Under the pieces are notes generated by a model. It was not told the origin of the DNA and made no database searches. It saw nothing but the letters and a program-made list of their open reading frames with translations. From Staphylococcus sp. MI 10-1553 (GTDB lineage Bacteria > Bacillota > Bacilli > Staphylococcales > Staphylococcaceae), in assembly GCF_010365305.1 (NCBI RefSeq), contig NZ_CP048279.1, positions 620,001 to 684,000 of the forward strand: 64,000 nt of DNA, read 5' to 3'. Shown here in pieces: positions 1 through 64,000 of this stretch (the stretch's first letter is position 1; each line of letters starts with the position of its first letter). The position numbers and the translations under genes were made by a program.

Positions 1-1
1 T

Positions 2-760
2 AGTTTAAGTCTAGTGATAGGTGCCGCGATTGGTCCGTTTTTAGGATTATATTTAGCAGGGATTTATCCGACATTCGTTTTATTTACTGTCTGTCTCGTT
101 GTTGCGATTTTAGCGTTCGTGTTTGCTTTGTTTTTAAAAGTCAATGTCAAAATGGCTGAACAACAATCTGAGCATCAAGGCTTTCATATTTCGCAATTTA
201 TTTCAATACCAGCGATTCCGATTGCACTAGTCGTATTAATCTGTGGTTTAGGTTACGCTTCTGTTTTATCATTTTTACAACTTTATGCTGTAGAAATTGA
301 TTTAATGGAAGTTGCGAGCTACTATTTTATCTTCTATGCGATCACTTCAGTTTTAACACGCCCATTTGTCGGTCGTATTTTGGATCGATTCCATGAAAAT
401 TGGGTGGCTTATCCTGCATTAGCTATATTTGGTGTAGGTATTTTAATATTAGCGATGGCACATAGTGGATGGACATTGTTATTATCTGGTGCGTTAGTCG
501 GTATCGGTTATGGTAGTATGACGGCTGTCGGTAATGTTGTAGCTGTCAAAGTGTCACGTGCAGATCAGGTCGGCCTTGCAACTTCAACATTTTTCATCGG
601 ACTAGACGTTGGAGTTGGTTTTGGTCCAGCGATACTCGGCATGATTTTACCTGCTATCGGTTACCGTATGATGTATGTAGCAATAGGTGTCATTTTATTG
701 TTATGTATCATTTTATACACCTTCATTCATGGGCGTCGTCAGCCAGAAGGGACGCAATAG
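2..760 (+). CDS. MFS transporter, 5'-truncated by window edge
   Basis: The reading frame is open to the left edge, so only the C-terminal part of about 252 residues is present. It is strongly hydrophobic, with about eight membrane-spanning stretches. A short basic/polar loop with a QQSEHQG-type segment follows the first two helices and looks like the central cytoplasmic loop of a 12-helix major facilitator protein. The R-P-F-V-G-R-I-L-D-R motif after a helix is the MFS loop signature. The general architecture resembles drug or metabolite exporters, but no substrate can be read. A terminator hairpin follows the stop codon, so this is the last gene of its unit. Confidence 0.8.
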   Translation, partial: SLSLVIGAAIGPFLGLYLAGIYPTFVLFTVCLVVAILAFVFALFLKVNVKMAEQQSEHQGFHISQFISIPAIPIALVVLICGLGYASVLSFLQLYAVEIDLMEVASYYFIFYAITSVLTRPFVGRILDRFHENWVAYPALAIFGVGILILAMAHSGWTLLLSGALVGIGYGSMTAVGNVVAVKVSRADQVGLATSTFFIGLDVGVGFGPAILGMILPAIGYRMMYVAIGVILLLCIILYTFIHGRRQPEGTQ

Positions 761-790
761 TTGTGATGCGTAGTAAATAAGTAGTATTTT

Positions 791-838
791 AAATAATGGC
801 TTAATCTCTCGTGATGATGGAGATTTAAGCCATTTTTG
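791..838 (+). terminator. Rho-independent terminator after MFS gene
   Basis: An imperfect inverted repeat (ATGGCTTAA-TCTC against GAGATTTAAGCCAT) is followed by a T-rich run. It lies 30 bases after the stop of the truncated MFS gene. Confidence 0.8.
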
Positions 839-901
839 TTTATTAAAGTGTCATTTATTAAAGAATTTTCTAAAAACGTTCAAAAAATGTACAAATTTTT
901 A

Positions 902-916
902 TTGTAACCGCTTTCT
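902..916 (+). promoter_or_regulatory. cre site (CcpA) upstream of MFS carrier gene
   Basis: TTGTAACCGCTTTCT fits the Gram-positive cre consensus WTGNAANCGNWNNCW at every fixed position. It lies about 70 bases before the start codon of the sugar-acid-type carrier, so carbon catabolite repression is likely. Confidence 0.65.
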
Positions 917-984
917 TTGTGTGGTATATTCAGATAGCTACATGAAAGGTCATCAGGTGACCTAATGAAAGAGGGGCAAAAATT

Positions 985-2250
985 ATGAGTCAAAAGAAAA
1001 CAAATGTCCGTTGGCTATTTGCAGGTGTGTTTTTCTTAATTGGTGTCATCGCCTATATGGATCGCTCTAATATTTCTTATATTGCGGTACCAATGATGGA
1101 AGACTTACATCTTACAAAAGCACAATTTGGATTATTAGGTTCATTTTTCTCTTTAGGTTATGCGCTTATGCAAGTACCATCAGGATTTTTAGCTGAGAAA
1201 TATGGTCCTAAAAAGATGATTACGATTGCGTTAGTATGGTGGAGTGCTTTTACAATCTTTACAGGAATGGTGAAAAACCATGGATTAATGTTTTTCGTCC
1301 GTTTTCTCTTCGGTGTAGGGGAATCACCAATGTTTCCGTCGAACGCTGTATTCAATACATATTGGTTCAGCAAGCATGAAAAAGGGCGTGCGGCAAGTGC
1401 GTTATTAGCAGGGTCTTATTTTGGACCTGTACTTGCACCAATTGTAACAGTGACAATTTCTAATGCATTTGGTTGGCAAGCTGTGTTTTACATTTTTGGT
1501 GCAGTTGGTTTCTTAATTGCGATTTTATGGGCAATTATTGCGAAAGACTTACCTGAACATCATCAAATGGTAAACGAAGCAGAAAAACATTTCATTATGG
1601 AAAACCGTGACGTTGTTAAAACGAAAAAGACGACACCGCCGTGGGGAACGTTTTTCTCACGCTTTAGTTTTTATGCGATTGCATTACAATATTTCGTAGT
1701 TCAATTTGTTATTACACTATTTTTATACTGGTATCCAACGTACTTAATGGAACAATTCCACGTTGACCGAGATACAATGAGTAAAATCGCGGGTATTCCT
1801 TGGTTAGTGATGTTCGTCTTCATTTTAAGTGGTGGTACGATTTCAGATAAAATTTTGAGCAGTGGTAAATCACGTTTTGCGGCACGTGGTATTATCGCAA
1901 TTGCAGGCTTTGCGATTTTTGGTATTTCACTTAATTTCGCGGTAACTTCAGATAGCTTAGTGAAAAATATTGTTTGGATGTCACTTTGTTTAAGTAGTAT
2001 CGGTTTAGCGATGGTGATGAGCTGGGCATCAGCGACAGATTTAGGACGTAACTATTCGGGGACAGTTTCAGGATGGATGAACTTATGGGGCAATGTCGGT
2101 GCGGTATTGAGTCCGATCTTTGCGGGTTACCTTGCAGAAATGATCGGCTGGATTCCAACACTACGCTCGATGCTTATTTTAGTCGTCGTTGCAATTGTAT
2201 TATGGTTCTTTGTTAAACCTGACCAACCTCTGATTAATGACGAAGCGTAA
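985..2250 (+). CDS. MFS transporter, anion:cation symporter (sugar-acid type)
   Basis: A 421-residue protein with 12 predicted membrane helices. It has the D-R-S-N motif after helix 1 (about residue 26) and the G-F-L-A-E-K-Y-G-P-K-K loop 2-3 signature typical of the ACS family, which includes the glucarate, galactonate and hexuronate carriers GudP, DgoT and ExuT. The start is supported by GAGGGG nine bases before the ATG. A consensus cre site lies upstream. A glycerate kinase gene lies about 1.3 kb downstream, which would suit uptake of a sugar acid degraded through glycerate. That link is inference, and the substrate is not shown by sequence. Confidence 0.85.
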   Translation: MSQKKTNVRWLFAGVFFLIGVIAYMDRSNISYIAVPMMEDLHLTKAQFGLLGSFFSLGYALMQVPSGFLAEKYGPKKMITIALVWWSAFTIFTGMVKNHGLMFFVRFLFGVGESPMFPSNAVFNTYWFSKHEKGRAASALLAGSYFGPVLAPIVTVTISNAFGWQAVFYIFGAVGFLIAILWAIIAKDLPEHHQMVNEAEKHFIMENRDVVKTKKTTPPWGTFFSRFSFYAIALQYFVVQFVITLFLYWYPTYLMEQFHVDRDTMSKIAGIPWLVMFVFILSGGTISDKILSSGKSRFAARGIIAIAGFAIFGISLNFAVTSDSLVKNIVWMSLCLSSIGLAMVMSWASATDLGRNYSGTVSGWMNLWGNVGAVLSPIFAGYLAEMIGWIPTLRSMLILVVVAIVLWFFVKPDQPLINDEA

Positions 2251-2261
2251 TGAATAGAGGA

Positions 2262-2668
2262 AGTGGGATAAAAATTTTTGATGCTATTGATGCAATATTT
2301 TCTTGAACTTGCCCTTATGACTTCCCTTTCCGAGGGGCTGATCCTCCAACTCAATTCGGCTGGATTGAAGTGTACACGAGATGGAAGCCGAATTGGATTT
2401 TGGGAGCAGTACAGAAATCTCATGTGTCACAAAGATTTCGTCGTACTGCCCCCCGCAAGGCTGATTAGACTTCTCAAAAGCATGCGTATTGAGAAGTCAG
2501 ACAGCTACTGCGATAAACAGTAACCACTATTTAAATTAAAGCAGTGACTGTTAGCAGTATGCACTCATTCCCAACCTTTTGGGCAATCTTACATCGAAAT
2601 ATAGTAAACTAAGGGCAAGTTTATGAAATCAAGAAAAGCAATAGCATCAAATTTTTATGTCCAATTCA
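2262..2668. repeat. Palindromic intergenic element, copy 1 (complete)
   Basis: A non-coding element of about 405 bases whose ends are imperfect inverted repeats of about 55 bases. The head around 2266-2320 (GATGCTATTGATGC, ACTTGCCCTTA) reappears reverse-complemented around 2607-2665. Inside are four hairpins in series: a 10-bp perfect stem at 2352-2361/2385-2394; a GCAGTACAGAAATCT-type stem at 2402-2455; a GACTTCTCAA/TTGAGAAGTC stem at 2468-2498; and a short TACTG/CAGTA stem. Related copies lie near 12.6, 27.2 and 35.1 kb. Short ORFs across it are not credible. Confidence 0.75.
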
Positions 2669-2829
2669 TCCTCAATTTTAGACTATTTTATAATCATTGA
2701 TGGATAGTAAATCTATGAGTAGGAAAGAGGCTAGGAAACGTAATCTCCAGCCCCTTCCTTTTTTATTTTCAATTTACGCTTGAGGGGATATAATAAGAGG
2801 CATAAAATCATCGTGAAAGAGGTCAGTTG

Positions 2830-3426
2830 ATGCAAAAATTAACACGTGGGTTGGTTCCGCTTATCGGTATCGCATTGATTTTAGCAGGCATATATTTAAT
2901 TTTTAAACCTAAAATTGATGCATATTTGACGAATAAAGAAAATGAACAAAAAATTGAAGCGTATGAAGAAAGTCAACAACAAGCACAATCAAAACGACCC
3001 GAAATTCCGAAAGACCCGTCGAAAGTCGTTGGTGTATTAGAAGTGCCGTCAGTTGATATTAAAGAAGCTGTGTACCCTGGTCCAGCGACACCTGAACAAT
3101 TGGAGCGTGGTGTCAGTTTGGTGGAAAAGGATGAGTCACTCAAAGACCAAAATATCGCTATTGCCGGACATACGAATTATAGTTTGAATTATCAATTTAC
3201 AGAGTTACACAAAGCGAAAAAGGGCGCAGAAGTGACTTTTAAAGTGGGCAAAGAAACGCGCAAATATCGAATTACGTCGATTAAAGATGTCGACCCGTAT
3301 CAAGTTGAAGTGTTAGATGAGATGAAGAAAGACAAAGACCAACTTACACTCATTACTTGTGATGATTACGATGAGAAAACAGGTCAGTGGCTTACACGTA
3401 AAATTTATGTTGCAGAACGTGTGTAG
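2830..3426 (+). CDS. srtA: Class A sortase (housekeeping transpeptidase)
   Basis: Anchors LPXTG surface proteins to the cell-wall peptide. The protein has 198 residues: one N-terminal membrane helix (about 7-26), a charged linker, then the sortase barrel. The catalytic triad is visible as His114 in AGHT, Cys177 in LITCDDY and Arg190 in LTRKIY, in the order and spacing of S. aureus SrtA (206 residues). The ATG at 2830 is preferred over a TTG three bases earlier because GAGGT is correctly spaced. It stands alone, with the palindromic element upstream and a terminator downstream. The AdsA-like protein in this window is a plausible substrate. Confidence 0.95.
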   Translation: MQKLTRGLVPLIGIALILAGIYLIFKPKIDAYLTNKENEQKIEAYEESQQQAQSKRPEIPKDPSKVVGVLEVPSVDIKEAVYPGPATPEQLERGVSLVEKDESLKDQNIAIAGHTNYSLNYQFTELHKAKKGAEVTFKVGKETRKYRITSIKDVDPYQVEVLDEMKKDKDQLTLITCDDYDEKTGQWLTRKIYVAERV

Positions 3427-3447
3427 TCGTCAAATGTATATTTTAAC

Positions 3448-3491
3448 TAAAAGGTGATGTCATATCGCATGTGCGAGGCATGGCCTTTTTT
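3448..3491 (+). terminator. Terminator after srtA
   Basis: AAAAGGTGATGTC pairs, with G-U wobbles, with GGCATGGCCTTTT and runs into a T tract. Confidence 0.7.
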
Positions 3492-3596
3492 AATTGGACA
3501 TGTCAGTGATGGTGTTGCATGTGGTTTCGTGTTTTATTGAATTCTCATCTGTAGCGCTGTAATATGAGAAGTACTAAAGTTAAGGGAGGACCACTG

Positions 3597-4742
3597 ATGC
3601 ATATACTCATTGCACCTGACTCATTTAAAGAATCCATGACCGCCATGCAAGCTGCAGAAGCGATTGAACAAGGTTGGCGTGACGTTACGGGTGATACGAC
3701 AACGTTTCATAAAATTCCTATGGCAGATGGTGGAGAGGGTACGACCCAATCTCTTCACGATGCACTACGAGGTGAGTGGCGAACGATTCCGGTTCAAGAT
3801 CCATTAGGTCGTCTTATTTCAGCGACGTACAGCCTTGCGAATGAAGGGCAGACCGCGATCATTGAAATGGCGGAAGCTTCTGGATTAGATTTAGTTACGC
3901 CAAATGAACGAAATCCACGCATCACTTCTACTTATGGTACGGGACAATTGTTGTTGGATGCGCTCGACCAAGGCGTTTCACATATCATTTTAGGGATTGG
4001 CGGCAGTGCGACGAATGATGGAGGTGTTGGGTTACTCCAAGCGATAGGGGTCCAACTTTTAGATGCAAATGGCCAGCCGATTTCTCGAGGCGGTCAAGGT
4101 TTAGCACAATTAAATCAAATCGACATGTCGCAAATAGATGCAAGATTTCAAAATGTGCAACTGGAAATTGCTTGTGATGTCGATAATCCATTGCTCGGTC
4201 CGAATGGGGCAACTGCGGTTTATAGTAAGCAAAAGGGTGCAAGTCAAGCGGATCAAGTGATATTAGAAGCCGCTTTGTCACGCTTTCATACTGTGATTGA
4301 ACGAGATTTAAAGCGACAGGTGGCTGATATTCCAGGTGCGGGTGCTGCGGGTGGATTAGGTGCAGGCTTGTTGGCATGTCTTCCGGTCGACTTAAAACGG
4401 GGTATTGACATTGTGTGCTCAGTGACGCATTTTGACCAGCATGTGAAACGCGCAGACCTTGTCATTACTGGGGAAGGTGCTATTGATGGACAAACAGTGT
4501 ACGGCAAAACACCAGTGGGCGTCGCTAAAGTAGCTAAAAAGTATAGAAAACCTGTCATCGCGGTCGCTGGCAAATTGGGTGCAGGGTATGAAGCGGTTGA
4601 AAAACATGGTATTGATGCTGTATACAGTATGTCAACAGGACCGATGTCATTAGAACAAGCGATCAATGAAGGACCTGTGCACTTAAAACAGTGGGCGCGC
4701 CATATGGCAAAGTTTTATCAACTGATGAGAGAGAAGAGGTAA
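3597..4742 (+). CDS. glxK: Glycerate 2-kinase
   Basis: A 381-residue protein of the GlxK/GarK glycerate kinase family, which phosphorylates D-glycerate (usually at C2) with ATP for entry into lower glycolysis. Family signatures are the N-terminal A-P-D-S-F-K-E-S, the M-A-D-G-G-E-G-T substrate loop, the G-I-G-G-S-A-T-N-D-G-G-V glycine-rich segment, and the late T-G-E-G-A-I-D-G-Q-T and V-A-G-K-L-G blocks. The start at 3597 follows GGGAGG by eight bases; an upstream in-frame ATG at 3564 lacks a ribosome site. The next gene starts four bases after the stop, so the two form an operon. A sugar-acid MFS carrier upstream may supply precursors. Confidence 0.93.
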   Translation: MHILIAPDSFKESMTAMQAAEAIEQGWRDVTGDTTTFHKIPMADGGEGTTQSLHDALRGEWRTIPVQDPLGRLISATYSLANEGQTAIIEMAEASGLDLVTPNERNPRITSTYGTGQLLLDALDQGVSHIILGIGGSATNDGGVGLLQAIGVQLLDANGQPISRGGQGLAQLNQIDMSQIDARFQNVQLEIACDVDNPLLGPNGATAVYSKQKGASQADQVILEAALSRFHTVIERDLKRQVADIPGAGAAGGLGAGLLACLPVDLKRGIDIVCSVTHFDQHVKRADLVITGEGAIDGQTVYGKTPVGVAKVAKKYRKPVIAVAGKLGAGYEAVEKHGIDAVYSMSTGPMSLEQAINEGPVHLKQWARHMAKFYQLMREKR

Positions 4743-4746
4743 ACCG

Positions 4747-5280
4747 ATGCAAAAATTTCATTACAAAGAACATTTTTGGGATGTTACGAAAAAAATCATG
4801 ACTGTATTCAATGACAAAGACGAACCCGTATATCAATTGAAGTTAGGACGTGGTCAACAACGGTTCAAGTTATCATTGCTTTTCAATTACTTTTGGCAAG
4901 AGTATGAAATTGAAGATGGCGAAAACCATTTGTATTTAACGCGGGATAAAGGTTGGTTTAGTTGGTTGTTACCGACATGGCAAGTGTATCAAACTGAGCA
5001 GTATATGGGGCGTTTCCGTGCAAGTTATCTTTTGCCGACGCGCTTTTACTATGATACAGCGGATGGCAACCGTTTTAAGTTTAAATTCCACTTTTTTACA
5101 TACAATGCTGAAGTGCGGGATGAATCGGAGCGTGATGTGATGTCTGTCAATGCGTCGATTTTTAAGTTGAAGCCTGAATATCGTATTGAAATTCGTGAAA
5201 GTATTACCCATCCAGCGCTGTTTATTTTACTCTTCCAAGCAGGACAAGAATTCATTTCAATCGCAAGAAAAAGTCACTGA
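4747..5280 (+). CDS. LURP-one/tubby-C-like domain protein, unknown function
   Basis: A 177-residue soluble protein, rich in aromatic residues, with alternating beta-strand character. Phrases such as Y-Q-L-K-L-G-R-G near residue 35 and a following W-Q-E-Y-E-I strand resemble YxjI/LURP-one proteins, which fold like the tubby C-terminal barrel. It has no signal peptide or membrane helix. It begins four bases after the glycerate kinase stop and is probably co-transcribed, but no link in function is evident. The family assignment is moderate; the biochemical role is unknown. Confidence 0.7.
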   Translation: MQKFHYKEHFWDVTKKIMTVFNDKDEPVYQLKLGRGQQRFKLSLLFNYFWQEYEIEDGENHLYLTRDKGWFSWLLPTWQVYQTEQYMGRFRASYLLPTRFYYDTADGNRFKFKFHFFTYNAEVRDESERDVMSVNASIFKLKPEYRIEIRESITHPALFILLFQAGQEFISIARKSH

Positions 5281-5311
5281 AACGATGGATATCTCAGTGA
5301 CGCGTGATTCA

Positions 5312-5366
5312 AATAGGTTGATGATGCCTTCATATGTGATTGAGGGGGTCATCAACCTATTATTTT
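5312..5366. terminator. Bidirectional terminator between glxK operon and scdA
   Basis: A perfect 13-bp inverted repeat (AATAGGTTGATGA / TCATCAACCTATT) lies between convergent genes and overlaps the scdA stop codon. Confidence 0.8.
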
Positions 5367-6026
5367 AGGAAAGAGCACGTGGTTTTCTAAGTGGACATGC
5401 GCATGTGTTTCTCGTTCTAAATGTGCAATCCGGTCGTAAACCAGTCGCCAAGTGCCACATGCTTCAGCTGGAGGTTGAAAATCATGAGTCAATTCACGCA
5501 TCTGTTGAAGTAATGCCCCTGCACCATCATGATCATCGACGAGCGATTGAACGACGGCATCTATATCTTCAACAGCTTCACCATTTGCGGCACGAACCAA
5601 TTTAGGAAAAGCATTTTGGTCTTCTTCATCTGTATGTGTCAACATAGCTGATTTAAATGCATCAAATGTTGACTTTAATGTCACTAAATTCGGATGGTTT
5701 GGGCCATGCACGCGTGAGAGTTTTGTGACATAGGGTGTCAGTTGTTTGAACTCTTCTTTTAATGTGTCGTGATAGCGTGCTTGAATATACTGAATTAAAG
5801 AAGGAACAGATAAATATTGCGGTTGCATTCCTTCACCTTGTTGTTGACTCGCATTTTCTAATTCCTGAAGAAGTGGTGTAAGCGACAACTTAGGATGGTT
5901 TGAAACAGCTTCTTCAAGAGAGATTTGTCCACCACAGCAAAAATCGATGCCATGTTTGCGGAAAACGTCAGCTGTTTTAGGATAGTGTGTGACGATATCA
6001 GCAACTTTATCTTGGGTAGCGATCAT
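5352..6026 (-). CDS. scdA: Iron-sulfur cluster repair di-iron protein ScdA (RIC)
   Basis: A 224-residue protein, the same length as S. aureus ScdA, which repairs Fe-S clusters damaged by nitric oxide or oxidants. The N-terminal ScdA_N domain carries the F-C-C-G-G-Q motif at residues 29-34. The C-terminal hemerythrin-like four-helix domain supplies di-iron ligands in H-T-D-E-E-D, D-D-H-D and E-T-H-A-H-V-H-L-E-N-H. The start at 6026 has AAGGAAG seven bases upstream; an in-frame ATG ten codons earlier lacks a ribosome site. In S. aureus the gene is under SrrAB. It fits the anaerobic and nitrate-respiration theme of this window. Confidence 0.95.
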   Translation of the reverse strand: MIATQDKVADIVTHYPKTADVFRKHGIDFCCGGQISLEEAVSNHPKLSLTPLLQELENASQQQGEGMQPQYLSVPSLIQYIQARYHDTLKEEFKQLTPYVTKLSRVHGPNHPNLVTLKSTFDAFKSAMLTHTDEEDQNAFPKLVRAANGEAVEDIDAVVQSLVDDHDGAGALLQQMRELTHDFQPPAEACGTWRLVYDRIAHLERETHAHVHLENHVLFPKIIG

Positions 6027-6380
6027 ACTATAACTTCCTTTCGTTTTTGAATACATTCATTATATTGATAATGTGAAAAAATGAACATTAGGGAAAAGGA
6101 TGAGTTTAATTCGAAAAAAGGATATATTTGACATTATTATCTCCTTAGTTCAAAAATTTTAGAATTACAAATAACGGTAAATTGCATAGACGGACTTTTT
6201 ACAGACATGTCAGCTAAATGAAAGTTGATATTTGAACGTGCCAAGAGCGATTATTAATGCAATTGGACAAGTCTGTGTGTTTAACTCTATGTATGGAAAA
6301 CAAGCATCGCTACATAAATTTTGATTTTAAAAATATCTCAAAAAGCAAATATGTAATGATACAAAAATTTTTGAATGTGC

Positions 6381-6407
6381 TATAATATAGAATTGGAACC
6401 GCTTACA
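6381..6407 (+). promoter_or_regulatory. Leucine dehydrogenase promoter with overlapping cre site
   Basis: A TATAAT -10 box at 6381-6386 is followed directly by TTGGAACCGCTTACA at 6393-6407, a full match to the cre consensus WTGNAANCGNWNNCW. That placement, across or just past the transcription start, suits CcpA roadblock repression. I see no gene in the rest of the 6027-6571 interval. Confidence 0.6.
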
Positions 6408-6571
6408 CCATTATGTTGCATTTGCTAAAGGGGTCAAAAAATAGCAAATATGATATATTGGATAATGTGGGGTGGGACGGATATCTCACTTAATTTAATA
6501 GATAAGACGTTCCATTCTGATATTATGTGGTTTCATCGACGGGAAATGTGAAACACAAAGGAGGAATGGCA

Positions 6572-7651
6572 ATGATTTTCGAAAAGATGGCACAAGCTGA
6601 TTACGAGCAGTTAGTTTTTTGCCACGACGAAACAACAGGTTTAAAAGCAATTATTTGTATTCATGACACAACTTTAGGTCCAGCATTAGGGGGCTGTCGC
6701 TTCTGGAATTACGAAAGTGAAGAAGATGCGATTGTCGACGTGATGCGCTTAGCTAAAGGGATGACATATAAAAATGCAGCTGCCGGCCTTAATTTAGGTG
6801 GCGCAAAAACTGTTGTATTAGGTGATCCAAAAACAGATAAATCTGAAGCATTCTTTAGAGCACTCGGTCGCTACATTAATAGTTTAGATGGCCGTTATAT
6901 TACTGCCGAAGATGTAGGAACAACGGTAGAAGATATGGATTTCATTCGTTTAGAAACACCATATGTCACAGGTGTCAGTGAGTCTTACGGTTCAAGTGGT
7001 AACCCAAGTCCGATGACGGCATTAGGTGTTTATTATGCGATGAAGCGTACAGCGAAAGAAGCATTTGGCTCAGACAGTTTAGACGGGAAAACTATAGCTG
7101 TACAAGGTGTAGGTAACGTAGCATATCATATGTGTAAATACTTACATGAAGAAGGCGCGAAACTGATTGTGACTGACATCAATGAAGAAGCCGTACAACG
7201 TGCAGTGAACGACTTTAATGCAGAAGCGGTAGGAATTAACGATATCTATCAAGTTGACGCTGACATTTTTGCACCATGTGCACTGGGTGGTATTTTAAAT
7301 GATAAAACGATTCCAGAGCTTAAAGTGAAAATGGTTTGCGGTAGTGCCAACAATCAATTGCTAGAAGAAGACAAGCATGGTCAAATGTTAGAAGAACGCG
7401 GCATTATTTATGCGCCTGACTTTGTTGCTAACAGTGGCGGTGTCATCAATGTAGCAGACGAGTTGTACGGTCAATATCATCGTGAACGTGCTGAAAAGAA
7501 AGTGAAAAACATTTACGAGCAAATGGACAAAATTTTCACGATCGCAAAAGAAGAAGGTATTTTACCATTACAAGCAGCAGAACATCTTGCAGAATCACGA
7601 ATTGATACGATGATGCGTGTACATAGTAAATATTCAGCAACTCAAAAATAA
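6572..7651 (+). CDS. bcd: Leucine (branched-chain amino acid) dehydrogenase
   Basis: A 359-residue NAD-dependent amino acid dehydrogenase that deaminates leucine, isoleucine or valine to the 2-oxo acid. It matches Bacillus leucine dehydrogenase in length and in key blocks: G-P-A-L-G-G-C-R near residue 40, [16 protein letters not shown] with the catalytic lysine, T-A-E-D-V-G-T-T, and the Rossmann V-Q-G-V-G-N-V-A. The ATG at 6572 is chosen because AGGAGG sits seven bases upstream; the ATG six bases earlier is too close. It is monocistronic, with its own promoter, cre site and terminator. Phenylalanine or valine dehydrogenase is an alternative from the same fold. Confidence 0.88.
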
Positions 7652-7665
7652 TCATAAAATCATAG

Positions 7666-7709
7666 GAAGAGGCAGGGGGAACTTTATTGTGTCCTTGCCT
7701 CTTCTTTTT
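7666..7709 (+). terminator. Terminator after leucine dehydrogenase
   Basis: GAAGAGGCAGGG pairs with CCTTGCCTCTTC and is followed by TTTTTG. Confidence 0.85.
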
Positions 7710-7968
7710 GCGTAAACATGAATTATGTATAGGATAAACGACAAATCAAATTGATATAAAGTGGAATGAATTAAGTCGCATTAAATTGCGAATATTTGAA
7801 AAAATAGTATTGCTAAATCATCTTCGTTCGGTTACGCTATCACTATTGTGGTACGAAGCGCATTTGAAGGGGACAGAAAAAGTGGAAAAGTAGAATGAAC
7901 GACGTACCTCTAAAACCATTTGAAGTTCATTGATTCAAATGTAATTCAACAGTGAGGTGGAAAAGGAA

Positions 7969-9039
7969 ATGGAAGCAGCAGAGCAGAGAATGACATTTAA
8001 AACATTTATGTTCAAAGTATTAAATGGTTTAGCCATCGCAATTATTGCTGGGCTTATTCCGAATGCAGTGTTAGGTGGATTGTTTAAATATTTAAGTCAA
8101 TACGCCGATATTTTTGCAACGATGAATCAAGTTGTCTTAGGGGTACAATTTGCGCTACCGATTATGGTCGGTGTCCTCATCGCGTTACAATTCAATTTAA
8201 ATCCAATGGCAACAGCTTTGGTTGGTGCAGCAGCATTTGTGGGTTCAGGGGCCGCTAAAGTGACGCCAGCAGGTTGGCAATTGGTCGGTATTGGTGATTT
8301 AATCAATACGATGATTACGGCATCTATTGCAGTGCTGATTGTATTATGGCTAGGCCATCGCTTAGGAAGTTTGAACGTGATTTTATTACCGATTATCGTA
8401 GGCGGTGGCGCTGGGCTGATTGGTTTGTGGACATTACCTTATGTCAGCAAAATTACGTTAGCTATCGGTAGTTTAGTGAATACATTTATGACATTGCAGC
8501 CCGTGTTGATGGGGATTTTGATTGCAGTCTTATTTTCATTCATTATTGTTTCTCCGATTTCAACAATCGGCGTCGGTTTAGCGATTGGTATTTCAGGTTT
8601 AGCAGCAGGATCAGCAGCTATTGGTGTTGCCGTTGCAGCTATCGTTCTTTTCATCGGTACATTACGTGTGAATAAAATTGGTGTACCTATTGCGATTTTA
8701 TTAGGTGGAATGAAAATGATGATTCCTAACATGATTCGCCATCCTATTTTACTATTACCAATCGGCATTACAGCAGCCGTGACAGGTGCGGCAGGTGCAT
8801 TGTTCGATATTTCAGGTGTGAAAGAAACAGCGGGGTTTGGCATTGTTGGTTTAGTCGGTCCAATTAAAGCTTTAGAATTAATGGACGGCAATGGTATGAC
8901 CAACTTACTGATTGTCCTTGCAGTATTTTTCGTCATTCCTTTAGTTGTCGGCTTTATTGTCGATTACATTTTATGGAAAGTTTTAAAATTGTATGATTCT
9001 GAAATTTATCGTTTTACTGCAACAGAAGATAATAAATAA
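7969..9039 (+). CDS. PfoR/EIIC_2-family membrane permease
   Basis: A 356-residue, very hydrophobic protein with about ten membrane segments, rich in Gly/Ala/Ile. It resembles the PTS_EIIC_2 (PfoR-like) family: the repeated P-I-S-T-I-G-V-G-L-A-I-G-I-S-G-L-A-A-G-S-A-A-I-G segment is typical, and a similar P-I-S-S-A-A-L-A segment occurs in the permease at 35.7 kb. The family is named after PTS permeases but usually lacks EIIA/EIIB partners, and none is present here. AGGTGG eight bases upstream favours the ATG at 7969 over the GTG at 7957. The upstream interval 7710-7968 shows no other gene. Substrate unknown. Confidence 0.75.
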   Translation: MEAAEQRMTFKTFMFKVLNGLAIAIIAGLIPNAVLGGLFKYLSQYADIFATMNQVVLGVQFALPIMVGVLIALQFNLNPMATALVGAAAFVGSGAAKVTPAGWQLVGIGDLINTMITASIAVLIVLWLGHRLGSLNVILLPIIVGGGAGLIGLWTLPYVSKITLAIGSLVNTFMTLQPVLMGILIAVLFSFIIVSPISTIGVGLAIGISGLAAGSAAIGVAVAAIVLFIGTLRVNKIGVPIAILLGGMKMMIPNMIRHPILLLPIGITAAVTGAAGALFDISGVKETAGFGIVGLVGPIKALELMDGNGMTNLLIVLAVFFVIPLVVGFIVDYILWKVLKLYDSEIYRFTATEDNK

Positions 9040-9088
9040 AAGCATTGAAAGTGTCATTTTGTTGAAAGATACAAAGTGGCGCTTTTTA
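9038..9088 (+). terminator. Terminator after PfoR-like permease
   Basis: An AAAGC... / ...GCGCTTTTT stem with an inner CATTTTGT/ACAAAGTG pairing lies directly at the stop codon. Confidence 0.65.
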
Positions 9089-9257
9089 ATTTTGCGTCTT
9101 TAAATATGGATTCAATCGCAGAAAGCACAGTTATTCACGCCTTTATATTGACCAATCAAGTTATCTAAAAATGTATAAAAATAGTTACGCAATAAAAAAG
9201 TTCTTTTTAAAATTTTTATAGATTGTGACAAATTATTATACAAAATAAAGCGAAATC

Positions 9258-9317
9258 TTGACATTTTATAAAACGCTTCCAATTTTAAGTGATTATATTC
9301 ACAATTGTTGTTATACT
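9258..9317 (+). promoter_or_regulatory. pflB promoter region with weak cre-like site
   Basis: TTGACA at 9258 and TATACT at 9312-9317 are candidate promoter elements, but they are not a matched pair. A cre-like sequence at 9267-9281 (AAAACGCTTCCA core) lacks the conserved TG of the consensus. The region is AT-rich and non-coding. Confidence 0.35.
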
Positions 9318-9319
9318 TA

Positions 9320-9337
9320 TTGTGAAATGATGAACAA
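9320..9337 (+). promoter_or_regulatory. Rex operator candidate upstream of pflB
   Basis: TTGTGAAATGATGAACAA matches the staphylococcal Rex consensus TTGTGAAWWWWTTCACAA except in the centre and two bases of the right half. It lies 20 bases before the pflB start and just after a TATACT -10 candidate. Rex is an NADH-sensing repressor of fermentation genes, and pflBA is a known Rex target in S. aureus. Confidence 0.7.
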
Positions 9338-9357
9338 ACCTAATTGGAGGTAAGCGC

Positions 9358-11607
9358 ATGATTAAAGACACTCAAGTAAAACATAATGCATGGGAAGGTT
9401 TTAAAACTGGACGTTGGATACGCAATGTAGACGTCCGTGAATTTATACAATTGAACTTTACAGGTTATCAAGGAGACGACAGTTTCTTAGCCGGTTCAAC
9501 TGAAGCAACAAAGAAATTGTGGGATCAAGTAATGGCATTATCAAAAGAAGAGCGTGAACGTGGTGGTATTTGGGATATGGATACAAAAGTGCCATCAACA
9601 ATCTTATCCCATGATGCAGGTTACTTGGATGAATCATTAGAACAAATTGTCGGTGTGCAAACAGACAAACCATTCAAACGTTCGATGCAACCATTTGGCG
9701 GTATCCGTATGGCAAAAGCAGCATGTGAAGCGTACGGTTATGAATTAGATAAAGAAACAGAACACATTTTTACAGAGTATCGTAAAACACATAACCAAGG
9801 TGTATTCGATGCGTATTCAAAAGAAATGTTAGCTTGTCGTAAAGCAGGGATTATTACAGGTTTACCAGATGCTTATGGACGTGGCCGTATTATTGGGGAC
9901 TATCGGCGTGTCGCATTATACGGTATTGATTTCTTAATGGCAGAAAAGCAAAAAGACTTCAATGACTTATCATCAACAATGACTGAAGACGTGATTCGTT
10001 TACGCGAAGAAGTGTCAGAGCAATATCGTTCATTAAACGAATTAAAACAACTCGGTGAACGTTACGGATTTGATTTAAGTCGCCCAGCTGAAAACTTTAA
10101 AGAAGCGGTGCAATGGCTCTACCTTGCTTACCTTGCAGCGATTAAAGAACAAAACGGTGCAGCAATGAGTTTAGGACGTACTTCAACTTTCCTTGATATT
10201 TATGCTGAACGTGACTTAGAAGCAGGTACGATGACTGAAACTGAAGTACAAGAAATCATTGACCACTTCATCATGAAATTACGTTTAGTGAAATTTGCGC
10301 GTACACCTGATTACAATGCATTATTCTCAGGTGATCCGACTTGGGTAACGGAATCTATCGGTGGTGTCGGTATTGACGGCCGCCCAATGGTAACGAAAAA
10401 CTCATTCCGTTTCTTACATTCACTCGACAACTTAGGACCAGCACCAGAACCAAACTTGACAGTATTATGGTCAACTCGTTTACCTGAAAACTTCAAACGC
10501 TACTGTACGAAAATGAGTATTAAAACAAGCTCAATTCAGTACGAAAATGATGATTTAATGCGTGAAAGCTACGGTGACGATTACGGTATTGCATGTTGTG
10601 TATCTGCTATGCGTATCGGTAAACAAATGCAATTCTTCGGTGCACGTGCCAATTTAGCGAAGACATTATTGTATGCGATTAATGGTGGTAAAGATGAAAA
10701 ATCAGGTGCTCAAGTTGCACCAAACTTCGCACCAATTCAATCTGAAATTTTAGATTATGATGAAGTGTACCGCCAATTTGATGAAATGATGGAATGGTTA
10801 GCAGGCGTTTACGTCAACTCATTAAATATCATTCACTATATGCATGATAAATACAGCTACGAACGTATCGAAATGGCACTGCATGATACAGATGTGCACC
10901 GTACGATGGCGACAGGTATTGCAGGCTTATCAGTTGCAGCGGACTCACTTTCTGCCATTAAATACGGTCAAGTTCGCACAATTCGCGATGAAAATGGTCT
11001 CGTAGTTGACTTTGAAACAACAGGCGACTATCCAAAATATGGTAACAACGATCCACGTGTAGATGATATCGCAGTGCAATTAGTTGAAAGCTTTATGAGA
11101 AAACTACGCAAACATCAAACATACCGTGACTCTGAACATACGATGAGTGTATTGACAATCACGTCAAATGTTGTTTACGGTAAGAAAACAGGTAACACAC
11201 CAGATGGACGTAAAGCAGGCGAACCATTTGCGCCAGGTGCGAACCCTATGCACGGCAGAGATGATCATGGTGCACTAGCTTCATTATCATCAGTGTCAAA
11301 ATTACCTTATGATTGCTGTAAAGACGGTATTTCTAACACATTCAGTATCGTACCTAAATCATTAGGTAAAGAAGAAGCAACACAAGAACAAAACTTAGTG
11401 AGCATTTTAGATGGCTACGCATTACAACATGGTCATCACTTGAACATCAATGTCTTTAACAGAGAAACATTACTTGATGCAATGGAACACCCAGAAGAAT
11501 ATCCACAATTAACAGTGCGTGTTTCTGGATATGCTGTAAACTTCATTAAATTAACACGCGAACAACAATTAGACGTTATTTCTCGTACATTCCACGAAAC
11601 TATGTAA
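9358..11607 (+). CDS. pflB: Formate acetyltransferase (pyruvate formate-lyase)
   Basis: A 749-residue glycyl-radical enzyme that converts pyruvate and CoA to acetyl-CoA and formate during anaerobic growth. The adjacent catalytic cysteines are Cys413-Cys414 (A-C-C-V-S-A-M). The radical glycine is Gly724 in V-R-V-S-G-Y-A, near the C-terminus as in E. coli PFL. The ATG follows GGAGG at good spacing. pflA starts 65 bases downstream, so the pair is an operon. The Rex-like operator implies induction when the NADH/NAD ratio rises. Formate may exit through the FNT channel at 38.5 kb. Confidence 0.98.
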
Positions 11608-11672
11608 CGACTATGCAATAGGTGTCACACTGATTGTGACAGATTTTAAGAGAACGTAAATGGGGGAGTACA

Positions 11673-12434
11673 ATGATTACAGGACACATTCATTCAATAG
11701 AAAGCTTAGGTACAGTCGATGGCCCAGGCTTACGCTACATTATCTTTACACAAGGTTGCTTATTACGATGCTTATATTGTCATAATCCAGACACATGGAA
11801 GATTAATGAGCCATCTCGATCAGCAACACCAGATGAACTTGTGACTGAAATCACACCGTACCTCCCATACTTTCAGGCATCAGGAGGGGGCGTAACCATC
11901 AGTGGTGGCGAGCCTCTCTTGCAAATGCCGTTTATCGAAGCATTGTTTGAAAAGCTTCACGCACAAGGGATTCATACGTGTATCGATACCTCACTTGGCT
12001 GTGCAAACGATACGGAAGCTTTTAAGAAACATTTCGATCAAGTGTTAGCACATACAGACTTATTGATGGTCGACATTAAGCATATTGATAATGAAAAGCA
12101 TCAACAATTAACTGGAAAACCCAATACTCATATACTCAAATATATTCAATATTTATCAGATAAAGGCCAACCGATATGGATTCGTCATGTGCTCGTACCA
12201 GGTCTCACCGACGCCCCCGAAGACTTGAAAGCACTTGGCACATTTATCAACCCACTTGGCAATGTTGAGAAATTTGAAATTTTACCTTATCATCAACTCG
12301 GTGTGCATAAATGGGAGGCCTTAGGTGTACCGTATGCGTTGAATGATGTTGAACCCCCGACAGATGAAGATGTAGAACGTGCATACGGATATGTGAATTT
12401 TACAGGCGTGACTCCTCTTACGCCTGTACGCTAA
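11673..12434 (+). CDS. pflA: Pyruvate formate-lyase-activating enzyme (radical SAM)
   Basis: A 253-residue radical SAM activase that installs the glycyl radical on PflB. The 4Fe-4S ligands are Cys29, Cys33 and Cys36 in [11 protein letters not shown]. The SAM-binding [11 protein letters not shown] motif follows near residues 72-82. GGGGGAG lies upstream of the ATG. It sits directly after pflB, as in other Firmicutes. Confidence 0.97.
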
Positions 12435-12569
12435 ATATTGGTTTTGTAAGAATGACATGATTTTATTTTGCCTATGAATCAACTTTTTGACTTTAAATGA
12501 TATTGAAGAGATGGCTGGGATGCAATGTGATGTTGTGTCTCAGCTTCTTTGTGTTCGTTTCTATGTAAT

Positions 12570-12735
12570 CTCCCCTAATATTGATTGCATAACTATCGCT
12601 CGCTTTCCGAGTGGCTGATACTTCAACTCAATTCGTCTTGTTTGAAGTCTACATATGATAGAAGTTGAATTGGATTTTCGGGAGCAGTACAGAAATCTCA
12701 TGTATAACAAAGATTTCGTAGTACTGCTCCATAAT
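12570..12735. repeat. Palindromic intergenic element, copy 2 (partial)
   Basis: Shares with the copy at 2.3 kb the order: a TTTCCGAG-GGCTGAT block, a stem with CAATTC/GAATTG arms (12629-12634/12667-12672), and the GGGAGCAGTACAGAAATCT...AGATTTCGTAGTACTGC hairpin at 12680-12730. The third and fourth hairpins and the far inverted repeat are missing. The rest of the 12435-12967 interval shows no gene; a weak GCTGGGA/TCTCAGC hairpin near 12.5 kb may terminate pflBA. Confidence 0.65.
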
Positions 12736-12967
12736 CAATGCGCATCACTTTGCATTCTTTTTGTGGATGGGTCGATAGAAAGTGACTAAAGATAGAAACA
12801 TAAGAAGTTGTGGACATCAATGACATTGCATCGAGTCTTTAAGCAGCGATTCAAAGTGAAAATGGCGGTAGTTAAAGTGTGGCAAACAACTATATGGTGT
12901 TTTGAAAGTGGGATAAAGGGAAATACAACTATTAATCACGTATGAAATAGAAAGAGGAGGATGTCGA

Positions 12968-13627
12968 ATGACACGAACATTAATTTTAGGTGCTAACGGT
13001 GGCGTAGGACAACATCTTGTGAAACAAATGCATGCACAAGGTGAAGATTTTACTGCGGCTGTGAGAAAAGAGGAACAACAGCAAGCGTTAGCATCACAAG
13101 GTATTTCTGCAACATTGATTGATTTAGAAACGGCAACGATTGACGATTTAACAGACGCCTTTCGATCTTATGATCAAGTCATTTTTTCAGTCGGCTCTGG
13201 TGGTAGCACAGGTGCAGATCAAACGATTATTGTAGATTTAGATGGTGCAGTCAAAGCGATTAAAGCAAGTGAAGCGGCTAACATTGAGCACTTCATTATG
13301 GTGTCTACGTATGACTCTCGTCGCGAAGCATTTGACGCAAGCGGTGACTTAAAGCCATATACGATTGCGAAACATTACGCAGATGACTATTTAAGACATA
13401 GCCGATTAACCGCGACTATTGTGCATCCGGGTGCATTGACAAATGATCAAGGAACAGGAAAAGTGAACGTTGCTGAATTGTTTGAACAACCAGATGTACG
13501 CCAAATTCCACGCGAAGATGTCGCTGCAGTCTTGTATGAAGTGGCTACAAATGCGGATCATCGTGGTAAAGAATTCCAAGTGCTGACAGGTGACACAGCA
13601 ATTGCAACAGCACTGTCATCTCTATAA
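12968..13627 (+). CDS. NAD(P)-binding atypical SDR (NmrA/YwnB-like)
   Basis: A 219-residue single-domain Rossmann protein. The N-terminal I-L-G-A-N-G-G-V-G-Q motif is the atypical-SDR dinucleotide site. The M-V-S-T-Y segment near 115 and the Y-T-I-A-K-H-Y segment near 137 correspond to the strand-4 and helix-5 regions of the fold, with a Y-x-x-x-K-like arrangement. H-P-G-A-L-T-N and a P-R-E-D-V-A-A block are typical of the a5/NmrA-like group. GAGGAGG precedes the ATG. It is monocistronic with a terminator after it. Such proteins act as flavin or quinone reductases or redox sensors; the substrate is not evident. Confidence 0.85.
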   Translation: MTRTLILGANGGVGQHLVKQMHAQGEDFTAAVRKEEQQQALASQGISATLIDLETATIDDLTDAFRSYDQVIFSVGSGGSTGADQTIIVDLDGAVKAIKASEAANIEHFIMVSTYDSRREAFDASGDLKPYTIAKHYADDYLRHSRLTATIVHPGALTNDQGTGKVNVAELFEQPDVRQIPREDVAAVLYEVATNADHRGKEFQVLTGDTAIATALSSL

Positions 13628-13658
13628 AGTAACGACAGACACATCAATCAATATGACA

Positions 13659-13710
13659 AGATACGTGCGGAGACTTAAAAAATAAAAGTCTTATCACGTA
13701 TCTTTTTTTA
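13659..13710 (+). terminator. Terminator after SDR gene
   Basis: AGATACGTG pairs with CACGTATCT, an inner AGACTT/AAGTCT stem adds to it, and a run of seven Ts follows. Confidence 0.9.
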
Positions 13711-13861
13711 TGTCTTTTACCTTGTCGTCATATCTAAGTGATTTTCCTAATACTGCCAGTTCTTCCTTAAAAAAGATACAAGATGTTCCGACAACAAAAA
13801 TAAAAAATACACTTGTAATTCTAATTTTATGTAAAACTAAGTTTGTTAGTAAATTTAGTTG

Positions 13862-13888
13862 TTGACAAAGTATTCGGAAAAATATAAT
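13862..13888 (+). promoter_or_regulatory. Promoter of first opp operon
   Basis: TTGACA at 13862-13867 and TATAAT at 13883-13888 with a 15-base spacer; a TAATAA two bases later would give 17. The second operon has the same arrangement. Confidence 0.55.
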
Positions 13889-13927
13889 AATTAAGTAAAT
13901 GAGAATTTAACTGAAGGAGGAACATGA

Positions 13928-15652
13928 ATGAAGAAAACTTGGCGTTATGCATGGATATTATTGTTGTGTGTCACTCTTGTTTTATCGGCATGTGGAAAAA
14001 ATAACTCACAAACTTCGAGTAATGATAGCAGCAAAACCGAAAAAAGTAATGCGAAAGGCGGTACTTTAAATGTAGGTGTTGCTTCAGCACCAGAAGGGAA
14101 CTTTCAAGAAATTTTTGCTAGTTCGGTAACAGATTCTGATGTAGTAGGGTATTTTAATGATGGTCTCGTAGAATTGGATGATCACTTGAATCTAAAGCCG
14201 AAAATTTTATCTTGGGAAAAAAGTAAAGATGACGACTTAAAGTATACGTTTAAAGTGAAAAAAGGTATTAAATGGCAAGATGGTAATCCGTTCACAATTA
14301 ATGACTGGATTTTCACTTTAGAAACAATTGCGGACCCTGAATACACTGGTCCACGATATAGTGGTGCAGCAGTCATTAAAGGGGCAGAAGAAAAACATAA
14401 AGGTGAAGCGAAAACAATTAGTGGTCTTAAAAAGATTGATGATTATACAGCTGAATTGACTTTTAAAGAAGAGAAAGCGAACAACTTAATGGTGTTATGG
14501 ACGTCATCAGTCGTGAGTGAAAAAATCTTCAAAGACATTCCAGTGAAAGATATGGCAAAATCTGATGCGGTACGTAAACATCCGATCGGTATCGGACCAT
14601 TTATCGTGAAAAACATTGTCGATGGTGAATCTGTAGAGCTTGTGAAAAACAAAGACTACTGGCAAGGTGAACCAAACATCGATAAAGTGAATTTACGTGT
14701 GATTGAACAAACAGCATTAGCACAAGCGCTTGAAAAAGGTGAAGTCGATATAGCTGATGTTACTGGAGCAATTGCTAAAGAGATTAAAGACGATAAAGCT
14801 GAAAATGTGAAAATTTTAGAAGCACCATCAACAGTTTATGGAATTATTGGTTTCATATTAAATGATTACGATAAAAAAGCTGAAAAAATTGGTGCACCAC
14901 GTCCTAAATATCAAGACAAACGCTTACGTCAAGCGATGGCATACGCAATCAACCGTAAAGAATGGATTGACGCTTTCTTCTATGGTTATGCGAAACCACT
15001 GTACGGTTTAATTCCTTCTGAACATTGGAGCGGTGCGAAAAAAGGTGAAGTAAAAGAATATGACTATAATGTCGAAAAAGCGAAAAAGTTATTAGACGAA
15101 GCAGGTTATAAAGATAAAGACGGCGATGGTTTCCGTGAAGACCCGAAAGGTAAACCATTTGTAGTAACATTAAAACATTATTCAGGTACGAATCCAACAT
15201 TCGAACCACGTACAGCAGCACTTAAAGGTTATTGGGAAAAAGTCGGTCTTAAAACGAAAGTTGAAATGGAAGAGTTCGGAAAATATGGAGAAGATTTAGA
15301 AAATGCGTCGAAAGATATTGAAGTTTACTTCCGTAGTTGGCAACAAGGTTCAGACCCTGATCCATCAGATTTATACAGATCTACAGCATTATGGAATGAA
15401 TCACGTTACAACAATCCGAAAGCTGACAAATTGTTAGACGAAGCCGTAGATAGCAAAATTGTAGGCGATGATAACGATAAACGCCGTAAGAAATATATTG
15501 AATGGCAAAAAATTATGGCTGATGATGTACCGGTAATACCGATATTTGAATCAATTAGCACGATAGCTGTTAGCAACAAAGTGAAAAACTATGAAGTATC
15601 ATTGAAAGGTGCAAACCCAATTTATCAATGGTCAGTTGAAGATAAAAAATAA
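13928..15652 (+). CDS. oppA: Peptide ABC transporter substrate-binding lipoprotein, copy 1
   Basis: A 574-residue family 5 solute-binding protein. The signal peptide ends in a lipobox L-S-A-C at about residues 18-21, so it is membrane-anchored by a lipidated cysteine. The domain begins with K-G-G-T-L-N-V-G-V and contains the typical P-x-x-x-x-D...F-x-L-K-x-G-V-K-W-x-D-G-type core and the Y-D-x-x-x-A-K-x-L-L-D-E-A-G-Y repeat unit. GGAGG precedes the ATG. It is followed by a terminator and then four transporter genes (D, F, B, C). It closely parallels the protein at 19.9 kb. An oligopeptide ligand is likely; nickel or other ligands are possible for the family. Confidence 0.93.
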   Translation: MKKTWRYAWILLLCVTLVLSACGKNNSQTSSNDSSKTEKSNAKGGTLNVGVASAPEGNFQEIFASSVTDSDVVGYFNDGLVELDDHLNLKPKILSWEKSKDDDLKYTFKVKKGIKWQDGNPFTINDWIFTLETIADPEYTGPRYSGAAVIKGAEEKHKGEAKTISGLKKIDDYTAELTFKEEKANNLMVLWTSSVVSEKIFKDIPVKDMAKSDAVRKHPIGIGPFIVKNIVDGESVELVKNKDYWQGEPNIDKVNLRVIEQTALAQALEKGEVDIADVTGAIAKEIKDDKAENVKILEAPSTVYGIIGFILNDYDKKAEKIGAPRPKYQDKRLRQAMAYAINRKEWIDAFFYGYAKPLYGLIPSEHWSGAKKGEVKEYDYNVEKAKKLLDEAGYKDKDGDGFREDPKGKPFVVTLKHYSGTNPTFEPRTAALKGYWEKVGLKTKVEMEEFGKYGEDLENASKDIEVYFRSWQQGSDPDPSDLYRSTALWNESRYNNPKADKLLDEAVDSKIVGDDNDKRRKKYIEWQKIMADDVPVIPIFESISTIAVSNKVKNYEVSLKGANPIYQWSVEDKK

Positions 15653-15666
15653 TAGCACATATAATG

Positions 15667-15706
15667 GAGAAAGGGAATGATGACGCACTGTCTCTTCCCT
15701 TTTTCT
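15667..15706 (+). terminator. Intra-operon terminator between oppA and oppD, copy 1
   Basis: GAAAGGGAA pairs with TTCCCTTTTTC and runs into TTTTTC. It would raise binding-protein mRNA above that of the membrane and ATPase genes. Confidence 0.7.
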
Positions 15707-15774
15707 TAATTTACATATAAAAGTGTAAGGTAAGTGGAGATCCAGAACGGGTGAACTTGAAGAGGGGGGCGCTT

Positions 15775-16782
15775 ATGAAAACGAGCAAATTATTAGAAAT
15801 CAATCATTTAACAACAACGTTTGATATTGAAGGACAGCATTACGCAGCGATTTCCAATGTTGATTTAACGGTGAATAAAGGTGAAGTGATGGGCATTGTA
15901 GGTGAGTCAGGGTCAGGGAAATCCGTACTCAGCCTGTCGATATTAAAATTATTGCCAGAAAAAATTTCAAATATTGCATCTGGCGAAGTGATTTACGAAG
16001 GCAAACGTATTGATCAGTACGACGTAGAACAAATGAATCAAATGAGAGGAAAAGAGATTGGAATGATTTTCCAAGAGCCAATGACATCGCTCAATCCAGT
16101 GTTTACGATTGGTAATCAACTGATGGAAATGTTGATGCTTCATTTGAAATTGTCAAAAGGTGACGCAAAAGCGAAAGCAATCTCTCTATTAAAACAAGTC
16201 GGTATTCCACGAGCTGAAAAAGTGGTTGACGAATATCCACATCAATTGTCAGGTGGAATGCGCCAACGTGTCATGATAGCGATGGCGATTTCATGTTCAC
16301 CTCAATTGTTGATTGCTGACGAACCAACGACTGCACTTGATGTCACTGTTCAAGCACAAATTCTCGACTTGTTGAAACGGATTCAAGAAGATACCCAAAT
16401 GAGCGTCATTTTTATTTCACACGATTTAGGAGTGATTTCCGAAATTTGTGACCATGTCGCTGTTATGTATGCGGGTGAAGTGGTTGAGACTGCAAGTGTT
16501 GAAGATATTTTCAGTCAACCGAAGCATCCTTACACACAATTACTGTTAAAAGCCATTCCACGCCTTGATGTGAAACAAGAGAAATTAGAGACGATTCGTG
16601 GTTCAGTACCGAGTTTAGATGAGCTGCCGAAAGTCGGCTGTCGTTTTGCGAATCGCTGTCCACATGCGATGACGATTTGTACGTTGAAAGATATTGAACC
16701 TTATCAATTCGAGCGGGAACATGAAGTGAAATGCCATTTATACACACAAGATACGGCATTGAAGGAGGCGAACGAGTCATGA
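15775..16782 (+). CDS. oppD: Peptide ABC transporter ATPase OppD, copy 1
   Basis: A 335-residue ATPase subunit. Walker A is G-E-S-G-S-G-K-S near residue 44, the signature is L-S-G-G-M-R-Q-R, and Walker B is L-L-I-A-D-E-P-T-T-A-L-D. The C-terminal oligo_HPY extension carries the C-R-F-A-N-R-C-P cysteines found in OppD/OppF, which can bind an Fe-S cluster. GAGGGGGG supports the ATG at 15775; the in-frame GTG at 15751 has no ribosome site. The stop overlaps the start of oppF (ATGA). Confidence 0.94.
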   Translation: MKTSKLLEINHLTTTFDIEGQHYAAISNVDLTVNKGEVMGIVGESGSGKSVLSLSILKLLPEKISNIASGEVIYEGKRIDQYDVEQMNQMRGKEIGMIFQEPMTSLNPVFTIGNQLMEMLMLHLKLSKGDAKAKAISLLKQVGIPRAEKVVDEYPHQLSGGMRQRVMIAMAISCSPQLLIADEPTTALDVTVQAQILDLLKRIQEDTQMSVIFISHDLGVISEICDHVAVMYAGEVVETASVEDIFSQPKHPYTQLLLKAIPRLDVKQEKLETIRGSVPSLDELPKVGCRFANRCPHAMTICTLKDIEPYQFEREHEVKCHLYTQDTALKEANES

Positions 16783-17768
16783 GTGAATCATATGTGTTAG
16801 AAGTGAAAAATTTAAAACAATATTATCCGATTAAGGCAGGGGTCTTCCAAAGAAAAGTAGGCGAAGTGAAAGCGGTGGATAATATTTCCTTTAAAATCAA
16901 AAAAGGACAAACAGTTGGCCTTGTAGGTGAATCAGGTTGTGGCAAATCCTCAGCAGGACGTACAATTTTATGCTTACAAAAAGCGACAGAGGGCGAGATT
17001 TTATTTTGTGGGCAAGATTTAACGAAATTAAAAGGCAAAGCGTTACGAGAAGCACGTAAAGGTTTTCAAATGGTGTTCCAAGATCCGTATGCGTCACTTA
17101 ACCCAATGCAAATGATTGGTGACATAGTCGGAGAGCCGATTCGTAATTATTACAACAAAAAGCAAAAAGACATTGAAGATGAAGTGAAAGACTTATTGAA
17201 GCGTGTCGGTTTGAACGAACGCGATTACTATAAATATGCGCATGAGTTTTCAGGTGGTCAACGTCAACGTGTTGGGATTGCGCGTGCATTAGCGCTCAAA
17301 CCGAAACTCATCATTGCGGATGAACCGGTCAGTGCGTTAGATGTATCCGTCCAATCACAAGTGTTGAATATTATGGACGAGTTACAAGAAGAAATGGGGT
17401 TAAGTTACTTATTTATTGCGCATGATTTGAGCGTTGTGAAACATGTGAGTGACTATATTTGTGTGATGTATTTGGGGCACATTTTAGAACAAGGGCCTGC
17501 TGATGCGATTTATGAAAATCCACAACATCCGTATACACAATCACTTATTTCAGCGATTCCAGATATTAATCCGACACAGCGCAAGAAACGAATTTTATTG
17601 GAGGGCGACTTGCCATCTCCGAGTAACCCACCAGTGGGGTGTCCATTCCATACGCGTTGTCCGGTCGCTGAGGCGCGCTGTGCACAACAAAAACCACAAG
17701 CGATTGAGGTTGGCAAAGAACATTATGCATCATGCTTATTACTTGAAGAGGGAGAGGTGAAACTATGA
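16779..17768 (+). CDS. oppF: Peptide ABC transporter ATPase OppF, copy 1
   Basis: A 329-residue second ATPase subunit. Walker A is G-E-S-G-C-G-K-S, the signature is F-S-G-G-Q-R-Q-R, and Walker B is L-I-I-A-D-E-P-V-S-A-L-D. The C-terminal oligo_HPY region contains C-P-F-H-T-R-C-P. GGAGG lies before the ATG, which overlaps the oppD stop by four bases; oppB in turn overlaps its own stop. Translational coupling along D-F-B is evident. Confidence 0.94.
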   Translation: MSESYVLEVKNLKQYYPIKAGVFQRKVGEVKAVDNISFKIKKGQTVGLVGESGCGKSSAGRTILCLQKATEGEILFCGQDLTKLKGKALREARKGFQMVFQDPYASLNPMQMIGDIVGEPIRNYYNKKQKDIEDEVKDLLKRVGLNERDYYKYAHEFSGGQRQRVGIARALALKPKLIIADEPVSALDVSVQSQVLNIMDELQEEMGLSYLFIAHDLSVVKHVSDYICVMYLGHILEQGPADAIYENPQHPYTQSLISAIPDINPTQRKKRILLEGDLPSPSNPPVGCPFHTRCPVAEARCAQQKPQAIEVGKEHYASCLLLEEGEVKL

Positions 17769-18727
17769 TCACATTAATCATTCGTCGTTTTTTACTGATG
17801 ATACCGATGTTGTTATTAATGTCTGTCGTGATTTTTACGATTGCGAAATTGCAACCTGGTGATGCTTTTACAGGCAATATGGACCCAAAACTTGGGGCAA
17901 AATATTATGAAGAGCAACGTGAAAAACTCGGTTTGAACGATCCGATTCCAATGCAGTATATGAAGTGGGGCGGTCGTGTGCTTCACGGTGAGTTAGGAGA
18001 ATCCATCCGTTATAAACGTCCAGTGATGGATTTGATTGAAGAACGGATGCCGAACACGGTTTTATTAGGTACAGTGAGCTTGATTATTACGTATTTACTC
18101 GCTTTTCCACTTGGGATTCTCGCGGGGAGAAAGCCGTATAGTTTGTATGATTATAGTATTCAGCTGCTCAATTATTTAATGCTAGCGATTCCGTCGTTCG
18201 TTGCGGGTGTATTTGCGATTTACGTCTTTGCTTTCCAATTTGGCATTTTCCCGTTTTCAGGCTCAGTGGAAATAGGGCTTGAACCGGGTACATTTGAATA
18301 TTATGTCAGCAAATTGTATCACGTGATTTTACCTGGTACGGTGCTAGGCTTACTTTCGACAGCAGGTTATATTCAATTTTTACGTAACGATATTATCGAA
18401 AATGCGCGTAAAGATTACATTCGTACAGCACGTGCTAAAGGATTATCTGAATCTAAAATTTATAATAAGCACATTTTACGAAATTCTATCATTCCAATCG
18501 TGACTTTTTTCGGTGCAGACGTATTATCGGTATTCGGCGGTGCAGTCATTACAGAAAGCATTTTTTCATTCCCTGGTATCGGTAAGCTACTCATTGATTC
18601 CATTATGGGTAAGGACTATCCGTTAATGATGGCATTACTACTCTTCTTTTCATTCTTAGGGTTACTCGCGAATCTCATTTCGGATATTACGTACAGTATT
18701 GTAGACCCAAGAATTAAGAGTAACTAG
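17765..18727 (+). CDS. oppB: Peptide ABC transporter permease OppB, copy 1
   Basis: A 320-residue inner permease with six predicted helices: a first helix at about 8-28, a large external loop with the D-P-I-P family motif, then five helices. The EAA loop is visible as A-R-A-K-G-L-S-E-S near residue 220. It is coupled to oppF by ATGA overlap and followed after 11 bases by oppC. Confidence 0.93.
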   Translation: MITLIIRRFLLMIPMLLLMSVVIFTIAKLQPGDAFTGNMDPKLGAKYYEEQREKLGLNDPIPMQYMKWGGRVLHGELGESIRYKRPVMDLIEERMPNTVLLGTVSLIITYLLAFPLGILAGRKPYSLYDYSIQLLNYLMLAIPSFVAGVFAIYVFAFQFGIFPFSGSVEIGLEPGTFEYYVSKLYHVILPGTVLGLLSTAGYIQFLRNDIIENARKDYIRTARAKGLSESKIYNKHILRNSIIPIVTFFGADVLSVFGGAVITESIFSFPGIGKLLIDSIMGKDYPLMMALLLFFSFLGLLANLISDITYSIVDPRIKSN

Positions 18728-18738
18728 GAGGGGCCATT

Positions 18739-19632
18739 ATGGAAAATACACAATTTAAAAAGAGTAAATCACCGTTACAAATTGCGCGCAAGAAATTTAT
18801 GAAAAACAAATCCGCAATGGCTGCGACAATCGTACTCGGCGTGATTGTGATCATTTCGTTTTTGGCACCATTCATTGCGCCTCATGATCCAAACGTTCAA
18901 AATTTAGTGTTAATCAAGGGCGATATGTCACCTGAACATTGGTTAGGGACAGACTCGGGCGGTCGCGATATTTTCAGTCGTATATTATATTCTGGTCGCG
19001 TGTCACTCACATTTGGATTGTTCACGTCGATTGGCTTAATGTTGATTGGTATCGTCGTCGGCATGATTTCAGGCTATTATGGCGGATTAGTCGATACAAT
19101 CTTAATGCGTATTACGGAATTCGTTATGTTGTTCCCGTTTATTCCATTTGCAGTCGTATTAAATGCAACATTCAGTCACGATATTGAAAGTCAATACGGC
19201 TCAGCGATTGTTTTAGGTACGGTGCTCGTCTTACTGTCATGGGTCGGCATCGCGCGTATCGTCCGAGGTAAGGTCATGCAGGAAAAAGAAAATGAATACT
19301 TTTTAGCCGCACAATCGATTGGGACACCGGTATATAAAATATTATTGAAACATTTATTGCCAAATATTTTAAGTGTCATTATTGTACAAGCGACACTCGT
19401 ATTCGCAGTTCAAATCGTTGCCGAAGCGGGTCTCAGTTTCCTTGGATTTGGGATTAGTAAAGAAGTCCCAACTTGGGGGAACATGTTAACAGATGCACAA
19501 GAAGGCGACATTTTAAGAAGCAAGCCGTGGATCTGGATGCCACCAGCGCTCATTATTACGATTACGATTTTAAGTATTAACTTTATCGGTGAAGGATTGA
19601 AAGACGCACTCAATCCAAAATCGAAACGTTAA
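18739..19632 (+). CDS. oppC: Peptide ABC transporter permease OppC, copy 1
   Basis: A 297-residue partner permease. It has an N-terminal helix, then L-G-T-D-S-G-G-R-D-I-F-S-R, the standard OppC/DppC motif, then a five-helix core with the EAA loop A-A-Q-S-I-G. It ends in G-E-G-L-K-D-A-L-N-P-K, the usual OppC tail. GGAGGGG precedes the ATG. It is the last gene of the first operon, with a terminator after it. Confidence 0.93.
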   Translation: MENTQFKKSKSPLQIARKKFMKNKSAMAATIVLGVIVIISFLAPFIAPHDPNVQNLVLIKGDMSPEHWLGTDSGGRDIFSRILYSGRVSLTFGLFTSIGLMLIGIVVGMISGYYGGLVDTILMRITEFVMLFPFIPFAVVLNATFSHDIESQYGSAIVLGTVLVLLSWVGIARIVRGKVMQEKENEYFLAAQSIGTPVYKILLKHLLPNILSVIIVQATLVFAVQIVAEAGLSFLGFGISKEVPTWGNMLTDAQEGDILRSKPWIWMPPALIITITILSINFIGEGLKDALNPKSKR

Positions 19633-19650
19633 GTCATGATAACTAAAAAT

Positions 19651-19697
19651 TAAGAGTTCAAATGTGTTTTTAACATATTTGGGCTCTTATTTTTTTG
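19651..19697 (+). terminator. Terminator between the two opp operons
   Basis: TAAGAGTTCAAATGTG pairs imperfectly with ACATATTTGGGCTCTTA, followed by a run of seven Ts. Confidence 0.85.
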
Positions 19698-19772
19698 TTT
19701 AATGTGATGATTCATCTTATCTCCGTCAGGTATTCGATTGAAATTTTTCAATATAAAATGTTTGAAAATTTT

Positions 19773-19818
19773 AGATTTTTGAAAAATTTTATTGACAAAA
19801 AATTTGAAAAAATACAAT
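19773..19818 (+). promoter_or_regulatory. Promoter of second opp operon with CodY-like box
   Basis: TTGACA at 19792-19797 and TACAAT at 19813-19818 form the promoter (15-base spacer). AGATTTTTGAAAAAT at 19773-19787 resembles the CodY motif AATTTTCWGAAAATT with four mismatches, and further AATTTT/GAAAATT-like pieces lie just upstream. CodY control of peptide importers is known in staphylococci; the box here is inferred from sequence only. Confidence 0.45.
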
Positions 19819-19867
19819 AATAGGAGAAAGGAGTTTTTAAACATTTAACAATTAGGGAGGAAATGGG

Positions 19868-21586
19868 ATGAAAAAAGCTTATCGGTATTTATGGTTTTTA
19901 TCATTAATTGTTGTCGTTGTACTTTCAGCATGTGGAAAAAATGGAAATGAGGAATCGAATACGTCGAATAAAACCGGCAAAAGCGATGCGAAAGGCGGCA
20001 CCTTAACAGTGGGGATAGCTGAACCGCCTGAGGGGAACTTCCAATCTATTTTTTCAGGGAGTACAGGCGACTCTAGTGTGATTGATTTTTTTAATGACTC
20101 ACTCATTGATGTAGGTGATGATTTGAAAGTGAAACCTAAAATTTTGTCATGGGAAAAAGACAAAAATGATGACTTGAAATATACGTTTAAAGTTAAAAAA
20201 GGGATTAAATGGCAAGACGGCAATCCATTTACAATCAATGACTGGATTTTTACATTGGAAACGTTAGCTGATCCTGATTATGATGGTCCGCGTTATAGTG
20301 GTGTCGCGGTCATTCAAGGTGCGGAAGAAAAACGTAACGGTGAAGCGGACAGTATTAGTGGTATCAAGAAAATTGATGATTATACTGCAGAAATCACATT
20401 TAAAGCGCATAAAGCGAATAATTTATTAGAATTGTGGACATCTGCGCCAATTAGCGAAAAAGTATTTAAAGATATTCCAGTTAAAGATATGGCGAAATCA
20501 GACGCTGTACGTAAAAATCCAATTGGTATTGGACCATACAAAGTGAAGCGTATTGTTGATGGCGAATCGGTTGAACTTGTTAAAAACAAAGATTACTGGC
20601 GCGGCGAACCGAATATCAACAATATCAATTTACGTGTTGTGGAACAAACATCGATGACACAAGCGCTAGAAAACGGCGATATTGATATGGCAACAATCAC
20701 AGCACCAATCGCGAAAGAAATTAAAGACAGTGGCAGTAAAAACTTGAAATTATTACAAGCACCGTCAACATCTTACGCCATCGTCGGATTTGTCTTAAAT
20801 GATTACGATAAAAAGGCACAAAAAATTGGTAAAGAAAGACCGAAATATCAAGATAAAAAGTTACGTCAAGCCATGGCCTATGCAATTAATCGAAAAGAAT
20901 GGATCGACGCATTTTATTATGGTTACGGTAAGCCGCTTAACGGTTTAATTCCTTCTGCACATTGGAGTGGTGCGAAAGAAGGAGACGTTAAAGAATACAC
21001 TTATGATGTTGATAAAGCGAAAAAACTATTGGATGAAGCAGGTTATAAAGATAAAGACGGTGATGGTTTCCGTGAAGATCCTCAAGGTAAACCATTTGTA
21101 GTAAATCTTAAGCATTATGCAGGCTCTAACCCAACATTTGAACCACGTACAGCAGCACTCAAAGGTTACTGGGAAAAAGTGGGACTCAAAACGAAAGTTG
21201 AAATGGAAGAATTCGGTAAGTATAGCAGTGATTTAGAAAAGGCTTCTAAAGATATGGAAGTGTATTTCAGAACGTGGCAACAAGGGTCAGACCCTGATCC
21301 GTCAGAATTGTACAAATCTACGGCACTTTGGAATGAATCACGTTACAACAATCCAAAAGCAGACAAGATTTTAGAAGAAGCGGTTGATACAAAAGTAGTG
21401 GGCGACGACAATGAAAAACGTAAAGAAAAATATTTAGAATGGCAAAAAATCATGGCTGAAGATGTGCCGGTCATTCCAATTGTAGAGTTAGAAGATGTGA
21501 CTGCAGTGAACAGTAGAGTGAAAAACTTTGAAGTGTCACTGAAAGGTACTAACCCAATTTATGAATGGTCAGTAGAAGACAAGTAA
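19868..21586 (+). CDS. oppA: Peptide ABC transporter substrate-binding lipoprotein, copy 2
   Basis: A 572-residue lipoprotein with lipobox L-S-A-C, K-G-G-T-L-T-V-G at the domain start and the same overall sequence as the copy at 13.9 kb. Long stretches are identical in the two, for example the F-K-V-K-K-G-I-K-W-Q-D-G segment and the D-P-D-P-S region. Differences cluster in the N-terminal linker and near the likely pocket (for example residues 48-75 and 280-310), so the ligand range may have diverged. GGAGG precedes the ATG. It opens the second A-D-F-B-C operon. Confidence 0.93.
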   Translation: MKKAYRYLWFLSLIVVVVLSACGKNGNEESNTSNKTGKSDAKGGTLTVGIAEPPEGNFQSIFSGSTGDSSVIDFFNDSLIDVGDDLKVKPKILSWEKDKNDDLKYTFKVKKGIKWQDGNPFTINDWIFTLETLADPDYDGPRYSGVAVIQGAEEKRNGEADSISGIKKIDDYTAEITFKAHKANNLLELWTSAPISEKVFKDIPVKDMAKSDAVRKNPIGIGPYKVKRIVDGESVELVKNKDYWRGEPNINNINLRVVEQTSMTQALENGDIDMATITAPIAKEIKDSGSKNLKLLQAPSTSYAIVGFVLNDYDKKAQKIGKERPKYQDKKLRQAMAYAINRKEWIDAFYYGYGKPLNGLIPSAHWSGAKEGDVKEYTYDVDKAKKLLDEAGYKDKDGDGFREDPQGKPFVVNLKHYAGSNPTFEPRTAALKGYWEKVGLKTKVEMEEFGKYSSDLEKASKDMEVYFRTWQQGSDPDPSELYKSTALWNESRYNNPKADKILEEAVDTKVVGDDNEKRKEKYLEWQKIMAEDVPVIPIVELEDVTAVNSRVKNFEVSLKGTNPIYEWSVEDK

Positions 21587-21598
21587 TGACAAATTGTG

Positions 21599-21645
21599 AA
21601 GAAAAGGGATACGTGGCGGAGAACGTCCGTCCCCTTTTCTTATAT
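21599..21645 (+). terminator. Intra-operon terminator between oppA and oppD, copy 2
   Basis: AAGAAAAGGG pairs with CCCCTTTTCTT around a GC-containing loop. It occupies the same place as the terminator at 15.7 kb, although the loop sequence differs. Confidence 0.75.
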
Positions 21646-21708
21646 TTAAACGAAAATAAAAGAGGATAACGCAGTTTTTATTTTTGATATGGTCATAGGG
21701 GTGAAACA

Positions 21709-22719
21709 ATGAATGAGAGCAAATTGTTAGAAGTCAAAAATTTATCTACCGCATTTGAGATAGAGGGACAACAGTACGATGCGATTTCTGATATTCATTT
21801 AGACATTAGAGAAGGAGAAATATTAGGTATTGTAGGAGAATCGGGCTCTGGCAAATCTGTATTAAGTTTATCCATTTTAAATTTATTACCTGAAAAAATT
21901 GCGACGATTCGTTCAGGTGAAGTGCACTATAAAGGTCAACGTATCGATAACATGTCGCATGAAGCATTCAACAAAGTACGGGGGAACGAGGTAGCAATGA
22001 TTTTCCAAGAACCGATGACCTCGCTCAATCCTGTTTTTACAATCGGCAATCAGTTGATGGAAATGATTATGTTGCATTTAAAAATTTCGAAAAATGAAGC
22101 ACGGGCTAAGGCGATTCAATTGCTTCAAGATGTTGGAATTCCGCGTGCGAATAAAGTCATTGATGAATATCCCCATCAATTATCAGGTGGGATGCGTCAA
22201 CGGGTGATGATTGCGATGGCGATTTCATGTGCACCTCAACTGCTCATTGCTGACGAACCTACGACCGCACTCGATGTGACGGTACAAGCGCAAATATTAG
22301 CACTGTTAAAACGCATACAAGCCGAAACACATATGGGTGTCATCTTTATTTCACATGATTTAGGCGTGATTTCAGAGGTGTGTGATCGTGTAGCAGTCAT
22401 GTATGCGGGAAAAATTGTAGAACTCGCACCTGTAGAAGAAATTTTTACGCACCCTAAACATCCCTATACACAGTTGCTTTTAAAAGCGATACCTCGATTG
22501 GATGTACAACAAGAGACGCTTGAGACGATTCAAGGTTCTGTGCCGAGCTTAGTCGAGTTGCCACAACAAGGTTGTCGTTTCGTCAATCGATGTCCACATG
22601 CGATGGAAATGTGTCAAATACAAGATGTGAGTGGCATTCAAGTGGCAGATGAACATCAAGTGTTTTGTCATTTATATCGAAGTGAAACACAACTGAAGGG
22701 GGTCGGACAGCATGAGTGA
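21709..22719 (+). CDS. oppD: Peptide ABC transporter ATPase OppD, copy 2
   Basis: A 336-residue ATPase with Walker A G-E-S-G-S-G-K-S, signature L-S-G-G-M-R-Q-R and Walker B A-D-E-P-T-T-A-L-D, plus an oligo_HPY tail with C-R-F-V-N-R-C-P. It is collinear with the copy at 15.8 kb. A modest ribosome site (GGGGTG) lies before the ATG. The stop overlaps the start of the next gene by eight bases. Confidence 0.93.
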   Translation: MNESKLLEVKNLSTAFEIEGQQYDAISDIHLDIREGEILGIVGESGSGKSVLSLSILNLLPEKIATIRSGEVHYKGQRIDNMSHEAFNKVRGNEVAMIFQEPMTSLNPVFTIGNQLMEMIMLHLKISKNEARAKAIQLLQDVGIPRANKVIDEYPHQLSGGMRQRVMIAMAISCAPQLLIADEPTTALDVTVQAQILALLKRIQAETHMGVIFISHDLGVISEVCDRVAVMYAGKIVELAPVEEIFTHPKHPYTQLLLKAIPRLDVQQETLETIQGSVPSLVELPQQGCRFVNRCPHAMEMCQIQDVSGIQVADEHQVFCHLYRSETQLKGVGQHE

Positions 22720-23698
22720 AAACATTTTAGAAGTGAATGATTTAAAGCAGTACTATCCGATTAAAGGGGGCATATTTCAGCGTCAGATTGGTGAAGTGAA
22801 AGCGGTGGATGGCATTTCTTTTGCCATTAAAGCAGGTCAGACAGTCGGGTTAGTGGGTGAGTCAGGCTGTGGTAAATCATCAGCAGGGCGTACGATTTTA
22901 CGATTACAACAAGCCCACTCAGGTGAGGTTAAATTTTGCGGTCAAGATATTACGAAACTTAGAGGACGCGCATTAAGAGAAGCACGTAAAGGCTTTCAAA
23001 TGGTGTTCCAAGATCCGTATGCGTCACTGAATCCGATGCAAATGGTGGGAGATATTGTCGGTGAGCCGATTCGTAATTATTACCATAAAAAACAAAAAGA
23101 CATTGAAGATGAAGTGAAAGACTTGTTGAAGCGTGTCGGACTCAATGAAGCGGATTATTACAAATATGCACATGAATTTTCAGGTGGACAACGACAACGT
23201 GTAGGGATTGCGCGTGCATTAGCGCTTAAGCCGAAGTTGATTATCGCCGATGAACCGGTCAGTGCGTTAGACGTTTCTGTTCAGTCTCAAGTGTTGAATA
23301 TTATGGCAGAATTACAAGAAGAATTTGGACTTAGCTATTTGTTTATTGCGCATGATTTAAGTGTTGTCAAACATGTGAGTGACTATATTTGTGTGATGTA
23401 TTTAGGCCATATTTTAGAACAAGGTCCTGCTGAAGCGATCTATGAAAATCCGAGCCATCCTTATACGAAAGCACTCATTTCGGCCATACCTGAAATTGAT
23501 CCTCGTAAGCGAAAAGAAAGAATTTTGCTAGAGGGCGATTTGCCGTCACCGAGTGATCCGCCATCAGGTTGTCCATTTCATACGAGATGCCCAGTGGCTG
23601 AAGCGAGATGTGCTGAAATCAAGCCGCCATCAGTGGAAGTCAGTGACAAACATTATGCAGCGTGTGTCTTATTAGAAAATGGGGGTGCGGCCAAATGA
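22712..23698 (+). CDS. oppF: Peptide ABC transporter ATPase OppF, copy 2
   Basis: A 328-residue ATPase with Walker A G-E-S-G-C-G-K-S, signature F-S-G-G-Q-R-Q-R, Walker B A-D-E-P-V-S-A-L-D and a C-P-F-H-T-R-C-P tail. It is nearly superimposable on the copy at 16.8 kb in the central domain. AAGGGGG lies upstream of the ATG. It overlaps oppD before it and oppB after it. Confidence 0.93.
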   Translation: MSENILEVNDLKQYYPIKGGIFQRQIGEVKAVDGISFAIKAGQTVGLVGESGCGKSSAGRTILRLQQAHSGEVKFCGQDITKLRGRALREARKGFQMVFQDPYASLNPMQMVGDIVGEPIRNYYHKKQKDIEDEVKDLLKRVGLNEADYYKYAHEFSGGQRQRVGIARALALKPKLIIADEPVSALDVSVQSQVLNIMAELQEEFGLSYLFIAHDLSVVKHVSDYICVMYLGHILEQGPAEAIYENPSHPYTKALISAIPEIDPRKRKERILLEGDLPSPSDPPSGCPFHTRCPVAEARCAEIKPPSVEVSDKHYAACVLLENGGAAK

Positions 23699-24657
23699 CA
23701 ACATTGATTATTAGACGTATTTTATTAATGATTCCAATGCTCATTTTAATGTCGGTTGTTATTTTTACAATTTCTAAATTACAACCAGGTGATGCGTTTT
23801 CAGGCAATATGGATCCAAAAGCTGGTGCAAAATATTATGAACAAGAACGTGAACGATTAGGGTTAAACGATCCGCTTCCAGTGCAATACATGAAGTGGGG
23901 CGAACGTGTACTGCATGGTGATTTTGGAGATTCCATTCGCTACAAACGTCCGGTCATGGATTTAGTGAAGGAGCGTATGCCGAATACGATTTTGTTAGGC
24001 GTCACAAGTTTAGTTATTACATATCTTATTGCTTTTCCACTCGGGATACTATCAGGACGAAAGCCGTACAGTCTTTCTGATTACAGTATTCAATTTTTAA
24101 ACTATTTAATGCTGGCTATCCCTTCTTTTGTTGCAGGGGTGTTCGCCATTTATATTTTCGCGTTTCAACTTGGACTCTTTCCTTTTTCAGGTTCCGTAGC
24201 GCTCGGGGTTGAACCTGGCTCAGCAGCATATTATATTAGCAAAATTTATCATACGATTTTGCCAGGAACAGTGCTCGGCTTATTATCAACAGCAAGCTAT
24301 GTACAATTTTTACGTAACGATATTATCGAAAACGCGCGTAAAGATTATATTCGTACCGCACGAGCGAAAGGTTTATCAGAGTCTACCGTTTATAATAAAC
24401 ATATTTTAAGAAACTCTATTATTCCGATTGTGACGTTTTTTGGTGCAGATGTATTATCCGTTTTTGGTGGTGCAGTCATTACAGAAACGATTTTCTCATA
24501 TCCAGGTATCGGGAAGCTCCTCATTGATGCAATTAGTGGTAAAGATTACCCATTGATGATGGCACTCTTACTATTCTTCTCATTTTTAGGATTATTGGCT
24601 AACTTAATTTCAGATATTACGTATAGCATAGTCGATCCGAGAATTAAGAGTAATTAG
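23695..24657 (+). CDS. oppB: Peptide ABC transporter permease OppB, copy 2
   Basis: A 320-residue permease, the same length as copy 1, with six helices and the A-R-A-K-G-L-S-E-S EAA loop. The ATG at 23695 is taken because it overlaps the oppF stop (ATGA) as in the first operon and has GGGGGTG upstream. A TTG-type start further upstream inside oppF would add 11 residues without homology to copy 1. Confidence 0.93.
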   Translation: MTTLIIRRILLMIPMLILMSVVIFTISKLQPGDAFSGNMDPKAGAKYYEQERERLGLNDPLPVQYMKWGERVLHGDFGDSIRYKRPVMDLVKERMPNTILLGVTSLVITYLIAFPLGILSGRKPYSLSDYSIQFLNYLMLAIPSFVAGVFAIYIFAFQLGLFPFSGSVALGVEPGSAAYYISKIYHTILPGTVLGLLSTASYVQFLRNDIIENARKDYIRTARAKGLSESTVYNKHILRNSIIPIVTFFGADVLSVFGGAVITETIFSYPGIGKLLIDAISGKDYPLMMALLLFFSFLGLLANLISDITYSIVDPRIKSN

Positions 24658-24668
24658 GGGGGATATTG

Positions 24669-25562
24669 ATGGATAAATTAAAAAAAGCAAAAAGTAAATC
24701 ACCACTGACGATTGCCCGTAAGAAATTTCTTAAAAACAAACCGGCTATGGTTGCTACAATCGTTCTCGGATGTATTGCGGTCATTTCGTTTTTAGCACCA
24801 CTCCTTGCCCCTTATGATCCGAACTTACAAAATTTAGTATTGATTAAAGGGGATATGTCAGCGGAACATTGGCTCGGTACAGATTCTGGTGGACGTGATA
24901 TTTTAAGCCGACTGTTGTATGCGGGCCGCGTATCGCTATTATTTGGACTTTTTACTTCTATTGGTTTGATGACAATAGGCGTATTGATTGGGATGATTTC
25001 GGGTTATTACGGTGGTTGGGTCGATACAGTGCTCATGCGTTTTACAGAGTTTGTTATGCTATTCCCATTCATTCCTTTTGCGGTCGTGTTGAATGCGACG
25101 TTCAGTGGTAAAATCGAAAATCAATACGGTTCAGCGATTGTTTTAGGTTTAGTACTCATCACCTTATCTTGGGTTGGTATCGCGAGGATCGTCCGCGGTA
25201 AAGTCATGCAAGAAAAAGAGAATGAATATTTCTTGGCCGCACAATCAATCGGAACGCCTGTGTATAAAATTTTATTTAAGCATTTATTACCGAACATTTT
25301 AAGTGTGATTATTGTACAAGCGACACTCGTATTTGCCGTACAAATCGTTGCCGAAGCGGGACTCAGTTTCCTCGGGTTTGGGATTAGTAAAAGTGTGCCG
25401 ACATGGGGGAACATGTTAACAGATGCACAAGAAGGCGACATTTTAAGAAGCAAGCCGTGGATCTGGATGCCACCTGCACTCATTATTACAGTCACAATTT
25501 TATGTATTAACTTTATCGGTGAAGGACTAAAAGATGCCCTTAATCCAAAATCAAAAAGGTAA
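24669..25562 (+). CDS. oppC: Peptide ABC transporter permease OppC, copy 2
   Basis: A 297-residue permease, the same length as copy 1, with L-G-T-D-S-G-G-R-D-I-L-S-R, the A-A-Q-S-I-G EAA loop and the G-E-G-L-K-D-A-L-N-P-K tail. The ATG at 24669 is preferred to the TTG three bases upstream, with GGGGGG suitably placed. No strong terminator is seen before the next gene 120 bases later. Confidence 0.93.
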   Translation: MDKLKKAKSKSPLTIARKKFLKNKPAMVATIVLGCIAVISFLAPLLAPYDPNLQNLVLIKGDMSAEHWLGTDSGGRDILSRLLYAGRVSLLFGLFTSIGLMTIGVLIGMISGYYGGWVDTVLMRFTEFVMLFPFIPFAVVLNATFSGKIENQYGSAIVLGLVLITLSWVGIARIVRGKVMQEKENEYFLAAQSIGTPVYKILFKHLLPNILSVIIVQATLVFAVQIVAEAGLSFLGFGISKSVPTWGNMLTDAQEGDILRSKPWIWMPPALIITVTILCINFIGEGLKDALNPKSKR

Positions 25563-25682
25563 AAATTTGGAATGTATAGAAAAGAACACAAATCATATAA
25601 GTCATGATAAGAAATAATTTCACAATTCATGTATTTACGGATACAATAATGATAACCAAAATGACATGAGTAGGTGAAAATG

Positions 25683-26846
25683 ATGAGATATAGTGATGAA
25701 GAATTTGAAGCGTTTTTTTCTAACTTAACTGAAGACGAACAAGACGAATTACTCCATGAAGTGATAGCGTTGACATTAGGAGAAGAGGATGAAGAAAGAA
25801 GTATTGTTGCGCTATTAGATCATTACACTGTTGAAGACATTAAGACGTTATGTAAGCAGCATGGTATCACAGGGTACTCTGGCATGAATAAATCAGAGTT
25901 ACTTATTCATTTTATTACACATTTAGTAACACCTGAGCATATTCGAGAATGTGCTGAACACATGAGTCGGGCGCATCAACTACTACTCGTATTGACACAG
26001 CAAATGATTGAAGCAGGCATTCCTTTCGAAACAACGCTGGATGTCCCTCAGTCATTTTTGATGTATAAACCGATGAAGATGGTTGATGACACGGGCGAAA
26101 TTTTAATTCCTCATGAGATTGATACGAAAATGAAAGAAGCGGTTCAAACAGATGAAACTTTGAAAGAACTGTCTGACAGGTATCGTTTATTGATTGCAAG
26201 TGTAGAATTATACGGTTCACTCCCGTTTGAGCAGCTCCAAGTGGTTTACCAAAAATATATGGACCAATCGTTAACATTGGACGCATTGAAAGACTGGCTT
26301 GGATTAGTAGAAGAAGTGAATCCTGATTTCAAAAACTATGAAGTTAAAGATGGTACCATCACACATATAGATTTTCAGTTCGATCGGACACATATGCTAG
26401 AAATTGCGAAAGAGGTGACATATTATTTACCTGAAACAAAAGAAGAGATGCTGACATATAGCAAGCGAATTTATGGGATTGACCCTGAGCAATGTGATCG
26501 TATCATTGAATGGGTAAAAGACCATTTTATTGAGAATGAATACATGGATTTTATCGAACGCAACATAGAGGCTGAAGAACTTGGAACAGAATTACTATTA
26601 CTGTTAAAGCATATCAGTGAGCCTCATGATTTTATACCAGTGTTTGAAGCATGGATTGAAGACGATGTATTAGATGAAGATGCCTTCTCAACTGGTTTGG
26701 TCCTCTTTGATGAGATGTTGAATCATATGAGAAGTTGGTTGTATTTAGGTCATACATCAAAAGAATTTGAGAATATTTTAAATCATTCAAGCGAAAAGTA
26801 TGAAAATGTGATAGACTTTCATCAATATCAACAACGTAAAAAGTAA
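25683..26846 (+). CDS. Rho N-terminal (SAP-like) domain protein, unknown function
   Basis: A 387-residue acidic, mostly helical protein. Residues of roughly 40-80 (L-D-H-Y-T-V-E-D-I-K-T-L-C-K-Q-H-G-I and S-G-M-N-K-S-E-L-L-I) look like a Rho termination factor N-terminal/SAP helix-extended-loop-helix, a nucleic-acid-binding fold. The rest has no motif that I recognise; SEC-C-type cysteines are absent. AGGTG supports a start at 25683; ATG 25680 is the adjacent alternative. It stands alone after the opp operons. Confidence 0.65.
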   Translation: MRYSDEEFEAFFSNLTEDEQDELLHEVIALTLGEEDEERSIVALLDHYTVEDIKTLCKQHGITGYSGMNKSELLIHFITHLVTPEHIRECAEHMSRAHQLLLVLTQQMIEAGIPFETTLDVPQSFLMYKPMKMVDDTGEILIPHEIDTKMKEAVQTDETLKELSDRYRLLIASVELYGSLPFEQLQVVYQKYMDQSLTLDALKDWLGLVEEVNPDFKNYEVKDGTITHIDFQFDRTHMLEIAKEVTYYLPETKEEMLTYSKRIYGIDPEQCDRIIEWVKDHFIENEYMDFIERNIEAEELGTELLLLLKHISEPHDFIPVFEAWIEDDVLDEDAFSTGLVLFDEMLNHMRSWLYLGHTSKEFENILNHSSEKYENVIDFHQYQQRKK

Positions 26847-26925
26847 CTGTCGATTCAGTGTTCATGTCATGAGTAGCGTGTAAAGAGATATCTAGCGACT
26901 GTCGCGACCAAAGGGGATGAGTTCG

Positions 26926-27183
26926 ATGCTAAAAAAATTAATGGTATTGTTTTTTGGAATGGTCATCTCGACAACGATTGCAGAAACGTATTTGATTGCT
27001 GGCACATGGCAATATTTGTTCATGCAATCGATATCGCTCGCATTGATATTGTTCTTTATTTATCATTTTGTCGTTTTCCACTTGCAAGAAAGGCGGCAAG
27101 AAGACCGTCATCAAGAACGTCAATTTGTCGTTAAAGAAGAACCAGAAGATGAAAGTGGAAAGAAACGGTTAGTTCGTAAATAA
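26926..27183 (+). CDS. Small two-helix membrane protein
   Basis: An 85-residue protein with two predicted membrane helices (about 5-25 and 32-52), then a highly charged Arg/Glu/Gln tail that should be cytoplasmic. AAGGGG spaced before the ATG at 26926 decides the start; an ATG nine bases earlier abuts the ribosome site. No family is recognised. Helix hydrophobicity and codon use look genuine. Confidence 0.6.
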   Translation: MLKKLMVLFFGMVISTTIAETYLIAGTWQYLFMQSISLALILFFIYHFVVFHLQERRQEDRHQERQFVVKEEPEDESGKKRLVRK

Positions 27184-27199
27184 ATTGAATTATAAAATG

Positions 27200-27380
27200 G
27201 TTGATGGGACATAAAGATTATTAATGCTATTGATGCAGTATTTTGTGTAACTTGACCTTTTCCTACGAATTGTGGTTTTGATTGCCATCATGGCTTCGCG
27301 TTCCTAGGGGCGCCTAGGAACGCGAGCCCAAGATAGTAATCCATTGTGTAAACTAAGAAAAGTGATACACAAGTTCAAAA
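27200..27380. repeat. Palindromic intergenic element, copy 3 (collapsed)
   Basis: The head (GGGACATAAAGATT..., ATGCTATTGATGCAGTATTTTG) matches the head of the 2.3-kb copy, and the tail shares GTAAACTAAG. The centre is replaced by one very strong hairpin at 27292-27328: a perfect 13-bp stem TCGCGTTCCTAGG/CCTAGGAACGCGA with loop GGCG, extended by GGCT/AGCC. No gene is seen in this interval. Confidence 0.6.
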
Positions 27381-27473
27381 AATGAAATGTGATATGCAAG
27401 TGTATTAACCCGAAATGTCATGTGCACAACAACCTGAAATATTCACTAACATCATTGACTATTCACATCAAAA

Positions 27474-27518
27474 AACTCGAAGTTAAGACAACAGTTGTCA
27501 TCTCACTTCGAGCTTTTT
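27474..27518. terminator. Bidirectional terminator before sdaAA end
   Basis: CTCGAAGT/ACTTCGAG arms enclose a perfect GACAAC-A-GTTGTC inner stem, with T runs on both strands. It serves the minus-strand serine operon. Confidence 0.85.
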
Positions 27519-27527
27519 TATACCATA

Positions 27528-28427
27528 TTAAGAGAACACTTCGGATCGTTCCGAATCGCCAAAGATTTTAGCTTTAATTGCTTCACCTGTTGGCGTACCA
27601 GCGAGACCACCTAAACCTGTTTCGCGTAATGATGCAGGAAGGTTACGACCTACTTTATCCATAGCCTCAATGACTTCATCTACTGGAATGCGACTTTCAA
27701 CACCGGCAAGTGCGAGGTCAGCTGAAATCAGACCATTACCTGAACCAATCGCATTACGCATCACACAAGGAATTTCTACTAAACCTGCGACAGGGTCACA
27801 AACTAAACCAAGTAAGTTACTAATACTAATCGCAAGTGCATGTCCGGCTTGTTCTGGCGTACCACCGAATGTTTGTACAGCAGCAGCGGCAGCCATTGCA
27901 GACGCTGAACCGACTTCTGCTTGACAGCCACCTGTAGCACCAGCGACCGAAGCATTATTGGCGATGATCATACCGCACATCGAGGCAGCAAATAGAAATT
28001 CGATCATTTGGTCATTTGTTAAGTCGTGTGATTGTTCTAGTTTAAACAGTATCCCTGGAATAGTCCCTGAAGAACCGGCAGTCGGTGTCGCACAAATAAT
28101 GCCCATTGCTGCGTTAACTTCATTAGTAGCTACCGCACCTTCAACAGCTGACATCATATCATATCCAGAAAGGGCTTTATTGTTTTGGTTATATTTGTGG
28201 ACTTTAATCGCATCCTGACCAGTATAACCTGTCACACTTTTAACCCCTTCACCTGTCGTACCTTTTTGAACAGCTTCACGCATAGTGTCAAGGTTTTGCT
28301 GCATCATGTCCATGACTTCTTCGCGCGTCATACCACGTGTTTCCATTTCATGTTTAATCATAATTTCTGAAAAAGTTGTGTTATTTTCAGTCGCATAGTC
28401 GATTAATTCTTTCATCGTATCAAACAT
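27528..28427 (-). CDS. sdaAA: L-serine dehydratase, iron-sulfur-dependent, alpha subunit
   Basis: A 299-residue alpha subunit of the two-component 4Fe-4S serine deaminase, which converts L-serine to pyruvate and ammonia. Cysteines sit in I-I-C-A-T-P-T-A-G-S-S-G-T-I-P-G, G-A-T-G-G-C-Q-A-E-V-G-S and V-C-D-P-V-A-G-L-V-E-I-P-C, the family's cluster-binding and active-site blocks. It is the last gene of the permease-sdaAB-sdaAA operon, 15 bases after sdaAB, with a terminator just beyond the stop. Confidence 0.95.
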   Translation of the reverse strand: MFDTMKELIDYATENNTTFSEIMIKHEMETRGMTREEVMDMMQQNLDTMREAVQKGTTGEGVKSVTGYTGQDAIKVHKYNQNNKALSGYDMMSAVEGAVATNEVNAAMGIICATPTAGSSGTIPGILFKLEQSHDLTNDQMIEFLFAASMCGMIIANNASVAGATGGCQAEVGSASAMAAAAAVQTFGGTPEQAGHALAISISNLLGLVCDPVAGLVEIPCVMRNAIGSGNGLISADLALAGVESRIPVDEVIEAMDKVGRNLPASLRETGLGGLAGTPTGEAIKAKIFGDSERSEVFS

Positions 28428-28442
28428 GGGAGTCCCTCCAAT

Positions 28443-29120
28443 TTATTCTATATATGAAAAGTTTAAAAACGCATATTTTTCTTTGATTGATTCAAGTAGT
28501 TCACTTTTCATCGGTTTATTCAAATGTAAGGCAAGTAAGCAATGGCCTTTTGTCATCGTTTTAATCTCTTCATTGATGTCGACTTCATGGTCGATTAAAT
28601 CGTTAATTAAATGATTGACTTCTGCAATTTTGCATTCCCCATCAATGACAAGAATAGGGGGTGTATGCGCCATCAAAATACACATTTGGTTAACGTGAAT
28701 ACTTTTCACTTTGAATGCACCACCGCCAATTGAAATACCATTCAACTCGACATGACGGTCACCGTGATCGATTTCGATGACTGCACAGTTTGGATGTTCA
28801 CCTAAACTTGAACCTGATTTTTCGATAAAGTCAAAGTCAATGCCTTCACTTCTTGCAATTTTTGTCGATGTTTTAATACGAGAATCGAATGTACTAAAAC
28901 CTAATAAGCCACCGATAATCGCTAAATCTGTGCCGTGACCTTTATGTGTTTCTGCAAAGGATTCGTAATAGTTCACAACGATTTTCTCAGGTGTATCACC
29001 AAGGACAGCACGAGCGGCCTGACCAATTTTCACTGCACCTGCCGTATGTGAACTCGATGGCCCCATCATGACTGGGCCGATAATATCAAACGCACTTTGG
29101 TAATCTTTTGTACGTGCCAT
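28443..29120 (-). CDS. sdaAB: L-serine dehydratase, beta subunit
   Basis: A 225-residue beta subunit with the I-G-P-V-M-M-G-P-S-S-S-H-T-A-G-A block near the N-terminus, which is diagnostic, and a C-terminal ACT-like domain (about 145-220), where serine is thought to bind in this family. A ribosome site GGAGCGG precedes the ATG. It is encoded 14 bases after the permease gene and just before sdaAA. Confidence 0.94.
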   Translation of the reverse strand: MARTKDYQSAFDIIGPVMMGPSSSHTAGAVKIGQAARAVLGDTPEKIVVNYYESFAETHKGHGTDLAIIGGLLGFSTFDSRIKTSTKIARSEGIDFDFIEKSGSSLGEHPNCAVIEIDHGDRHVELNGISIGGGAFKVKSIHVNQMCILMAHTPPILVIDGECKIAEVNHLINDLIDHEVDINEEIKTMTKGHCLLALHLNKPMKSELLESIKEKYAFLNFSYIE

Positions 29121-29134
29121 AACTCATCCGCTCC

Positions 29135-30166
29135 TTAATTTGTTTGTTGATTAACATGAGGCACTTTAATGTCAAGAGTTGGTCGTTTCTTACTGATGAA
29201 TGTGCCGATGAAAAAGCTCATAATAATACTAATGATCGCTACGACTACAATCGTAATCACGGTAGGTACGACTTCATTAAAGCCTAACGCTACAATCGGA
29301 CCGGCAATAGGTGTAGCCATTCCTGGTTGGTTCACAACGATACCCATGTATGTGATAAATAAGCCATTGACCATCCCTACGACCGCATTCGTACCATACA
29401 GCTGGATTGGATATTTTGCGATAGTGTCGATTTGAGTTAATGGTTCGACAGCAACTGCAAAGGCTTTTCCTGCATTGCCGATTCTAAGTTTTCTAAACAT
29501 CATAAAGTTGACAAATGAGCTACCCATACAACCGAGCGCACCAATAGCCATTGGAATACCAGTGAGTCCTAATAAACTTGTAAAAACCATTGAACTTAAA
29601 GGTGTCATACCTACAACGGGTACAATCGCACCGATAACAAGTGCAAGGGCATATGGATTATGATCACCTACAGCTGTGATCGCAGTACCGATTTGTTTCA
29701 ATACGGCAGTGACACTAGGTGACACGATAGACGCAATACCGTATGCAATGGCAGGAGACAATAAGATAACCACGATCAGGTCTAACCCTTCAGGCACATA
29801 TTTTTCAAGCGCTTTAATCCCGAAAGCAACGAAATATGCTGCAATAAAAGCAGGCAATAGTTTAAAATCAAATAGAACGAGTCCTGTTAAAACAGCGAAC
29901 ACAGGATTAATACCGAACTTTAAACAAGTGAGAATCCCCACTGCAACACCGCTTAAACTTCCAGCAACATCCCCTAACTTAATAAAATATTCTGAGTGAA
30001 ACACGCCACCGATTGCGTATTTTAAGAATGCTTCCGGTAAAAATGAAGCACAAGCAGCGCCGGATAAAGCTTGTAAACTGACTTTACCATTCGGGGCAAA
30101 TTTTAAGAATAAAGTCATTGCAAGTAAAACAACGAGTAATGTCCCGATTCCCAAAATAAAATCCAT
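29135..30166 (-). CDS. PfoR/EIIC_2-family permease of the serine operon
   Basis: A 343-residue permease with about ten helices, of the same family as the genes at 8.0 and 35.7 kb but clearly divergent. It has N-P-V-F-A-V-L-T-G-L and G-M-T-P-L-S-S-M-V-F-T-S-L-L-G-L motifs in the two membrane halves. GAAGGA precedes the ATG. Being first in an operon with both serine deaminase subunits, it is a candidate serine (or related amino acid) transporter; this is a context inference, as members are usually labelled PTS IIC without partner domains. Confidence 0.72.
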   Translation of the reverse strand: MDFILGIGTLLVVLLAMTLFLKFAPNGKVSLQALSGAACASFLPEAFLKYAIGGVFHSEYFIKLGDVAGSLSGVAVGILTCLKFGINPVFAVLTGLVLFDFKLLPAFIAAYFVAFGIKALEKYVPEGLDLIVVILLSPAIAYGIASIVSPSVTAVLKQIGTAITAVGDHNPYALALVIGAIVPVVGMTPLSSMVFTSLLGLTGIPMAIGALGCMGSSFVNFMMFRKLRIGNAGKAFAVAVEPLTQIDTIAKYPIQLYGTNAVVGMVNGLFITYMGIVVNQPGMATPIAGPIVALGFNEVVPTVITIVVVAIISIIMSFFIGTFISKKRPTLDIKVPHVNQQTN

Positions 30167-30233
30167 GTTAGTTCCTTCTCTCTTTTATTTTTATGTTTTT
30201 AATTTAGATAGCTATTCCAAACAACCACCATTC

Positions 30234-30265
30234 TAAGGGCTTCGTTTCGCTTATGCAAGCCCTTA
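30234..30265 (-). promoter_or_regulatory. Leader hairpin of the serine operon
   Basis: A perfect 9-bp inverted repeat TAAGGGCTT/AAGCCCTTA with a 14-base loop lies 68 bases before the permease start on the transcribed side. It could be an operator or an RNA leader stem. There is no T run, so a terminator is unlikely. Confidence 0.4.
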
Positions 30266-30623
30266 CATGGAAGTGAAATATGCATCATTGCGTGAAAATA
30301 ATTATTTGAAAACAAAAATATATAGATTGTGAAAATATAGTGTATATAAAAGAACTGGTATAAAAGAGATTTTTAGTTCTATTTCACTTTAAAATATTAA
30401 AGTATCTGAGTAAATTTTCTAATATGGCATATTTGTGAAAGATTTAAAGTTTAAATTTTATCAATTTTCAAACATAGATAAAGTGTAAAATAATAATTGT
30501 GTAAAATTATATATGTATATGTGCGTAATGAAGGTGATTAAAGAGCAAGAGAATTGAGGTTTTATCGTTATTTGTGAACAGTATCAAGTTTGAATTTCAG
30601 GTGTAATACGTGTCGATACGCAA

Positions 30624-30652
30624 TTGTGATGATTATGTGAAAAACATCACAA
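30624..30652 (+). promoter_or_regulatory. Palindromic operator candidate upstream of small HTH gene
   Basis: Perfect 8-bp arms TTGTGATG and CATCACAA are separated by 13 bases, about 75 bases before the HTH gene, with an extra GTGGTGAT half-site just downstream. The form suits autoregulation by a small DNA-binding protein or an FNR/CRP-like site. The rest of 30270-30700 is AT-rich and shows no gene. Confidence 0.4.
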
Positions 30653-30725
30653 AAGTGTGGTGATTTTGCGAATAAGGGGTATAATGAAAGTAAGGAAGAA
30701 GTAATGATTAAAGGATGTGTTAAAC

Positions 30726-30905
30726 ATGAGAGAATCTATATTAAGATTAATCCGTTCTAACCAAACTTGCTACGATATTTACATTCACACAGGTGTCAGT
30801 CAGGGTGTGATTTCTGATTTGAGATCAGGTTATCGTACGCTTGATGATGTGTCTTTAAAAGATGCAGAACGTTTATATGATTATGCCAAAAGTGTTGCGG
30901 CATAA
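30726..30905 (+). CDS. Small helix-turn-helix DNA-binding protein
   Basis: A 59-residue protein. A turn motif near residues 20-42 (C-Y-D-I-Y-I-H-T-G-V-S-Q-G-V-I-S-D-L-R-S-G) reads as a lone XRE/Cro-type HTH with no effector domain, followed by a short helix. ATG 30726 follows AAAGGA; a GTG nine bases earlier is possible. It is flanked by its own terminator (30975) and a palindromic operator candidate. Target unknown. Confidence 0.65.
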   Translation: MRESILRLIRSNQTCYDIYIHTGVSQGVISDLRSGYRTLDDVSLKDAERLYDYAKSVAA

Positions 30906-30974
30906 AAGGATGCAGAAGCGAGGATTTGAGGAGACTTTAATAGATGATTGCGCTTTTTGTAAAGTTCGAATGAT

Positions 30975-31009
30975 AAAGCATCAGGCAACGTTTGTTGTTT
31001 GGTGCTTTT
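30975..31009 (+). terminator. Terminator after small HTH gene
   Basis: AAAGCATCAGGCAAC pairs with GTTGTTTGGTGCTTT, then TTTG. Confidence 0.75.
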
Positions 31010-31037
31010 GTGTATTGATTCATGTAGATTGTTGAGT

Positions 31038-31075
31038 CTCCCCTCGCAAGAATGAGTAGAATTCTCAAAAGTCTC
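31038..31075 (+). repeat. Fragment of the palindromic intergenic element
   Basis: CCCCTCGCAAG... and ATTCTCAAAAG echo the CCCCCGCAAGGCTGATTAGACTTCTCAAAAG part of the larger copies, without the flanking hairpins. Nothing else recognisable lies between 31010 and 31375. Confidence 0.35.
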
Positions 31076-31375
31076 GGGTTACTCTTTCAATCAAAAGACA
31101 TTGAAAGGCAGAAGTTAAAATGTTCATACTCTATATATTTGAGGACGATTTTTACAGCTGAATCCCCTTTTTTCGTGTTATCATATGGATAAGTGGTTTA
31201 CACTAAGTTCGTTTAAGCTTATGCACAATGACTATTCAAAAGCTTAATATTTCCTGTTTTTGCAAATGAACACCCAACTAAATAAAAATTGGAAAATTGT
31301 TTAAAAATATTCTAACTTTGTACGACTCAATTTTGGTGTATTATATATTTCATTATAGTAAGAGGGTGTATTTAA

Positions 31376-31732
31376 ATGGCAAAAATAGCATGGATGATAC
31401 CATCTCAGGGGGTATTTAATAATCATCAAGGAGGCTTAGTCATTGAAAGCCCATTATCCTTTATTGAATTAGAGGCTCTACCAAATAATTTTTCTTTTAA
31501 TATATTGAAAGAAAAATCAATTAAAGACGGACTAATATGATAAAAACCTTAAATCGTTATAATTCGAATTATAGGCTATAAGAATATATACGGCTAATAA
31601 ATTAACTTTACAACTACAGCAAGGGATTTTATCACTACATACTTTCGTTTATATAAGAGAAAAAATACCTACTTATATGATTTCTTTAAGGCTGATATGG
31701 CATGGTTATTTTCAAAACACACGCATGTTTAG
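31376..31732 (+). pseudogene. Decayed gene of unknown family
   Basis: A 54-codon ORF (31376-31540) with a good ribosome site (GAGGGTG) starts M-A-K-I-A-W-M-I-P-S-Q-G-V-F-N-N-H and ends at TGA. The same frame then has several stops, but from 31601 it again reads protein-like (T-T-A-R-D-F-I-T-T-Y-F-R-L-Y-K-R-K and D-F-F-K-A-D-M-A-W-L-F) up to TAG at 31732. A single gene broken by stops fits this better than two small genes. The family was not recognised; a short functional protein from the first segment remains possible. Confidence 0.35.
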
Positions 31733-31828
31733 CTACGTAGACGACTATATTGAAATCAAGTTGTAAAGCATTCGACTACACAGGTTATCGTTTCTTTTGA
31801 GATAATGGGAAAGATAGGAGGACGACTG

Positions 31829-32650
31829 ATGAGAATAGGAACGATAGCAGATTTGCATTTTGATCGACATCAACAGTTAACGATGCAAGATTATCTTGAA
31901 GCGGTAGTGCGTCTCACTGATCAAGAAGCATTGAACATGCTCATCATTGCGGGTGATATTTCTAACCATCATTCGACGACATTTGAATTTATAACACAAC
32001 TGACAACACAGGTGGCGATTCCGATTTACTTTGTACCGGGGAATCATGATTTATGGCGACAACCCGATGAACATTTGACGACAGCAGAGATATTGCGATT
32101 GTATCAAGACCACCCGCAATGTTTGATGGGGACGCCTGTGGAAGTCGGCGATTATGTGGTTGCAGGACATATTGGCTGGTATGATTATAGTTTTGCCGCT
32201 GATCGATTTACGTATGACAAGTTAGCAAAAGGGAAGCATTATGGTGCGACTTGGCAAGATAAAGTGCATACTTTTTTTGGTGTGTCTGATCCACAGCTTT
32301 CTCAATATTTTGCCGCTGAAGTATGGCAAGATTTGGCGGCTTATGCTGACCTTCAAGTGATTTTAGTGACACATGTCGTGACCCATCCGAAGTTTACTGT
32401 TCCTACACCGCATCGTATTTTTGACTTCTTTAACGGCTTTATAGGGACAAGCGACTTTAAACCGTTGTATCAGCATTTTAATATTCCGTATAGTGTGATG
32501 GGGCATGTGCATTTTAGAAAGCAGTTAGTAGACGGTAACACGACATTTCTTTGTCCATGTCTTGGGTACCCTCGAGAATGGCGAACGGCTGACCTTGCTA
32601 CAGAATTAAAGCACGCCTTACAAGTCATTCAACTACCCGAAAGTTCGTAA
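31829..32650 (+). CDS. Calcineurin-like metallophosphoesterase
   Basis: A 273-residue two-metal phosphoesterase. Motifs in order: A-D-L-H-F-D (residues 7-12), I-A-G-D-I-S-N (about 43), P-G-N-H-D-L-W (about 72), V-T-H-V-V-T-H (about 180) and M-G-H-V-H-F-R (about 222). AGGAGG seven bases before the ATG at 31829 decides the start; an ATG 24 bases upstream has no such site. No signal peptide, so cytosolic. The substrate (nucleotide, nucleic acid or protein phosphate) cannot be read. Confidence 0.88.
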   Translation: MRIGTIADLHFDRHQQLTMQDYLEAVVRLTDQEALNMLIIAGDISNHHSTTFEFITQLTTQVAIPIYFVPGNHDLWRQPDEHLTTAEILRLYQDHPQCLMGTPVEVGDYVVAGHIGWYDYSFAADRFTYDKLAKGKHYGATWQDKVHTFFGVSDPQLSQYFAAEVWQDLAAYADLQVILVTHVVTHPKFTVPTPHRIFDFFNGFIGTSDFKPLYQHFNIPYSVMGHVHFRKQLVDGNTTFLCPCLGYPREWRTADLATELKHALQVIQLPESS

Positions 32651-32704
32651 ATATCCATTGTTCATAGCACGAATAAAACGACACGACGTACTTAAAACAA
32701 AAAT

Positions 32705-32740
32705 AAAGCCGATGCGCGGGGTACACATCGACTTTGCTCA
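32705..32740 (+). terminator. Terminator after metallophosphoesterase
   Basis: AAAGCCGATG pairs (one wobble) with CATCGACTTT around a GC-rich loop; T content after the stem is low. Confidence 0.6.
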
Positions 32741-32776
32741 ACTTTCGTTTTATTATCTTAAAAGGAGGTTTAGGAT

Positions 32777-32890
32777 ATACTTGATCTAGCGTTTGTCTAT
32801 TGGGGTTTCAAGTATGTCTATCTGGATGAAGTCGAACAGTCGACCATTAAATATTATGTCTTAACTGTTCTGAATTCATTGTATCGCTAA
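32777..32890 (+). pseudogene. Short ORF with ATA in place of a start codon
   Basis: AAAGGAGG at 32761-32768 is an ideal ribosome site, but eight bases on the frame begins with ATA, not ATG. It continues L-D-L-A-F-V-Y-W-G-F-K-Y-V-Y-L-D-E-V-E and ends at TAA after 37 codons. Either the start was lost by an ATG-to-ATA change, this is the stub of a larger gene, or it is chance. No family recognised. Confidence 0.25.
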
Positions 32891-33039
32891 AAAGGTGATT
32901 GCACATCGTACGTTAGGAGGGACATTTTCTCAGACTTAAGCACGATTGGATATAAATCGTAATATTTCCTATTTACAACTAGAACATAATCGTTTATACT
33001 CTAGTTAGATGCTTCAACATATAGCTTATATTGATGAAG

Positions 33040-33228
33040 TTTCTTAAAAGCTTTTTTAAGGTTGTTTAGTTGAATTAACCATATTTTACTAAACTAAGGT
33101 GTCAGTCATTTTCTAACATGAGTCTTCCATTAGTCTCATGACAATAACGTTTGGAAGTATGAGCCGTAAAGGCCAACTTCTTTTTCCCCAGTAGACAAGT
33201 CTTCTTCATTGAAGGCTTGTTTTTTTGC
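33040..33228 (+). ncRNA. Candidate small RNA with tandem terminators
   Basis: No ORF is seen here, yet hairpins follow one another: GTTTAGT/ACTAAAC (33064/33088), CATGAG/CTCATG (33117/33135), GAAGT..GCC/GGC..ACTTC with TTTTT (33154-33185), and ACAAGTCTTC/GAAGGCTTGT with seven Ts (33195-33227). Two Rho-independent terminators with no gene upstream on this strand suggest an independent transcript. The exact 5' end is unknown; a long leader of the next gene is the alternative, though the terminators argue against it. Confidence 0.4.
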
Positions 33229-33428
33229 TTTTTTAAGTGGGTAAATACGAAGTTGAAGATACTTTTTTCTATATAAGTCAAAGTACTTTACCTTTTTATG
33301 AGAGCGCTTTACAATACAGTTAGAGTTATATTGAATACGACATCATTAAATGCAATGAATAGTAATGTTGCAATGATTGTTTTATCTGAATATTTAAAAT
33401 GGTGTCGAAATATAAGGAGGCAATATAC

Positions 33429-34919
33429 ATGAGTGTAAATGTTAGAGATTATATTGATGCGCAGTATAACTTATTTATTAACGGTGAATTTGTTCCAGCA
33501 GAATCAGGGGAATATTTAGATGTATATAATCCGGCAAACGGTGAAAAATTGTCACAAGTCGCTAAAGCAAGTGGAAAAGATGTAGACAAAGCAGTAGAAG
33601 CAGCAACGAAAGCTTTCCCAGATTGGAGTCGTCGTTCGAAAGCTGAACGTGCGAATATGTTACGTCAAGTACATGACAAAATTATGGAGAAAAAAGATCA
33701 TTTTGCATATGTAGAAAGTTTAAACGCGGGGAAAGCAATCCGTGAATCAAGCAGTATCGACGTGCCATATACGGCGAAACATTATCAATATTTCGGTAGT
33801 GTGTTAGATACAGATGAAGGCACAATCAACAATATGGAAGATAACATTATGAGCATCATTCAACATGAACCCATCGGCGTTGTTGGTGCAGTTGTCGCTT
33901 GGAACTTCCCAATGTTACTTTCTTCATGGAAATTGGCACCCGCACTTGCTGCAGGGAATACAGTAGTGATCCAACCTTCGTCATCAACACCATTAAGTTT
34001 GATTGAATTAGCGAAAATTTTCCAAGAAGTGTTACCAGCAGGTGTGGTCAACATTGTTACAGGTAAAGGTTCTGAATCAGGTAACGCCATCTTTAATCAT
34101 GAAGGTGTCGACAAATTATCATTTACAGGTTCAACTGCTGTCGGTTATCAAGTAGCTGAAGCAGGTGCCAAACGTCTTGTTCCTGCAACGTTAGAACTCG
34201 GTGGTAAAAGTGCCAACATTATTTTAGATGATGCAAACCTTGACTTAGCTTTAGAAGGTTCACAATTAGGTATTTTATTTAATCAAGGTGAAGTATGTAG
34301 TGCAGGCTCTCGATTAATCGTTCATGAAAACGTGTATGATGAATTCATTCCGCGTTTGGTTGACGCATTCAAAAAAGTGAAAGTGGGCGACCCGTTAGAT
34401 ATGGAAACGCAAATGGGTTCTCAAACAGGTCAAGCACAAATCGATAAAATACAAAGTTATATTGACTATGCGAACGAATCTGACGGAGCGAAAATTCTTG
34501 TAGGGGGTCACCGTATTACAGACAACGGTTTAGACAAAGGTTACTTCTTTGAGCCGACAATTATCGAAGTGGACGATGCTGACGATAAATTAGCACAAGA
34601 AGAAATTTTCGGACCTGTGTTAGTAGTTATTAAAGTAAAAGATGACCAAGAAGCGATTGATGTTGCCAATAATTCTGATTACGGCTTAGCGGGTGGTGTC
34701 TTCTCAACAAATATCAACCGTGCATTAAATGTGGCGAAAAATGTGCGTACAGGCCGTGTATGGGTTAATACGTACAACCAAGTTCCTGAAGGTGCTGCAT
34801 TTGGCGGTTACAAAAAATCAGGTATCGGTCGTGAAACGTATAAAGCAGCAATCGAAAACTATCAACAAGTTAAAAATATTTATATTGATATTAGCAACGA
34901 AACAAAAGGCTTATATTAA
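33429..34919 (+). CDS. aldA: Aldehyde dehydrogenase AldA
   Basis: A 496-residue NAD(P)-dependent aldehyde dehydrogenase of the length and sequence character of staphylococcal AldA. The [11 protein letters not shown] block holds the general-base Glu, and [12 protein letters not shown] holds the nucleophilic Cys. W-N-F-P-M-L is the coenzyme-binding segment. AAGGAGG before the ATG at 33429 fixes the start. A degenerate cre-like AGAGCGCTTT lies about 125 bases upstream, so weak catabolite control is possible. Oxidises an aldehyde to its acid; the natural substrate is not shown. Confidence 0.93.
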
Positions 34920-34974
34920 TAGGCATGAACATATGGGACGTATATTAATTTGATTGTCTTAGATGATATATTTT

Positions 34975-35245
34975 AATCAAATAGCCCTCATTGATAATCA
35001 TTAAAAATTCTACAATTGCCTTTATGGGCTTGCTTTCCTAGGGGCTGACCCTTCAACTAATCAACGCTTTCATTTTACTGTTATATTTGTAGATGAAGCG
35101 TTGATAGATTTTGGGAGCAGTACAGAAATCTCATGTGCAACAAAGATTTCGTGGTACTGCCCCCGCAAGGCTGACTAGACTTCTCAAAAGCGGATGCATT
35201 GAGAAGTCAGACAGCTACTGCGTTAAACAGTAGCCACTATTAAAC
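34975..35245. repeat. Palindromic intergenic element, copy 4
   Basis: Contains TTTCCTAGGGGCTGACC, a perfect 10-bp stem ATCAACGCTT/AAGCGTTGAT (35060-35069/35096-35105), the GGGAGCAGTACAGAAATCT...AGATTTCGTGGTACTGCCC hairpin (35113-35164), the GACTTCTCAA/TTGAGAAGTC hairpin (35179-35209) and TACTG/CAGTA. The order is that of the 2.3-kb copy, but the first stem has a different sequence that still pairs perfectly. Confidence 0.75.
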
Positions 35246-35272
35246 AGCAGAAATCATATTGAGTTGTTAATT

Positions 35273-35339
35273 TTATCCCTCAGGAGTCTCGCCCATTTTT
35301 GCAATTTGTTATTAAAGACAGTGACTCAATGAGGGATAA
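35273..35339. repeat. Spaced perfect inverted repeat
   Basis: TTATCCCTCA and TGAGGGATAA are perfect 10-bp arms 47 bases apart, just beyond the palindromic element. No gene is seen between 35246 and the permease start near 35664; a TTTTTTT-containing hairpin-like stretch near 35.45 kb is unremarkable. Confidence 0.5.
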
Positions 35340-35663
35340 CTTATGAATGAAGAACATGACAAGTATCAAAAATTTCAAGTCCCGTATGTTTATATTCATT
35401 GTATTTTTCAATATTATATCTTTCATTTATGATGGGAGAGGGTTGGGAAAGATAATTGTCTGTCGGCTTTTTTCTATTAATTTTGATAAAGGGGTCTGAG
35501 ATGTTTAAGTCTCGGGCTTCTTTTTTTGTCCTAAAACTTGAAAGTAAACTGGATTTTAAAATGCCATATGTCAAAATGCAAATTCAAAGCAAAAATATTC
35601 CAATGTTATGTTAATATGAAATTTATCAAAACAAAATAACAAAGATTGGAAGTGTTCAATTCA

Positions 35664-36671
35664 GTGAAAAAATTACTCTATCGTTGGTTCATTGATGGTC
35701 TCAGTTATATGACACTTGGGCTTTTCAGTTCACTCATTATCGGATTAATTATGCAAACGATTGGTAAGCAAACGTTATTCCCAAATCTCCACTTAGAATT
35801 TTTAGTAGAAGTTGGAAAGGTTGCGCAAAGTTTAACAGGGGCAGCGATTGGTGCGGCGATTGCGTATGGTTTGAAAGGGAAACCGCTTGTTATTTTCGCA
35901 GCTGTCATTGTCGGCATGCTCGGATATGAGACATTTTCGGGTGGTGCAGTAGGGGCATTTTTTGCGGTGCTTATCGCTGTAGAATTAAGTCAGTTTTATG
36001 CGGCTAAGACGAAAATCGATATCATTGTCACACCCCTACTGACATTAATGATAGGTGGTTTAGTTGCGAAATTTTTAGGGCCTGTCTTAAGTCAACTGAT
36101 GTTAGAAATTGGAAAAGTGATTATGATTTCTACCGATCAACAGCCTTTTGTGATGGGCATTCTTGTGGCAGTCATCTTTGGATTATGTTTAACGGCGCCG
36201 ATTTCAAGTGCAGCATTAGCACTCATGTTAGATTTATCAGGATTAGCAGCCGGTGCAGCGACGATAGGTTGTGCATGCCAAATGATTGGCTTTGCGGTAA
36301 CGAGTTATAAAGAAAATGGTGTGAGCGGGATCATTTCAATTGGTCTCGGGACAAGTATGTTGCAAGTGCCGAATATATTATTAAAACCACTCATTATCGT
36401 ACCACCTACATTAGCGAGTGCCATTATCGCCCCAATCATGACCGTTCTCTTCCCAATGACGAATAATGCTGCGGGGGCAGGTATGGGGACGAGTGGCTTA
36501 GTCGGTCAAATTATGACGGTGAATACGATGGGCGCAAGTTTGGATACATGGCTACTCATCATCATGTTTCACTTTGTCTTACCTGCATTCGTAACATTTG
36601 TCATTTATCGTTTTATGATTAAACGTCAATGGCTTCATGTCGGGGAGCAGAAAATACAATTGAATCAATAG
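35664..36671 (+). CDS. PfoR/EIIC_2-family membrane permease
   Basis: A 335-residue permease with about ten helices and glycine-rich half-repeats (T-G-A-A-I-G-A-A-I-A-Y-G and T-A-P-I-S-S-A-A-L-A-L-M-L-D-L-S-G-L-A-A-G-A-A). It is related to the genes at 8.0 and 29.1 kb. The start is not certain: GTG 35664 gives an N-terminus V-K-K-L-L-Y-R-W that suits a first basic turn before the membrane, while TTG 35646 would add six residues; neither has a strong ribosome site. No EIIA/EIIB nearby. Substrate unknown. Confidence 0.72.
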   Translation: MKKLLYRWFIDGLSYMTLGLFSSLIIGLIMQTIGKQTLFPNLHLEFLVEVGKVAQSLTGAAIGAAIAYGLKGKPLVIFAAVIVGMLGYETFSGGAVGAFFAVLIAVELSQFYAAKTKIDIIVTPLLTLMIGGLVAKFLGPVLSQLMLEIGKVIMISTDQQPFVMGILVAVIFGLCLTAPISSAALALMLDLSGLAAGAATIGCACQMIGFAVTSYKENGVSGIISIGLGTSMLQVPNILLKPLIIVPPTLASAIIAPIMTVLFPMTNNAAGAGMGTSGLVGQIMTVNTMGASLDTWLLIIMFHFVLPAFVTFVIYRFMIKRQWLHVGEQKIQLNQ

Positions 36672-36682
36672 TTATTAATTTT

Positions 36683-36724
36683 TTGTGAAAATTTGAACAT
36701 TAGTATCTTTTTAAAGCGCTTTCT
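36683..36724 (+). promoter_or_regulatory. Rex-like box and cre-like site upstream of DASS gene
   Basis: TTGTGAAAATTTGAACAT at 36683-36700 matches the left half of the Rex consensus fully and the right half partly, much like the site upstream of pflB. TTTAAAGCGCTTTCT at 36710-36724 has the AAAGCGCTTT palindrome and one departure from the cre consensus. Together they imply redox and carbon control of the carrier. Confidence 0.5.
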
Positions 36725-36768
36725 TGATACAATGTAAGTAAAGAAATTCACAAAAGGGGGAGCCAAAG

Positions 36769-38301
36769 ATGGCAACTACTTCAGCTTCAAAGAAAAAAGA
36801 AGGAGCAACATTTAAGCCGTTATGGTTTATTTTAAGCTTTGTTGCACTCATTGCGGTGTTAGTCATGCCTACACCTGCAAGTTTACCTTTTATGGGGAAA
36901 GCAGCATTAGCAATTTTGGCATTTGCAGTCATTTTATGGGTGACTGAAGCGGTTACTTATCCGGTATCTGCAACGATTATTGTCGGTCTCATCATACTCT
37001 TACTCGGATTTAGTCCAGTTCAAAATTTAACGCAAGCATTAGGCAATCCTCAAAGTGGCGGTGCTGTGTTAAAAGGAGACGACCTTTTCGGTACTGGGAA
37101 TGCATTGAAATTAGCCTTTAGTGGTTTTTCAACGAGTGCCGTCGCGTTAGTTGCTGCAGCATTGTTCTTAGCAACCGCGATGCAGGTGACGAACTTACAT
37201 AAACGTTTAGCACTATTAGTATTATCGTTTGTCGGAAATAAAACGAAAAATATTGTTATCGGGGCGATTCTTGTATCTATTATTTTAGCGTTTTTCGTAC
37301 CGTCCGCTACAGCACGTGCAGGCGCCGTTGTACCGATTTTATTAGGTATGATTGCGGCGTTTGGTGCAGCGAAAAATAGTAAATTAGCTGCGTTACTCAT
37401 CATTACGGCCGTTCAAGCGGTATCGATTTGGAATATCGGGATTAAAACTGCTGCTGCTCAAAATATCGTAGCGATTAACTTTATTAATGATCAACTCGGT
37501 CATGACGTTTCATGGGGTGAATGGTTCTTATATGCTGCACCGTGGTCGATCATTATGTCTATCGTGCTTTACTTCGTCATGTTAAAAGTCATTCCACCTG
37601 AACAAGATGCCATTGAAGGTGGTACAGAGCTCGTTAAACAGCAACTGGCGGAACTTGGTCCAGTTAAACCGACAGAGTGGCGTTTAATTATCATCTCATT
37701 ATTATTACTCGTGTCTTGGTCAACTGAAAAAGTGTTACATCCAATTGATTCGTCATCGATTACTTTAATTGCATTGGCGATTATGTTAACGCCTAAAATT
37801 GGTGTCATGAATTGGAAAGAAGTCGAAAACCGTATTCCTTGGGGCACCATCATTGTATTTGGTGTAGGGATTTCGTTAGGTAACGTCTTGTTAAAAACGA
37901 CAGCAGCACAATGGTTAAGTGACCAAACGTTCGGCTTAATGGGCTTAAAAGGCATGCCGGTTGTAGCAACGATTGCATTAATTTCACTGTTTAACATTTT
38001 AATTCATTTAGGATTTGCAAGTGCAACAAGTTTAGCATCTGCATTAATTCCAGTCTTTATTTCATTAACATCAACATTAAGCCTAGGTGACAATGCCATT
38101 GGTTTCGTATTAATCCAACAATTTGTCATCAGTTTTGGATTCTTACTACCGGTGAGTTCGCCGCAAAGTATGCTCGCTTATGGTACAGAAACATTTACTG
38201 TTAAAGACTTCTTAAAAGCGGGGATTCCAATTACAATCGTCGGTTACATTCTCGTTGTAATTATGAGTATGACGTATTGGAAATGGTTAGGCTTACTATA
38301 A
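36769..38301 (+). CDS. DASS-family (SLC13-like) anion symporter
   Basis: A 510-residue protein with about 12 hydrophobic segments, of the divalent anion:Na+ symporter type. Features are A-V-I-L-W-V-T-E-A-V-T-Y-P-V-S in the first half, S-A-T-A-R-A-G-A-V-V-P, and the late paired repeat H-L-G-F-A-S-A-T-S-L-A-S-A-L-I-P, matching the hairpin substrate-binding regions. The length is close to S. aureus SdcS, though the sequence looks closer to citrate/C4-dicarboxylate carriers of the CitT/TtdT branch. GGGGGAG precedes the ATG. Substrate likely a di- or tricarboxylate. Confidence 0.85.
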   Translation: MATTSASKKKEGATFKPLWFILSFVALIAVLVMPTPASLPFMGKAALAILAFAVILWVTEAVTYPVSATIIVGLIILLLGFSPVQNLTQALGNPQSGGAVLKGDDLFGTGNALKLAFSGFSTSAVALVAAALFLATAMQVTNLHKRLALLVLSFVGNKTKNIVIGAILVSIILAFFVPSATARAGAVVPILLGMIAAFGAAKNSKLAALLIITAVQAVSIWNIGIKTAAAQNIVAINFINDQLGHDVSWGEWFLYAAPWSIIMSIVLYFVMLKVIPPEQDAIEGGTELVKQQLAELGPVKPTEWRLIIISLLLLVSWSTEKVLHPIDSSSITLIALAIMLTPKIGVMNWKEVENRIPWGTIIVFGVGISLGNVLLKTTAAQWLSDQTFGLMGLKGMPVVATIALISLFNILIHLGFASATSLASALIPVFISLTSTLSLGDNAIGFVLIQQFVISFGFLLPVSSPQSMLAYGTETFTVKDFLKAGIPITIVGYILVVIMSMTYWKWLGLL

Positions 38302-38320
38302 GAAAAGCAACATATGACAG

Positions 38321-38360
38321 CAGCCAAGTATTGGATAACTCGACACTTGGCTGTTTTTAT
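38321..38360 (+). terminator. Terminator after DASS gene
   Basis: CAGCCAAGT pairs perfectly with ACTTGGCTG, followed by TTTTTATT. Confidence 0.9.
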
Positions 38361-38419
38361 TTGATGTAGTCGTTTAAACATGGCTGTAAATAAAAAAATG
38401 ATTTAAAATTACAAAGAAT

Positions 38420-38437
38420 TTGCACTTATTTTCACAA
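38420..38437 (+). promoter_or_regulatory. Rex-like half operator upstream of FNT gene
   Basis: TTGCACTTATTTTCACAA has a perfect right half (TTCACAA) of the Rex consensus but only TTG of the left half. It lies about 95 bases before the formate/nitrite channel start. Confidence 0.35.
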
Positions 38438-38529
38438 ACTTTATGACAATGACGGATAGATTCATGTAAAATGTAAGTGACATTTCATGAACAATCAACA
38501 AGGTTGAATATCAAATTGGAGGTTGAACT

Positions 38530-39354
38530 ATGGGGATTCAAAAACCAACGAAAACAGTTGCGGATACGTATGCATCACGAGAAACGGTACAAAGCATTAT
38601 CCATTCCGTTGCGATGAAAGAAGTAATGCTGGATAAGGCGATGCCACGTTACATACTTAAATCGATGTTGTCAGGGTTTTTATTAACCATTGTCACAGTC
38701 TTTATGCTCGCGATGAAGACACAAATGGCTGGGGCGCTTCCTGGTGTTGTAAATTTAATGGGGGCGACGGCATTCAGTATTGCCTTAGTGTTCATCGTCT
38801 TAACACAAGCCGAACTATTGACGAGTAACTTTATGTATATGACAGTGGGGCTCTACTATCGTACAGTATCATTCGGCAAAACGATGTGGTTATTTACAAT
38901 TTGTTTTATCGGTAATATTTTAGGTGCATTTGTGCTCTTTATTTTAATGTATTTCACTAAAGTCATGACACCTGAAATGATTGCAGCATTAACATCTACA
39001 GTCGATGCCAAAACAGTTGAAACGACATGGCAAGCGATATTAGTCAAAGCCATCTTCGCGAACTTCTTTATCAATATTGGGATTTATGCCTCTATGCAAT
39101 TTAAAGAAGGCTTGTCAAAAACGTTTTTCATTGCGATTGGTGTGATTATTTTCGTGTTTATGGGTTATGAACATGTCGTTTATAATGCAGGCTTATTCGT
39201 AGGGATGATTTTTTATAACTTTGATGCAGTTTCTTGGTTAGGCGTTCTGAAAAATATCGTCTTCGCATTTATCGGTAACTATATCGGAGGAGGCATATTT
39301 GTAGGTCTGTTATTTGCATATTTCAACGGCTCACGTCGCATTGAACAAAAATAA
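38530..39354 (+). CDS. nirC: Formate/nitrite transporter family channel
   Basis: A 274-residue protein with six helices and FNT-family features: A-F-S-I-A-L-V-F-I-V-L-T-Q-A-E-L-L-T-S-N in the second/third helix region and the internally repeated A-N-F-F-I-N-I-G and G-N-Y-I-G-G-G helix breaks. The N-terminal stretch of about 40 residues is cytoplasmic. GGAGG precedes the ATG. Whether it moves nitrite (NirC) or formate (FocA) cannot be settled by eye; the nir operon 1.8 kb downstream favours nitrite, and the pfl genes in the same window keep formate possible. Confidence 0.85.
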   Translation: MGIQKPTKTVADTYASRETVQSIIHSVAMKEVMLDKAMPRYILKSMLSGFLLTIVTVFMLAMKTQMAGALPGVVNLMGATAFSIALVFIVLTQAELLTSNFMYMTVGLYYRTVSFGKTMWLFTICFIGNILGAFVLFILMYFTKVMTPEMIAALTSTVDAKTVETTWQAILVKAIFANFFINIGIYASMQFKEGLSKTFFIAIGVIIFVFMGYEHVVYNAGLFVGMIFYNFDAVSWLGVLKNIVFAFIGNYIGGGIFVGLLFAYFNGSRRIEQK

Positions 39355-39372
39355 ATAGACAACATCAATGAA

Positions 39373-39409
39373 AGAGTTGGGGCTATCATTAAACCTCAGC
39401 TCTTTTTTT
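39373..39409 (+). terminator. Terminator after FNT gene
   Basis: AGAGTTGGGG pairs, with wobbles, with CCTCAGCTCT, followed by seven Ts. Confidence 0.8.
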
Positions 39410-39593
39410 ATGTGACGTTTGATATGATTACGAAAAGACATTCTTGTAATAAATTATGTTTAGACAAAATAGTAAGAGAAGCATCGAATGGCATACTTAT
39501 CAACATAGAACAAGGTGAGTAAAGCGTATTAATTTCTATACAATATAAATTTTGATAATCTAACCACATATGAATGAAAAGGGAGGCGACACT

Positions 39594-40178
39594 ATGTCTC
39601 AAGTCAATATTAGAATGGCCACATTAGATGATGCAGAGGCACTGCATGAACTGATGCATCGCGCATTTACACCTTTAAGAGATGTCGGCATTGATTGGCC
39701 ATCCGTTAATGCGACATTAGAAATGATACAAGACAATATTCAAAACAATGCAGCTTATGTGCTCGAAGTAGAGGGGAAAATTGTTTCAACCTTGTCGATA
39801 CGCTTTCCATGGGAGCCGAGTCATCCGGTTTCTAAATATCCATTTGTTTGGTGGTTTGCGACAGACCCGGATTATGGTGGTGCAGGATATGGCAATCAAA
39901 TGATGACGTATGTGGAAGAAACGATTTTACGTGATACATTAAAAGCGCCTGCTGTTGTATTAGGGACTTCAGCGCGCAAAATGAGTTGGTTAAAAGATGT
40001 CTATGAACGCCGTGGTTATGAAACGTTCTTTTCATTTGAAGATGAAACAGGCGATGAAGGTGCAATGATGGTGAAAGTTTTAATTCCAGAACGTTATAAT
40101 AAAGATTTACTCGCACCACCACCATGGGCTCAAGTCGAATCATCTCATTGTTGTAAAACTAAGATGATGGGCCGATAG
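39594..40178 (+). CDS. GNAT-family N-acetyltransferase
   Basis: A 194-residue single-domain acetyltransferase. I-R-M-A-T-L-D-D-A-E-A-L-H-E-L-M is the typical first strand-helix, and P-D-Y-G-G-A-G-Y-G-N-Q-M corresponds to the acetyl-CoA R/Q-x-x-G-x-G/A loop in altered form. The C-terminal H-C-C-K segment is unusual. GGGAGG is eight bases before the ATG at 39594. It is monocistronic with a terminator after it. Acceptor substrate unknown. Confidence 0.8.
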   Translation: MSQVNIRMATLDDAEALHELMHRAFTPLRDVGIDWPSVNATLEMIQDNIQNNAAYVLEVEGKIVSTLSIRFPWEPSHPVSKYPFVWWFATDPDYGGAGYGNQMMTYVEETILRDTLKAPAVVLGTSARKMSWLKDVYERRGYETFFSFEDETGDEGAMMVKVLIPERYNKDLLAPPPWAQVESSHCCKTKMMGR

Positions 40179-40206
40179 ATTCAACTGTAACAATGATGCT
40201 ACGGAA

Positions 40207-40250
40207 TAGGGAATTCCCTCAAGATACAAGAGAGGGGATTCCCTACTTTT
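40207..40250 (+). terminator. Terminator after GNAT gene
   Basis: TAGGGAATTCCCTC pairs, with one mismatch, with GAGGGGATTCCCTA, followed by CTTTTTTATTTT. Confidence 0.85.
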
Positions 40251-40321
40251 TTATTTTTATGTGAATTTTATCACATTGAAGGTGGTTTTTCGTTTACAAT
40301 ACAACTGTAGGGGGTGATGTG

Positions 40322-41062
40322 TTGCGTAAAGTGATTTTCGTTGTCCACGGGATGAGAAAGGGACAACTGAACGAAACATTGACACAATTTGTTGCACAGT
40401 TATTTGAAGCGGAACAGATAGATTACGAGATTGCATTTTTGGAAAGTGAAACGGCGAGTTTGCCAACAGTGATTGAAGAGCAAGTGAATCAGGGGGCGAT
40501 AGAACTTTACTTAGTGCCATTGTTACTCTTTTCGGCATCACACTATTATGAAGACATTGTCGAAAGTTTGGAAGATTGGCGTCGAATGTATCCTCAAACG
40601 ACATTTCAGTTGACACAGCCACTCGGCACACATCCAAAAATGAAAAATTGGGTGGTAGCGCAAATTGCACGTTACCTTGATGATACAGCGAAAGATACAG
40701 CTGTTGTCGTGTTGGCGCATGGCAGTGCACGTTTTAATGAACCTGATAGCGCATTAGAAACAATCGCTAACGAACTGTCAACGACGACACGACGGTGCTA
40801 TCCGTGTATGGTCTACGGGAAGTTAAATTATGAAAAAATCTTAGCTGAACTTGCCCAACAATGGCCGAAGTTACTGATTATTCCGTATTTCTTTTATGAT
40901 GGCTATTTAGTCCAGCGTACGAAGCAACGTATAGGCGCACTCGATTTACCGTGTGACGTCACTTTTACGACAGCAATTAATTTTCACCCGGTATTAAAAG
41001 AAGTGATTGTACATCGACTTGAGGTAAGTGGAGGCGTGACACCATGTATCCTATCCAGTTAA
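40322..41062 (+). CDS. sirB: Sirohydrochlorin chelatase-like protein (SirB/CbiX)
   Basis: A 246-residue protein with two half-domains of the CbiX/SirB fold. The first begins V-I-F-V-V-H-G-M-R-K-G and the second contains V-V-V-L-A-H-G-S-A-R-F-N, each with the conserved His that helps bind the metal. It inserts ferrous iron into sirohydrochlorin to give siroheme for nitrite reductase. In S. aureus the gene in this place has been called nirR and described as a regulator, which the sequence does not support. Starts at 40319 (GTG) or 40322 (TTG) share GGGGGTGAT. It overlaps the next gene by 19 bases. Confidence 0.85.
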   Translation: MRKVIFVVHGMRKGQLNETLTQFVAQLFEAEQIDYEIAFLESETASLPTVIEEQVNQGAIELYLVPLLLFSASHYYEDIVESLEDWRRMYPQTTFQLTQPLGTHPKMKNWVVAQIARYLDDTAKDTAVVVLAHGSARFNEPDSALETIANELSTTTRRCYPCMVYGKLNYEKILAELAQQWPKLLIIPYFFYDGYLVQRTKQRIGALDLPCDVTFTTAINFHPVLKEVIVHRLEVSGGVTPCILSS

Positions 41063-41505
41063 ATCTGACACGTAAAACAGTCGTTATTGTTGGTGGTGGA
41101 AATATTGCATGGCGAAAATTCACAAAATTAAAAGATGAAGCTGGACAAGTCAAAGTCGTGAGCCCTACTTTTAATGATGCTTTTTTGAATGAGACGTGGG
41201 GGACACATATTCAGCTCATTCAAAAACGTTATGAACGAGGCGACCTGGATGGTGCTGACCTCATCATCATTGCGACAGATGATGCAGCAGTGAATCAACA
41301 AGTCCGTGATGATGTGGCGCCAACGCAATGGGTGAATCATACAGGAGATCGAACGCAATCTGATTTTTATAACAATCTGGATATTGAACATCAAGGCATG
41401 AAAATCAGTATTAGTTCAGAGGGACAGTCACTTCAACATACAAAAGCTTATGCGGCGAAAATAAAGGCGTTTTTGGCGACGCTTGAGGAGGATAATGATG
41501 AGTAA
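41044..41505 (+). CDS. sirC: Precorrin-2 dehydrogenase (SirC/YlnF-like)
   Basis: A 153-residue NAD-binding protein that oxidises precorrin-2 to sirohydrochlorin. The Rossmann motif is V-V-I-V-G-G-G-N-I-A-W-R-K, with the following K-L at the turn, as in Bacillus YlnF (about 160 residues). The middle block I-I-I-A-T-D-D-A-A-V-N is the family's signature. It lacks the chelatase/dimerisation domain found in Met8 or CysG, in keeping with a separate sirB gene. It overlaps both neighbours. Confidence 0.88.
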   Translation: MYPIQLNLTRKTVVIVGGGNIAWRKFTKLKDEAGQVKVVSPTFNDAFLNETWGTHIQLIQKRYERGDLDGADLIIIATDDAAVNQQVRDDVAPTQWVNHTGDRTQSDFYNNLDIEHQGMKISISSEGQSLQHTKAYAAKIKAFLATLEEDNDE

Positions 41506-43903
41506 AACGAAATTATTAATGGTCGGCAACGGAATGGCGGGAGTACGTACGATTGAAGAAATTTTAGACCGCGATCCAGACCGTTTTGATATTACGATTA
41601 TCGGTAAAGAACCGTATCCAAACTATAACCGAATTATGTTATCGAACATCTTACAAAATAAAATGACGGTAGAAGAAACGATTATGAACCCATATGAATG
41701 GTATACAGAGCGTCACATTCGTCTCATTACAGGAGATAAAGTTGTCAAAATTGATCGTGAAGCACAACAAGTTCAAACAGAACAAGGACAAGTCGTCGAT
41801 TACGATCAAATGATTATCGCAACAGGTTCTGACGCGTTCATTTTACCAATTGATGGCTCACGTTTAGAAGGTGTCGTTGGTTTCAGAACGATTGATGATA
41901 CTGAAAAAATGTTAGAAGTAGCGAAAACGAAAAAGAAAGCGATTGTCATCGGTGGGGGCTTATTAGGACTTGAATGTGCGCGAGGCTTAGTCGAACAAGG
42001 TATGGACGTGACGGTCGTACATTTAGCAGAATGGTTGATGGAAGTGCAATTGGACCGTCGTGCAGGCGAATTGTTGAAAAAGGACCTAGAAAAACAAGGA
42101 TTACGCTTTGAACTTCAAGCGAATACGCAAGAAATTATAGGCGACAAGCAAGTAGAAGGCATTCGTTTATCGGATGGCCGTGTGCTCGATGCAGATATGG
42201 TGGTCATGGCTGTCGGTATCCGTCCTGTTACGAAAGAAGCACGTGCAGCAGGATTAGACATTGGTCGTGGTATTATTGTGGACGACTTTATGCAAACGAG
42301 TGATTCGAAAATTTATGCTGTTGGTGAATGTGCGGAACATCGCTCAAAAGTATACGGTCTTGTTGCGCCTTTATACGAACAAGGCAAAGTGTTGGCAGAT
42401 CATATTACGGGACGCCCAACTGAAGGGTATCAAGGTTCGACCACATTTACATCTTTAAAAGTATCTGGCTGTGACTTGTTTAGTGCGGGTCGCATTACTG
42501 AAAATGACGATGTGCGAGGCATTGAAATGTTTAACGGTGTCGACAACATTTATAAAAAAGTATTCGTTCAAGATAGTACAATTGTCGGTGCGGTGCTTTA
42601 TGGTGATACAGAAGAGGGCAACCGTTTCTACAATATGATGAAAAAAGGCGAAACGATTGATGATTATACGCTCGTGTCAATTTTGCATAAAGCAGGAGAA
42701 GTCGATGCGATGAACGTCGCAGAAATGGACGATGATGAAACGATTTGTGGTTGTAACGGTGTCTCAAAAGGCAAAATTGTGAGTGCCATTCAAGAACAAG
42801 GCTTAACATCAGTTGCAGACGTGACACGTGTCACAAAAGCAGGGAACTCTTGTGGTAAATGTAAAGGCCAAATTGCAGAGTTACTTGAACATACATTAGG
42901 TGATGACTTTGTCGCAAACGCACCGACTGGCATTTGTGCATGTACAGACTTATCACGCGACCAAATCGTGACACAAATTCGCGCAAAAGGACTCAAAACA
43001 TCAAAAGAAGTCCGTCATGTGTTGGATTTCAAAAACAAAGGCGGTTGTCCAAAATGTCGCCCTGCCTTGAACTACTATTTAAATATGGTGTATCCAACTG
43101 AACACGAAGATGAAAAAGCATCACGTTTTGCGAATGAACGCTACCATGCCAACATTCAAAAAGACGGTACATTCTCAGTCATTCCACAAATGCGTGGGGG
43201 TGTGACAGATGCAGATCAATTGATTCGCCTCGGTGAAGTCGCGAAACAATATGATGTACCATTAGTGAAAGTCACTGGTTCTCAACGTATTGGCTTGTAT
43301 GGGGTGAATAAAGAAGACTTACCAGCAGTTTGGGAAGCGCTCGGTATGCGTTCAGCGTCAGCTTATGCGAAGAAAACACGTTCAGTGAAGAGCTGTGTCG
43401 GTAAAGAGTTTTGTCGTTTTGGTACGCAATATACAACACGTTTAGGTATTCGTTTGGAAGCGACATTTGAATATATTGATACGCCACATAAATTTAAAAT
43501 GGGTGTATCGGGTTGTCCACGTAGCTGTGTTGAATCAGGTGTGAAAGATTTCGGTGTTATCGGTGTAGAAAACGGCTTTCAAATTTACGTCGGTGGAAAT
43601 GGTGGTACAACTGTTGAAGTAGCTGAACATTTAACGACAGTACCAACAGAAGATGATGTTATTAAATTATGCGGTGCGTACATGCAATATTACCGTGAAA
43701 CAGCGAACTATGCAGAACGTACAGCCCCATGGTTGAGACGTTTAGGATTTGAACAAGTTAAAGCGGTTGTCCTTGACCCTGAAAAACAACAAGAATTATA
43801 CGACCGCGTCATGATTGCGAAAGCTGCCGTCGAACAAGAACCATGGCATGACATTGTTGAAAATGAACGTAAACAAAAAATATTTGAAGTTGAGAAGGTG
43901 TAA
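41498..43903 (+). CDS. nirB: Assimilatory/detoxifying NADH nitrite reductase large subunit
   Basis: An 801-residue siroheme enzyme that reduces nitrite to ammonium with NADH. Order: an FAD/NAD-binding pyridine nucleotide-disulfide oxidoreductase domain (V-G-N-G-M-A-G start, I-V-I-G-G-G-L-L-G-L-E-C near 150); two BFD-like 2Fe-2S segments (C-G-C-N-G...C-G-K-C and C-A-C-T...C-P-K-C); a ferredoxin-like half domain; and the siroheme/4Fe-4S ligands C-V-G-K-E-F-C and G-C-P-R-S-C. GAGGAGG precedes the ATG at 41498, which overlaps sirC. With narGHJI it removes the nitrite made by nitrate respiration. Confidence 0.96.
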   Translation: MSKTKLLMVGNGMAGVRTIEEILDRDPDRFDITIIGKEPYPNYNRIMLSNILQNKMTVEETIMNPYEWYTERHIRLITGDKVVKIDREAQQVQTEQGQVVDYDQMIIATGSDAFILPIDGSRLEGVVGFRTIDDTEKMLEVAKTKKKAIVIGGGLLGLECARGLVEQGMDVTVVHLAEWLMEVQLDRRAGELLKKDLEKQGLRFELQANTQEIIGDKQVEGIRLSDGRVLDADMVVMAVGIRPVTKEARAAGLDIGRGIIVDDFMQTSDSKIYAVGECAEHRSKVYGLVAPLYEQGKVLADHITGRPTEGYQGSTTFTSLKVSGCDLFSAGRITENDDVRGIEMFNGVDNIYKKVFVQDSTIVGAVLYGDTEEGNRFYNMMKKGETIDDYTLVSILHKAGEVDAMNVAEMDDDETICGCNGVSKGKIVSAIQEQGLTSVADVTRVTKAGNSCGKCKGQIAELLEHTLGDDFVANAPTGICACTDLSRDQIVTQIRAKGLKTSKEVRHVLDFKNKGGCPKCRPALNYYLNMVYPTEHEDEKASRFANERYHANIQKDGTFSVIPQMRGGVTDADQLIRLGEVAKQYDVPLVKVTGSQRIGLYGVNKEDLPAVWEALGMRSASAYAKKTRSVKSCVGKEFCRFGTQYTTRLGIRLEATFEYIDTPHKFKMGVSGCPRSCVESGVKDFGVIGVENGFQIYVGGNGGTTVEVAEHLTTVPTEDDVIKLCGAYMQYYRETANYAERTAPWLRRLGFEQVKAVVLDPEKQQELYDRVMIAKAAVEQEPWHDIVENERKQKIFEVEKV

Positions 43904-43907
43904 GGCG

Positions 43908-44222
43908 ATGTTACAACAAAAAGTAAAAGTGGCGAAGTTAACAGATTTAGAACCATTAATCGGTAAAAAAGTATATGTCGGTGAGACGCCTATCGCATTA
44001 TTTTTAACAGAAGATGGCGACATTAAAGCGATTCATAACGTGTGTCCCCATCAACAAGGTCCTTTATCAGAAGGAACAGTGAGCGAGCATTATGTATTTT
44101 GTCCATTGCACGACCAAAAGATTGATTTGAATACAGGAGAAGTGCAAGAGCCAGATGAAGGTTGTGTAGCGACATATGCCGTTGAAGTCGTGAATGGAGA
44201 TATTTATATATGTCTACCTTAA
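43908..44222 (+). CDS. nirD: Nitrite reductase small subunit, Rieske-type
   Basis: A 104-residue Rieske-fold subunit. C-P-H-Q-Q-G-P-L and C-P-L-H-D-Q-K supply the Cys-x-His and Cys-x-x-His ligands, both pairs intact, so a 2Fe-2S cluster should form (many NirD proteins lack these). The ATG at 43908 is favoured by GAAGGTG and by matching the family start; longer in-frame extension inside nirB is spurious. It overlaps cobA by 13 bases. Confidence 0.94.
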   Translation: MLQQKVKVAKLTDLEPLIGKKVYVGETPIALFLTEDGDIKAIHNVCPHQQGPLSEGTVSEHYVFCPLHDQKIDLNTGEVQEPDEGCVATYAVEVVNGDIYICLP

Positions 44223-45157
44223 CGGAAGTAGCGACAAAGGTGTACTTAGTCGGTGCAGGTCCGGGTAATCCATGTTTGCTGACGAAAAAAGCTGAGCGTT
44301 GTATCCAACAAGCAGATGTGATTTTATATGATCAACTCGTGAATCCTTTTTTACTTCAATTATCCCGACCTGATGCAGAATGGATTCATGTCGGTAAAAC
44401 ACCTTATACACGTACAACGAAGCAAGAGCGCATTAATGCATTGTTAGTGGAAAAAGCACAAACTGCACAAGTGGTCGTTCGCTTGAAAGGGGGCGACCCT
44501 GCAATATTTGGGCGCGTAACAGAAGAGGTCGATACGTTACGTGCACACCAAATTCCATTTGAAATCGTGCCCGGTGTGACTGCGGCGAGTGCAGCGATGA
44601 GTCAGTTGGGCCGTGGATTAACAGAACGCGGCGTTTCAACACATATTACCTTTACGACAGGACATTTTAAAAATAATGAAGAAAACGATATTGATTTGAC
44701 GACACTTGCAAATGATGGCACACTCGCAATCTATATGGGCATTAAACGATTGCCAGAACTTATGCAAGCAATTCAACAACAAATTGGGGTTGATTTTCCA
44801 GTTGCGATTATTTTTAATGCGACACGTTCGGATCAACATGTTGTGAGTGGGACAGTGACGACGATTGTGGAACGTATTGCGGTATTGCCTGAGCGTATGG
44901 GACCGGGCATTACAATTGTAGGTCATGTCGTGAGAGATTTAGATGAAGCGGTATTAAAGCCAGATGCTGATTTTGACACGGTGTTGATTAAAGGTGAGAG
45001 ACAGTGTGCAATTGAAGCGGCGTATGAATGGGCAGAAGCAGGGCATGCGATTTTGATTGATGATCGTGAATGGAGCGATTTACATCCGACACAAGCAGAG
45101 ACGATAGCGCGTTGGATAGACGAGATGGTGTTTACACGTGAGATTTCTTTAACATAA
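44210..45157 (+). CDS. cobA: Uroporphyrinogen-III C-methyltransferase
   Basis: A 315-residue SUMT that methylates uroporphyrinogen III twice to precorrin-2, the first step of siroheme synthesis. Signatures: Y-L-V-G-A-G-P-G-N-P near the N-terminus, D-V-I-L-Y-D-Q-L-V, and R-L-K-G-G-D-P-A-I-F-G-R. The C-terminal extension of about 60 residues beyond the methyltransferase core (D-T-V-L-I-K-G... onward) has no obvious motif. Together with sirC-like and sirB-like genes, it completes the siroheme pathway within one operon. The symbol sumT is also used. Confidence 0.94.
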   Translation: MSTLTEVATKVYLVGAGPGNPCLLTKKAERCIQQADVILYDQLVNPFLLQLSRPDAEWIHVGKTPYTRTTKQERINALLVEKAQTAQVVVRLKGGDPAIFGRVTEEVDTLRAHQIPFEIVPGVTAASAAMSQLGRGLTERGVSTHITFTTGHFKNNEENDIDLTTLANDGTLAIYMGIKRLPELMQAIQQQIGVDFPVAIIFNATRSDQHVVSGTVTTIVERIAVLPERMGPGITIVGHVVRDLDEAVLKPDADFDTVLIKGERQCAIEAAYEWAEAGHAILIDDREWSDLHPTQAETIARWIDEMVFTREISLT

Positions 45158-45202
45158 TATCTCTAGAGCGGGATTATCAAGGTTTAACCTCACTTCAATA
45201 AT

Positions 45203-45236
45203 CAACGCTACTGAATAAAGTGGTGTTGCTTTTTAT
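45203..45236 (+). terminator. Weak terminator after cobA
   Basis: CAACGCTACT pairs imperfectly with AGTGGTGTTG, then CTTTTTATT. The 45158-45380 interval holds no gene. Confidence 0.5.
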
Positions 45237-45380
45237 TATATTCAATGAATGTATCGGATGTATCACTTTTGATAAAGGGTTAGGTATTTCTATATTTATC
45301 TGCAAATTAACAAAAATTTTAAACTATTGGATGAGGCTTTGTGCTAGGATAAGGTTGTAATGACAATAAGGAGGTTTTAT

Positions 45381-47723
45381 ATGAAAAGGACAGGGCTCAA
45401 AAGTTTCATCCTTGTGGTGATGTTGATGCTTGCTATTTTCACATTGAATAGTGTTTCAAGTGATGCAGCTGAACAAGCATCGCAACATGCAGCACCGGCG
45501 ACCAAAGTGGAAGCGAATGCTGAAACGACTACAACTCAAGCGAGTCAACCGGATGTGACATCACAACAACAAGCAACAACAGAAGAAACAGCACAAAAGA
45601 TGTCGGAAAGTGTGACAGCTGTGAAACAGGAAAGGACACCTACTGTAACGACAGCTGCGACTGAAGATGAAACAGTTCAATCTAACGCACCAACGTTAAC
45701 AGAGAATGTTGCTCAAGCGAAAAATGATACACCAACGATGCAAACATTGGCAGTAACTAAAACACAACCAGAAGCGACGTCAACCGACCGTGCAAGTAAC
45801 GAAACGGAGACAACGACGCATACGATTTTACATACGAACGATATTCACGGCCGCATGGTGGAAGAAAAAGACCGTGTGCTTGGTATGGCGAAGTTGAAGA
45901 CATTAAAAGAACAACAAAATCCGGATTTACTTGTCGATGCGGGCGATGCATTTCAAGGTTTGCCATTATCTAACCAATCTAAAGGGGAAGAAATGGCGAA
46001 AGCAATGAATGCAGTCGGTTACGATGCGATGACAGCAGGGAACCATGAATTCGATTTTGGCTATGACCAATTGAAAAAACTGGAAGGCATGCTCAACTTT
46101 CCAATTGTGAGTTCCAACGTATACAAAGATGGCAAATTGGCATTTAAACCATCAGTCGTGATTCAAAAAAATGGTGTCCGATACGGTGTGATTGGGGTCA
46201 CAACTCCGGAGACGAAAACAAAGACAAGTCCAACAGGTATTGTCGGTGTGACATTTGCGGATCCTTTATCAAATGTGACGCGTGAAATGAACCGCTTAAA
46301 TGGACAAGTCGATGTGTTTGTCGTGTTGTCCCATTTAGGAATTGACCCGACAACAAAAGAACAATGGCGTGGGGACTATTTAACACGTCAACTCAGTCAA
46401 AACAAACAGTATCATCATCCGATTTTTGTCATTGATGGCCATTCGCATACAGTGATTGAACATGGTCAAAAGTTTGATCAAGACGTATTAGCACAAACAG
46501 GTACGGCACTCGCGAATGTCGGCAAATTGACGTTCAAACAGACTGGTCATCAGTTTTCAGATGCGGAGGCAAGCTTATTAAATGTCAAAAGTTTAGTAAA
46601 TTTACAACCGGATGCTGCTGTGAAAGCACAAGTCGACAAAGCAAACGAAGCATTTCTTAAGGCAACTTCAGAAGTGATCATTCCGAATAACACAGTTGAT
46701 TTTCAAGGTGAACGTGACGATGTAAGAACGCATGAAACAAACTTGGGGAATGCAATTACTGATGCAATGGAAGCTTATGGTCAAAAAGGCTTCAGTCGTC
46801 CATCTGATTTTGCGGTGACGAACAGTGGTGGTATTCGTGCGTCGATTGCGAAAGGAAAAGTGACGTTAAATGATGTCATTACGGTTTTACCATTCGGCAA
46901 TACGATCGCTCAAATTTCGGTCAAAGGTAGCGATGTGTGGAAGGCTTTCGAACATAGTTTAAGTGCACCGACGATGAGAACTGACGGTCAAACGCAATTA
47001 TCTGCAAATGGTGGTCTGTTACAAGTGTCAAAATCGATTCAAATTTATTTCGACATGAACAAAGCACCTGGCGAACGTATTAACGCGATTCGAGTGTTCA
47101 ACAAGCAAACAGGTCAATTTGAAGATTTAGATATGAGTCGTACATATGCAGTAGCGATGAACGACTTTACAGCATCAGGTGGAGACGGTTTTGACATGTT
47201 TGGAGGACCTCGTGAAGAAGGGATTTCACTCGAACAGGTCTTTGCGAACTATTTGAAAACAGCTGATTTATCACAATATACGACAACAGAACCACAACGT
47301 ATTATCAATGGTAAGCCTGTTGATAATAGTGGAGTATCAAAGACAACACCCGCGTCATCAAAAGGTGATAATATTATTCCATTCCCACAAACAACACCAT
47401 CAAAAGAGGTGCCGATGACAAAAGTGCCAACAGCAAATGGACAGTCACAACAAACAGCTATGAACGTAGCGTCTGAACATCGCGGCACTGCTCAATCAAT
47501 GGCACCAGCAGTGAGCATGATATCTACACATGAGACAGAAAAGACGGGTCAAGCGAATATGGCGATGACACAAAATGTTTCAGCAATAGGTCATTATGCA
47601 GCGAAGAATGGCGCACAACAGTTACCAAACACAGGTGCGACAGAACAAGCACCAATCGTGGGCGGCTTATTCATGTTAGGTGCAGGTTTAGTGATCATGC
47701 GACGTCAAAAACACCGTGCATAA
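45381..47723 (+). CDS. adsA: LPXTG-anchored 5'-nucleotidase (AdsA-like)
   Basis: A 780-residue cell-wall protein. An N-terminal signal peptide is followed by a Thr/Gln/Glu-rich linker of about 120 residues. The metallophosphatase domain begins with T-I-L-H-T-N-D-I-H-G-R and holds D-A-G-D-A-F-Q-G and T-A-G-N-H-E-F-D. The C-terminal nucleotidase domain contains V-T-N-S-G-G-I-R-A-S-I and S-G-G-D-G-F-D-M-F. It ends with L-P-N-T-G, a hydrophobic segment and R-R-Q-K-H-R, a sortase A signal. AdsA in S. aureus makes adenosine and deoxyadenosine to blunt host immunity; the same role is likely here. GGAGG fixes the start at 45381. Confidence 0.93.
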   Translation: MKRTGLKSFILVVMLMLAIFTLNSVSSDAAEQASQHAAPATKVEANAETTTTQASQPDVTSQQQATTEETAQKMSESVTAVKQERTPTVTTAATEDETVQSNAPTLTENVAQAKNDTPTMQTLAVTKTQPEATSTDRASNETETTTHTILHTNDIHGRMVEEKDRVLGMAKLKTLKEQQNPDLLVDAGDAFQGLPLSNQSKGEEMAKAMNAVGYDAMTAGNHEFDFGYDQLKKLEGMLNFPIVSSNVYKDGKLAFKPSVVIQKNGVRYGVIGVTTPETKTKTSPTGIVGVTFADPLSNVTREMNRLNGQVDVFVVLSHLGIDPTTKEQWRGDYLTRQLSQNKQYHHPIFVIDGHSHTVIEHGQKFDQDVLAQTGTALANVGKLTFKQTGHQFSDAEASLLNVKSLVNLQPDAAVKAQVDKANEAFLKATSEVIIPNNTVDFQGERDDVRTHETNLGNAITDAMEAYGQKGFSRPSDFAVTNSGGIRASIAKGKVTLNDVITVLPFGNTIAQISVKGSDVWKAFEHSLSAPTMRTDGQTQLSANGGLLQVSKSIQIYFDMNKAPGERINAIRVFNKQTGQFEDLDMSRTYAVAMNDFTASGGDGFDMFGGPREEGISLEQVFANYLKTADLSQYTTTEPQRIINGKPVDNSGVSKTTPASSKGDNIIPFPQTTPSKEVPMTKVPTANGQSQQTAMNVASEHRGTAQSMAPAVSMISTHETEKTGQANMAMTQNVSAIGHYAAKNGAQQLPNTGATEQAPIVGGLFMLGAGLVIMRRQKHRA

Positions 47724-47730
47724 ATGAGTA

Positions 47731-47775
47731 TCCCCCTAAAGTTGAGTTTTAAGGTTCAACTTTAGGGGGACACTT
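47731..47775 (+). terminator. Strong terminator after adsA
   Basis: A perfect 15-bp stem TCCCCCTAAAGTTGA/TCAACTTTAGGGGGA. It marks the right end of the core block before the accessory island; only a small AACTACA/TGTAGTT hairpin lies between it and the insertion sequence. Confidence 0.85.
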
Positions 47776-47933
47776 CATTCACACGGGTGGTTTTGATTAG
47801 ACAGTCTCACGCTCGATGTTATGAGAGGGTGAATAGTAAATTAATGGTTATTCTCCTACTCGATTATTCACATATAAACACTCAAGAAACCATTAAAATT
47901 TGATTTCTAAAACTACAGAAATTGTTGTAGTTA

Positions 47934-49610
47934 TTAAGGGGCTGGGACATAGACCTTCAGCTCCTTTAAGAAAAAGCCGTTAAAATTCATTTTTTTAGAA
48001 TTTGACGGCTTTTTTCTTATTAACGAACGAAAACGAGCACTTATTTTAGCTAGTTTTCGTATATTTACTGCCATGAGTGCGATGCCAAGTTCACACTCAA
48101 CCTTTGATTTTGTGCGAACCGATAATCTTTGGAAACCCAAATTAGCCTTCAGATTTCCAAAAGTTGATTCAACATCTATCTTTCTCTTTTGATAAATGTG
48201 TTTCGTCTTTGGATCTGAAAGCTGTTGATTTGTGAAGGCTTTAAAATAGTCCCAAGTTAAATTTCTAAATAAGCGTTTATTTGTGTTGGGGTTCGTACTT
48301 TGCTTCATACATTGACTTCGTAATGGACAGCCCACACACGCTTCACATGCATATAATTTAAAATCTCTTTGAATACCGTATCCATCTCTTTTCTTTCTGT
48401 AACTTTGGAAATGTAATTCCTTTTTGTTAGGACATATATAGTAATCATCTATCTCACGGTATTCCCAGTTAGCAGTAATCAATGGATTGTTTTTATATTT
48501 GCGCTGCTTCTCTTTGAGATACATACTATAAGTGATTAAAGGTGTTTTCTCAAATTCATCGAGTATCATGGTATAGTTGTATTCACTTCCGTAACCCGCA
48601 TCTGCCACAATATACTCTGGAATGTCACCATATAAATTGTGGATGGATTTTAAAAATGGTTCGAGCGTTCTTGTATCACCTGGATAACTGTAAACACCAA
48701 AAGCTAAAACGAATTGATTATGGGTTGCGATTTGTAGGTTATAACCCGGTTTCAATTGGCCGTTTCTCATATGATCATCTTTCATTCTCATGAAGGTCGC
48801 ATCGTGGTCGGTCTTTGAATAACTTTTTCTGTCACCATAAATTTCCATTTGCTTGTCATATTTGATTTTACGGTCTTTAAAATCTTGGATGGCTTTCTTA
48901 CTTTGTCTCACCTTACTTCTTTCTTTTCTAAGGGTTTTTCTTGTCTCTACATCTTGAGTCGTTTCAATTTCAGACGTGAGCGCATCATTTTTATGACCTA
49001 AATGCGTCTCTATTTGATTCAGTTCTTCACTTGTTAATTCATGCCCAGATTCACGTTTGATTTCAGGAATAATCTCTTCAGAAACGAGTTGCTCATATAA
49101 AGCCGTTGATTTTTCAATGACAGACTGACTAAAACGCTTCGTATTAGCCAGCCACTGGAATGTGTATTGATTCGCATTTGCTTCTATTTTTGTGCCATCA
49201 ATATAAATGACGTCCTCTGTAATGAGTTTATCTTCTAATAACTGGGCTCTTAAACCGACAAATAAAATATGTAGAAATTCCATCATATGGGGGTTCACTC
49301 TAAAGCGATTGATGGTTCTATAAGTTGGCGTTTGACCTTGCGCAAGCCACATCATTCGGCAACTATCTTTTAAAAGGTGCTCGATTCTTCGCCCTGAAAA
49401 AACAGAATGGGCATAACTATAAAGTATGATTTTTAACATCATTTTTGGATGGTATGATGAAGGACCTCTTTGGCTATAATATGGATTAAAAGCTTCTTGG
49501 GGGATAGATTCTACAAGTTTGTTAATAATAAATACAATATCATTTTCTGGAAAAGATATCTCAGTTTCTATTGGAAGTGTAAGTTGAAACATGTTATAAT
49601 TTTTATACAT
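47934..49610 (-). CDS. IS1182-family transposase
   Basis: A 558-residue transposase. N-terminal M-Y-K-N-Y-N-M and G-P-S-S-Y-H-P-K-M-M-L-K-I-I-L-Y-S-Y are IS1272-type blocks. The DDE-type catalytic core includes Y-I-D-G-T-K-I-E-A-N-A-N and Y-I-V-A-D-A-G-Y-G-S. A zinc-finger-like cluster C-E-A-C-V-G-C-P-L-R-S-Q-C lies near residue 430. It shows no frameshift, so may be active. GGGGTG before the ATG at 49610 decides the start; an ATG-like start nine bases upstream is poorly spaced. The stop codon lies at the inverted repeat. Confidence 0.92.
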   Translation of the reverse strand: MYKNYNMFQLTLPIETEISFPENDIVFIINKLVESIPQEAFNPYYSQRGPSSYHPKMMLKIILYSYAHSVFSGRRIEHLLKDSCRMMWLAQGQTPTYRTINRFRVNPHMMEFLHILFVGLRAQLLEDKLITEDVIYIDGTKIEANANQYTFQWLANTKRFSQSVIEKSTALYEQLVSEEIIPEIKRESGHELTSEELNQIETHLGHKNDALTSEIETTQDVETRKTLRKERSKVRQSKKAIQDFKDRKIKYDKQMEIYGDRKSYSKTDHDATFMRMKDDHMRNGQLKPGYNLQIATHNQFVLAFGVYSYPGDTRTLEPFLKSIHNLYGDIPEYIVADAGYGSEYNYTMILDEFEKTPLITYSMYLKEKQRKYKNNPLITANWEYREIDDYYICPNKKELHFQSYRKKRDGYGIQRDFKLYACEACVGCPLRSQCMKQSTNPNTNKRLFRNLTWDYFKAFTNQQLSDPKTKHIYQKRKIDVESTFGNLKANLGFQRLSVRTKSKVECELGIALMAVNIRKLAKISARFRSLIRKKPSNSKKMNFNGFFLKELKVYVPAP

Positions 49611-49713
49611 ATAAAGCACCCCTGTCTATTATTTTTGTCGTTATTAATAATTATACAGGAAGTGCTTTATTTTTTTAACGAACTAGGGGGATCAATTATG
49701 TCCCAGCCCCTTA
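47935..49713 (-). mobile_element. IS1182-family insertion sequence (IS1272-like)
   Basis: Perfect 16-bp terminal inverted repeats TAAGGGGCTGGGACAT (47935-47950) and its reverse complement (49698-49713) enclose one full-length transposase gene. I see no clear target duplication at the outer edges. A small hairpin (AACTACA/TGTAGTT, 47911-47932) abuts the left end, in keeping with the preference of some IS1182-family elements for stem-loops. It borders the RiPP island. Confidence 0.9.
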
Positions 49714-49789
49714 GCACTATTTATTTAGAGATTAATGTGCCAAACTCTTATACGAAACAGTTCACTGTTCTTAAAATTCATATTACCAC

Positions 49790-51235
49790 CTAAGGAAATG
49801 GATGAGGTTTATTATTAAGGATTCTAATTTCTTTATCGTCGAAGTACATCTCACACCATTCCCTTTCAAATCCTTTAAAAAATATGGGGTAGAAGTTTGA
49901 TTGTGAAGCTTTAACAATAGATACATTATTAAACTCCCTATCATTAATAGCATAATTAAAAAATTCTGTTTTCTTTAAATCAGTAGTGTTTGCATCTATA
50001 ACTATGTCACTCCAATCTACGCTATTTTCAATGGTTAATAATGATTCCATGTTTTTCAATTTTTGTTCACTATCTCTATGGGACCTATAATAGTTTAGAT
50101 GAAAATCAGATCCTTGAGTAGATGTTTTTGAAGGAAATTTATAATCAAAAAAGATACCTATTAGCAGTTCTCCAAAAGCCTTATTCAAAGCTTCACTTTT
50201 ACTGCTGTCATGACTCCCAATTCCAGACTTGATAAATGGTTCATTTTGCATATTTATAGTAATGATTAAAAAACAATAAATATTTTTATGTTTGTCTAAC
50301 TGATAGATATAAGTACTATATTCTTTCAGCTCCAACTCAACAATATAATTTTGAAAAAAGGTTGGGAGAGTGTTATTATCAATCTTTCTAATGTTCTTAT
50401 TATAAATCCAAGAAGTCATTAAAGAATCTCTTTCCAGTAGTTCGTTTAGAGCATTATTTTTAGCCATTTCTATATTAGGAGAAGCAGCAAAACCATTTGA
50501 GGAAGACTTATGGAAAGTTCTTTTATTCTCTTTTATTAGACAAAAAGCATTATTATCTATTTCTTCAATTCCTGTATAGTATTGAGGAAGAAAAATAGCA
50601 TATCTTTCTATAGATTCCATTACAGATTTAATTTTAGCTATACTTCTTTTAGGAGCTATCCCTATTCCTAAATCAGTTTCATGATAATATTCATTTAAAA
50701 CAGAAAGAGGATTGTAAAAGTATGTAAAATATACATAATTATTCTTAAAATATGAGTGTTTCAAATAATGGAGGATTTCACTATTCATTATTTCAATAGC
50801 CTTTATAATCGCATAATCTCCTACGTGCTTATCGAAATTCACATTCTTATAAGTATCGCAAGGACACATAAAATGATGATATGTGTTTAGATGAGAAATT
50901 TTTTTCGTTTTTTTGGTATTCAAGTCTACTATTAGTATAGTTTTGTTATCATCAATTTTTTTTATATTTTCCTTAATTAATTTTTGCTTTGACTTGGAAA
51001 ATAGATTTTTAAAAAGAAACAGTTTTGTATCATTAGAAGGATTTAGTGTCTTTTTTATTAAGTTGTATGTTTTATAATCTAAATTGTACAAAAAAATACA
51101 ATTAGGACAAAAGTTACAATTACTTTTCTTAGAAATCAATACTAAATTATAAAATTTGTATATGATAAAATCTCCAAAATTACTGCGAGAAATCTCTAAT
51201 TTCACGTTACTATTAATACGTTTGATTTGAATCAT
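49790..51235 (-). CDS. YcaO-domain cyclodehydratase of RiPP locus
   Basis: A 481-residue protein. The YcaO ATP-binding motifs are visible: S-V-M-E-S-I-E-R (204-211), N-G-F-A-A-S-P-N followed by E-L-L-E-R-D (265-270), and a later E-A-L-N-K-A-F-G-E-L. The C-terminus ends K-P-H-P-F-P, like the proline-rich tail needed by azoline-forming YcaO enzymes. The first 180 residues are unusual: Cys40, Cys43 and Cys46 plus Cys124 and Cys126 could bind zinc and may be a shrunken version of the ThiF-like partner domain. GGAAAGG supports the ATG at 51235. Expected role: ATP-dependent cyclisation of Cys/Thr in the precursor peptide. Base composition is much more AT-rich than nearby core genes. Confidence 0.88.
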   Translation of the reverse strand: MIQIKRINSNVKLEISRSNFGDFIIYKFYNLVLISKKSNCNFCPNCIFLYNLDYKTYNLIKKTLNPSNDTKLFLFKNLFSKSKQKLIKENIKKIDDNKTILIVDLNTKKTKKISHLNTYHHFMCPCDTYKNVNFDKHVGDYAIIKAIEIMNSEILHYLKHSYFKNNYVYFTYFYNPLSVLNEYYHETDLGIGIAPKRSIAKIKSVMESIERYAIFLPQYYTGIEEIDNNAFCLIKENKRTFHKSSSNGFAASPNIEMAKNNALNELLERDSLMTSWIYNKNIRKIDNNTLPTFFQNYIVELELKEYSTYIYQLDKHKNIYCFLIITINMQNEPFIKSGIGSHDSSKSEALNKAFGELLIGIFFDYKFPSKTSTQGSDFHLNYYRSHRDSEQKLKNMESLLTIENSVDWSDIVIDANTTDLKKTEFFNYAINDREFNNVSIVKASQSNFYPIFFKGFEREWCEMYFDDKEIRILNNKPHPFP

Positions 51236-51239
51236 ATTA

Positions 51240-52118
51240 TTAGACCTTTCCAAATCCTATGCAATGAATAACCCATTCATTTATAAAAAGATTTTCTTCA
51301 AAATTATGTTCAATGTAAGAGCCTAAATTAACCATCCCCATGGAATCATGAAGTAAAAAATTATTAAATTGTTGAGAAAACATACCTGCCTCTAATAAAG
51401 CAAATCTATAACCTCTATCTCCATACTTTTTTTGATTTCTCTCAGGAGAATATGTAATGACAACATAGAAAGGTACTTTATCATAATCGATATCTTTACC
51501 GACAAAAAACTCATTAATTGTAAGTACAGAACAATATTCATCAAATGAATGATTACTTGAGTCAAATAACAAAACTCTATAATAAAATTTCGAATTAACA
51601 ACTAAGTATATATTTAGAGGATACATATTCCCAGCTGATGGTATACCTCTGTGCCCATCGAAGTAATTACAACCATAACACTTACAAATCATTTTCTTTA
51701 TAGAACTCATTTGTGTTTCTAAATACTCAAAATTCTGTGAAAAGTATCTTTCAGATTTTCTAATTTCATTGTTATTTTCTATAGATATTTCACTATCAAA
51801 TTTAAAAGTACGATCTATTTTCCAAGGGAAGTAATTTTTCCCCATACTTGTATTATCATGATATACTTTAGAGAAATTAGGCTTATAATCTTCTAAAAAC
51901 ACCCCAATGCTGACCAAGAATCGAAAATTATCATATCCTACTTTGGAAATAATTATATTTTCGTGCACTGGGTTAGGATCAAAAATCATGCATTTAAGAA
52001 AATTCAGAATATTTTTCTCTAACTTTATTTTAAGTAATCTACTTTCTATATATGCGTCATTCTCCAAGTTAAATATTTTATAATCTTGATTTATTTTATA
52101 ATTACTCAAGGTTATCAA
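51240..52118 (-). CDS. SagB-like flavin dehydrogenase, third in RiPP operon
   Basis: A 292-residue nitroreductase-fold protein, shorter than its two neighbours because the N-terminal winged-helix part is reduced. The G-I-P-S-A-G-N-M-Y-P-L-N block (159-170) matches the FMN-binding P-S-G-G-x-x-P segment of SagB, and G-D-R-G-Y-R-F-A-L-L-E-A-G...S-Q-Q-F matches the later R-Y...E-x-G-x-x-x-Q block. C-x-C-x-x-C at 145-150 is odd. The start is TTG (52118, overlapping the previous stop) or TTG 52109. Likely oxidises azoline to azole, or carries out another oxidation. Confidence 0.75.
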   Translation of the reverse strand: MITLSNYKINQDYKIFNLENDAYIESRLLKIKLEKNILNFLKCMIFDPNPVHENIIISKVGYDNFRFLVSIGVFLEDYKPNFSKVYHDNTSMGKNYFPWKIDRTFKFDSEISIENNNEIRKSERYFSQNFEYLETQMSSIKKMICKCYGCNYFDGHRGIPSAGNMYPLNIYLVVNSKFYYRVLLFDSSNHSFDEYCSVLTINEFFVGKDIDYDKVPFYVVITYSPERNQKKYGDRGYRFALLEAGMFSQQFNNFLLHDSMGMVNLGSYIEHNFEENLFINEWVIHCIGFGKV

Positions 52119-53182
52119 TTTCCTATCGCAACTAGGTATCGTATATCTTCTATATACTCTTCTAAATCGAAAAGTTTAACCAATTCACTATCTCTTAAAG
52201 CGGGGGTCAAAAATGTTTTCTTTTGAAGATTAGTCGCTGCCAAAAGAAAACTTTGTGCTAATTGTGCAACATCAATTAATAAATTTCTATAAGCTCTCTC
52301 GTGATTATATCTCCACATATACTTATGATAATTAGCTGAGATAAAAATAATACAATTAGCATTTTCGATTTCTGGTTGACCGTAGCAATAATAACCTGCT
52401 GATTTGTCGGGTAGATTATTTAAATGGTTTAATCCGTGGCTTTTCATATCATAGTGATAGATACCGGGAGGAATATTAGAAACATTATTGATATATAAAT
52501 ATATTTCGTTACATGTGAAAACTGAATTTGTATACAAATTAGGATTTTGAACAATATTTTCAGATACTTTCTTTCTTATCACCCTTGCATCCTGAGTAGC
52601 CATATAAAGTATTTCACTAAACTCATTGATATCTAACGAAACTTCGCCGAATTCTCTATGTGTTTTTCTATTCATAAGGACTTTATAAAAATCTTTAGTT
52701 GTCTTAAACTCACTTTTTGGTAAAGATATAAATGAACTATTAATATAATTCTTATACAAATCGGGGGCCTTTTTCTCCCTTATCAATTTTTTATAGTGGT
52801 TACTTGCAATTTCTTTATCTTCATCAGACCCTATGTCTTGAAATTCTATATTTCTTGAAGTTACATAATGTAATAAAGATGGACTCCAATTTCTTTCGAT
52901 CCATTCTAATTTATTTTTATATAGATCATCATCTTTTGATTCTTCAATAAAAATATTTCTTTCTAATATTGTTTTAAATATATCTTCACTCATCTCTTTT
53001 TCGCAGTCAAAGATTGAAGTAATACTATTGACAGCTTCTTCATACGTAAAACGAGATTCTAAAGCTGATAGGAGCCTCAATATAGCTTCATCATTCAATT
53101 CATATAGTCTATTATCCAAAAGTTCCTCTAATTCATAATTTTGATATAGTTTAATATTTAAAGTAGGATTAATCATATACAT
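52115..53182 (-). CDS. SagB-like flavin dehydrogenase, second in RiPP operon
   Basis: A 355-residue protein. Residues 1-90 form a helical/winged-helix-like region that could recognise a leader peptide. The nitroreductase domain starts F-Y-K-V-L-M-N-R-K-T-H-R-E-F-G-E (166-180), a standard SagB opening, and contains I-Y-H-Y-D-M-K-S-H and E-R-A-Y-R-N-L-L-I-D-V-A-Q-L-A-Q. The P-S-G-G flavin loop seen in its two neighbours is not evident, so it may be a non-catalytic or altered partner. GGAG eight bases before the ATG. It overlaps the next gene by four bases. Confidence 0.75.
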   Translation of the reverse strand: MYMINPTLNIKLYQNYELEELLDNRLYELNDEAILRLLSALESRFTYEEAVNSITSIFDCEKEMSEDIFKTILERNIFIEESKDDDLYKNKLEWIERNWSPSLLHYVTSRNIEFQDIGSDEDKEIASNHYKKLIREKKAPDLYKNYINSSFISLPKSEFKTTKDFYKVLMNRKTHREFGEVSLDINEFSEILYMATQDARVIRKKVSENIVQNPNLYTNSVFTCNEIYLYINNVSNIPPGIYHYDMKSHGLNHLNNLPDKSAGYYCYGQPEIENANCIIFISANYHKYMWRYNHERAYRNLLIDVAQLAQSFLLAATNLQKKTFLTPALRDSELVKLFDLEEYIEDIRYLVAIGN

Positions 53183-53199
53183 TAAAATTGCTCCTTTAA

Positions 53200-54255
53200 T
53201 TAGATTGCTGTAAAGTAAATTATTCCTTCATTGTAACCATCTATATCTAGCAAACGCTCTACATTATCGTCGTTAAGACCAGAACCTATTGTATAGCTTG
53301 CAAGTCCCAAAAGGCGCGTTATTAATTTAAAATTGTATAGAATATGACCGAAATCATAATAAATAACTTTGTATGTTTTAGGCTCTCTATATCTAAACCA
53401 GTTCCTTGGAAAAATAGAAGTATGAAGAAAGACAATTTCAGCTTCTTTTTCAAATTGATTTAGTCCGTAACAAGATTCATACAAGTATTTTTTGAAATCC
53501 CCTTCTTTTATAAGCTCTAGACAATGGTTTTTAACAGAATAATGATAAATTCCTTTCTTTAATAACGCGGAATTTAAGATTGCTATATAACATTCTGAGG
53601 GATGCCTAGCCCCTCCCGAAGGACTAGTCCTTCTAATTAGTTTCTGAGTCACAGGAAATTTCAAACTGCTAATTTGTCCGTAAGTGTAGAAAAGAATGTC
53701 ACTCAATAATTGTAAATCAAGTTCTGTATTTAGTTGTCTCTCAACATCAAATATTTCATAAAAGTTTTTACTACTATGCGTCCTCACTTTTGGTAAGTTA
53801 ACTTTTTCTCCTGTAACTTCTTTGTAGATAGACGGTTCATCTTCTTGATTTATAAATTTTTTCATAGTCTTTTGATCGCGAACATAAGAGGCTGGTGTTG
53901 AATAATCAAGAACTGGATAGTCATACGTATAAGTATGATAAATAAGACTATTAATCCAGCCATAACTTTTCCATAATTCATAATATTTTTCTATCTTGTC
54001 ACCTTCTTTAATTAAAAATTTATTTTTTATCAAGTAATTAAAAATTTCTTCTAGGTTGTATTTCTCAATTTTAAGGTTTTCACAAACAAACTTTTCAATT
54101 TCATTATAACTTTTAGCTTCTTTCATATGTAAAATTAATTCAAGAAGTTTATTATCTATCCTTATTGTTTTTTTCGATTTTGAATTCGTTAATTCCATTC
54201 CATCGTTTTCGAATGTAAAGTAGGATAGAGGACTTATTTTATATTTATTATTCAT
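53200..54255 (-). CDS. SagB-like flavin dehydrogenase, first in RiPP operon
   Basis: A 351-residue protein with an N-terminal winged-helix-like region (about 5-85) and a nitroreductase domain. R-R-T-S-P-S-G-G-A-R-H-P-S-E (208-221) is the hallmark FMN loop of SagB/thiazole-forming peptide dehydrogenases. I-Y-H-Y-S-V-K-N-H is also shared with the family. AGGAG precedes the ATG. It is the first enzyme gene after the precursor, 80 bases downstream. Most likely the true azoline dehydrogenase. AT-rich with frequent AGA and ATA codons, unlike the flanking core genes. Confidence 0.82.
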   Translation of the reverse strand: MNNKYKISPLSYFTFENDGMELTNSKSKKTIRIDNKLLELILHMKEAKSYNEIEKFVCENLKIEKYNLEEIFNYLIKNKFLIKEGDKIEKYYELWKSYGWINSLIYHTYTYDYPVLDYSTPASYVRDQKTMKKFINQEDEPSIYKEVTGEKVNLPKVRTHSSKNFYEIFDVERQLNTELDLQLLSDILFYTYGQISSLKFPVTQKLIRRTSPSGGARHPSECYIAILNSALLKKGIYHYSVKNHCLELIKEGDFKKYLYESCYGLNQFEKEAEIVFLHTSIFPRNWFRYREPKTYKVIYYDFGHILYNFKLITRLLGLASYTIGSGLNDDNVERLLDIDGYNEGIIYFTAI

Positions 54256-54335
54256 TTTTTTCTCCTATAAAAGTATTAGAGAAGGCTTCTATGAAAATCC
54301 AATAGCAGCCTGCCTCAATTCCTCAGTACTAAATA

Positions 54336-54440
54336 TTAGGCTTCTTTAGTTCCGCCCCCGCCCGGTCCAGTTACACAACCTTGACGCATTGCTGCTTCAT
54401 TTCGTTTAACTTCTTTGATTTCGATGTTAACTTTACTCAT
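54336..54440 (-). CDS. Candidate RiPP precursor peptide, 34 residues
   Basis: A short gene with an excellent ribosome site (AAAGGGGG, seven bases before ATG) directly upstream of the SagB/YcaO genes. The first half is charged and helix-like (Lys/Glu/Asn/Ile), as in a leader. The second half reads R-Q-G-C-V-T-G-P-G-G-G-G-T-K-E-A: one Cys (residue 22), two Thr (24, 31), a Gly-Pro and a poly-Gly run, typical of an azole-modified core. Cys22 and Thr24 are preferred heterocyclisation sites, since Gly precedes Cys. A single intact copy. The cleavage site and modification state are inferred. Confidence 0.8.
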   Translation of the reverse strand: MSKVNIEIKEVKRNEAAMRQGCVTGPGGGGTKEA

Positions 54441-54505
54441 ACATACACCCCCTTTGTGTATAAATGTAACTTAATAATAACAAAACAATTAAAATATTCA
54501 AACTA

Positions 54506-54534
54506 TTGTGTTAAAAAAGAGTTGATGGTATATT
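54506..54534 (+). promoter_or_regulatory. Promoter of the extra argS gene
   Basis: TTGTGT at 54506-54511 and TATATT at 54529-54534 with a 17-base spacer lie just before the argS-like start. The precursor operon starts divergently from the same 116-base gap; its own promoter is less clear, with a TATACA-type -10 near 54460 on the minus strand. Confidence 0.6.
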
Positions 54535-54556
54535 ACTAAGAAAGAAGGTGAAGTTT

Positions 54557-56221
54557 ATGTTTAAGAAGTCGATTGCAAAAGATCTATCAGAAATTTTAAA
54601 AGGTCAGATGACTTTTGAAGAAATATATAATATTCTCGAACACCCAACTAATGAGAATTATGGTGAATATTCGTTTCCGACTTTTCAACTTGCTAAAATT
54701 TATAAAAAATCTCCAAATTTGATTGCTAACAGTATCAAAGGGAAGTTTGATAATGAATATATTCATAAAGCAGAGGTTGTAAATGGTTTTCTTAATTTTT
54801 TTTTAGACAGACAATCCAGTTCACAAAAGATAATTGAGTGTTTCAACGAAAATGCTTTAAAAAATAATAAACTATTAAGTGCAGAGAAAATAGTCATAGA
54901 TTATTCAAGCCCTAATATAGCGAAACCTTTTTCTATGGGTCATTTGAGAGCTACGGTTATTGGAGATAGTATCGCTAAAATACTTGAAGCAAATGGAGCT
55001 AAAGTTATTAGAATAAATCATTTGGGAGATTGGGGAACCCAATTCGGCAAGTTAATAGTTGCTTATAAAAAATGGGGGGAACAAAAAAGAGTTGAAAATA
55101 ACCCTATACTTGAGCTTTTTCATTTGTATACAAAGTTTCATGAAATTAGTAAAGATAATCCACATATTGATTTAGAAGCCAGAGAAGCTTTCAAACTTTT
55201 AGAAAGCGGACATAGTGAATACGAACATTTATGGTCATGGTTTCGCAATGTTTCTATGGAATCTTTTAATGCTTTATACAAGCTTTTGGATATCAACTTT
55301 GATTATATTCAAGGAGAATCTTTTTATAATGAAAGATTAAAAGAAACTATAAAATTATTAGAAGAAAGAGAATTATTAACTCGAGATGATGGTGCTTATA
55401 TTGTAGATTTAGACGATTTACCACCTGCACTGATTAAAAAAAGAGATGGGGCATCTCTATATATCACGAGAGATTTATCAGCTGTTTTGTATCGTATCGA
55501 AACCTTTAATCCTACACGTATACTATATGTAGTAGGCCAAGAACAATCTATTCATTTCAAGCAACTAGACAAACTTACTAGATTATTGGAATTAACGCCA
55601 GTCATAGAGCATATTCCTTTTGGTTTGATTTTAAAAGATGGTAAAAAAATGTCCACAAGACAGGGCAAGGTACTACTACTTGAAGACATTATTGCAGAAG
55701 TAGAGGAAGCCGTTCTAAGGACTTTAGAAAAGAAAAAGTCGAACTTAAGGAATAAAAAAGAAATTGCCAAAGAAATTGCTATTGCTTCTATCAAGTTTCA
55801 CGATCTGAAAAATGATCGCCTTAGTAGCTACGATTTGAAAATTGATGAGATGTTGGCTTTTGAAGGGGACACTGCATTGTACATAATGTATACTTATGCA
55901 AGGATTCAATCTATCTTAGGAAGAACCAAATACTCTGATGATTTTAAGGGGGATTTTCAGTTTGAGGAAAGTATGTGGCCTATTTTAAAACATTTAAAAT
56001 CCTATAATGAAGTTTTGGAATTATCTGCTATAAACTATACTCCATCTTCAATATGTAGATATTCTTTACAGTTATGTCGTCTTTTTAATAGGTATTATAA
56101 TATTGAAAGAATATTAGAAAGTACAAACGAAAAGTCAAAAATAACTTTATTAAAAATAGTTTCCAAAAACATTGAAGATTCCATGGAGTTACTAGGTATA
56201 AATTTAGTGAAAGAAATATAG
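54557..56221 (+). CDS. argS: Second arginyl-tRNA synthetase, putative self-resistance
   Basis: A full-length, 554-residue class I synthetase. The HIGH-type motif is F-S-M-G-H-L (125-130), preceded by Y-S-S-P-N-I-A-K-P; the KMSKS-type motif is K-M-S-T-R (364-368). An N-terminal tRNA-recognition domain and a C-terminal anticodon-binding helical domain are present. The S-S-P-N-I-A-K-P-F form belongs to a lineage unlike the usual Bacillus/Staphylococcus ArgRS (V-S-A-N-P-T-G-x-L-H-x-G-H-A-R). AGGTG supports ATG 54557; GTG 54548 is too near. Placed divergently from a RiPP precursor, it probably protects the producer from an ArgRS-directed product. It has its own promoter and terminator and is AT-rich. 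Confidence 0.92.
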   Translation: MFKKSIAKDLSEILKGQMTFEEIYNILEHPTNENYGEYSFPTFQLAKIYKKSPNLIANSIKGKFDNEYIHKAEVVNGFLNFFLDRQSSSQKIIECFNENALKNNKLLSAEKIVIDYSSPNIAKPFSMGHLRATVIGDSIAKILEANGAKVIRINHLGDWGTQFGKLIVAYKKWGEQKRVENNPILELFHLYTKFHEISKDNPHIDLEAREAFKLLESGHSEYEHLWSWFRNVSMESFNALYKLLDINFDYIQGESFYNERLKETIKLLEERELLTRDDGAYIVDLDDLPPALIKKRDGASLYITRDLSAVLYRIETFNPTRILYVVGQEQSIHFKQLDKLTRLLELTPVIEHIPFGLILKDGKKMSTRQGKVLLLEDIIAEVEEAVLRTLEKKKSNLRNKKEIAKEIAIASIKFHDLKNDRLSSYDLKIDEMLAFEGDTALYIMYTYARIQSILGRTKYSDDFKGDFQFEESMWPILKHLKSYNEVLELSAINYTPSSICRYSLQLCRLFNRYYNIERILESTNEKSKITLLKIVSKNIEDSMELLGINLVKEI

Positions 56222-56310
56222 ATATATTAATTTAAAATATAATTACATTAATATTATCGGTCAAGAATTTTACGGGTTCTTTGACAAATGTGATTGATGA
56301 GCAAAAACAT

Positions 56311-56350
56311 AGAGATTAAGTGACATAAAGTTGCTTAATCTCTTTTTTTA
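56311..56350 (+). terminator. Terminator after extra argS
   Basis: A perfect 10-bp stem AGAGATTAAG/CTTAATCTCT followed by seven Ts. Confidence 0.9.
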
Positions 56351-56428
56351 GAAGTGCTATAAAAATATTCCTACATAAAATGATATGACTACATAAATGA
56401 TCAAAATTTTTATAAACAAAAAAATTCG

Positions 56429-56578
56429 ATGTATAAGTATCACCATAATTTTATGAGCACATCGTTGGCAAGAGATCCTCATCAATCTTTTGGAGGAAGA
56501 AAAGCAATATTGTTAAAAATAAATGCACCTAAAGGAACAAAAGTTTTGAATGTTTTAGTATGTAAATGGCGGTTATAA
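56429..56578 (+). pseudogene. Remnant of ADP-ribosyltransferase domain
   Basis: A 49-codon frame reads H-N-F-M-S-T-S-L-A-R then S-F-G-G-R-K-A-I-L-L-K-I-N-A-P-K-G-T-K-V. This is the S-T-S strand and following beta segment of the ART fold, as in C3/EDIN-type exoenzymes or phage head-associated ARTs. The upstream NAD-binding Arg region and the downstream catalytic E-x-E region are both missing, so it is a fragment. It has no ribosome site. It marks old mobile or toxin DNA at the edge of the island. Confidence 0.55.
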
Positions 56579-56632
56579 AATGTAGGAAAATGGCAGAATG
56601 AAAATATTGTTTTTTCTACATTTTTTATTGTG

Positions 56633-56740
56633 GTGCGCCTGGCATGGGTAACATCTAGACGGTGAAAGTCCGTTACAGGCTTGGTAGTAGGAACTGTTAG
56701 CGAAAGACAAGGGTGTCCATTGCGAAGTGGAATCTGAAGG
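56633..56740 (+). mobile_element. 5' fragment of a group II intron
   Basis: Starts GTGCGCC and continues with ACGGTGAAAGTCCGT, CAGGCTTGGTAGTAGGA, GTTAGCGAAAGAC and GGGTGTCCATTGCGA, which reads as the opening domain I of bacterial group II introns. About 108 bases remain; the rest of domain I, the maturase gene and domains V-VI are absent. It stops abruptly at unrelated sequence. Confidence 0.65.
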
Positions 56741-56744
56741 TTTT

Positions 56745-56849
56745 GACTTTATCATCAATAGCTAAGTTATGTATAGCGTATGATAGTTCGATATTTTCTC
56801 TAATAGTTAAATATTCTTGACCTTCCCCATATTTGTAAGAAAAAAATAT
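56745..56849 (-). pseudogene. Fragment resembling an ABC transporter ATPase
   Basis: A frame of about 35 codons ends at both sides without start or stop logic. It reads G-E-G-Q-E-Y-L-T-I-R-E-N-I-E-L-S-Y-A-I, the stretch after the Q-loop that is typical of exporter-type ABC ATPases (L-T-V-R-E-N-x-x-L). Walker motifs are not present. It abuts the group II intron fragment. It may be a leftover of an export or immunity transporter of the RiPP locus, but is too short to be sure. The rest of 56850-57120 shows no gene. Confidence 0.35.
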
Positions 56850-57135
56850 TTATTTTTTCTTTATGCTAAGAGGCTATCATAACTTCCAATTTAAAAGATT
56901 AAATATGCCTAACTGATGGATAATCGTTCCTAACTATTTATTAAAAATTTTAATTCTGATCAAATTATTATATTATATACTAATTGTAAACTTTAAAAGC
57001 CATAACTATCAAAATGTTTGAAATACAGAAAATCTTTGCTCATAAATATTTACTTCACTATTACCCTATTTTTTCATTTCCGTCTACACAAACTGTATTC
57101 AACATCTTTAACCGTTTTCACGCGCACAACAAAGC

Positions 57136-57170
57136 TAGGGAATCCTACTAGTGAATTAGGCATTTCCCTA
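57136..57170 (+). promoter_or_regulatory. Dyad upstream of narG
   Basis: TAGGGAA (57136-57142) and TTCCCTA (57164-57170) are perfect arms around an inner CCTA/TTAGG pair, about 70 bases before the narG start. It could be an operator for the NreBC oxygen/nitrate system or a relic hairpin; its arms resemble the TAGGGAAT...ATTCCCTA terminator at 40.2 kb. Confidence 0.4.
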
Positions 57171-57240
57171 ATATCTTCCATATGTGAATAAATGTACAAT
57201 CAGTGTGATAGGGCGTGCTATGCGAAAAAGGAGGATATCT

Positions 57241-60200
57241 ATGGCTAAATTTGGAATGCAATTTTTTAAACCGACTGAAAAATTTAATGGCAATTGGTCA
57301 GTATTAGAACATAAAAGCCGTGAATGGGAAAAGATGTATCGTGAAAGATGGAGTCATGACAAAGTGGTTCGTACGACACATGGCGTCAACTGTACGGGGT
57401 CATGCTCATGGAAAGTATTTGTGAAAAACGGTGTCATTACTTGGGAAAATCAACAAATCGACTATCCGAGTTGTGGGCCGGATATGCCGGAGTTTGAACC
57501 GCGTGGCTGTCCGCGTGGGGCGTCGTTTTCTTGGTATGAATATAGCCCGTTACGCATTAAATACCCATATGTCAGAGGTAAACTTTGGGATTTATGGACG
57601 GCAGCTTTAGAGGAACATCAGGATCCTATTAAAGCATGGGCGTCTATTGTAGAAGATGAAGAAAAAGCAAAAATTTATAAATCTGCACGTGGTAAAGGGG
57701 GACATGTCCGTACAAATTGGAAAGATGTGTCTCAACTCATCTCAGCACAGCTCATTTATACGATTAAAAAAGATGGTCCAGACCGTATTGCTGGTTTCAC
57801 GCCAATTCCAGCGATGTCGATGATCAGTTATGCTGCGGGTGCGCGTTTTATTTCGTTGCTCGGTGGGGAGATGTTGAGTTTCTATGATTGGTATGCGGAT
57901 TTACCACCAGCGTCGCCACAAATTTGGGGTGAACAAACAGACGTGCCGGAATCAAGTGACTGGTACAATTCGTCTTATATTATGATGTGGGGCTCAAACG
58001 TACCGCTCACACGTACACCGGATGCACACTTTATGACGGAAGTACGTTATAAAGGTGCAAAAGTTGTGTCTGTTGCGCCGGATTACGCTGAAAATGTGAA
58101 GTTTGCGGACAATTGGTTGGCACCAAATCCAGGTACAGATGCGGCGATTGCACAAGCGATGACACACGTCATTTTACAAAAGTTTTATGAAGATGAGCCG
58201 TCAGAAATGTTCATCAATTATGCGAAACAATATTCAGATATGCCATTTATCCTGCGTCTCGATCAAGATGACAATGGCTTTAAAGCAGGTCGCTTCTTAC
58301 GTTCAAGTGATTTAGGACAAACATCTGAAAACAGCGAATGGAAGCCGATGATCATCGACCGTTTAACAGATTCGCTACAAGTGCCAAACGGAACAATGGG
58401 TCAACGTTGGGAAGAAGGCAAACAGTGGAATTTGAAGTTGGAAAATGAAGCGGGCGAGAAGATTGATCCAGCGATGACTGTGGTTGACGGTGACTATGAA
58501 TTGGTTACGATGCAGTTCCCTTACTTTGATAATGATGGCAATGGTGTCTTCAAACGTGTCATTCCAGTGCGTCACGTGACATTGGCAGATGGTGAAACGG
58601 CCTACGTAACGACAGTGTATGACTTGATGGCGAGCCAATACGGTGTGAAACGTTTCAATCATGAATTAGAAGCAAAAGGTTTTGATGATGCAACGTCGTT
58701 CTACACACCAGCGTGGCAAGAAAAGATTACAGGTGTGAAAGCGAGCACTGTGACGCAAGTCGCGATGGAATTTGCACAAAATGCGATAGATACAGGTGGT
58801 CGCTCAATGATTATTATGGGTGCGGGTATCAATCACTGGTTCAACTCTGATACGATTTATCGCTCTATCCTAAATTTAGTCATTTTATGCGGATGTCAAG
58901 GTGTGAATGGCGGGGGCTGGGCGCACTATGTCGGACAAGAGAAATGTCGACCAATTGAAGGTTGGAGTACGATTGCCTTTGCGAAAGATTGGCAAGGTCC
59001 ACCACGTTTACAAAACGGGACAAGTTGGTTCTATTTTGCGACAGATCAATGGAAATATGAAGAGTCTGGTGTCGACCGATTAGCGTCTCCATTAGCTGAA
59101 AACATTCAATTACAACACCCTGCAGATTATAACGTGTTAGCGGCGCGTAATGGTTGGTTACCATCATATCCACAATTTGATCGCAACAGTTTACTTTGGG
59201 GTGAAGAAGCACGTGATGCTGGTGAGTTTACGAATGAAGCCATTTTGAACCGTGCGGTTGACGATGTGAAATCACGCCGTACACGTTTTGCGGTTGAAAA
59301 TCCAGACTTACGTAAAAACCATCCGAAGTCACTTTTCGTATGGCGTTCGAATTTGATTTCAAGTTCTGCTAAAGGTCAAGAGTATTTTATGAAGCATTTA
59401 CTCGGTACGAAATCGGCACTTATGGCGGAACCGAATGAAACAGACAAGCCATCAGAAATTGAGTGGGGTGAAGATACAGTCGGAAAACTCGACTTACTCG
59501 TGTCATTAGATTTCCGTATGACAGCGACACCACTTTATTCGGATATCGTATTACCGGCAGCAACATGGTATGAAAAACATGACATTTCATCAACGGATAT
59601 GCATCCATTCGTTCATCCGTTCAACCCAGCGATTGACCCGTTATGGGAATCACGTTCAGACTGGGATATTTTCAAAACGTTGAGCCGTACTTTTTCAGAT
59701 ATGGCACGCGTGCACTTAACAGGGACTTATAAAGACGTTGTGACTGCACCACTTGCGCACGATTCAAAACAAGAAATTTCACTCGCATATGGTGAAGTGA
59801 AAGACTGGACAAAAGGTGAAGTCGAAGCTGTACCAGGAAAAACAATGCCAGCATTTGCCATCGTTGATCGTACGTATACAGATGTGTATGACAAGTTCAT
59901 CTCAGTTGGCCCATTACTTGAAAACGGTAAAGTAGGTGCGCATGGTGTCAGCTTCTCTGTCAAAGACCAATACGATGAATTGCGCAGTATGGTCGGGACT
60001 TGGGAAGATGATACGGTAAAAAATAATAAACCGCGTATTGATACCGCACGTAAAGTGGCAGATGTTATTTTGAACGTGTCTTCTGCTACAAACGGTCGCG
60101 TATCTCAAAAGTCATATGAAGATTTGGAAGCACAAACAGGTATGCCGTTGAAAGACATTTCTTCTGAGCGTGCATCGGAAAAAATCTCGTTCTTGAACAT

Positions 60201-60912
60201 TACATCTCAACCGCGTGAAGTCATACCGACAGCGGTGTTCCCAGGTTCAAACAAACAAGGCCGTCGCTATTCACCATTTACGACAAATATTGAACGACTT
60301 GTGCCATTTAGAACGTTAACGGGACGCCAAAGTTTCTACATCGATCATGAAGTGTTCCAACAATTTGGTGAAGCACTGCCAGTTTATAAACCGACATTAC
60401 CACCAATGGTCTTCGGTACAAAAGATAAACCTGTGAAAGGTGGCGTGGATGCACTTGTATTACGCTATTTAACACCACACGGAAAATGGAATATCCACTC
60501 CACATACCAAGATAACCAACATATGTTGACGTTATTCCGTGGTGGGCCAACTGTATGGATTTCAAATGAAGATGCAGCAGCACACGATATCCAAGACAAT
60601 GATTGGTTAGAAGTATACAACCGTAATGGTGTCGTGACTGCACGTGCTGTCGTGTCGCATCGTATGCCACGAGGAACGATGTTTATGTATCACGCGCAAG
60701 ATAAACATATCGAAACACCTGGATCAGATATTTCAGGTACACGTGGTGGCTCTCATAATGCGCCGACTCGAATTCATTTAAAACCGACACAATTGATGGG
60801 CGGTTATGCACAAATCAGTTATTCATTTAATTACTATGGACCAATTGGAAATCAGCGTGATGTGTATGTCGCTGTAAGAAAGATGAAAGAGGTGGATTGG
60901 CTTGAAGATTAA
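57241..60912 (+). CDS. narG: Respiratory nitrate reductase alpha subunit
   Basis: The 1223-residue catalytic subunit that reduces nitrate to nitrite at a molybdenum bis-MGD centre on the cytoplasmic side. The N-terminal H-G-V-N-C-T-G-S-C-S-W-K supplies the His/Cys ligands of the FS0 4Fe-4S cluster, with the fourth Cys in Y-P-S-C-G-P. Later molybdopterin-domain blocks (G-A-G-I-N-H-W-F, L-V-S-L-D-F-R-M-T-A-T) are intact. GGAGG precedes ATG 57241; an in-frame GTG at 57184 has no ribosome site. It overlaps narH by 11 bases. Expression is expected to depend on NreBC and low oxygen. Confidence 0.98.
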   Translation: MAKFGMQFFKPTEKFNGNWSVLEHKSREWEKMYRERWSHDKVVRTTHGVNCTGSCSWKVFVKNGVITWENQQIDYPSCGPDMPEFEPRGCPRGASFSWYEYSPLRIKYPYVRGKLWDLWTAALEEHQDPIKAWASIVEDEEKAKIYKSARGKGGHVRTNWKDVSQLISAQLIYTIKKDGPDRIAGFTPIPAMSMISYAAGARFISLLGGEMLSFYDWYADLPPASPQIWGEQTDVPESSDWYNSSYIMMWGSNVPLTRTPDAHFMTEVRYKGAKVVSVAPDYAENVKFADNWLAPNPGTDAAIAQAMTHVILQKFYEDEPSEMFINYAKQYSDMPFILRLDQDDNGFKAGRFLRSSDLGQTSENSEWKPMIIDRLTDSLQVPNGTMGQRWEEGKQWNLKLENEAGEKIDPAMTVVDGDYELVTMQFPYFDNDGNGVFKRVIPVRHVTLADGETAYVTTVYDLMASQYGVKRFNHELEAKGFDDATSFYTPAWQEKITGVKASTVTQVAMEFAQNAIDTGGRSMIIMGAGINHWFNSDTIYRSILNLVILCGCQGVNGGGWAHYVGQEKCRPIEGWSTIAFAKDWQGPPRLQNGTSWFYFATDQWKYEESGVDRLASPLAENIQLQHPADYNVLAARNGWLPSYPQFDRNSLLWGEEARDAGEFTNEAILNRAVDDVKSRRTRFAVENPDLRKNHPKSLFVWRSNLISSSAKGQEYFMKHLLGTKSALMAEPNETDKPSEIEWGEDTVGKLDLLVSLDFRMTATPLYSDIVLPAATWYEKHDISSTDMHPFVHPFNPAIDPLWESRSDWDIFKTLSRTFSDMARVHLTGTYKDVVTAPLAHDSKQEISLAYGEVKDWTKGEVEAVPGKTMPAFAIVDRTYTDVYDKFISVGPLLENGKVGAHGVSFSVKDQYDELRSMVGTWEDDTVKNNKPRIDTARKVADVILNVSSATNGRVSQKSYEDLEAQTGMPLKDISSERASEKISFLNITSQPREVIPTAVFPGSNKQGRRYSPFTTNIERLVPFRTLTGRQSFYIDHEVFQQFGEALPVYKPTLPPMVFGTKDKPVKGGVDALVLRYLTPHGKWNIHSTYQDNQHMLTLFRGGPTVWISNEDAAAHDIQDNDWLEVYNRNGVVTARAVVSHRMPRGTMFMYHAQDKHIETPGSDISGTRGGSHNAPTRIHLKPTQLMGGYAQISYSFNYYGPIGNQRDVYVAVRKMKEVDWLED

Positions 60913-62458
60913 AGCACAAGTCGCAATGGTATTGAATTTAGATAAATGTATCGGCTGTCATACATGTAGTGTGACATGTAAAAGTACTTGGACCAATCGA
61001 CCAGGCGCTGAATATATGTGGTTCAATAACGTCGAAACGAAACCAGGTATTGGTTATCCAAAACGTTGGGAAGACCAAGAAACATATAAAGGCGGATGGG
61101 TGTTAAACAAAAAAGGGAAATTAGAGCTGAAATCAGGGACACGTTTAAACAAAATTGCATTAGGTAAAATTTTCTACAACCCGGATATGCCGGTCATTCA
61201 AGATTATTATGAGCCTTGGACATACAACTACGAACATCTGACAAAAGCGAAACCAAGCAAACATACACCTGTAGCCAAAGCACATTCGGTGATGACAGGC
61301 CAACGTATGGATTTGGATTGGGGGCCAAACTGGGAAGACGACTTAGCGGGCGGTCATATGACTGGCCCGCAAGACCCTAACATTCAAAAAATTGAAGAAG
61401 AGATTAAATTCAACTTTGACCAAACATTTATGATGTATTTGCCACGTCTTTGTGAACACTGTTTAAATCCAAGTTGTGTGGCATCATGTCCGTCTGGCGC
61501 AATGTACAAACGTGACGAAGATGGTATCGTCCTTGTTGACCAAGAAGCATGTCGTGGTTGGCGTTACTGTATGACAGGTTGTCCGTACAAAAAAGTATAC
61601 TTCAACTGGAAAACGAATAAAGCGGAAAAATGTACGTTCTGTTTCCCACGTGTTGAAGCGGGGATTCCGACAGTATGTTCAGAGACATGTACAGGCCGTA
61701 TGCGTTATTTAGGTGTGTTACTTTATGATGCAGATCGTGTGCAAGAAGCTGCATCAGCTGAAAACGAACAAGACTTGTATGAAAAGCAACTCGACTTGTT
61801 TTTAAATCCATTTGACGAAGCTGTCATTGAACAAGCAGAAAAAGACGGTATATCTCAAGAATGGATCGAAGCAGCGCAAAATTCACCGATTTATAAATTA
61901 GCGATTGAGTATAAACTTGCATTCCCACTGCATCCAGAATATCGTACGATGCCAATGGTATGGTATTGTCCACCGTTAAGTCCGATTATGAACTACTTTG
62001 AAGGACAAAACGCAGGTCACAATCCAGATGCGATATTCCCAGCAATTGAAGAGATGCGTTTACCGATTCAATATTTAGCAGAACTCTTTACAGCTGGAGA
62101 TACTGTGGTAGTGAAAGGCTCACTTCAACGTATGGCGATGATGAGAAGTTACATGCGTGCACAAAATACAGGCCGAGAATTTGATATGTCTCGTTTAGCG
62201 CGTGTAGGTCTAACTGAACGACAAGCGAAAGATATGTATCGTTTACTTGCCATTGCAAAACATGAAGATCGTTTTGTCATTCCGACATCGCATAAAGAGC
62301 AATATATGGATACGTACACAGCGCAAGGTAGTCAAGGTTATGGTGGTGAACATTTCGGTGCAAACTGTGACGGTTGCGGTGTGCCAGTCGGTACGGGTGG
62401 AAAAACAGGTCAAGAAATGTATAACGAGCGTTTCTATGGAGGGATTTTCCGTGATTGA
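60902..62458 (+). CDS. narH: Respiratory nitrate reductase beta subunit
   Basis: A 518-residue Fe-S electron-transfer subunit. Four cysteine groups are seen: C-I-G-C-H-T-C-S-V-T-C, C-E-H-C-L-N-P-S-C-V-A-S-C-P, C-R-G-W-R-Y-C-M-T-G-C-P (Trp in place of one Cys, which gives the 3Fe-4S cluster), and C-T-F-C...C-S-E-T-C. It starts with TTG after AGAGGTGG inside the narG end. It is followed by narJ with an eight-base overlap. Confidence 0.97.
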   Translation: MKIKAQVAMVLNLDKCIGCHTCSVTCKSTWTNRPGAEYMWFNNVETKPGIGYPKRWEDQETYKGGWVLNKKGKLELKSGTRLNKIALGKIFYNPDMPVIQDYYEPWTYNYEHLTKAKPSKHTPVAKAHSVMTGQRMDLDWGPNWEDDLAGGHMTGPQDPNIQKIEEEIKFNFDQTFMMYLPRLCEHCLNPSCVASCPSGAMYKRDEDGIVLVDQEACRGWRYCMTGCPYKKVYFNWKTNKAEKCTFCFPRVEAGIPTVCSETCTGRMRYLGVLLYDADRVQEAASAENEQDLYEKQLDLFLNPFDEAVIEQAEKDGISQEWIEAAQNSPIYKLAIEYKLAFPLHPEYRTMPMVWYCPPLSPIMNYFEGQNAGHNPDAIFPAIEEMRLPIQYLAELFTAGDTVVVKGSLQRMAMMRSYMRAQNTGREFDMSRLARVGLTERQAKDMYRLLAIAKHEDRFVIPTSHKEQYMDTYTAQGSQGYGGEHFGANCDGCGVPVGTGGKTGQEMYNERFYGGIFRD

Positions 62459-63026
62459 TCTACACATGTTGAATACGTATAAAGATACATTCGGTTATAT
62501 GAGTCAGCAGTTGAGCTTTCCTGAAAAATTGACTTTCCACCCTCAAACATTTGAAGAAGTGTTTGATGAGACCCATCCGGCTTACCCGCATGTCGTGGCG
62601 TATCGAGAGGCAATGTATGAAAAGAGTTTGTCAGAAATACAAGCTTTCTACACAGATACGTTTGATTTTAATGAAAAAACGACTTTGTATATGACTTACA
62701 ATCAACTGGATACACAAAAAGAACGGGGTCAAATGTTGGCGAAGTTAAAAGTGCTTTATGAAATGTTTGGTCTCGAGATGCCAGCGTCAGAGTTGTCGGA
62801 TTACTTGCCGCTCATGTTGGAATTTTTATATGCGGCGTGCTTTGATGGAGATACACGTGCTCAAGACAATGTGCAACTCGTGATCATGATTATTGAAGAT
62901 GGTACGTACACGATGATGAAACATTTGGAAAGCGAGCACAATCCATACGCACATTTAATTCGTGGTCTTCGTGAAACGTTCAAGCGTTGTATCGTAGAAG
63001 ATAAAGAGGTGACACATCATGTTTAA
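62451..63026 (+). CDS. narJ: Nitrate reductase molybdenum cofactor assembly chaperone
   Basis: A 191-residue all-helical TorD/NarJ-type chaperone needed to load the cofactor into NarG; it is not part of the mature enzyme. H-L-P-L-style family positions correspond to S-D-Y-L-P-L-M-L-E-F-L near residue 120. The GTG at 62451 with GGAGGGA upstream is the best start, overlapping the narH stop; the longer in-frame extension is narH shadow. It overlaps narI by eight bases. Confidence 0.93.
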   Translation: MIDLHMLNTYKDTFGYMSQQLSFPEKLTFHPQTFEEVFDETHPAYPHVVAYREAMYEKSLSEIQAFYTDTFDFNEKTTLYMTYNQLDTQKERGQMLAKLKVLYEMFGLEMPASELSDYLPLMLEFLYAACFDGDTRAQDNVQLVIMIIEDGTYTMMKHLESEHNPYAHLIRGLRETFKRCIVEDKEVTHHV

Positions 63027-63696
63027 TCAGTTTTTATGGGTGATATTTCCGTACCTCTGTCTTGCAGTTTTTGTTATCGGGCATATCGTACGTTATCGTT
63101 ATGACCAATTTTCATGGACTGCAAAATCGAGTGAGTTTATTGAGAAGAAGCAATTAAAGTGGGGCAGTTTGTTGTTTCATCTTGGCGTCATTCCTGTGTT
63201 TTTCGGACATGTCGTTGGGTTACTTATCCCTGCAAATTGGTTAGAAGCGGTCGGCGTGAATAACCACATCTATCATATCGGTGCAGTGTATATTGGGAGC
63301 GTTTTTGGTATAATAACGTTAATTGGTATGTTTTTGTTAACTGCGCGTCGTATTACGAAACAAAATGTACGTCGTTTAAGTTCGGCGTCAGATATTTTCG
63401 TTAACTTTTTATTATTACTTATCGTATTTGTCGGATGTTATGCCACATTAGTGACGAATGCGACAACGCCAGAATTTGATTACCGCCAAACGATTTCTAT
63501 TTGGTTTAGAGCACTGTTTACACTCAGTCCAGATGCTCATTTGATGACAGGGGTGCCACTTGTATTTCAATTACATGTCCTTTTAGGCTTTACAATTATG
63601 GCGTGCTGGCCGTTTACGCGTCTCGTTCACGTGTGGAGTGTGCCAGTGACTTATGCAAGTCGTAGTTATATTATTTATCGCAAACATAAAATTTAA
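63019..63696 (+). CDS. narI: Respiratory nitrate reductase gamma subunit
   Basis: A 225-residue diheme cytochrome b membrane anchor with five helices that takes electrons from menaquinol. Histidines in the second helix region (H-L-G-V-I-P-V-F-F-G-H) and fifth helix region (Q-L-H-V-L-L-G and R-L-V-H-V-W) fit the heme ligands. It overlaps narJ and is followed 15 bases later by nreA. Confidence 0.96.
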   Translation: MFNQFLWVIFPYLCLAVFVIGHIVRYRYDQFSWTAKSSEFIEKKQLKWGSLLFHLGVIPVFFGHVVGLLIPANWLEAVGVNNHIYHIGAVYIGSVFGIITLIGMFLLTARRITKQNVRRLSSASDIFVNFLLLLIVFVGCYATLVTNATTPEFDYRQTISIWFRALFTLSPDAHLMTGVPLVFQLHVLLGFTIMACWPFTRLVHVWSVPVTYASRSYIIYRKHKI

Positions 63697-63711
63697 TGGA
63701 AGGTGATGACC

Positions 63712-64000
63712 GTGAACCAGATTGATTTTTCGCAACATGATTATCAAGATGAAATAGATAGATTGCGTCATGAATACCAGTTTGACTTTGCAGGTATTGC
63801 TTTGCCATCAGAAGATCATGCAGGGATGAAAATCAAATGGCGTTACGTGTCAGGCAACTTGAATGAGCGATATCGTCGCATCGTATTACGTAATGGGCAT
63901 GGCATTGCAGGGAATGTGATGAAAACAGGCAAGCCGATGAGTATTCCCGATACAACAGATGATGAAATTCAAAACGCATTGTTTGATTATCCTATATTGA
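63712..64000 (+). CDS. nreA: Nitrate receptor NreA, 3'-truncated by window edge
   Basis: About 96 codons remain of a GAF-type sensor that binds nitrate and restrains the NreB kinase. Readable segments are H-E-Y-Q-F-D-F-A-G-I-A-L-P, I-K-W-R-Y-V-S-G-N and L-R-N-G-H-G-I-A-G-N-V, typical of NreA. GGAAGGTG six bases before the GTG at 63712 favours that start; an ATG six bases earlier abuts the ribosome site. nreB and nreC are expected beyond the edge. Confidence 0.88.
   Translation, partial: MNQIDFSQHDYQDEIDRLRHEYQFDFAGIALPSEDHAGMKIKWRYVSGNLNERYRRIVLRNGHGIAGNVMKTGKPMSIPDTTDDEIQNALFDYPIL

Follow-up and report, generated by a model that had tools for sequence, protein, structure and literature searches.

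Between adsA and narG of Staphylococcus sp. MI 10-1553, a compact operon of RiPP type lies divergently from a second, complete arginyl-tRNA synthetase gene (argS2). We read this arrangement as a mobile RiPP cluster in which argS2, drawn from an older family of accessory ArgRS enzymes, would serve for self-protection as a spare target, and assign this reading a probability of roughly one half. All genes named in a preliminary description of this DNA were found, at the coordinates given below, as open reading frames with their Pfam and NCBIfam families in the 64,000-nucleotide stretch analysed here (the window). The gene set, the families, the second argS and the neighbourhood of leader and argS2 in two genomes are established by sequence or by model.

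Organization of the locus

The operon begins with a 34-aa precursor-like ORF, followed by SagB1, SagB2, SagB3 and YcaO in tight spacing, and is separated from the divergent argS2 by 107 bp (54441..54547), an intergenic region that is kept together with the precursor leader in another genome (locus L025 of G041). Judged from the sequences, the order and spacing of the operon and the recurrence of the leader beside a 94% identical argS2 in that genome go beyond chance. The preliminary description had all these genes as AT-rich, which holds for the enzymes (GC 0.27-0.29) and argS2 (0.30) compared to adsA and narG (0.43), but not for the precursor (0.44). At third codon positions, argS2 has a GC of 0.233, similar to the 0.216-0.230 of the enzymes (0.337 in the housekeeping argS), and this similarity was counted for self-protection; however, the relatives of argS2 found in G041 and G030 are likewise AT-rich (0.249 and 0.271, respectively), so that the match between argS2 and the enzymes is weak.

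A promoter-like site on the minus strand of the intergenic region (54501-54474) is a consensus match only; such sites were no more common than expected by chance (39 observed vs. 48 in shuffled sequences) and thus provide no promoter evidence. RNA structure in 54440-54560 was no better than in shuffles (z = -0.32). Rfam gave no match in the window at the gathering score and none in 54200-57300 at E up to 1; thus, by the Rfam test, there is no T-box in the latter region.

The operon and argS2 are part of a foreign block, including an insertion sequence (IS), that spans about 47725..57120 as delimited by breaks in DNA similarity: for both G022 and G019, similarity breaks off at 47724, and it is found again from 57125 (G022) and 57120 (G019); G016 is similar on the narG side only. 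The adsA-narG interval is about 300 bp in G019, and in a related genome the same site is occupied by a different RiPP-like cluster. On the 3' side of the operon lies a transposase gene (47934..49619, minus strand; Pfam DDE_Tnp_1_6, DDE_Tnp_1 and DUF772), which we take to be of the IS1182 type; a 17-nt perfect inverted pair (47935-47951 and 49697-49713) probably represents the terminal repeats of the IS. By eye, a near-identical protein is encoded at L004:12692-14971. The only ORFs of at least 120 aa in the block are those of the transposase, the four enzymes and argS2, hence no exporter; a leader peptidase was not found in the block either, and both could be host functions or could have been lost at the IS insertion. 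No near-identity DNA match to the block was detected on plasmids.

Precursor and modification enzymes

The precursor-like peptide (MSKVNIEIKEVKRNEAAMRQGCVTGPGGGGTKEA; 54336..54440, minus strand) probably consists of a leader, MSKVNIEIKEVKRNEAAMRQ, and a core, GCVTGPGGGGTKEA, the cut position between them being a guess; the core contains one Cys, two Thr and no Ser. It has no NCBIfam match, and neither its ribosome site nor its small size is distinctive: in a crude scan, the site scores 4, a value shared by at least 10 other start positions among 103, and 44 ORFs of at least 20 aa occur within 53000-57300. The leader recurs in L025 with 18 of 21 residues (E = 1e-7); read by eye, each of the three base changes alters a residue, so that there is no sign of coding selection.

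SagB1 (53200..54255, minus strand) matches both the NCBIfam SagB family, above the cut-off (E = 1e-30), and Pfam Nitroreductase, and retains the sequence SPSGGARHPSE. Its AlphaFold2 model (pLDDT 88.6) was closest in fold to thiazoline oxidases in a Foldseek search, with ThcOx as the best match (E = 1.4e-17) and BmdC and McbC also matched, suggestive of a thiazoline-oxidase-like enzyme, a putative peptide dehydrogenase of the FMN type. Leader-bound TbiB1 was matched more weakly (E = 7e-3, probability 1.00), and by its model SagB1 carries an RRE-like (leader-binding) part, probably at the N-terminus. SagB2 (52115..53182, minus strand; NCBIfam SagB E = 2e-23, above the cut-off; Pfam Nitroreductase) lacks, in the alignment, the SPSGGxRHP motif conserved in SagB1 and the relatives of SagB1; by this sequence feature it may be devoid of active dehydrogenase function and is possibly a non-catalytic partner. 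The shorter, 292-aa SagB3 (51240..52118, minus strand; Pfam Nitroreductase E = 2e-5; NCBIfam SagB E = 6e-16, below the cut-off) retains PSAGNMYP. Among 56 matches in genome contigs, one SagB relative was confirmed (29%, Pimelobacter), and among 26 pattern matches in IMG/VR no SagB1 relative was. A weak SagB1-type match in L025 (P0002, 42 residues, E = 0.003) lies inside argS2 and was rejected as a chance match.

The YcaO cyclodehydratase-like protein (49790..51253, minus strand) matches Pfam YcaO above the cut-off over residues 243-367 (E = 8e-14) and falls below the cut-off of the NCBIfam SagD family (64 against 219 bits). Its start is more likely the ATG at 51235 (481 aa), the position at which its relative P0073 begins. 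The extra N-terminal part of about 140 aa bears CxxC and CxC and could be a reduced E1-like or ThiF-like partner; no such partner, adjacent or fused to YcaO, was detected among the operon proteins with Pfam and NCBIfam. The C-terminus, PHPFP, is an azoline-type (PxPxP) tail, identical to that of the YcaO in a TOMM-like cluster from a staphylococcus (G052); P0073, 47-48% identical and found by scoring the 7,997 candidates that had the most words in common with the query, ends in IHPFP. What is presumably the third ATP-motif glutamine position is Ile in both proteins. The predicted YcaO structure, built from two sequences, was too poor to be used (pLDDT 39.5), and a PDB sequence search gave no match. 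Standalone YcaO proteins occur, for example, in the bottromycin system, as described in a section of PMC7136475. YcaO was found in one of 84 genomes of the genus and one of 398 of the class, in each case that of the strain itself; plasmid sequences contained no match, and none of 20 matches in genome contigs was confirmed as a relative.

Arginyl-tRNA synthetases and their possible pairing with the cluster

The argS2 gene (54548..56221, plus strand) encodes a complete ArgRS with N-terminal, catalytic and DALR domains (Pfam) and matches the NCBIfam argS equivalog above the cut-off (E = 9e-121). A full housekeeping argS, 24% identical, lies elsewhere in the genome (G000:2500415-2502025), so that argS2 is not the sole argS and its initial description as a foreign-type second synthetase stands; the possibility that it is itself the ordinary housekeeping gene was rejected. 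By the tree, the two genes belong to different subfamilies, and the order contains two separate accessory ArgRS clades; the protein search covered the best 120 of 318 matches. Relatives of argS2 are patchily distributed (14 of 108 genomes of the family and 20 of 157 of the order), 17 of the 20 being full-length and three broken, and each of the 20 genomes also has the housekeeping argS. The dN/dS values of five intact copies (0.085-0.164) indicate purifying selection, which, along with the patchiness, was counted for self-protection. A third, truncated argS copy (75%) is present in the strain itself: G022 carries argS2 at another site, and the counterpart in the strain is truncated; its resident argS2 has decayed and the cluster-linked one is intact. 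Of 62 plasmid records matching argS, the three inspected (Klebsiella, Enterococcus and Salmonella) had housekeeping-type neighbours.

The full gene set was found in no other genome. SagB or YcaO was near argS2 in none of the 20 loci outside the window, each from a different genome, and 19 of these had no match to the precursor either; thus, argS2 persists without the cluster. This count is of argS2 loci, and the closest intact relatives (P0002/P0073 and P0003 of Metabacillus indicus) fall outside it. P0002 is 62% identical to SagB1 and seems to share a single contig of 12,065 bases with P0073; the value for P0003 is 52%. The one remaining locus, in G041, keeps the leader and the divergent region beside the full-length argS2 (dN/dS 0.16); there, the core is cut off, the genome has no YcaO, and no SagB is present within the 18 kb read. 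Upstream of argS2 at four other Staphylococcus loci, no leader was found. One intact pairing (the window) and one decayed pairing (G041) were observed. Of the previously proposed link between an azole-RiPP locus and ArgRS, the foreign-type second synthetase and the fit of the enzymes to an azole RiPP are retained; the argS2 loci devoid of the enzymes speak against a tight pairing.

Discussion

We infer production of a peptide, its chemistry, ArgRS as its target and protection by argS2, as follows. The leader of the 34-aa peptide would be bound by the RRE-like part of SagB1 and, perhaps, by the N-terminal part of YcaO. YcaO would then cyclise the Gly-Cys site, if no other, into a thiazoline that SagB1 with SagB3, and SagB2 as a partner, would oxidise to a thiazole. 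The product, a short Gly-rich modified peptide, or its remainder after proteolysis, would block the housekeeping ArgRS of sensitive cells, and argS2, encoding an ArgRS of another subfamily, would escape inhibition, so that the producer survives. For self-protection, we counted the second argS of another subfamily, the leader and intergenic region in G041, the SagB1 fold, the YcaO tail and the precedents of second synthetases and microcin C. Against it, we counted the 20 argS2 loci devoid of the enzymes, the single intact and single decayed pairings, the four leaderless Staphylococcus loci, the distant SagB clusters without argS, the weak composition match and the lack of a natural ArgRS inhibitor in the literature searched; and, on the side of chemistry, the missing E1-like/ThiF protein and exporter, the one-Cys core, the YcaO score below the SagD cut-off, the IHPFP end of P0073 and the Ile in the ATP motif.

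Alternatively, argS2 could be an ordinary accessory gene of Staphylococcales, involved in stress, arginine limitation or another resistance, that shares the block by chance. Such a hitch-hiker would fit the occurrence of relatives in 20 of 157 genomes of the order, without the enzymes at all 20 outside loci examined, the two accessory clades, and the other site in G022 with its truncated counterpart; we consider it rather unlikely, given the leader and divergent region kept in G041, the similar base composition of argS2 and the enzymes, and the decay of the resident copy but not of the cluster-linked one. The peptide might also be retained in the cell and block ArgRS upon a trigger, such as phage or loss of the block, with argS2 as the antidote in a system of addiction or defence. 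The mobile block at a variable site, the control region shared by the two divergent genes and the absence of an exporter among ORFs of at least 120 aa are compatible with this scheme; however, PADLOC defence models matched none of the six proteins, and the SagB cluster of G351 has an MFS transporter, so that the cluster studied here may once have had an exporter that was lost at the IS, and we regard the scheme as improbable.

Peptide tailoring that depends on tRNA occurs in other RiPPs, a precedent by which argS2 might supply Arg-tRNA for the addition of arginine to the peptide; with no tRNA-dependent transferase among the scanned proteins and no enzymes at the 20 other argS2 loci, this role is hardly credible. 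Independently of the role of argS2, the product might not be an azole: YcaO might form an amidine or thioamide, with the SagB proteins acting as dehydrogenases on other residues. The single Cys of the core, the absence of a visible E1-like partner, and SagB clusters with three and two SagB-like genes but no match to the window's YcaO (in an Anoxybacillus plasmid and G351) point in this direction; the azoline-type tail of YcaO and the modelled SagB1 fold point the other way and make it unlikely. If the pairing of argS2 with the cluster, as self-protection has it, is functional, ArgRS would be a new natural antibiotic target, the RiPP enzymes would represent a compact set that lacks the usual partner protein, and staphylococci would harbour an unrecognised family of resistance genes. 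A broader and more tentative proposal, against which we put the odds, is that this is the first ribosomally made peptide antibiotic against ArgRS and that the patchy argS2 of Staphylococcales is the resistance side of wider ArgRS-directed natural products.

Comparison with known systems

Among the best-ranked titles of the open-licence PubMed Central literature, no described system with this gene set was found, in agreement with the preliminary description, and neither was a natural ArgRS inhibitor; the phrase 'arginyl-tRNA synthetase inhibitor' had no match in that collection. PMC7916415 mentions ArgRS in four places: under mechanism, under classification, in a reference and in a table.

With azol(in)e RiPPs (LAP/TOMM), the locus shares a small precursor-like ORF with a probable leader, a YcaO with a PxPxP-type tail and a predicted dehydrogenase of the SagB/ThcOx/McbC type, and the suggestion that its enzymes fit an azole RiPP is borne out by the ThcOx/McbC-like SagB1 model and the YcaO tail. 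It differs in the three SagB-like proteins, the one-Cys core and the absence of a visible E1-like/ThiF partner and of an exporter; the TOMM-like cluster of G052 (L070) has SagC-like, SagD-type, SagB and ABC genes. The Anoxybacillus amylolyticus plasmid NZ_CP015440.1 and G351 share a small upstream ORF and tandem SagB-like proteins (three in the plasmid, the second one also without the motif, and two in G351), but have a putative membrane transporter in place of YcaO (assigned to MFS by Pfam in G351, and recognised only by eye, with no Pfam match, in Anoxybacillus) and no argS in the 17-18 kb read.

The IleRS of mupirocin, the TrpRS of indolmycin and the SerRS of albomycin resemble argS2 in being complete second synthetases beside a cluster, with the housekeeping copy elsewhere; to our knowledge, none of these three compounds is a ribosomal peptide and none targets ArgRS. 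Parts of PMC9437257 describe second synthetases in producers of all three and, for mupirocin, second-synthetase copies in non-producers as well. Microcin C is a RiPP that acts on AspRS, according to a section of PMC7136475. It differs in its adenylylating enzyme MccB, which makes an Asp-AMP analogue (no ThiF-like, MccB-type adenylyltransferase was matched among the proteins scanned with Pfam and NCBIfam), and in its target, AspRS; it shares with the present locus a very short ribosomal peptide and, as proposed here, a synthetase as the target.

Organization of the locus and its insertion site

As the preliminary description had it, a precursor-like gene, three SagB-like genes, a YcaO gene and a divergent, complete argS are present between adsA and narG in the single-contig, 2.9 Mb genome. 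The AT-rich block is flanked by the end of adsA (47723) and by narG (57184). From the precursor-like gene (34 aa; 54336-54440) the operon runs leftwards, with SagB1 80 bp beyond it, SagB2 another 17 bp beyond, SagB3 overlapping SagB2 by 4 bp, and YcaO either overlapping SagB3 or, if it starts at 51235, lying 4 bp beyond; the YcaO stop is 76 bp from the probable end of an IS. The complete argS (argS2) reads in the opposite direction from 54548. The precursor core (54336-54380) uses Gly codons that are GC-rich, although the block around it is very AT-rich. Positions 56622-56727 are similar to short pieces in another locus (L031) and resemble a group II intron at its 5' end, but gave no Rfam match.

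The match of the flanking DNA to the genomes G022 and G019 ends at 47724 and restarts at 57125 (G022) and 57120 (G019); the adsA-narG interval of G019 is only ~300 bp, and DNA similarity to G016 is confined to the narG side. G022, a related genome, carries a different RiPP-like cluster in this interval (L077, 7403-11323), and this position could therefore be a hot spot. That cluster encodes two small tandem peptides ending in NLESCSCACGTVTGKGSGV and NLESCACACGQKIGSGNGN together with an S41-type peptidase, a radical SAM/SPASM protein and an ABC transporter.

The operon enzymes and related clusters

The SagB1 model is confident (pLDDT 88.6; alignment of 40 sequences), and its best structural match is the cyanobactin oxidase ThcOx (E = 1.4 × 10−17, TM 0.73 by query), with BmdC and McbC of the microcin B17 synthetase also among the best. 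A weaker match, outside the 14 with E ≤ 0.001, is to the leader-bound RRE protein TbiB1 (5v1v; 88 columns, E = 7 × 10−3, probability 1.00), with which the order of strands and helices in residues 4-83 of SagB1 agrees; as the match table gives no aligned range, we infer the position of this putative RRE, at the N terminus, from the model. The motif SPSGGxRHP is invariant or nearly so in SagB1 and 39 relatives and absent from SagB2, and SagB3 keeps PSAGNMYP. Three relatives of SagB1, at 49-62%, were found in the protein database.

The Pfam match of YcaO is restricted to residues 243-367, and against the SagD family the protein scores below the cut-off; it carries the motif SxxExxER. CxxC and CxC in its additional N-terminal region, perhaps a metal site, recur in P0073 (48%), the only relative beyond its own cluster among the protein-database matches listed. 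P0073 and the 62% SagB1 relative P0002 may adjoin each other, because a longest contig, 12,065 bases in length, is common to both. A search of 84 genomes of the genus detected YcaO in one, and a two-row profile run against 398 genomes of the class again detected it in one, its own genome on both occasions. The C-terminal end, PHPFP, also closes the YcaO from a second Staphylococcus, G052, whose TOMM-like cluster (L070, 5251-10616) has SagC-like and SagD-type proteins, both below NCBIfam cut-offs, a SagB above, and an ABC transporter. The C-terminal PxP motif of azoline-forming YcaOs is reported to have a role in catalysis, and bottromycin YcaOs to function without partners (PMC7136475).

More distant SagB clusters are found on the Anoxybacillus amylolyticus plasmid NZ_CP015440.1 (L038, 7623-13632; three tandem SagB-like genes, a membrane protein without Pfam match, an upstream 51-aa ORF ending in ETYVRRQMGE, and no YcaO) and in G351 (L069, 7058-10923; two SagB-like genes, an MFS transporter and a 51-aa ORF). 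These loci possibly represent a RiPP type made by SagB proteins alone; no argS match was found at either within the 17-18 kb covered.

Accessory arginyl-tRNA synthetases

The preliminary description had named, as grounds against its reading, the case that this ArgRS was the only one in the genome; three argS matches were found, i.e. argS2, the housekeeping gene (24% identical to argS2) and a piece at 2800449-2801546 (75% identical, covering residues 192-557). argS2 itself is 98% identical to a protein cluster named Staphylococcus pseudintermedius, which is thus the probable host species. The piece (L004, 8447-9541) is a truncated, decayed counterpart of the intact G022 argS2. Since it adjoins the same SNase-family gene as that copy and shares 92-93% identity with proteins of S. 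delphini and S. cornubiensis, the species group seems to have once had an argS2 that decayed here. Another radical SAM/SPASM gene and an ABC transporter gene lie a few kb from the G022 argS2 (L028, 846-4322).

Of 108 genomes of the family, 14 contain an argS2 relative at E ≤ 1e-30. Across the order, a search at this threshold that started from P0093 gave 20 of 157 genomes (7 of 14 genera), all 20 of which also have a housekeeping-type argS. The match is full-length in 17 and broken in three (G073, G090 and G501); outside this set, G055 has a fragment of 49 residues. Pairwise dN/dS among five intact copies (window, G041, G030, G022 and G002) is 0.085-0.164, with dS saturated in distant pairs. 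A 31-row tree places the window argS2 with four other Staphylococcus copies, with Lacicoccus and Aliicoccus one step out (99/100), and six rows form a second accessory clade (100/99) apart from this group; the place of the housekeeping row means little, because it is single and very long.

Possible linkage of the cluster and the synthetase

We compared the six window proteins with 20 argS2 loci from 20 other genomes (~4-10 kb on each side; four loci broken or fragmentary). All 20 gave an argS match, and within these flanks none matched SagB or YcaO at E ≤ 0.01. The precursor leader was present at a single locus, that of G041 (L025), which is 94% similar to the window over 54377-56351, spanning argS2 and the divergent region, and whose similarity breaks off directly after the MRQG codons. 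By eye, none of G030, G019, G022 and G002 has the leader within 450 bases upstream of its argS2. The member counts (199 ArgRS, 134 SagB1, 162 YcaO) are not strain counts and prove nothing on co-occurrence.

Proposed mechanism and comparison with known systems

Given the enzyme families, the short precursor peptide would be bound through its leader; YcaO would form a ring at Gly-Cys, which the SagB enzymes would then oxidise. The modified peptide would act on ArgRS, with argS2 as the spare enzyme; this target is suggested by the place of argS2 and by the known logic of second synthetases, as set out in PMC9437257. We give this reading as a whole a probability of about 0.5. Its boldest form, in which the product would be the first RiPP aimed at ArgRS and would represent a wider group, is less probable.

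The preliminary description knew of no described system with this set, and no title among the matches listed from open-licence PubMed Central papers combines a YcaO/SagB set with an arginine synthetase. Genome mining of S. pseudintermedius reported a subtilosin A cluster, and the terms YcaO, azole and tRNA have 0 occurrences in the main text of that study (PMC12300986). Already known are second synthetases as protection and RiPPs with YcaO and SagB.
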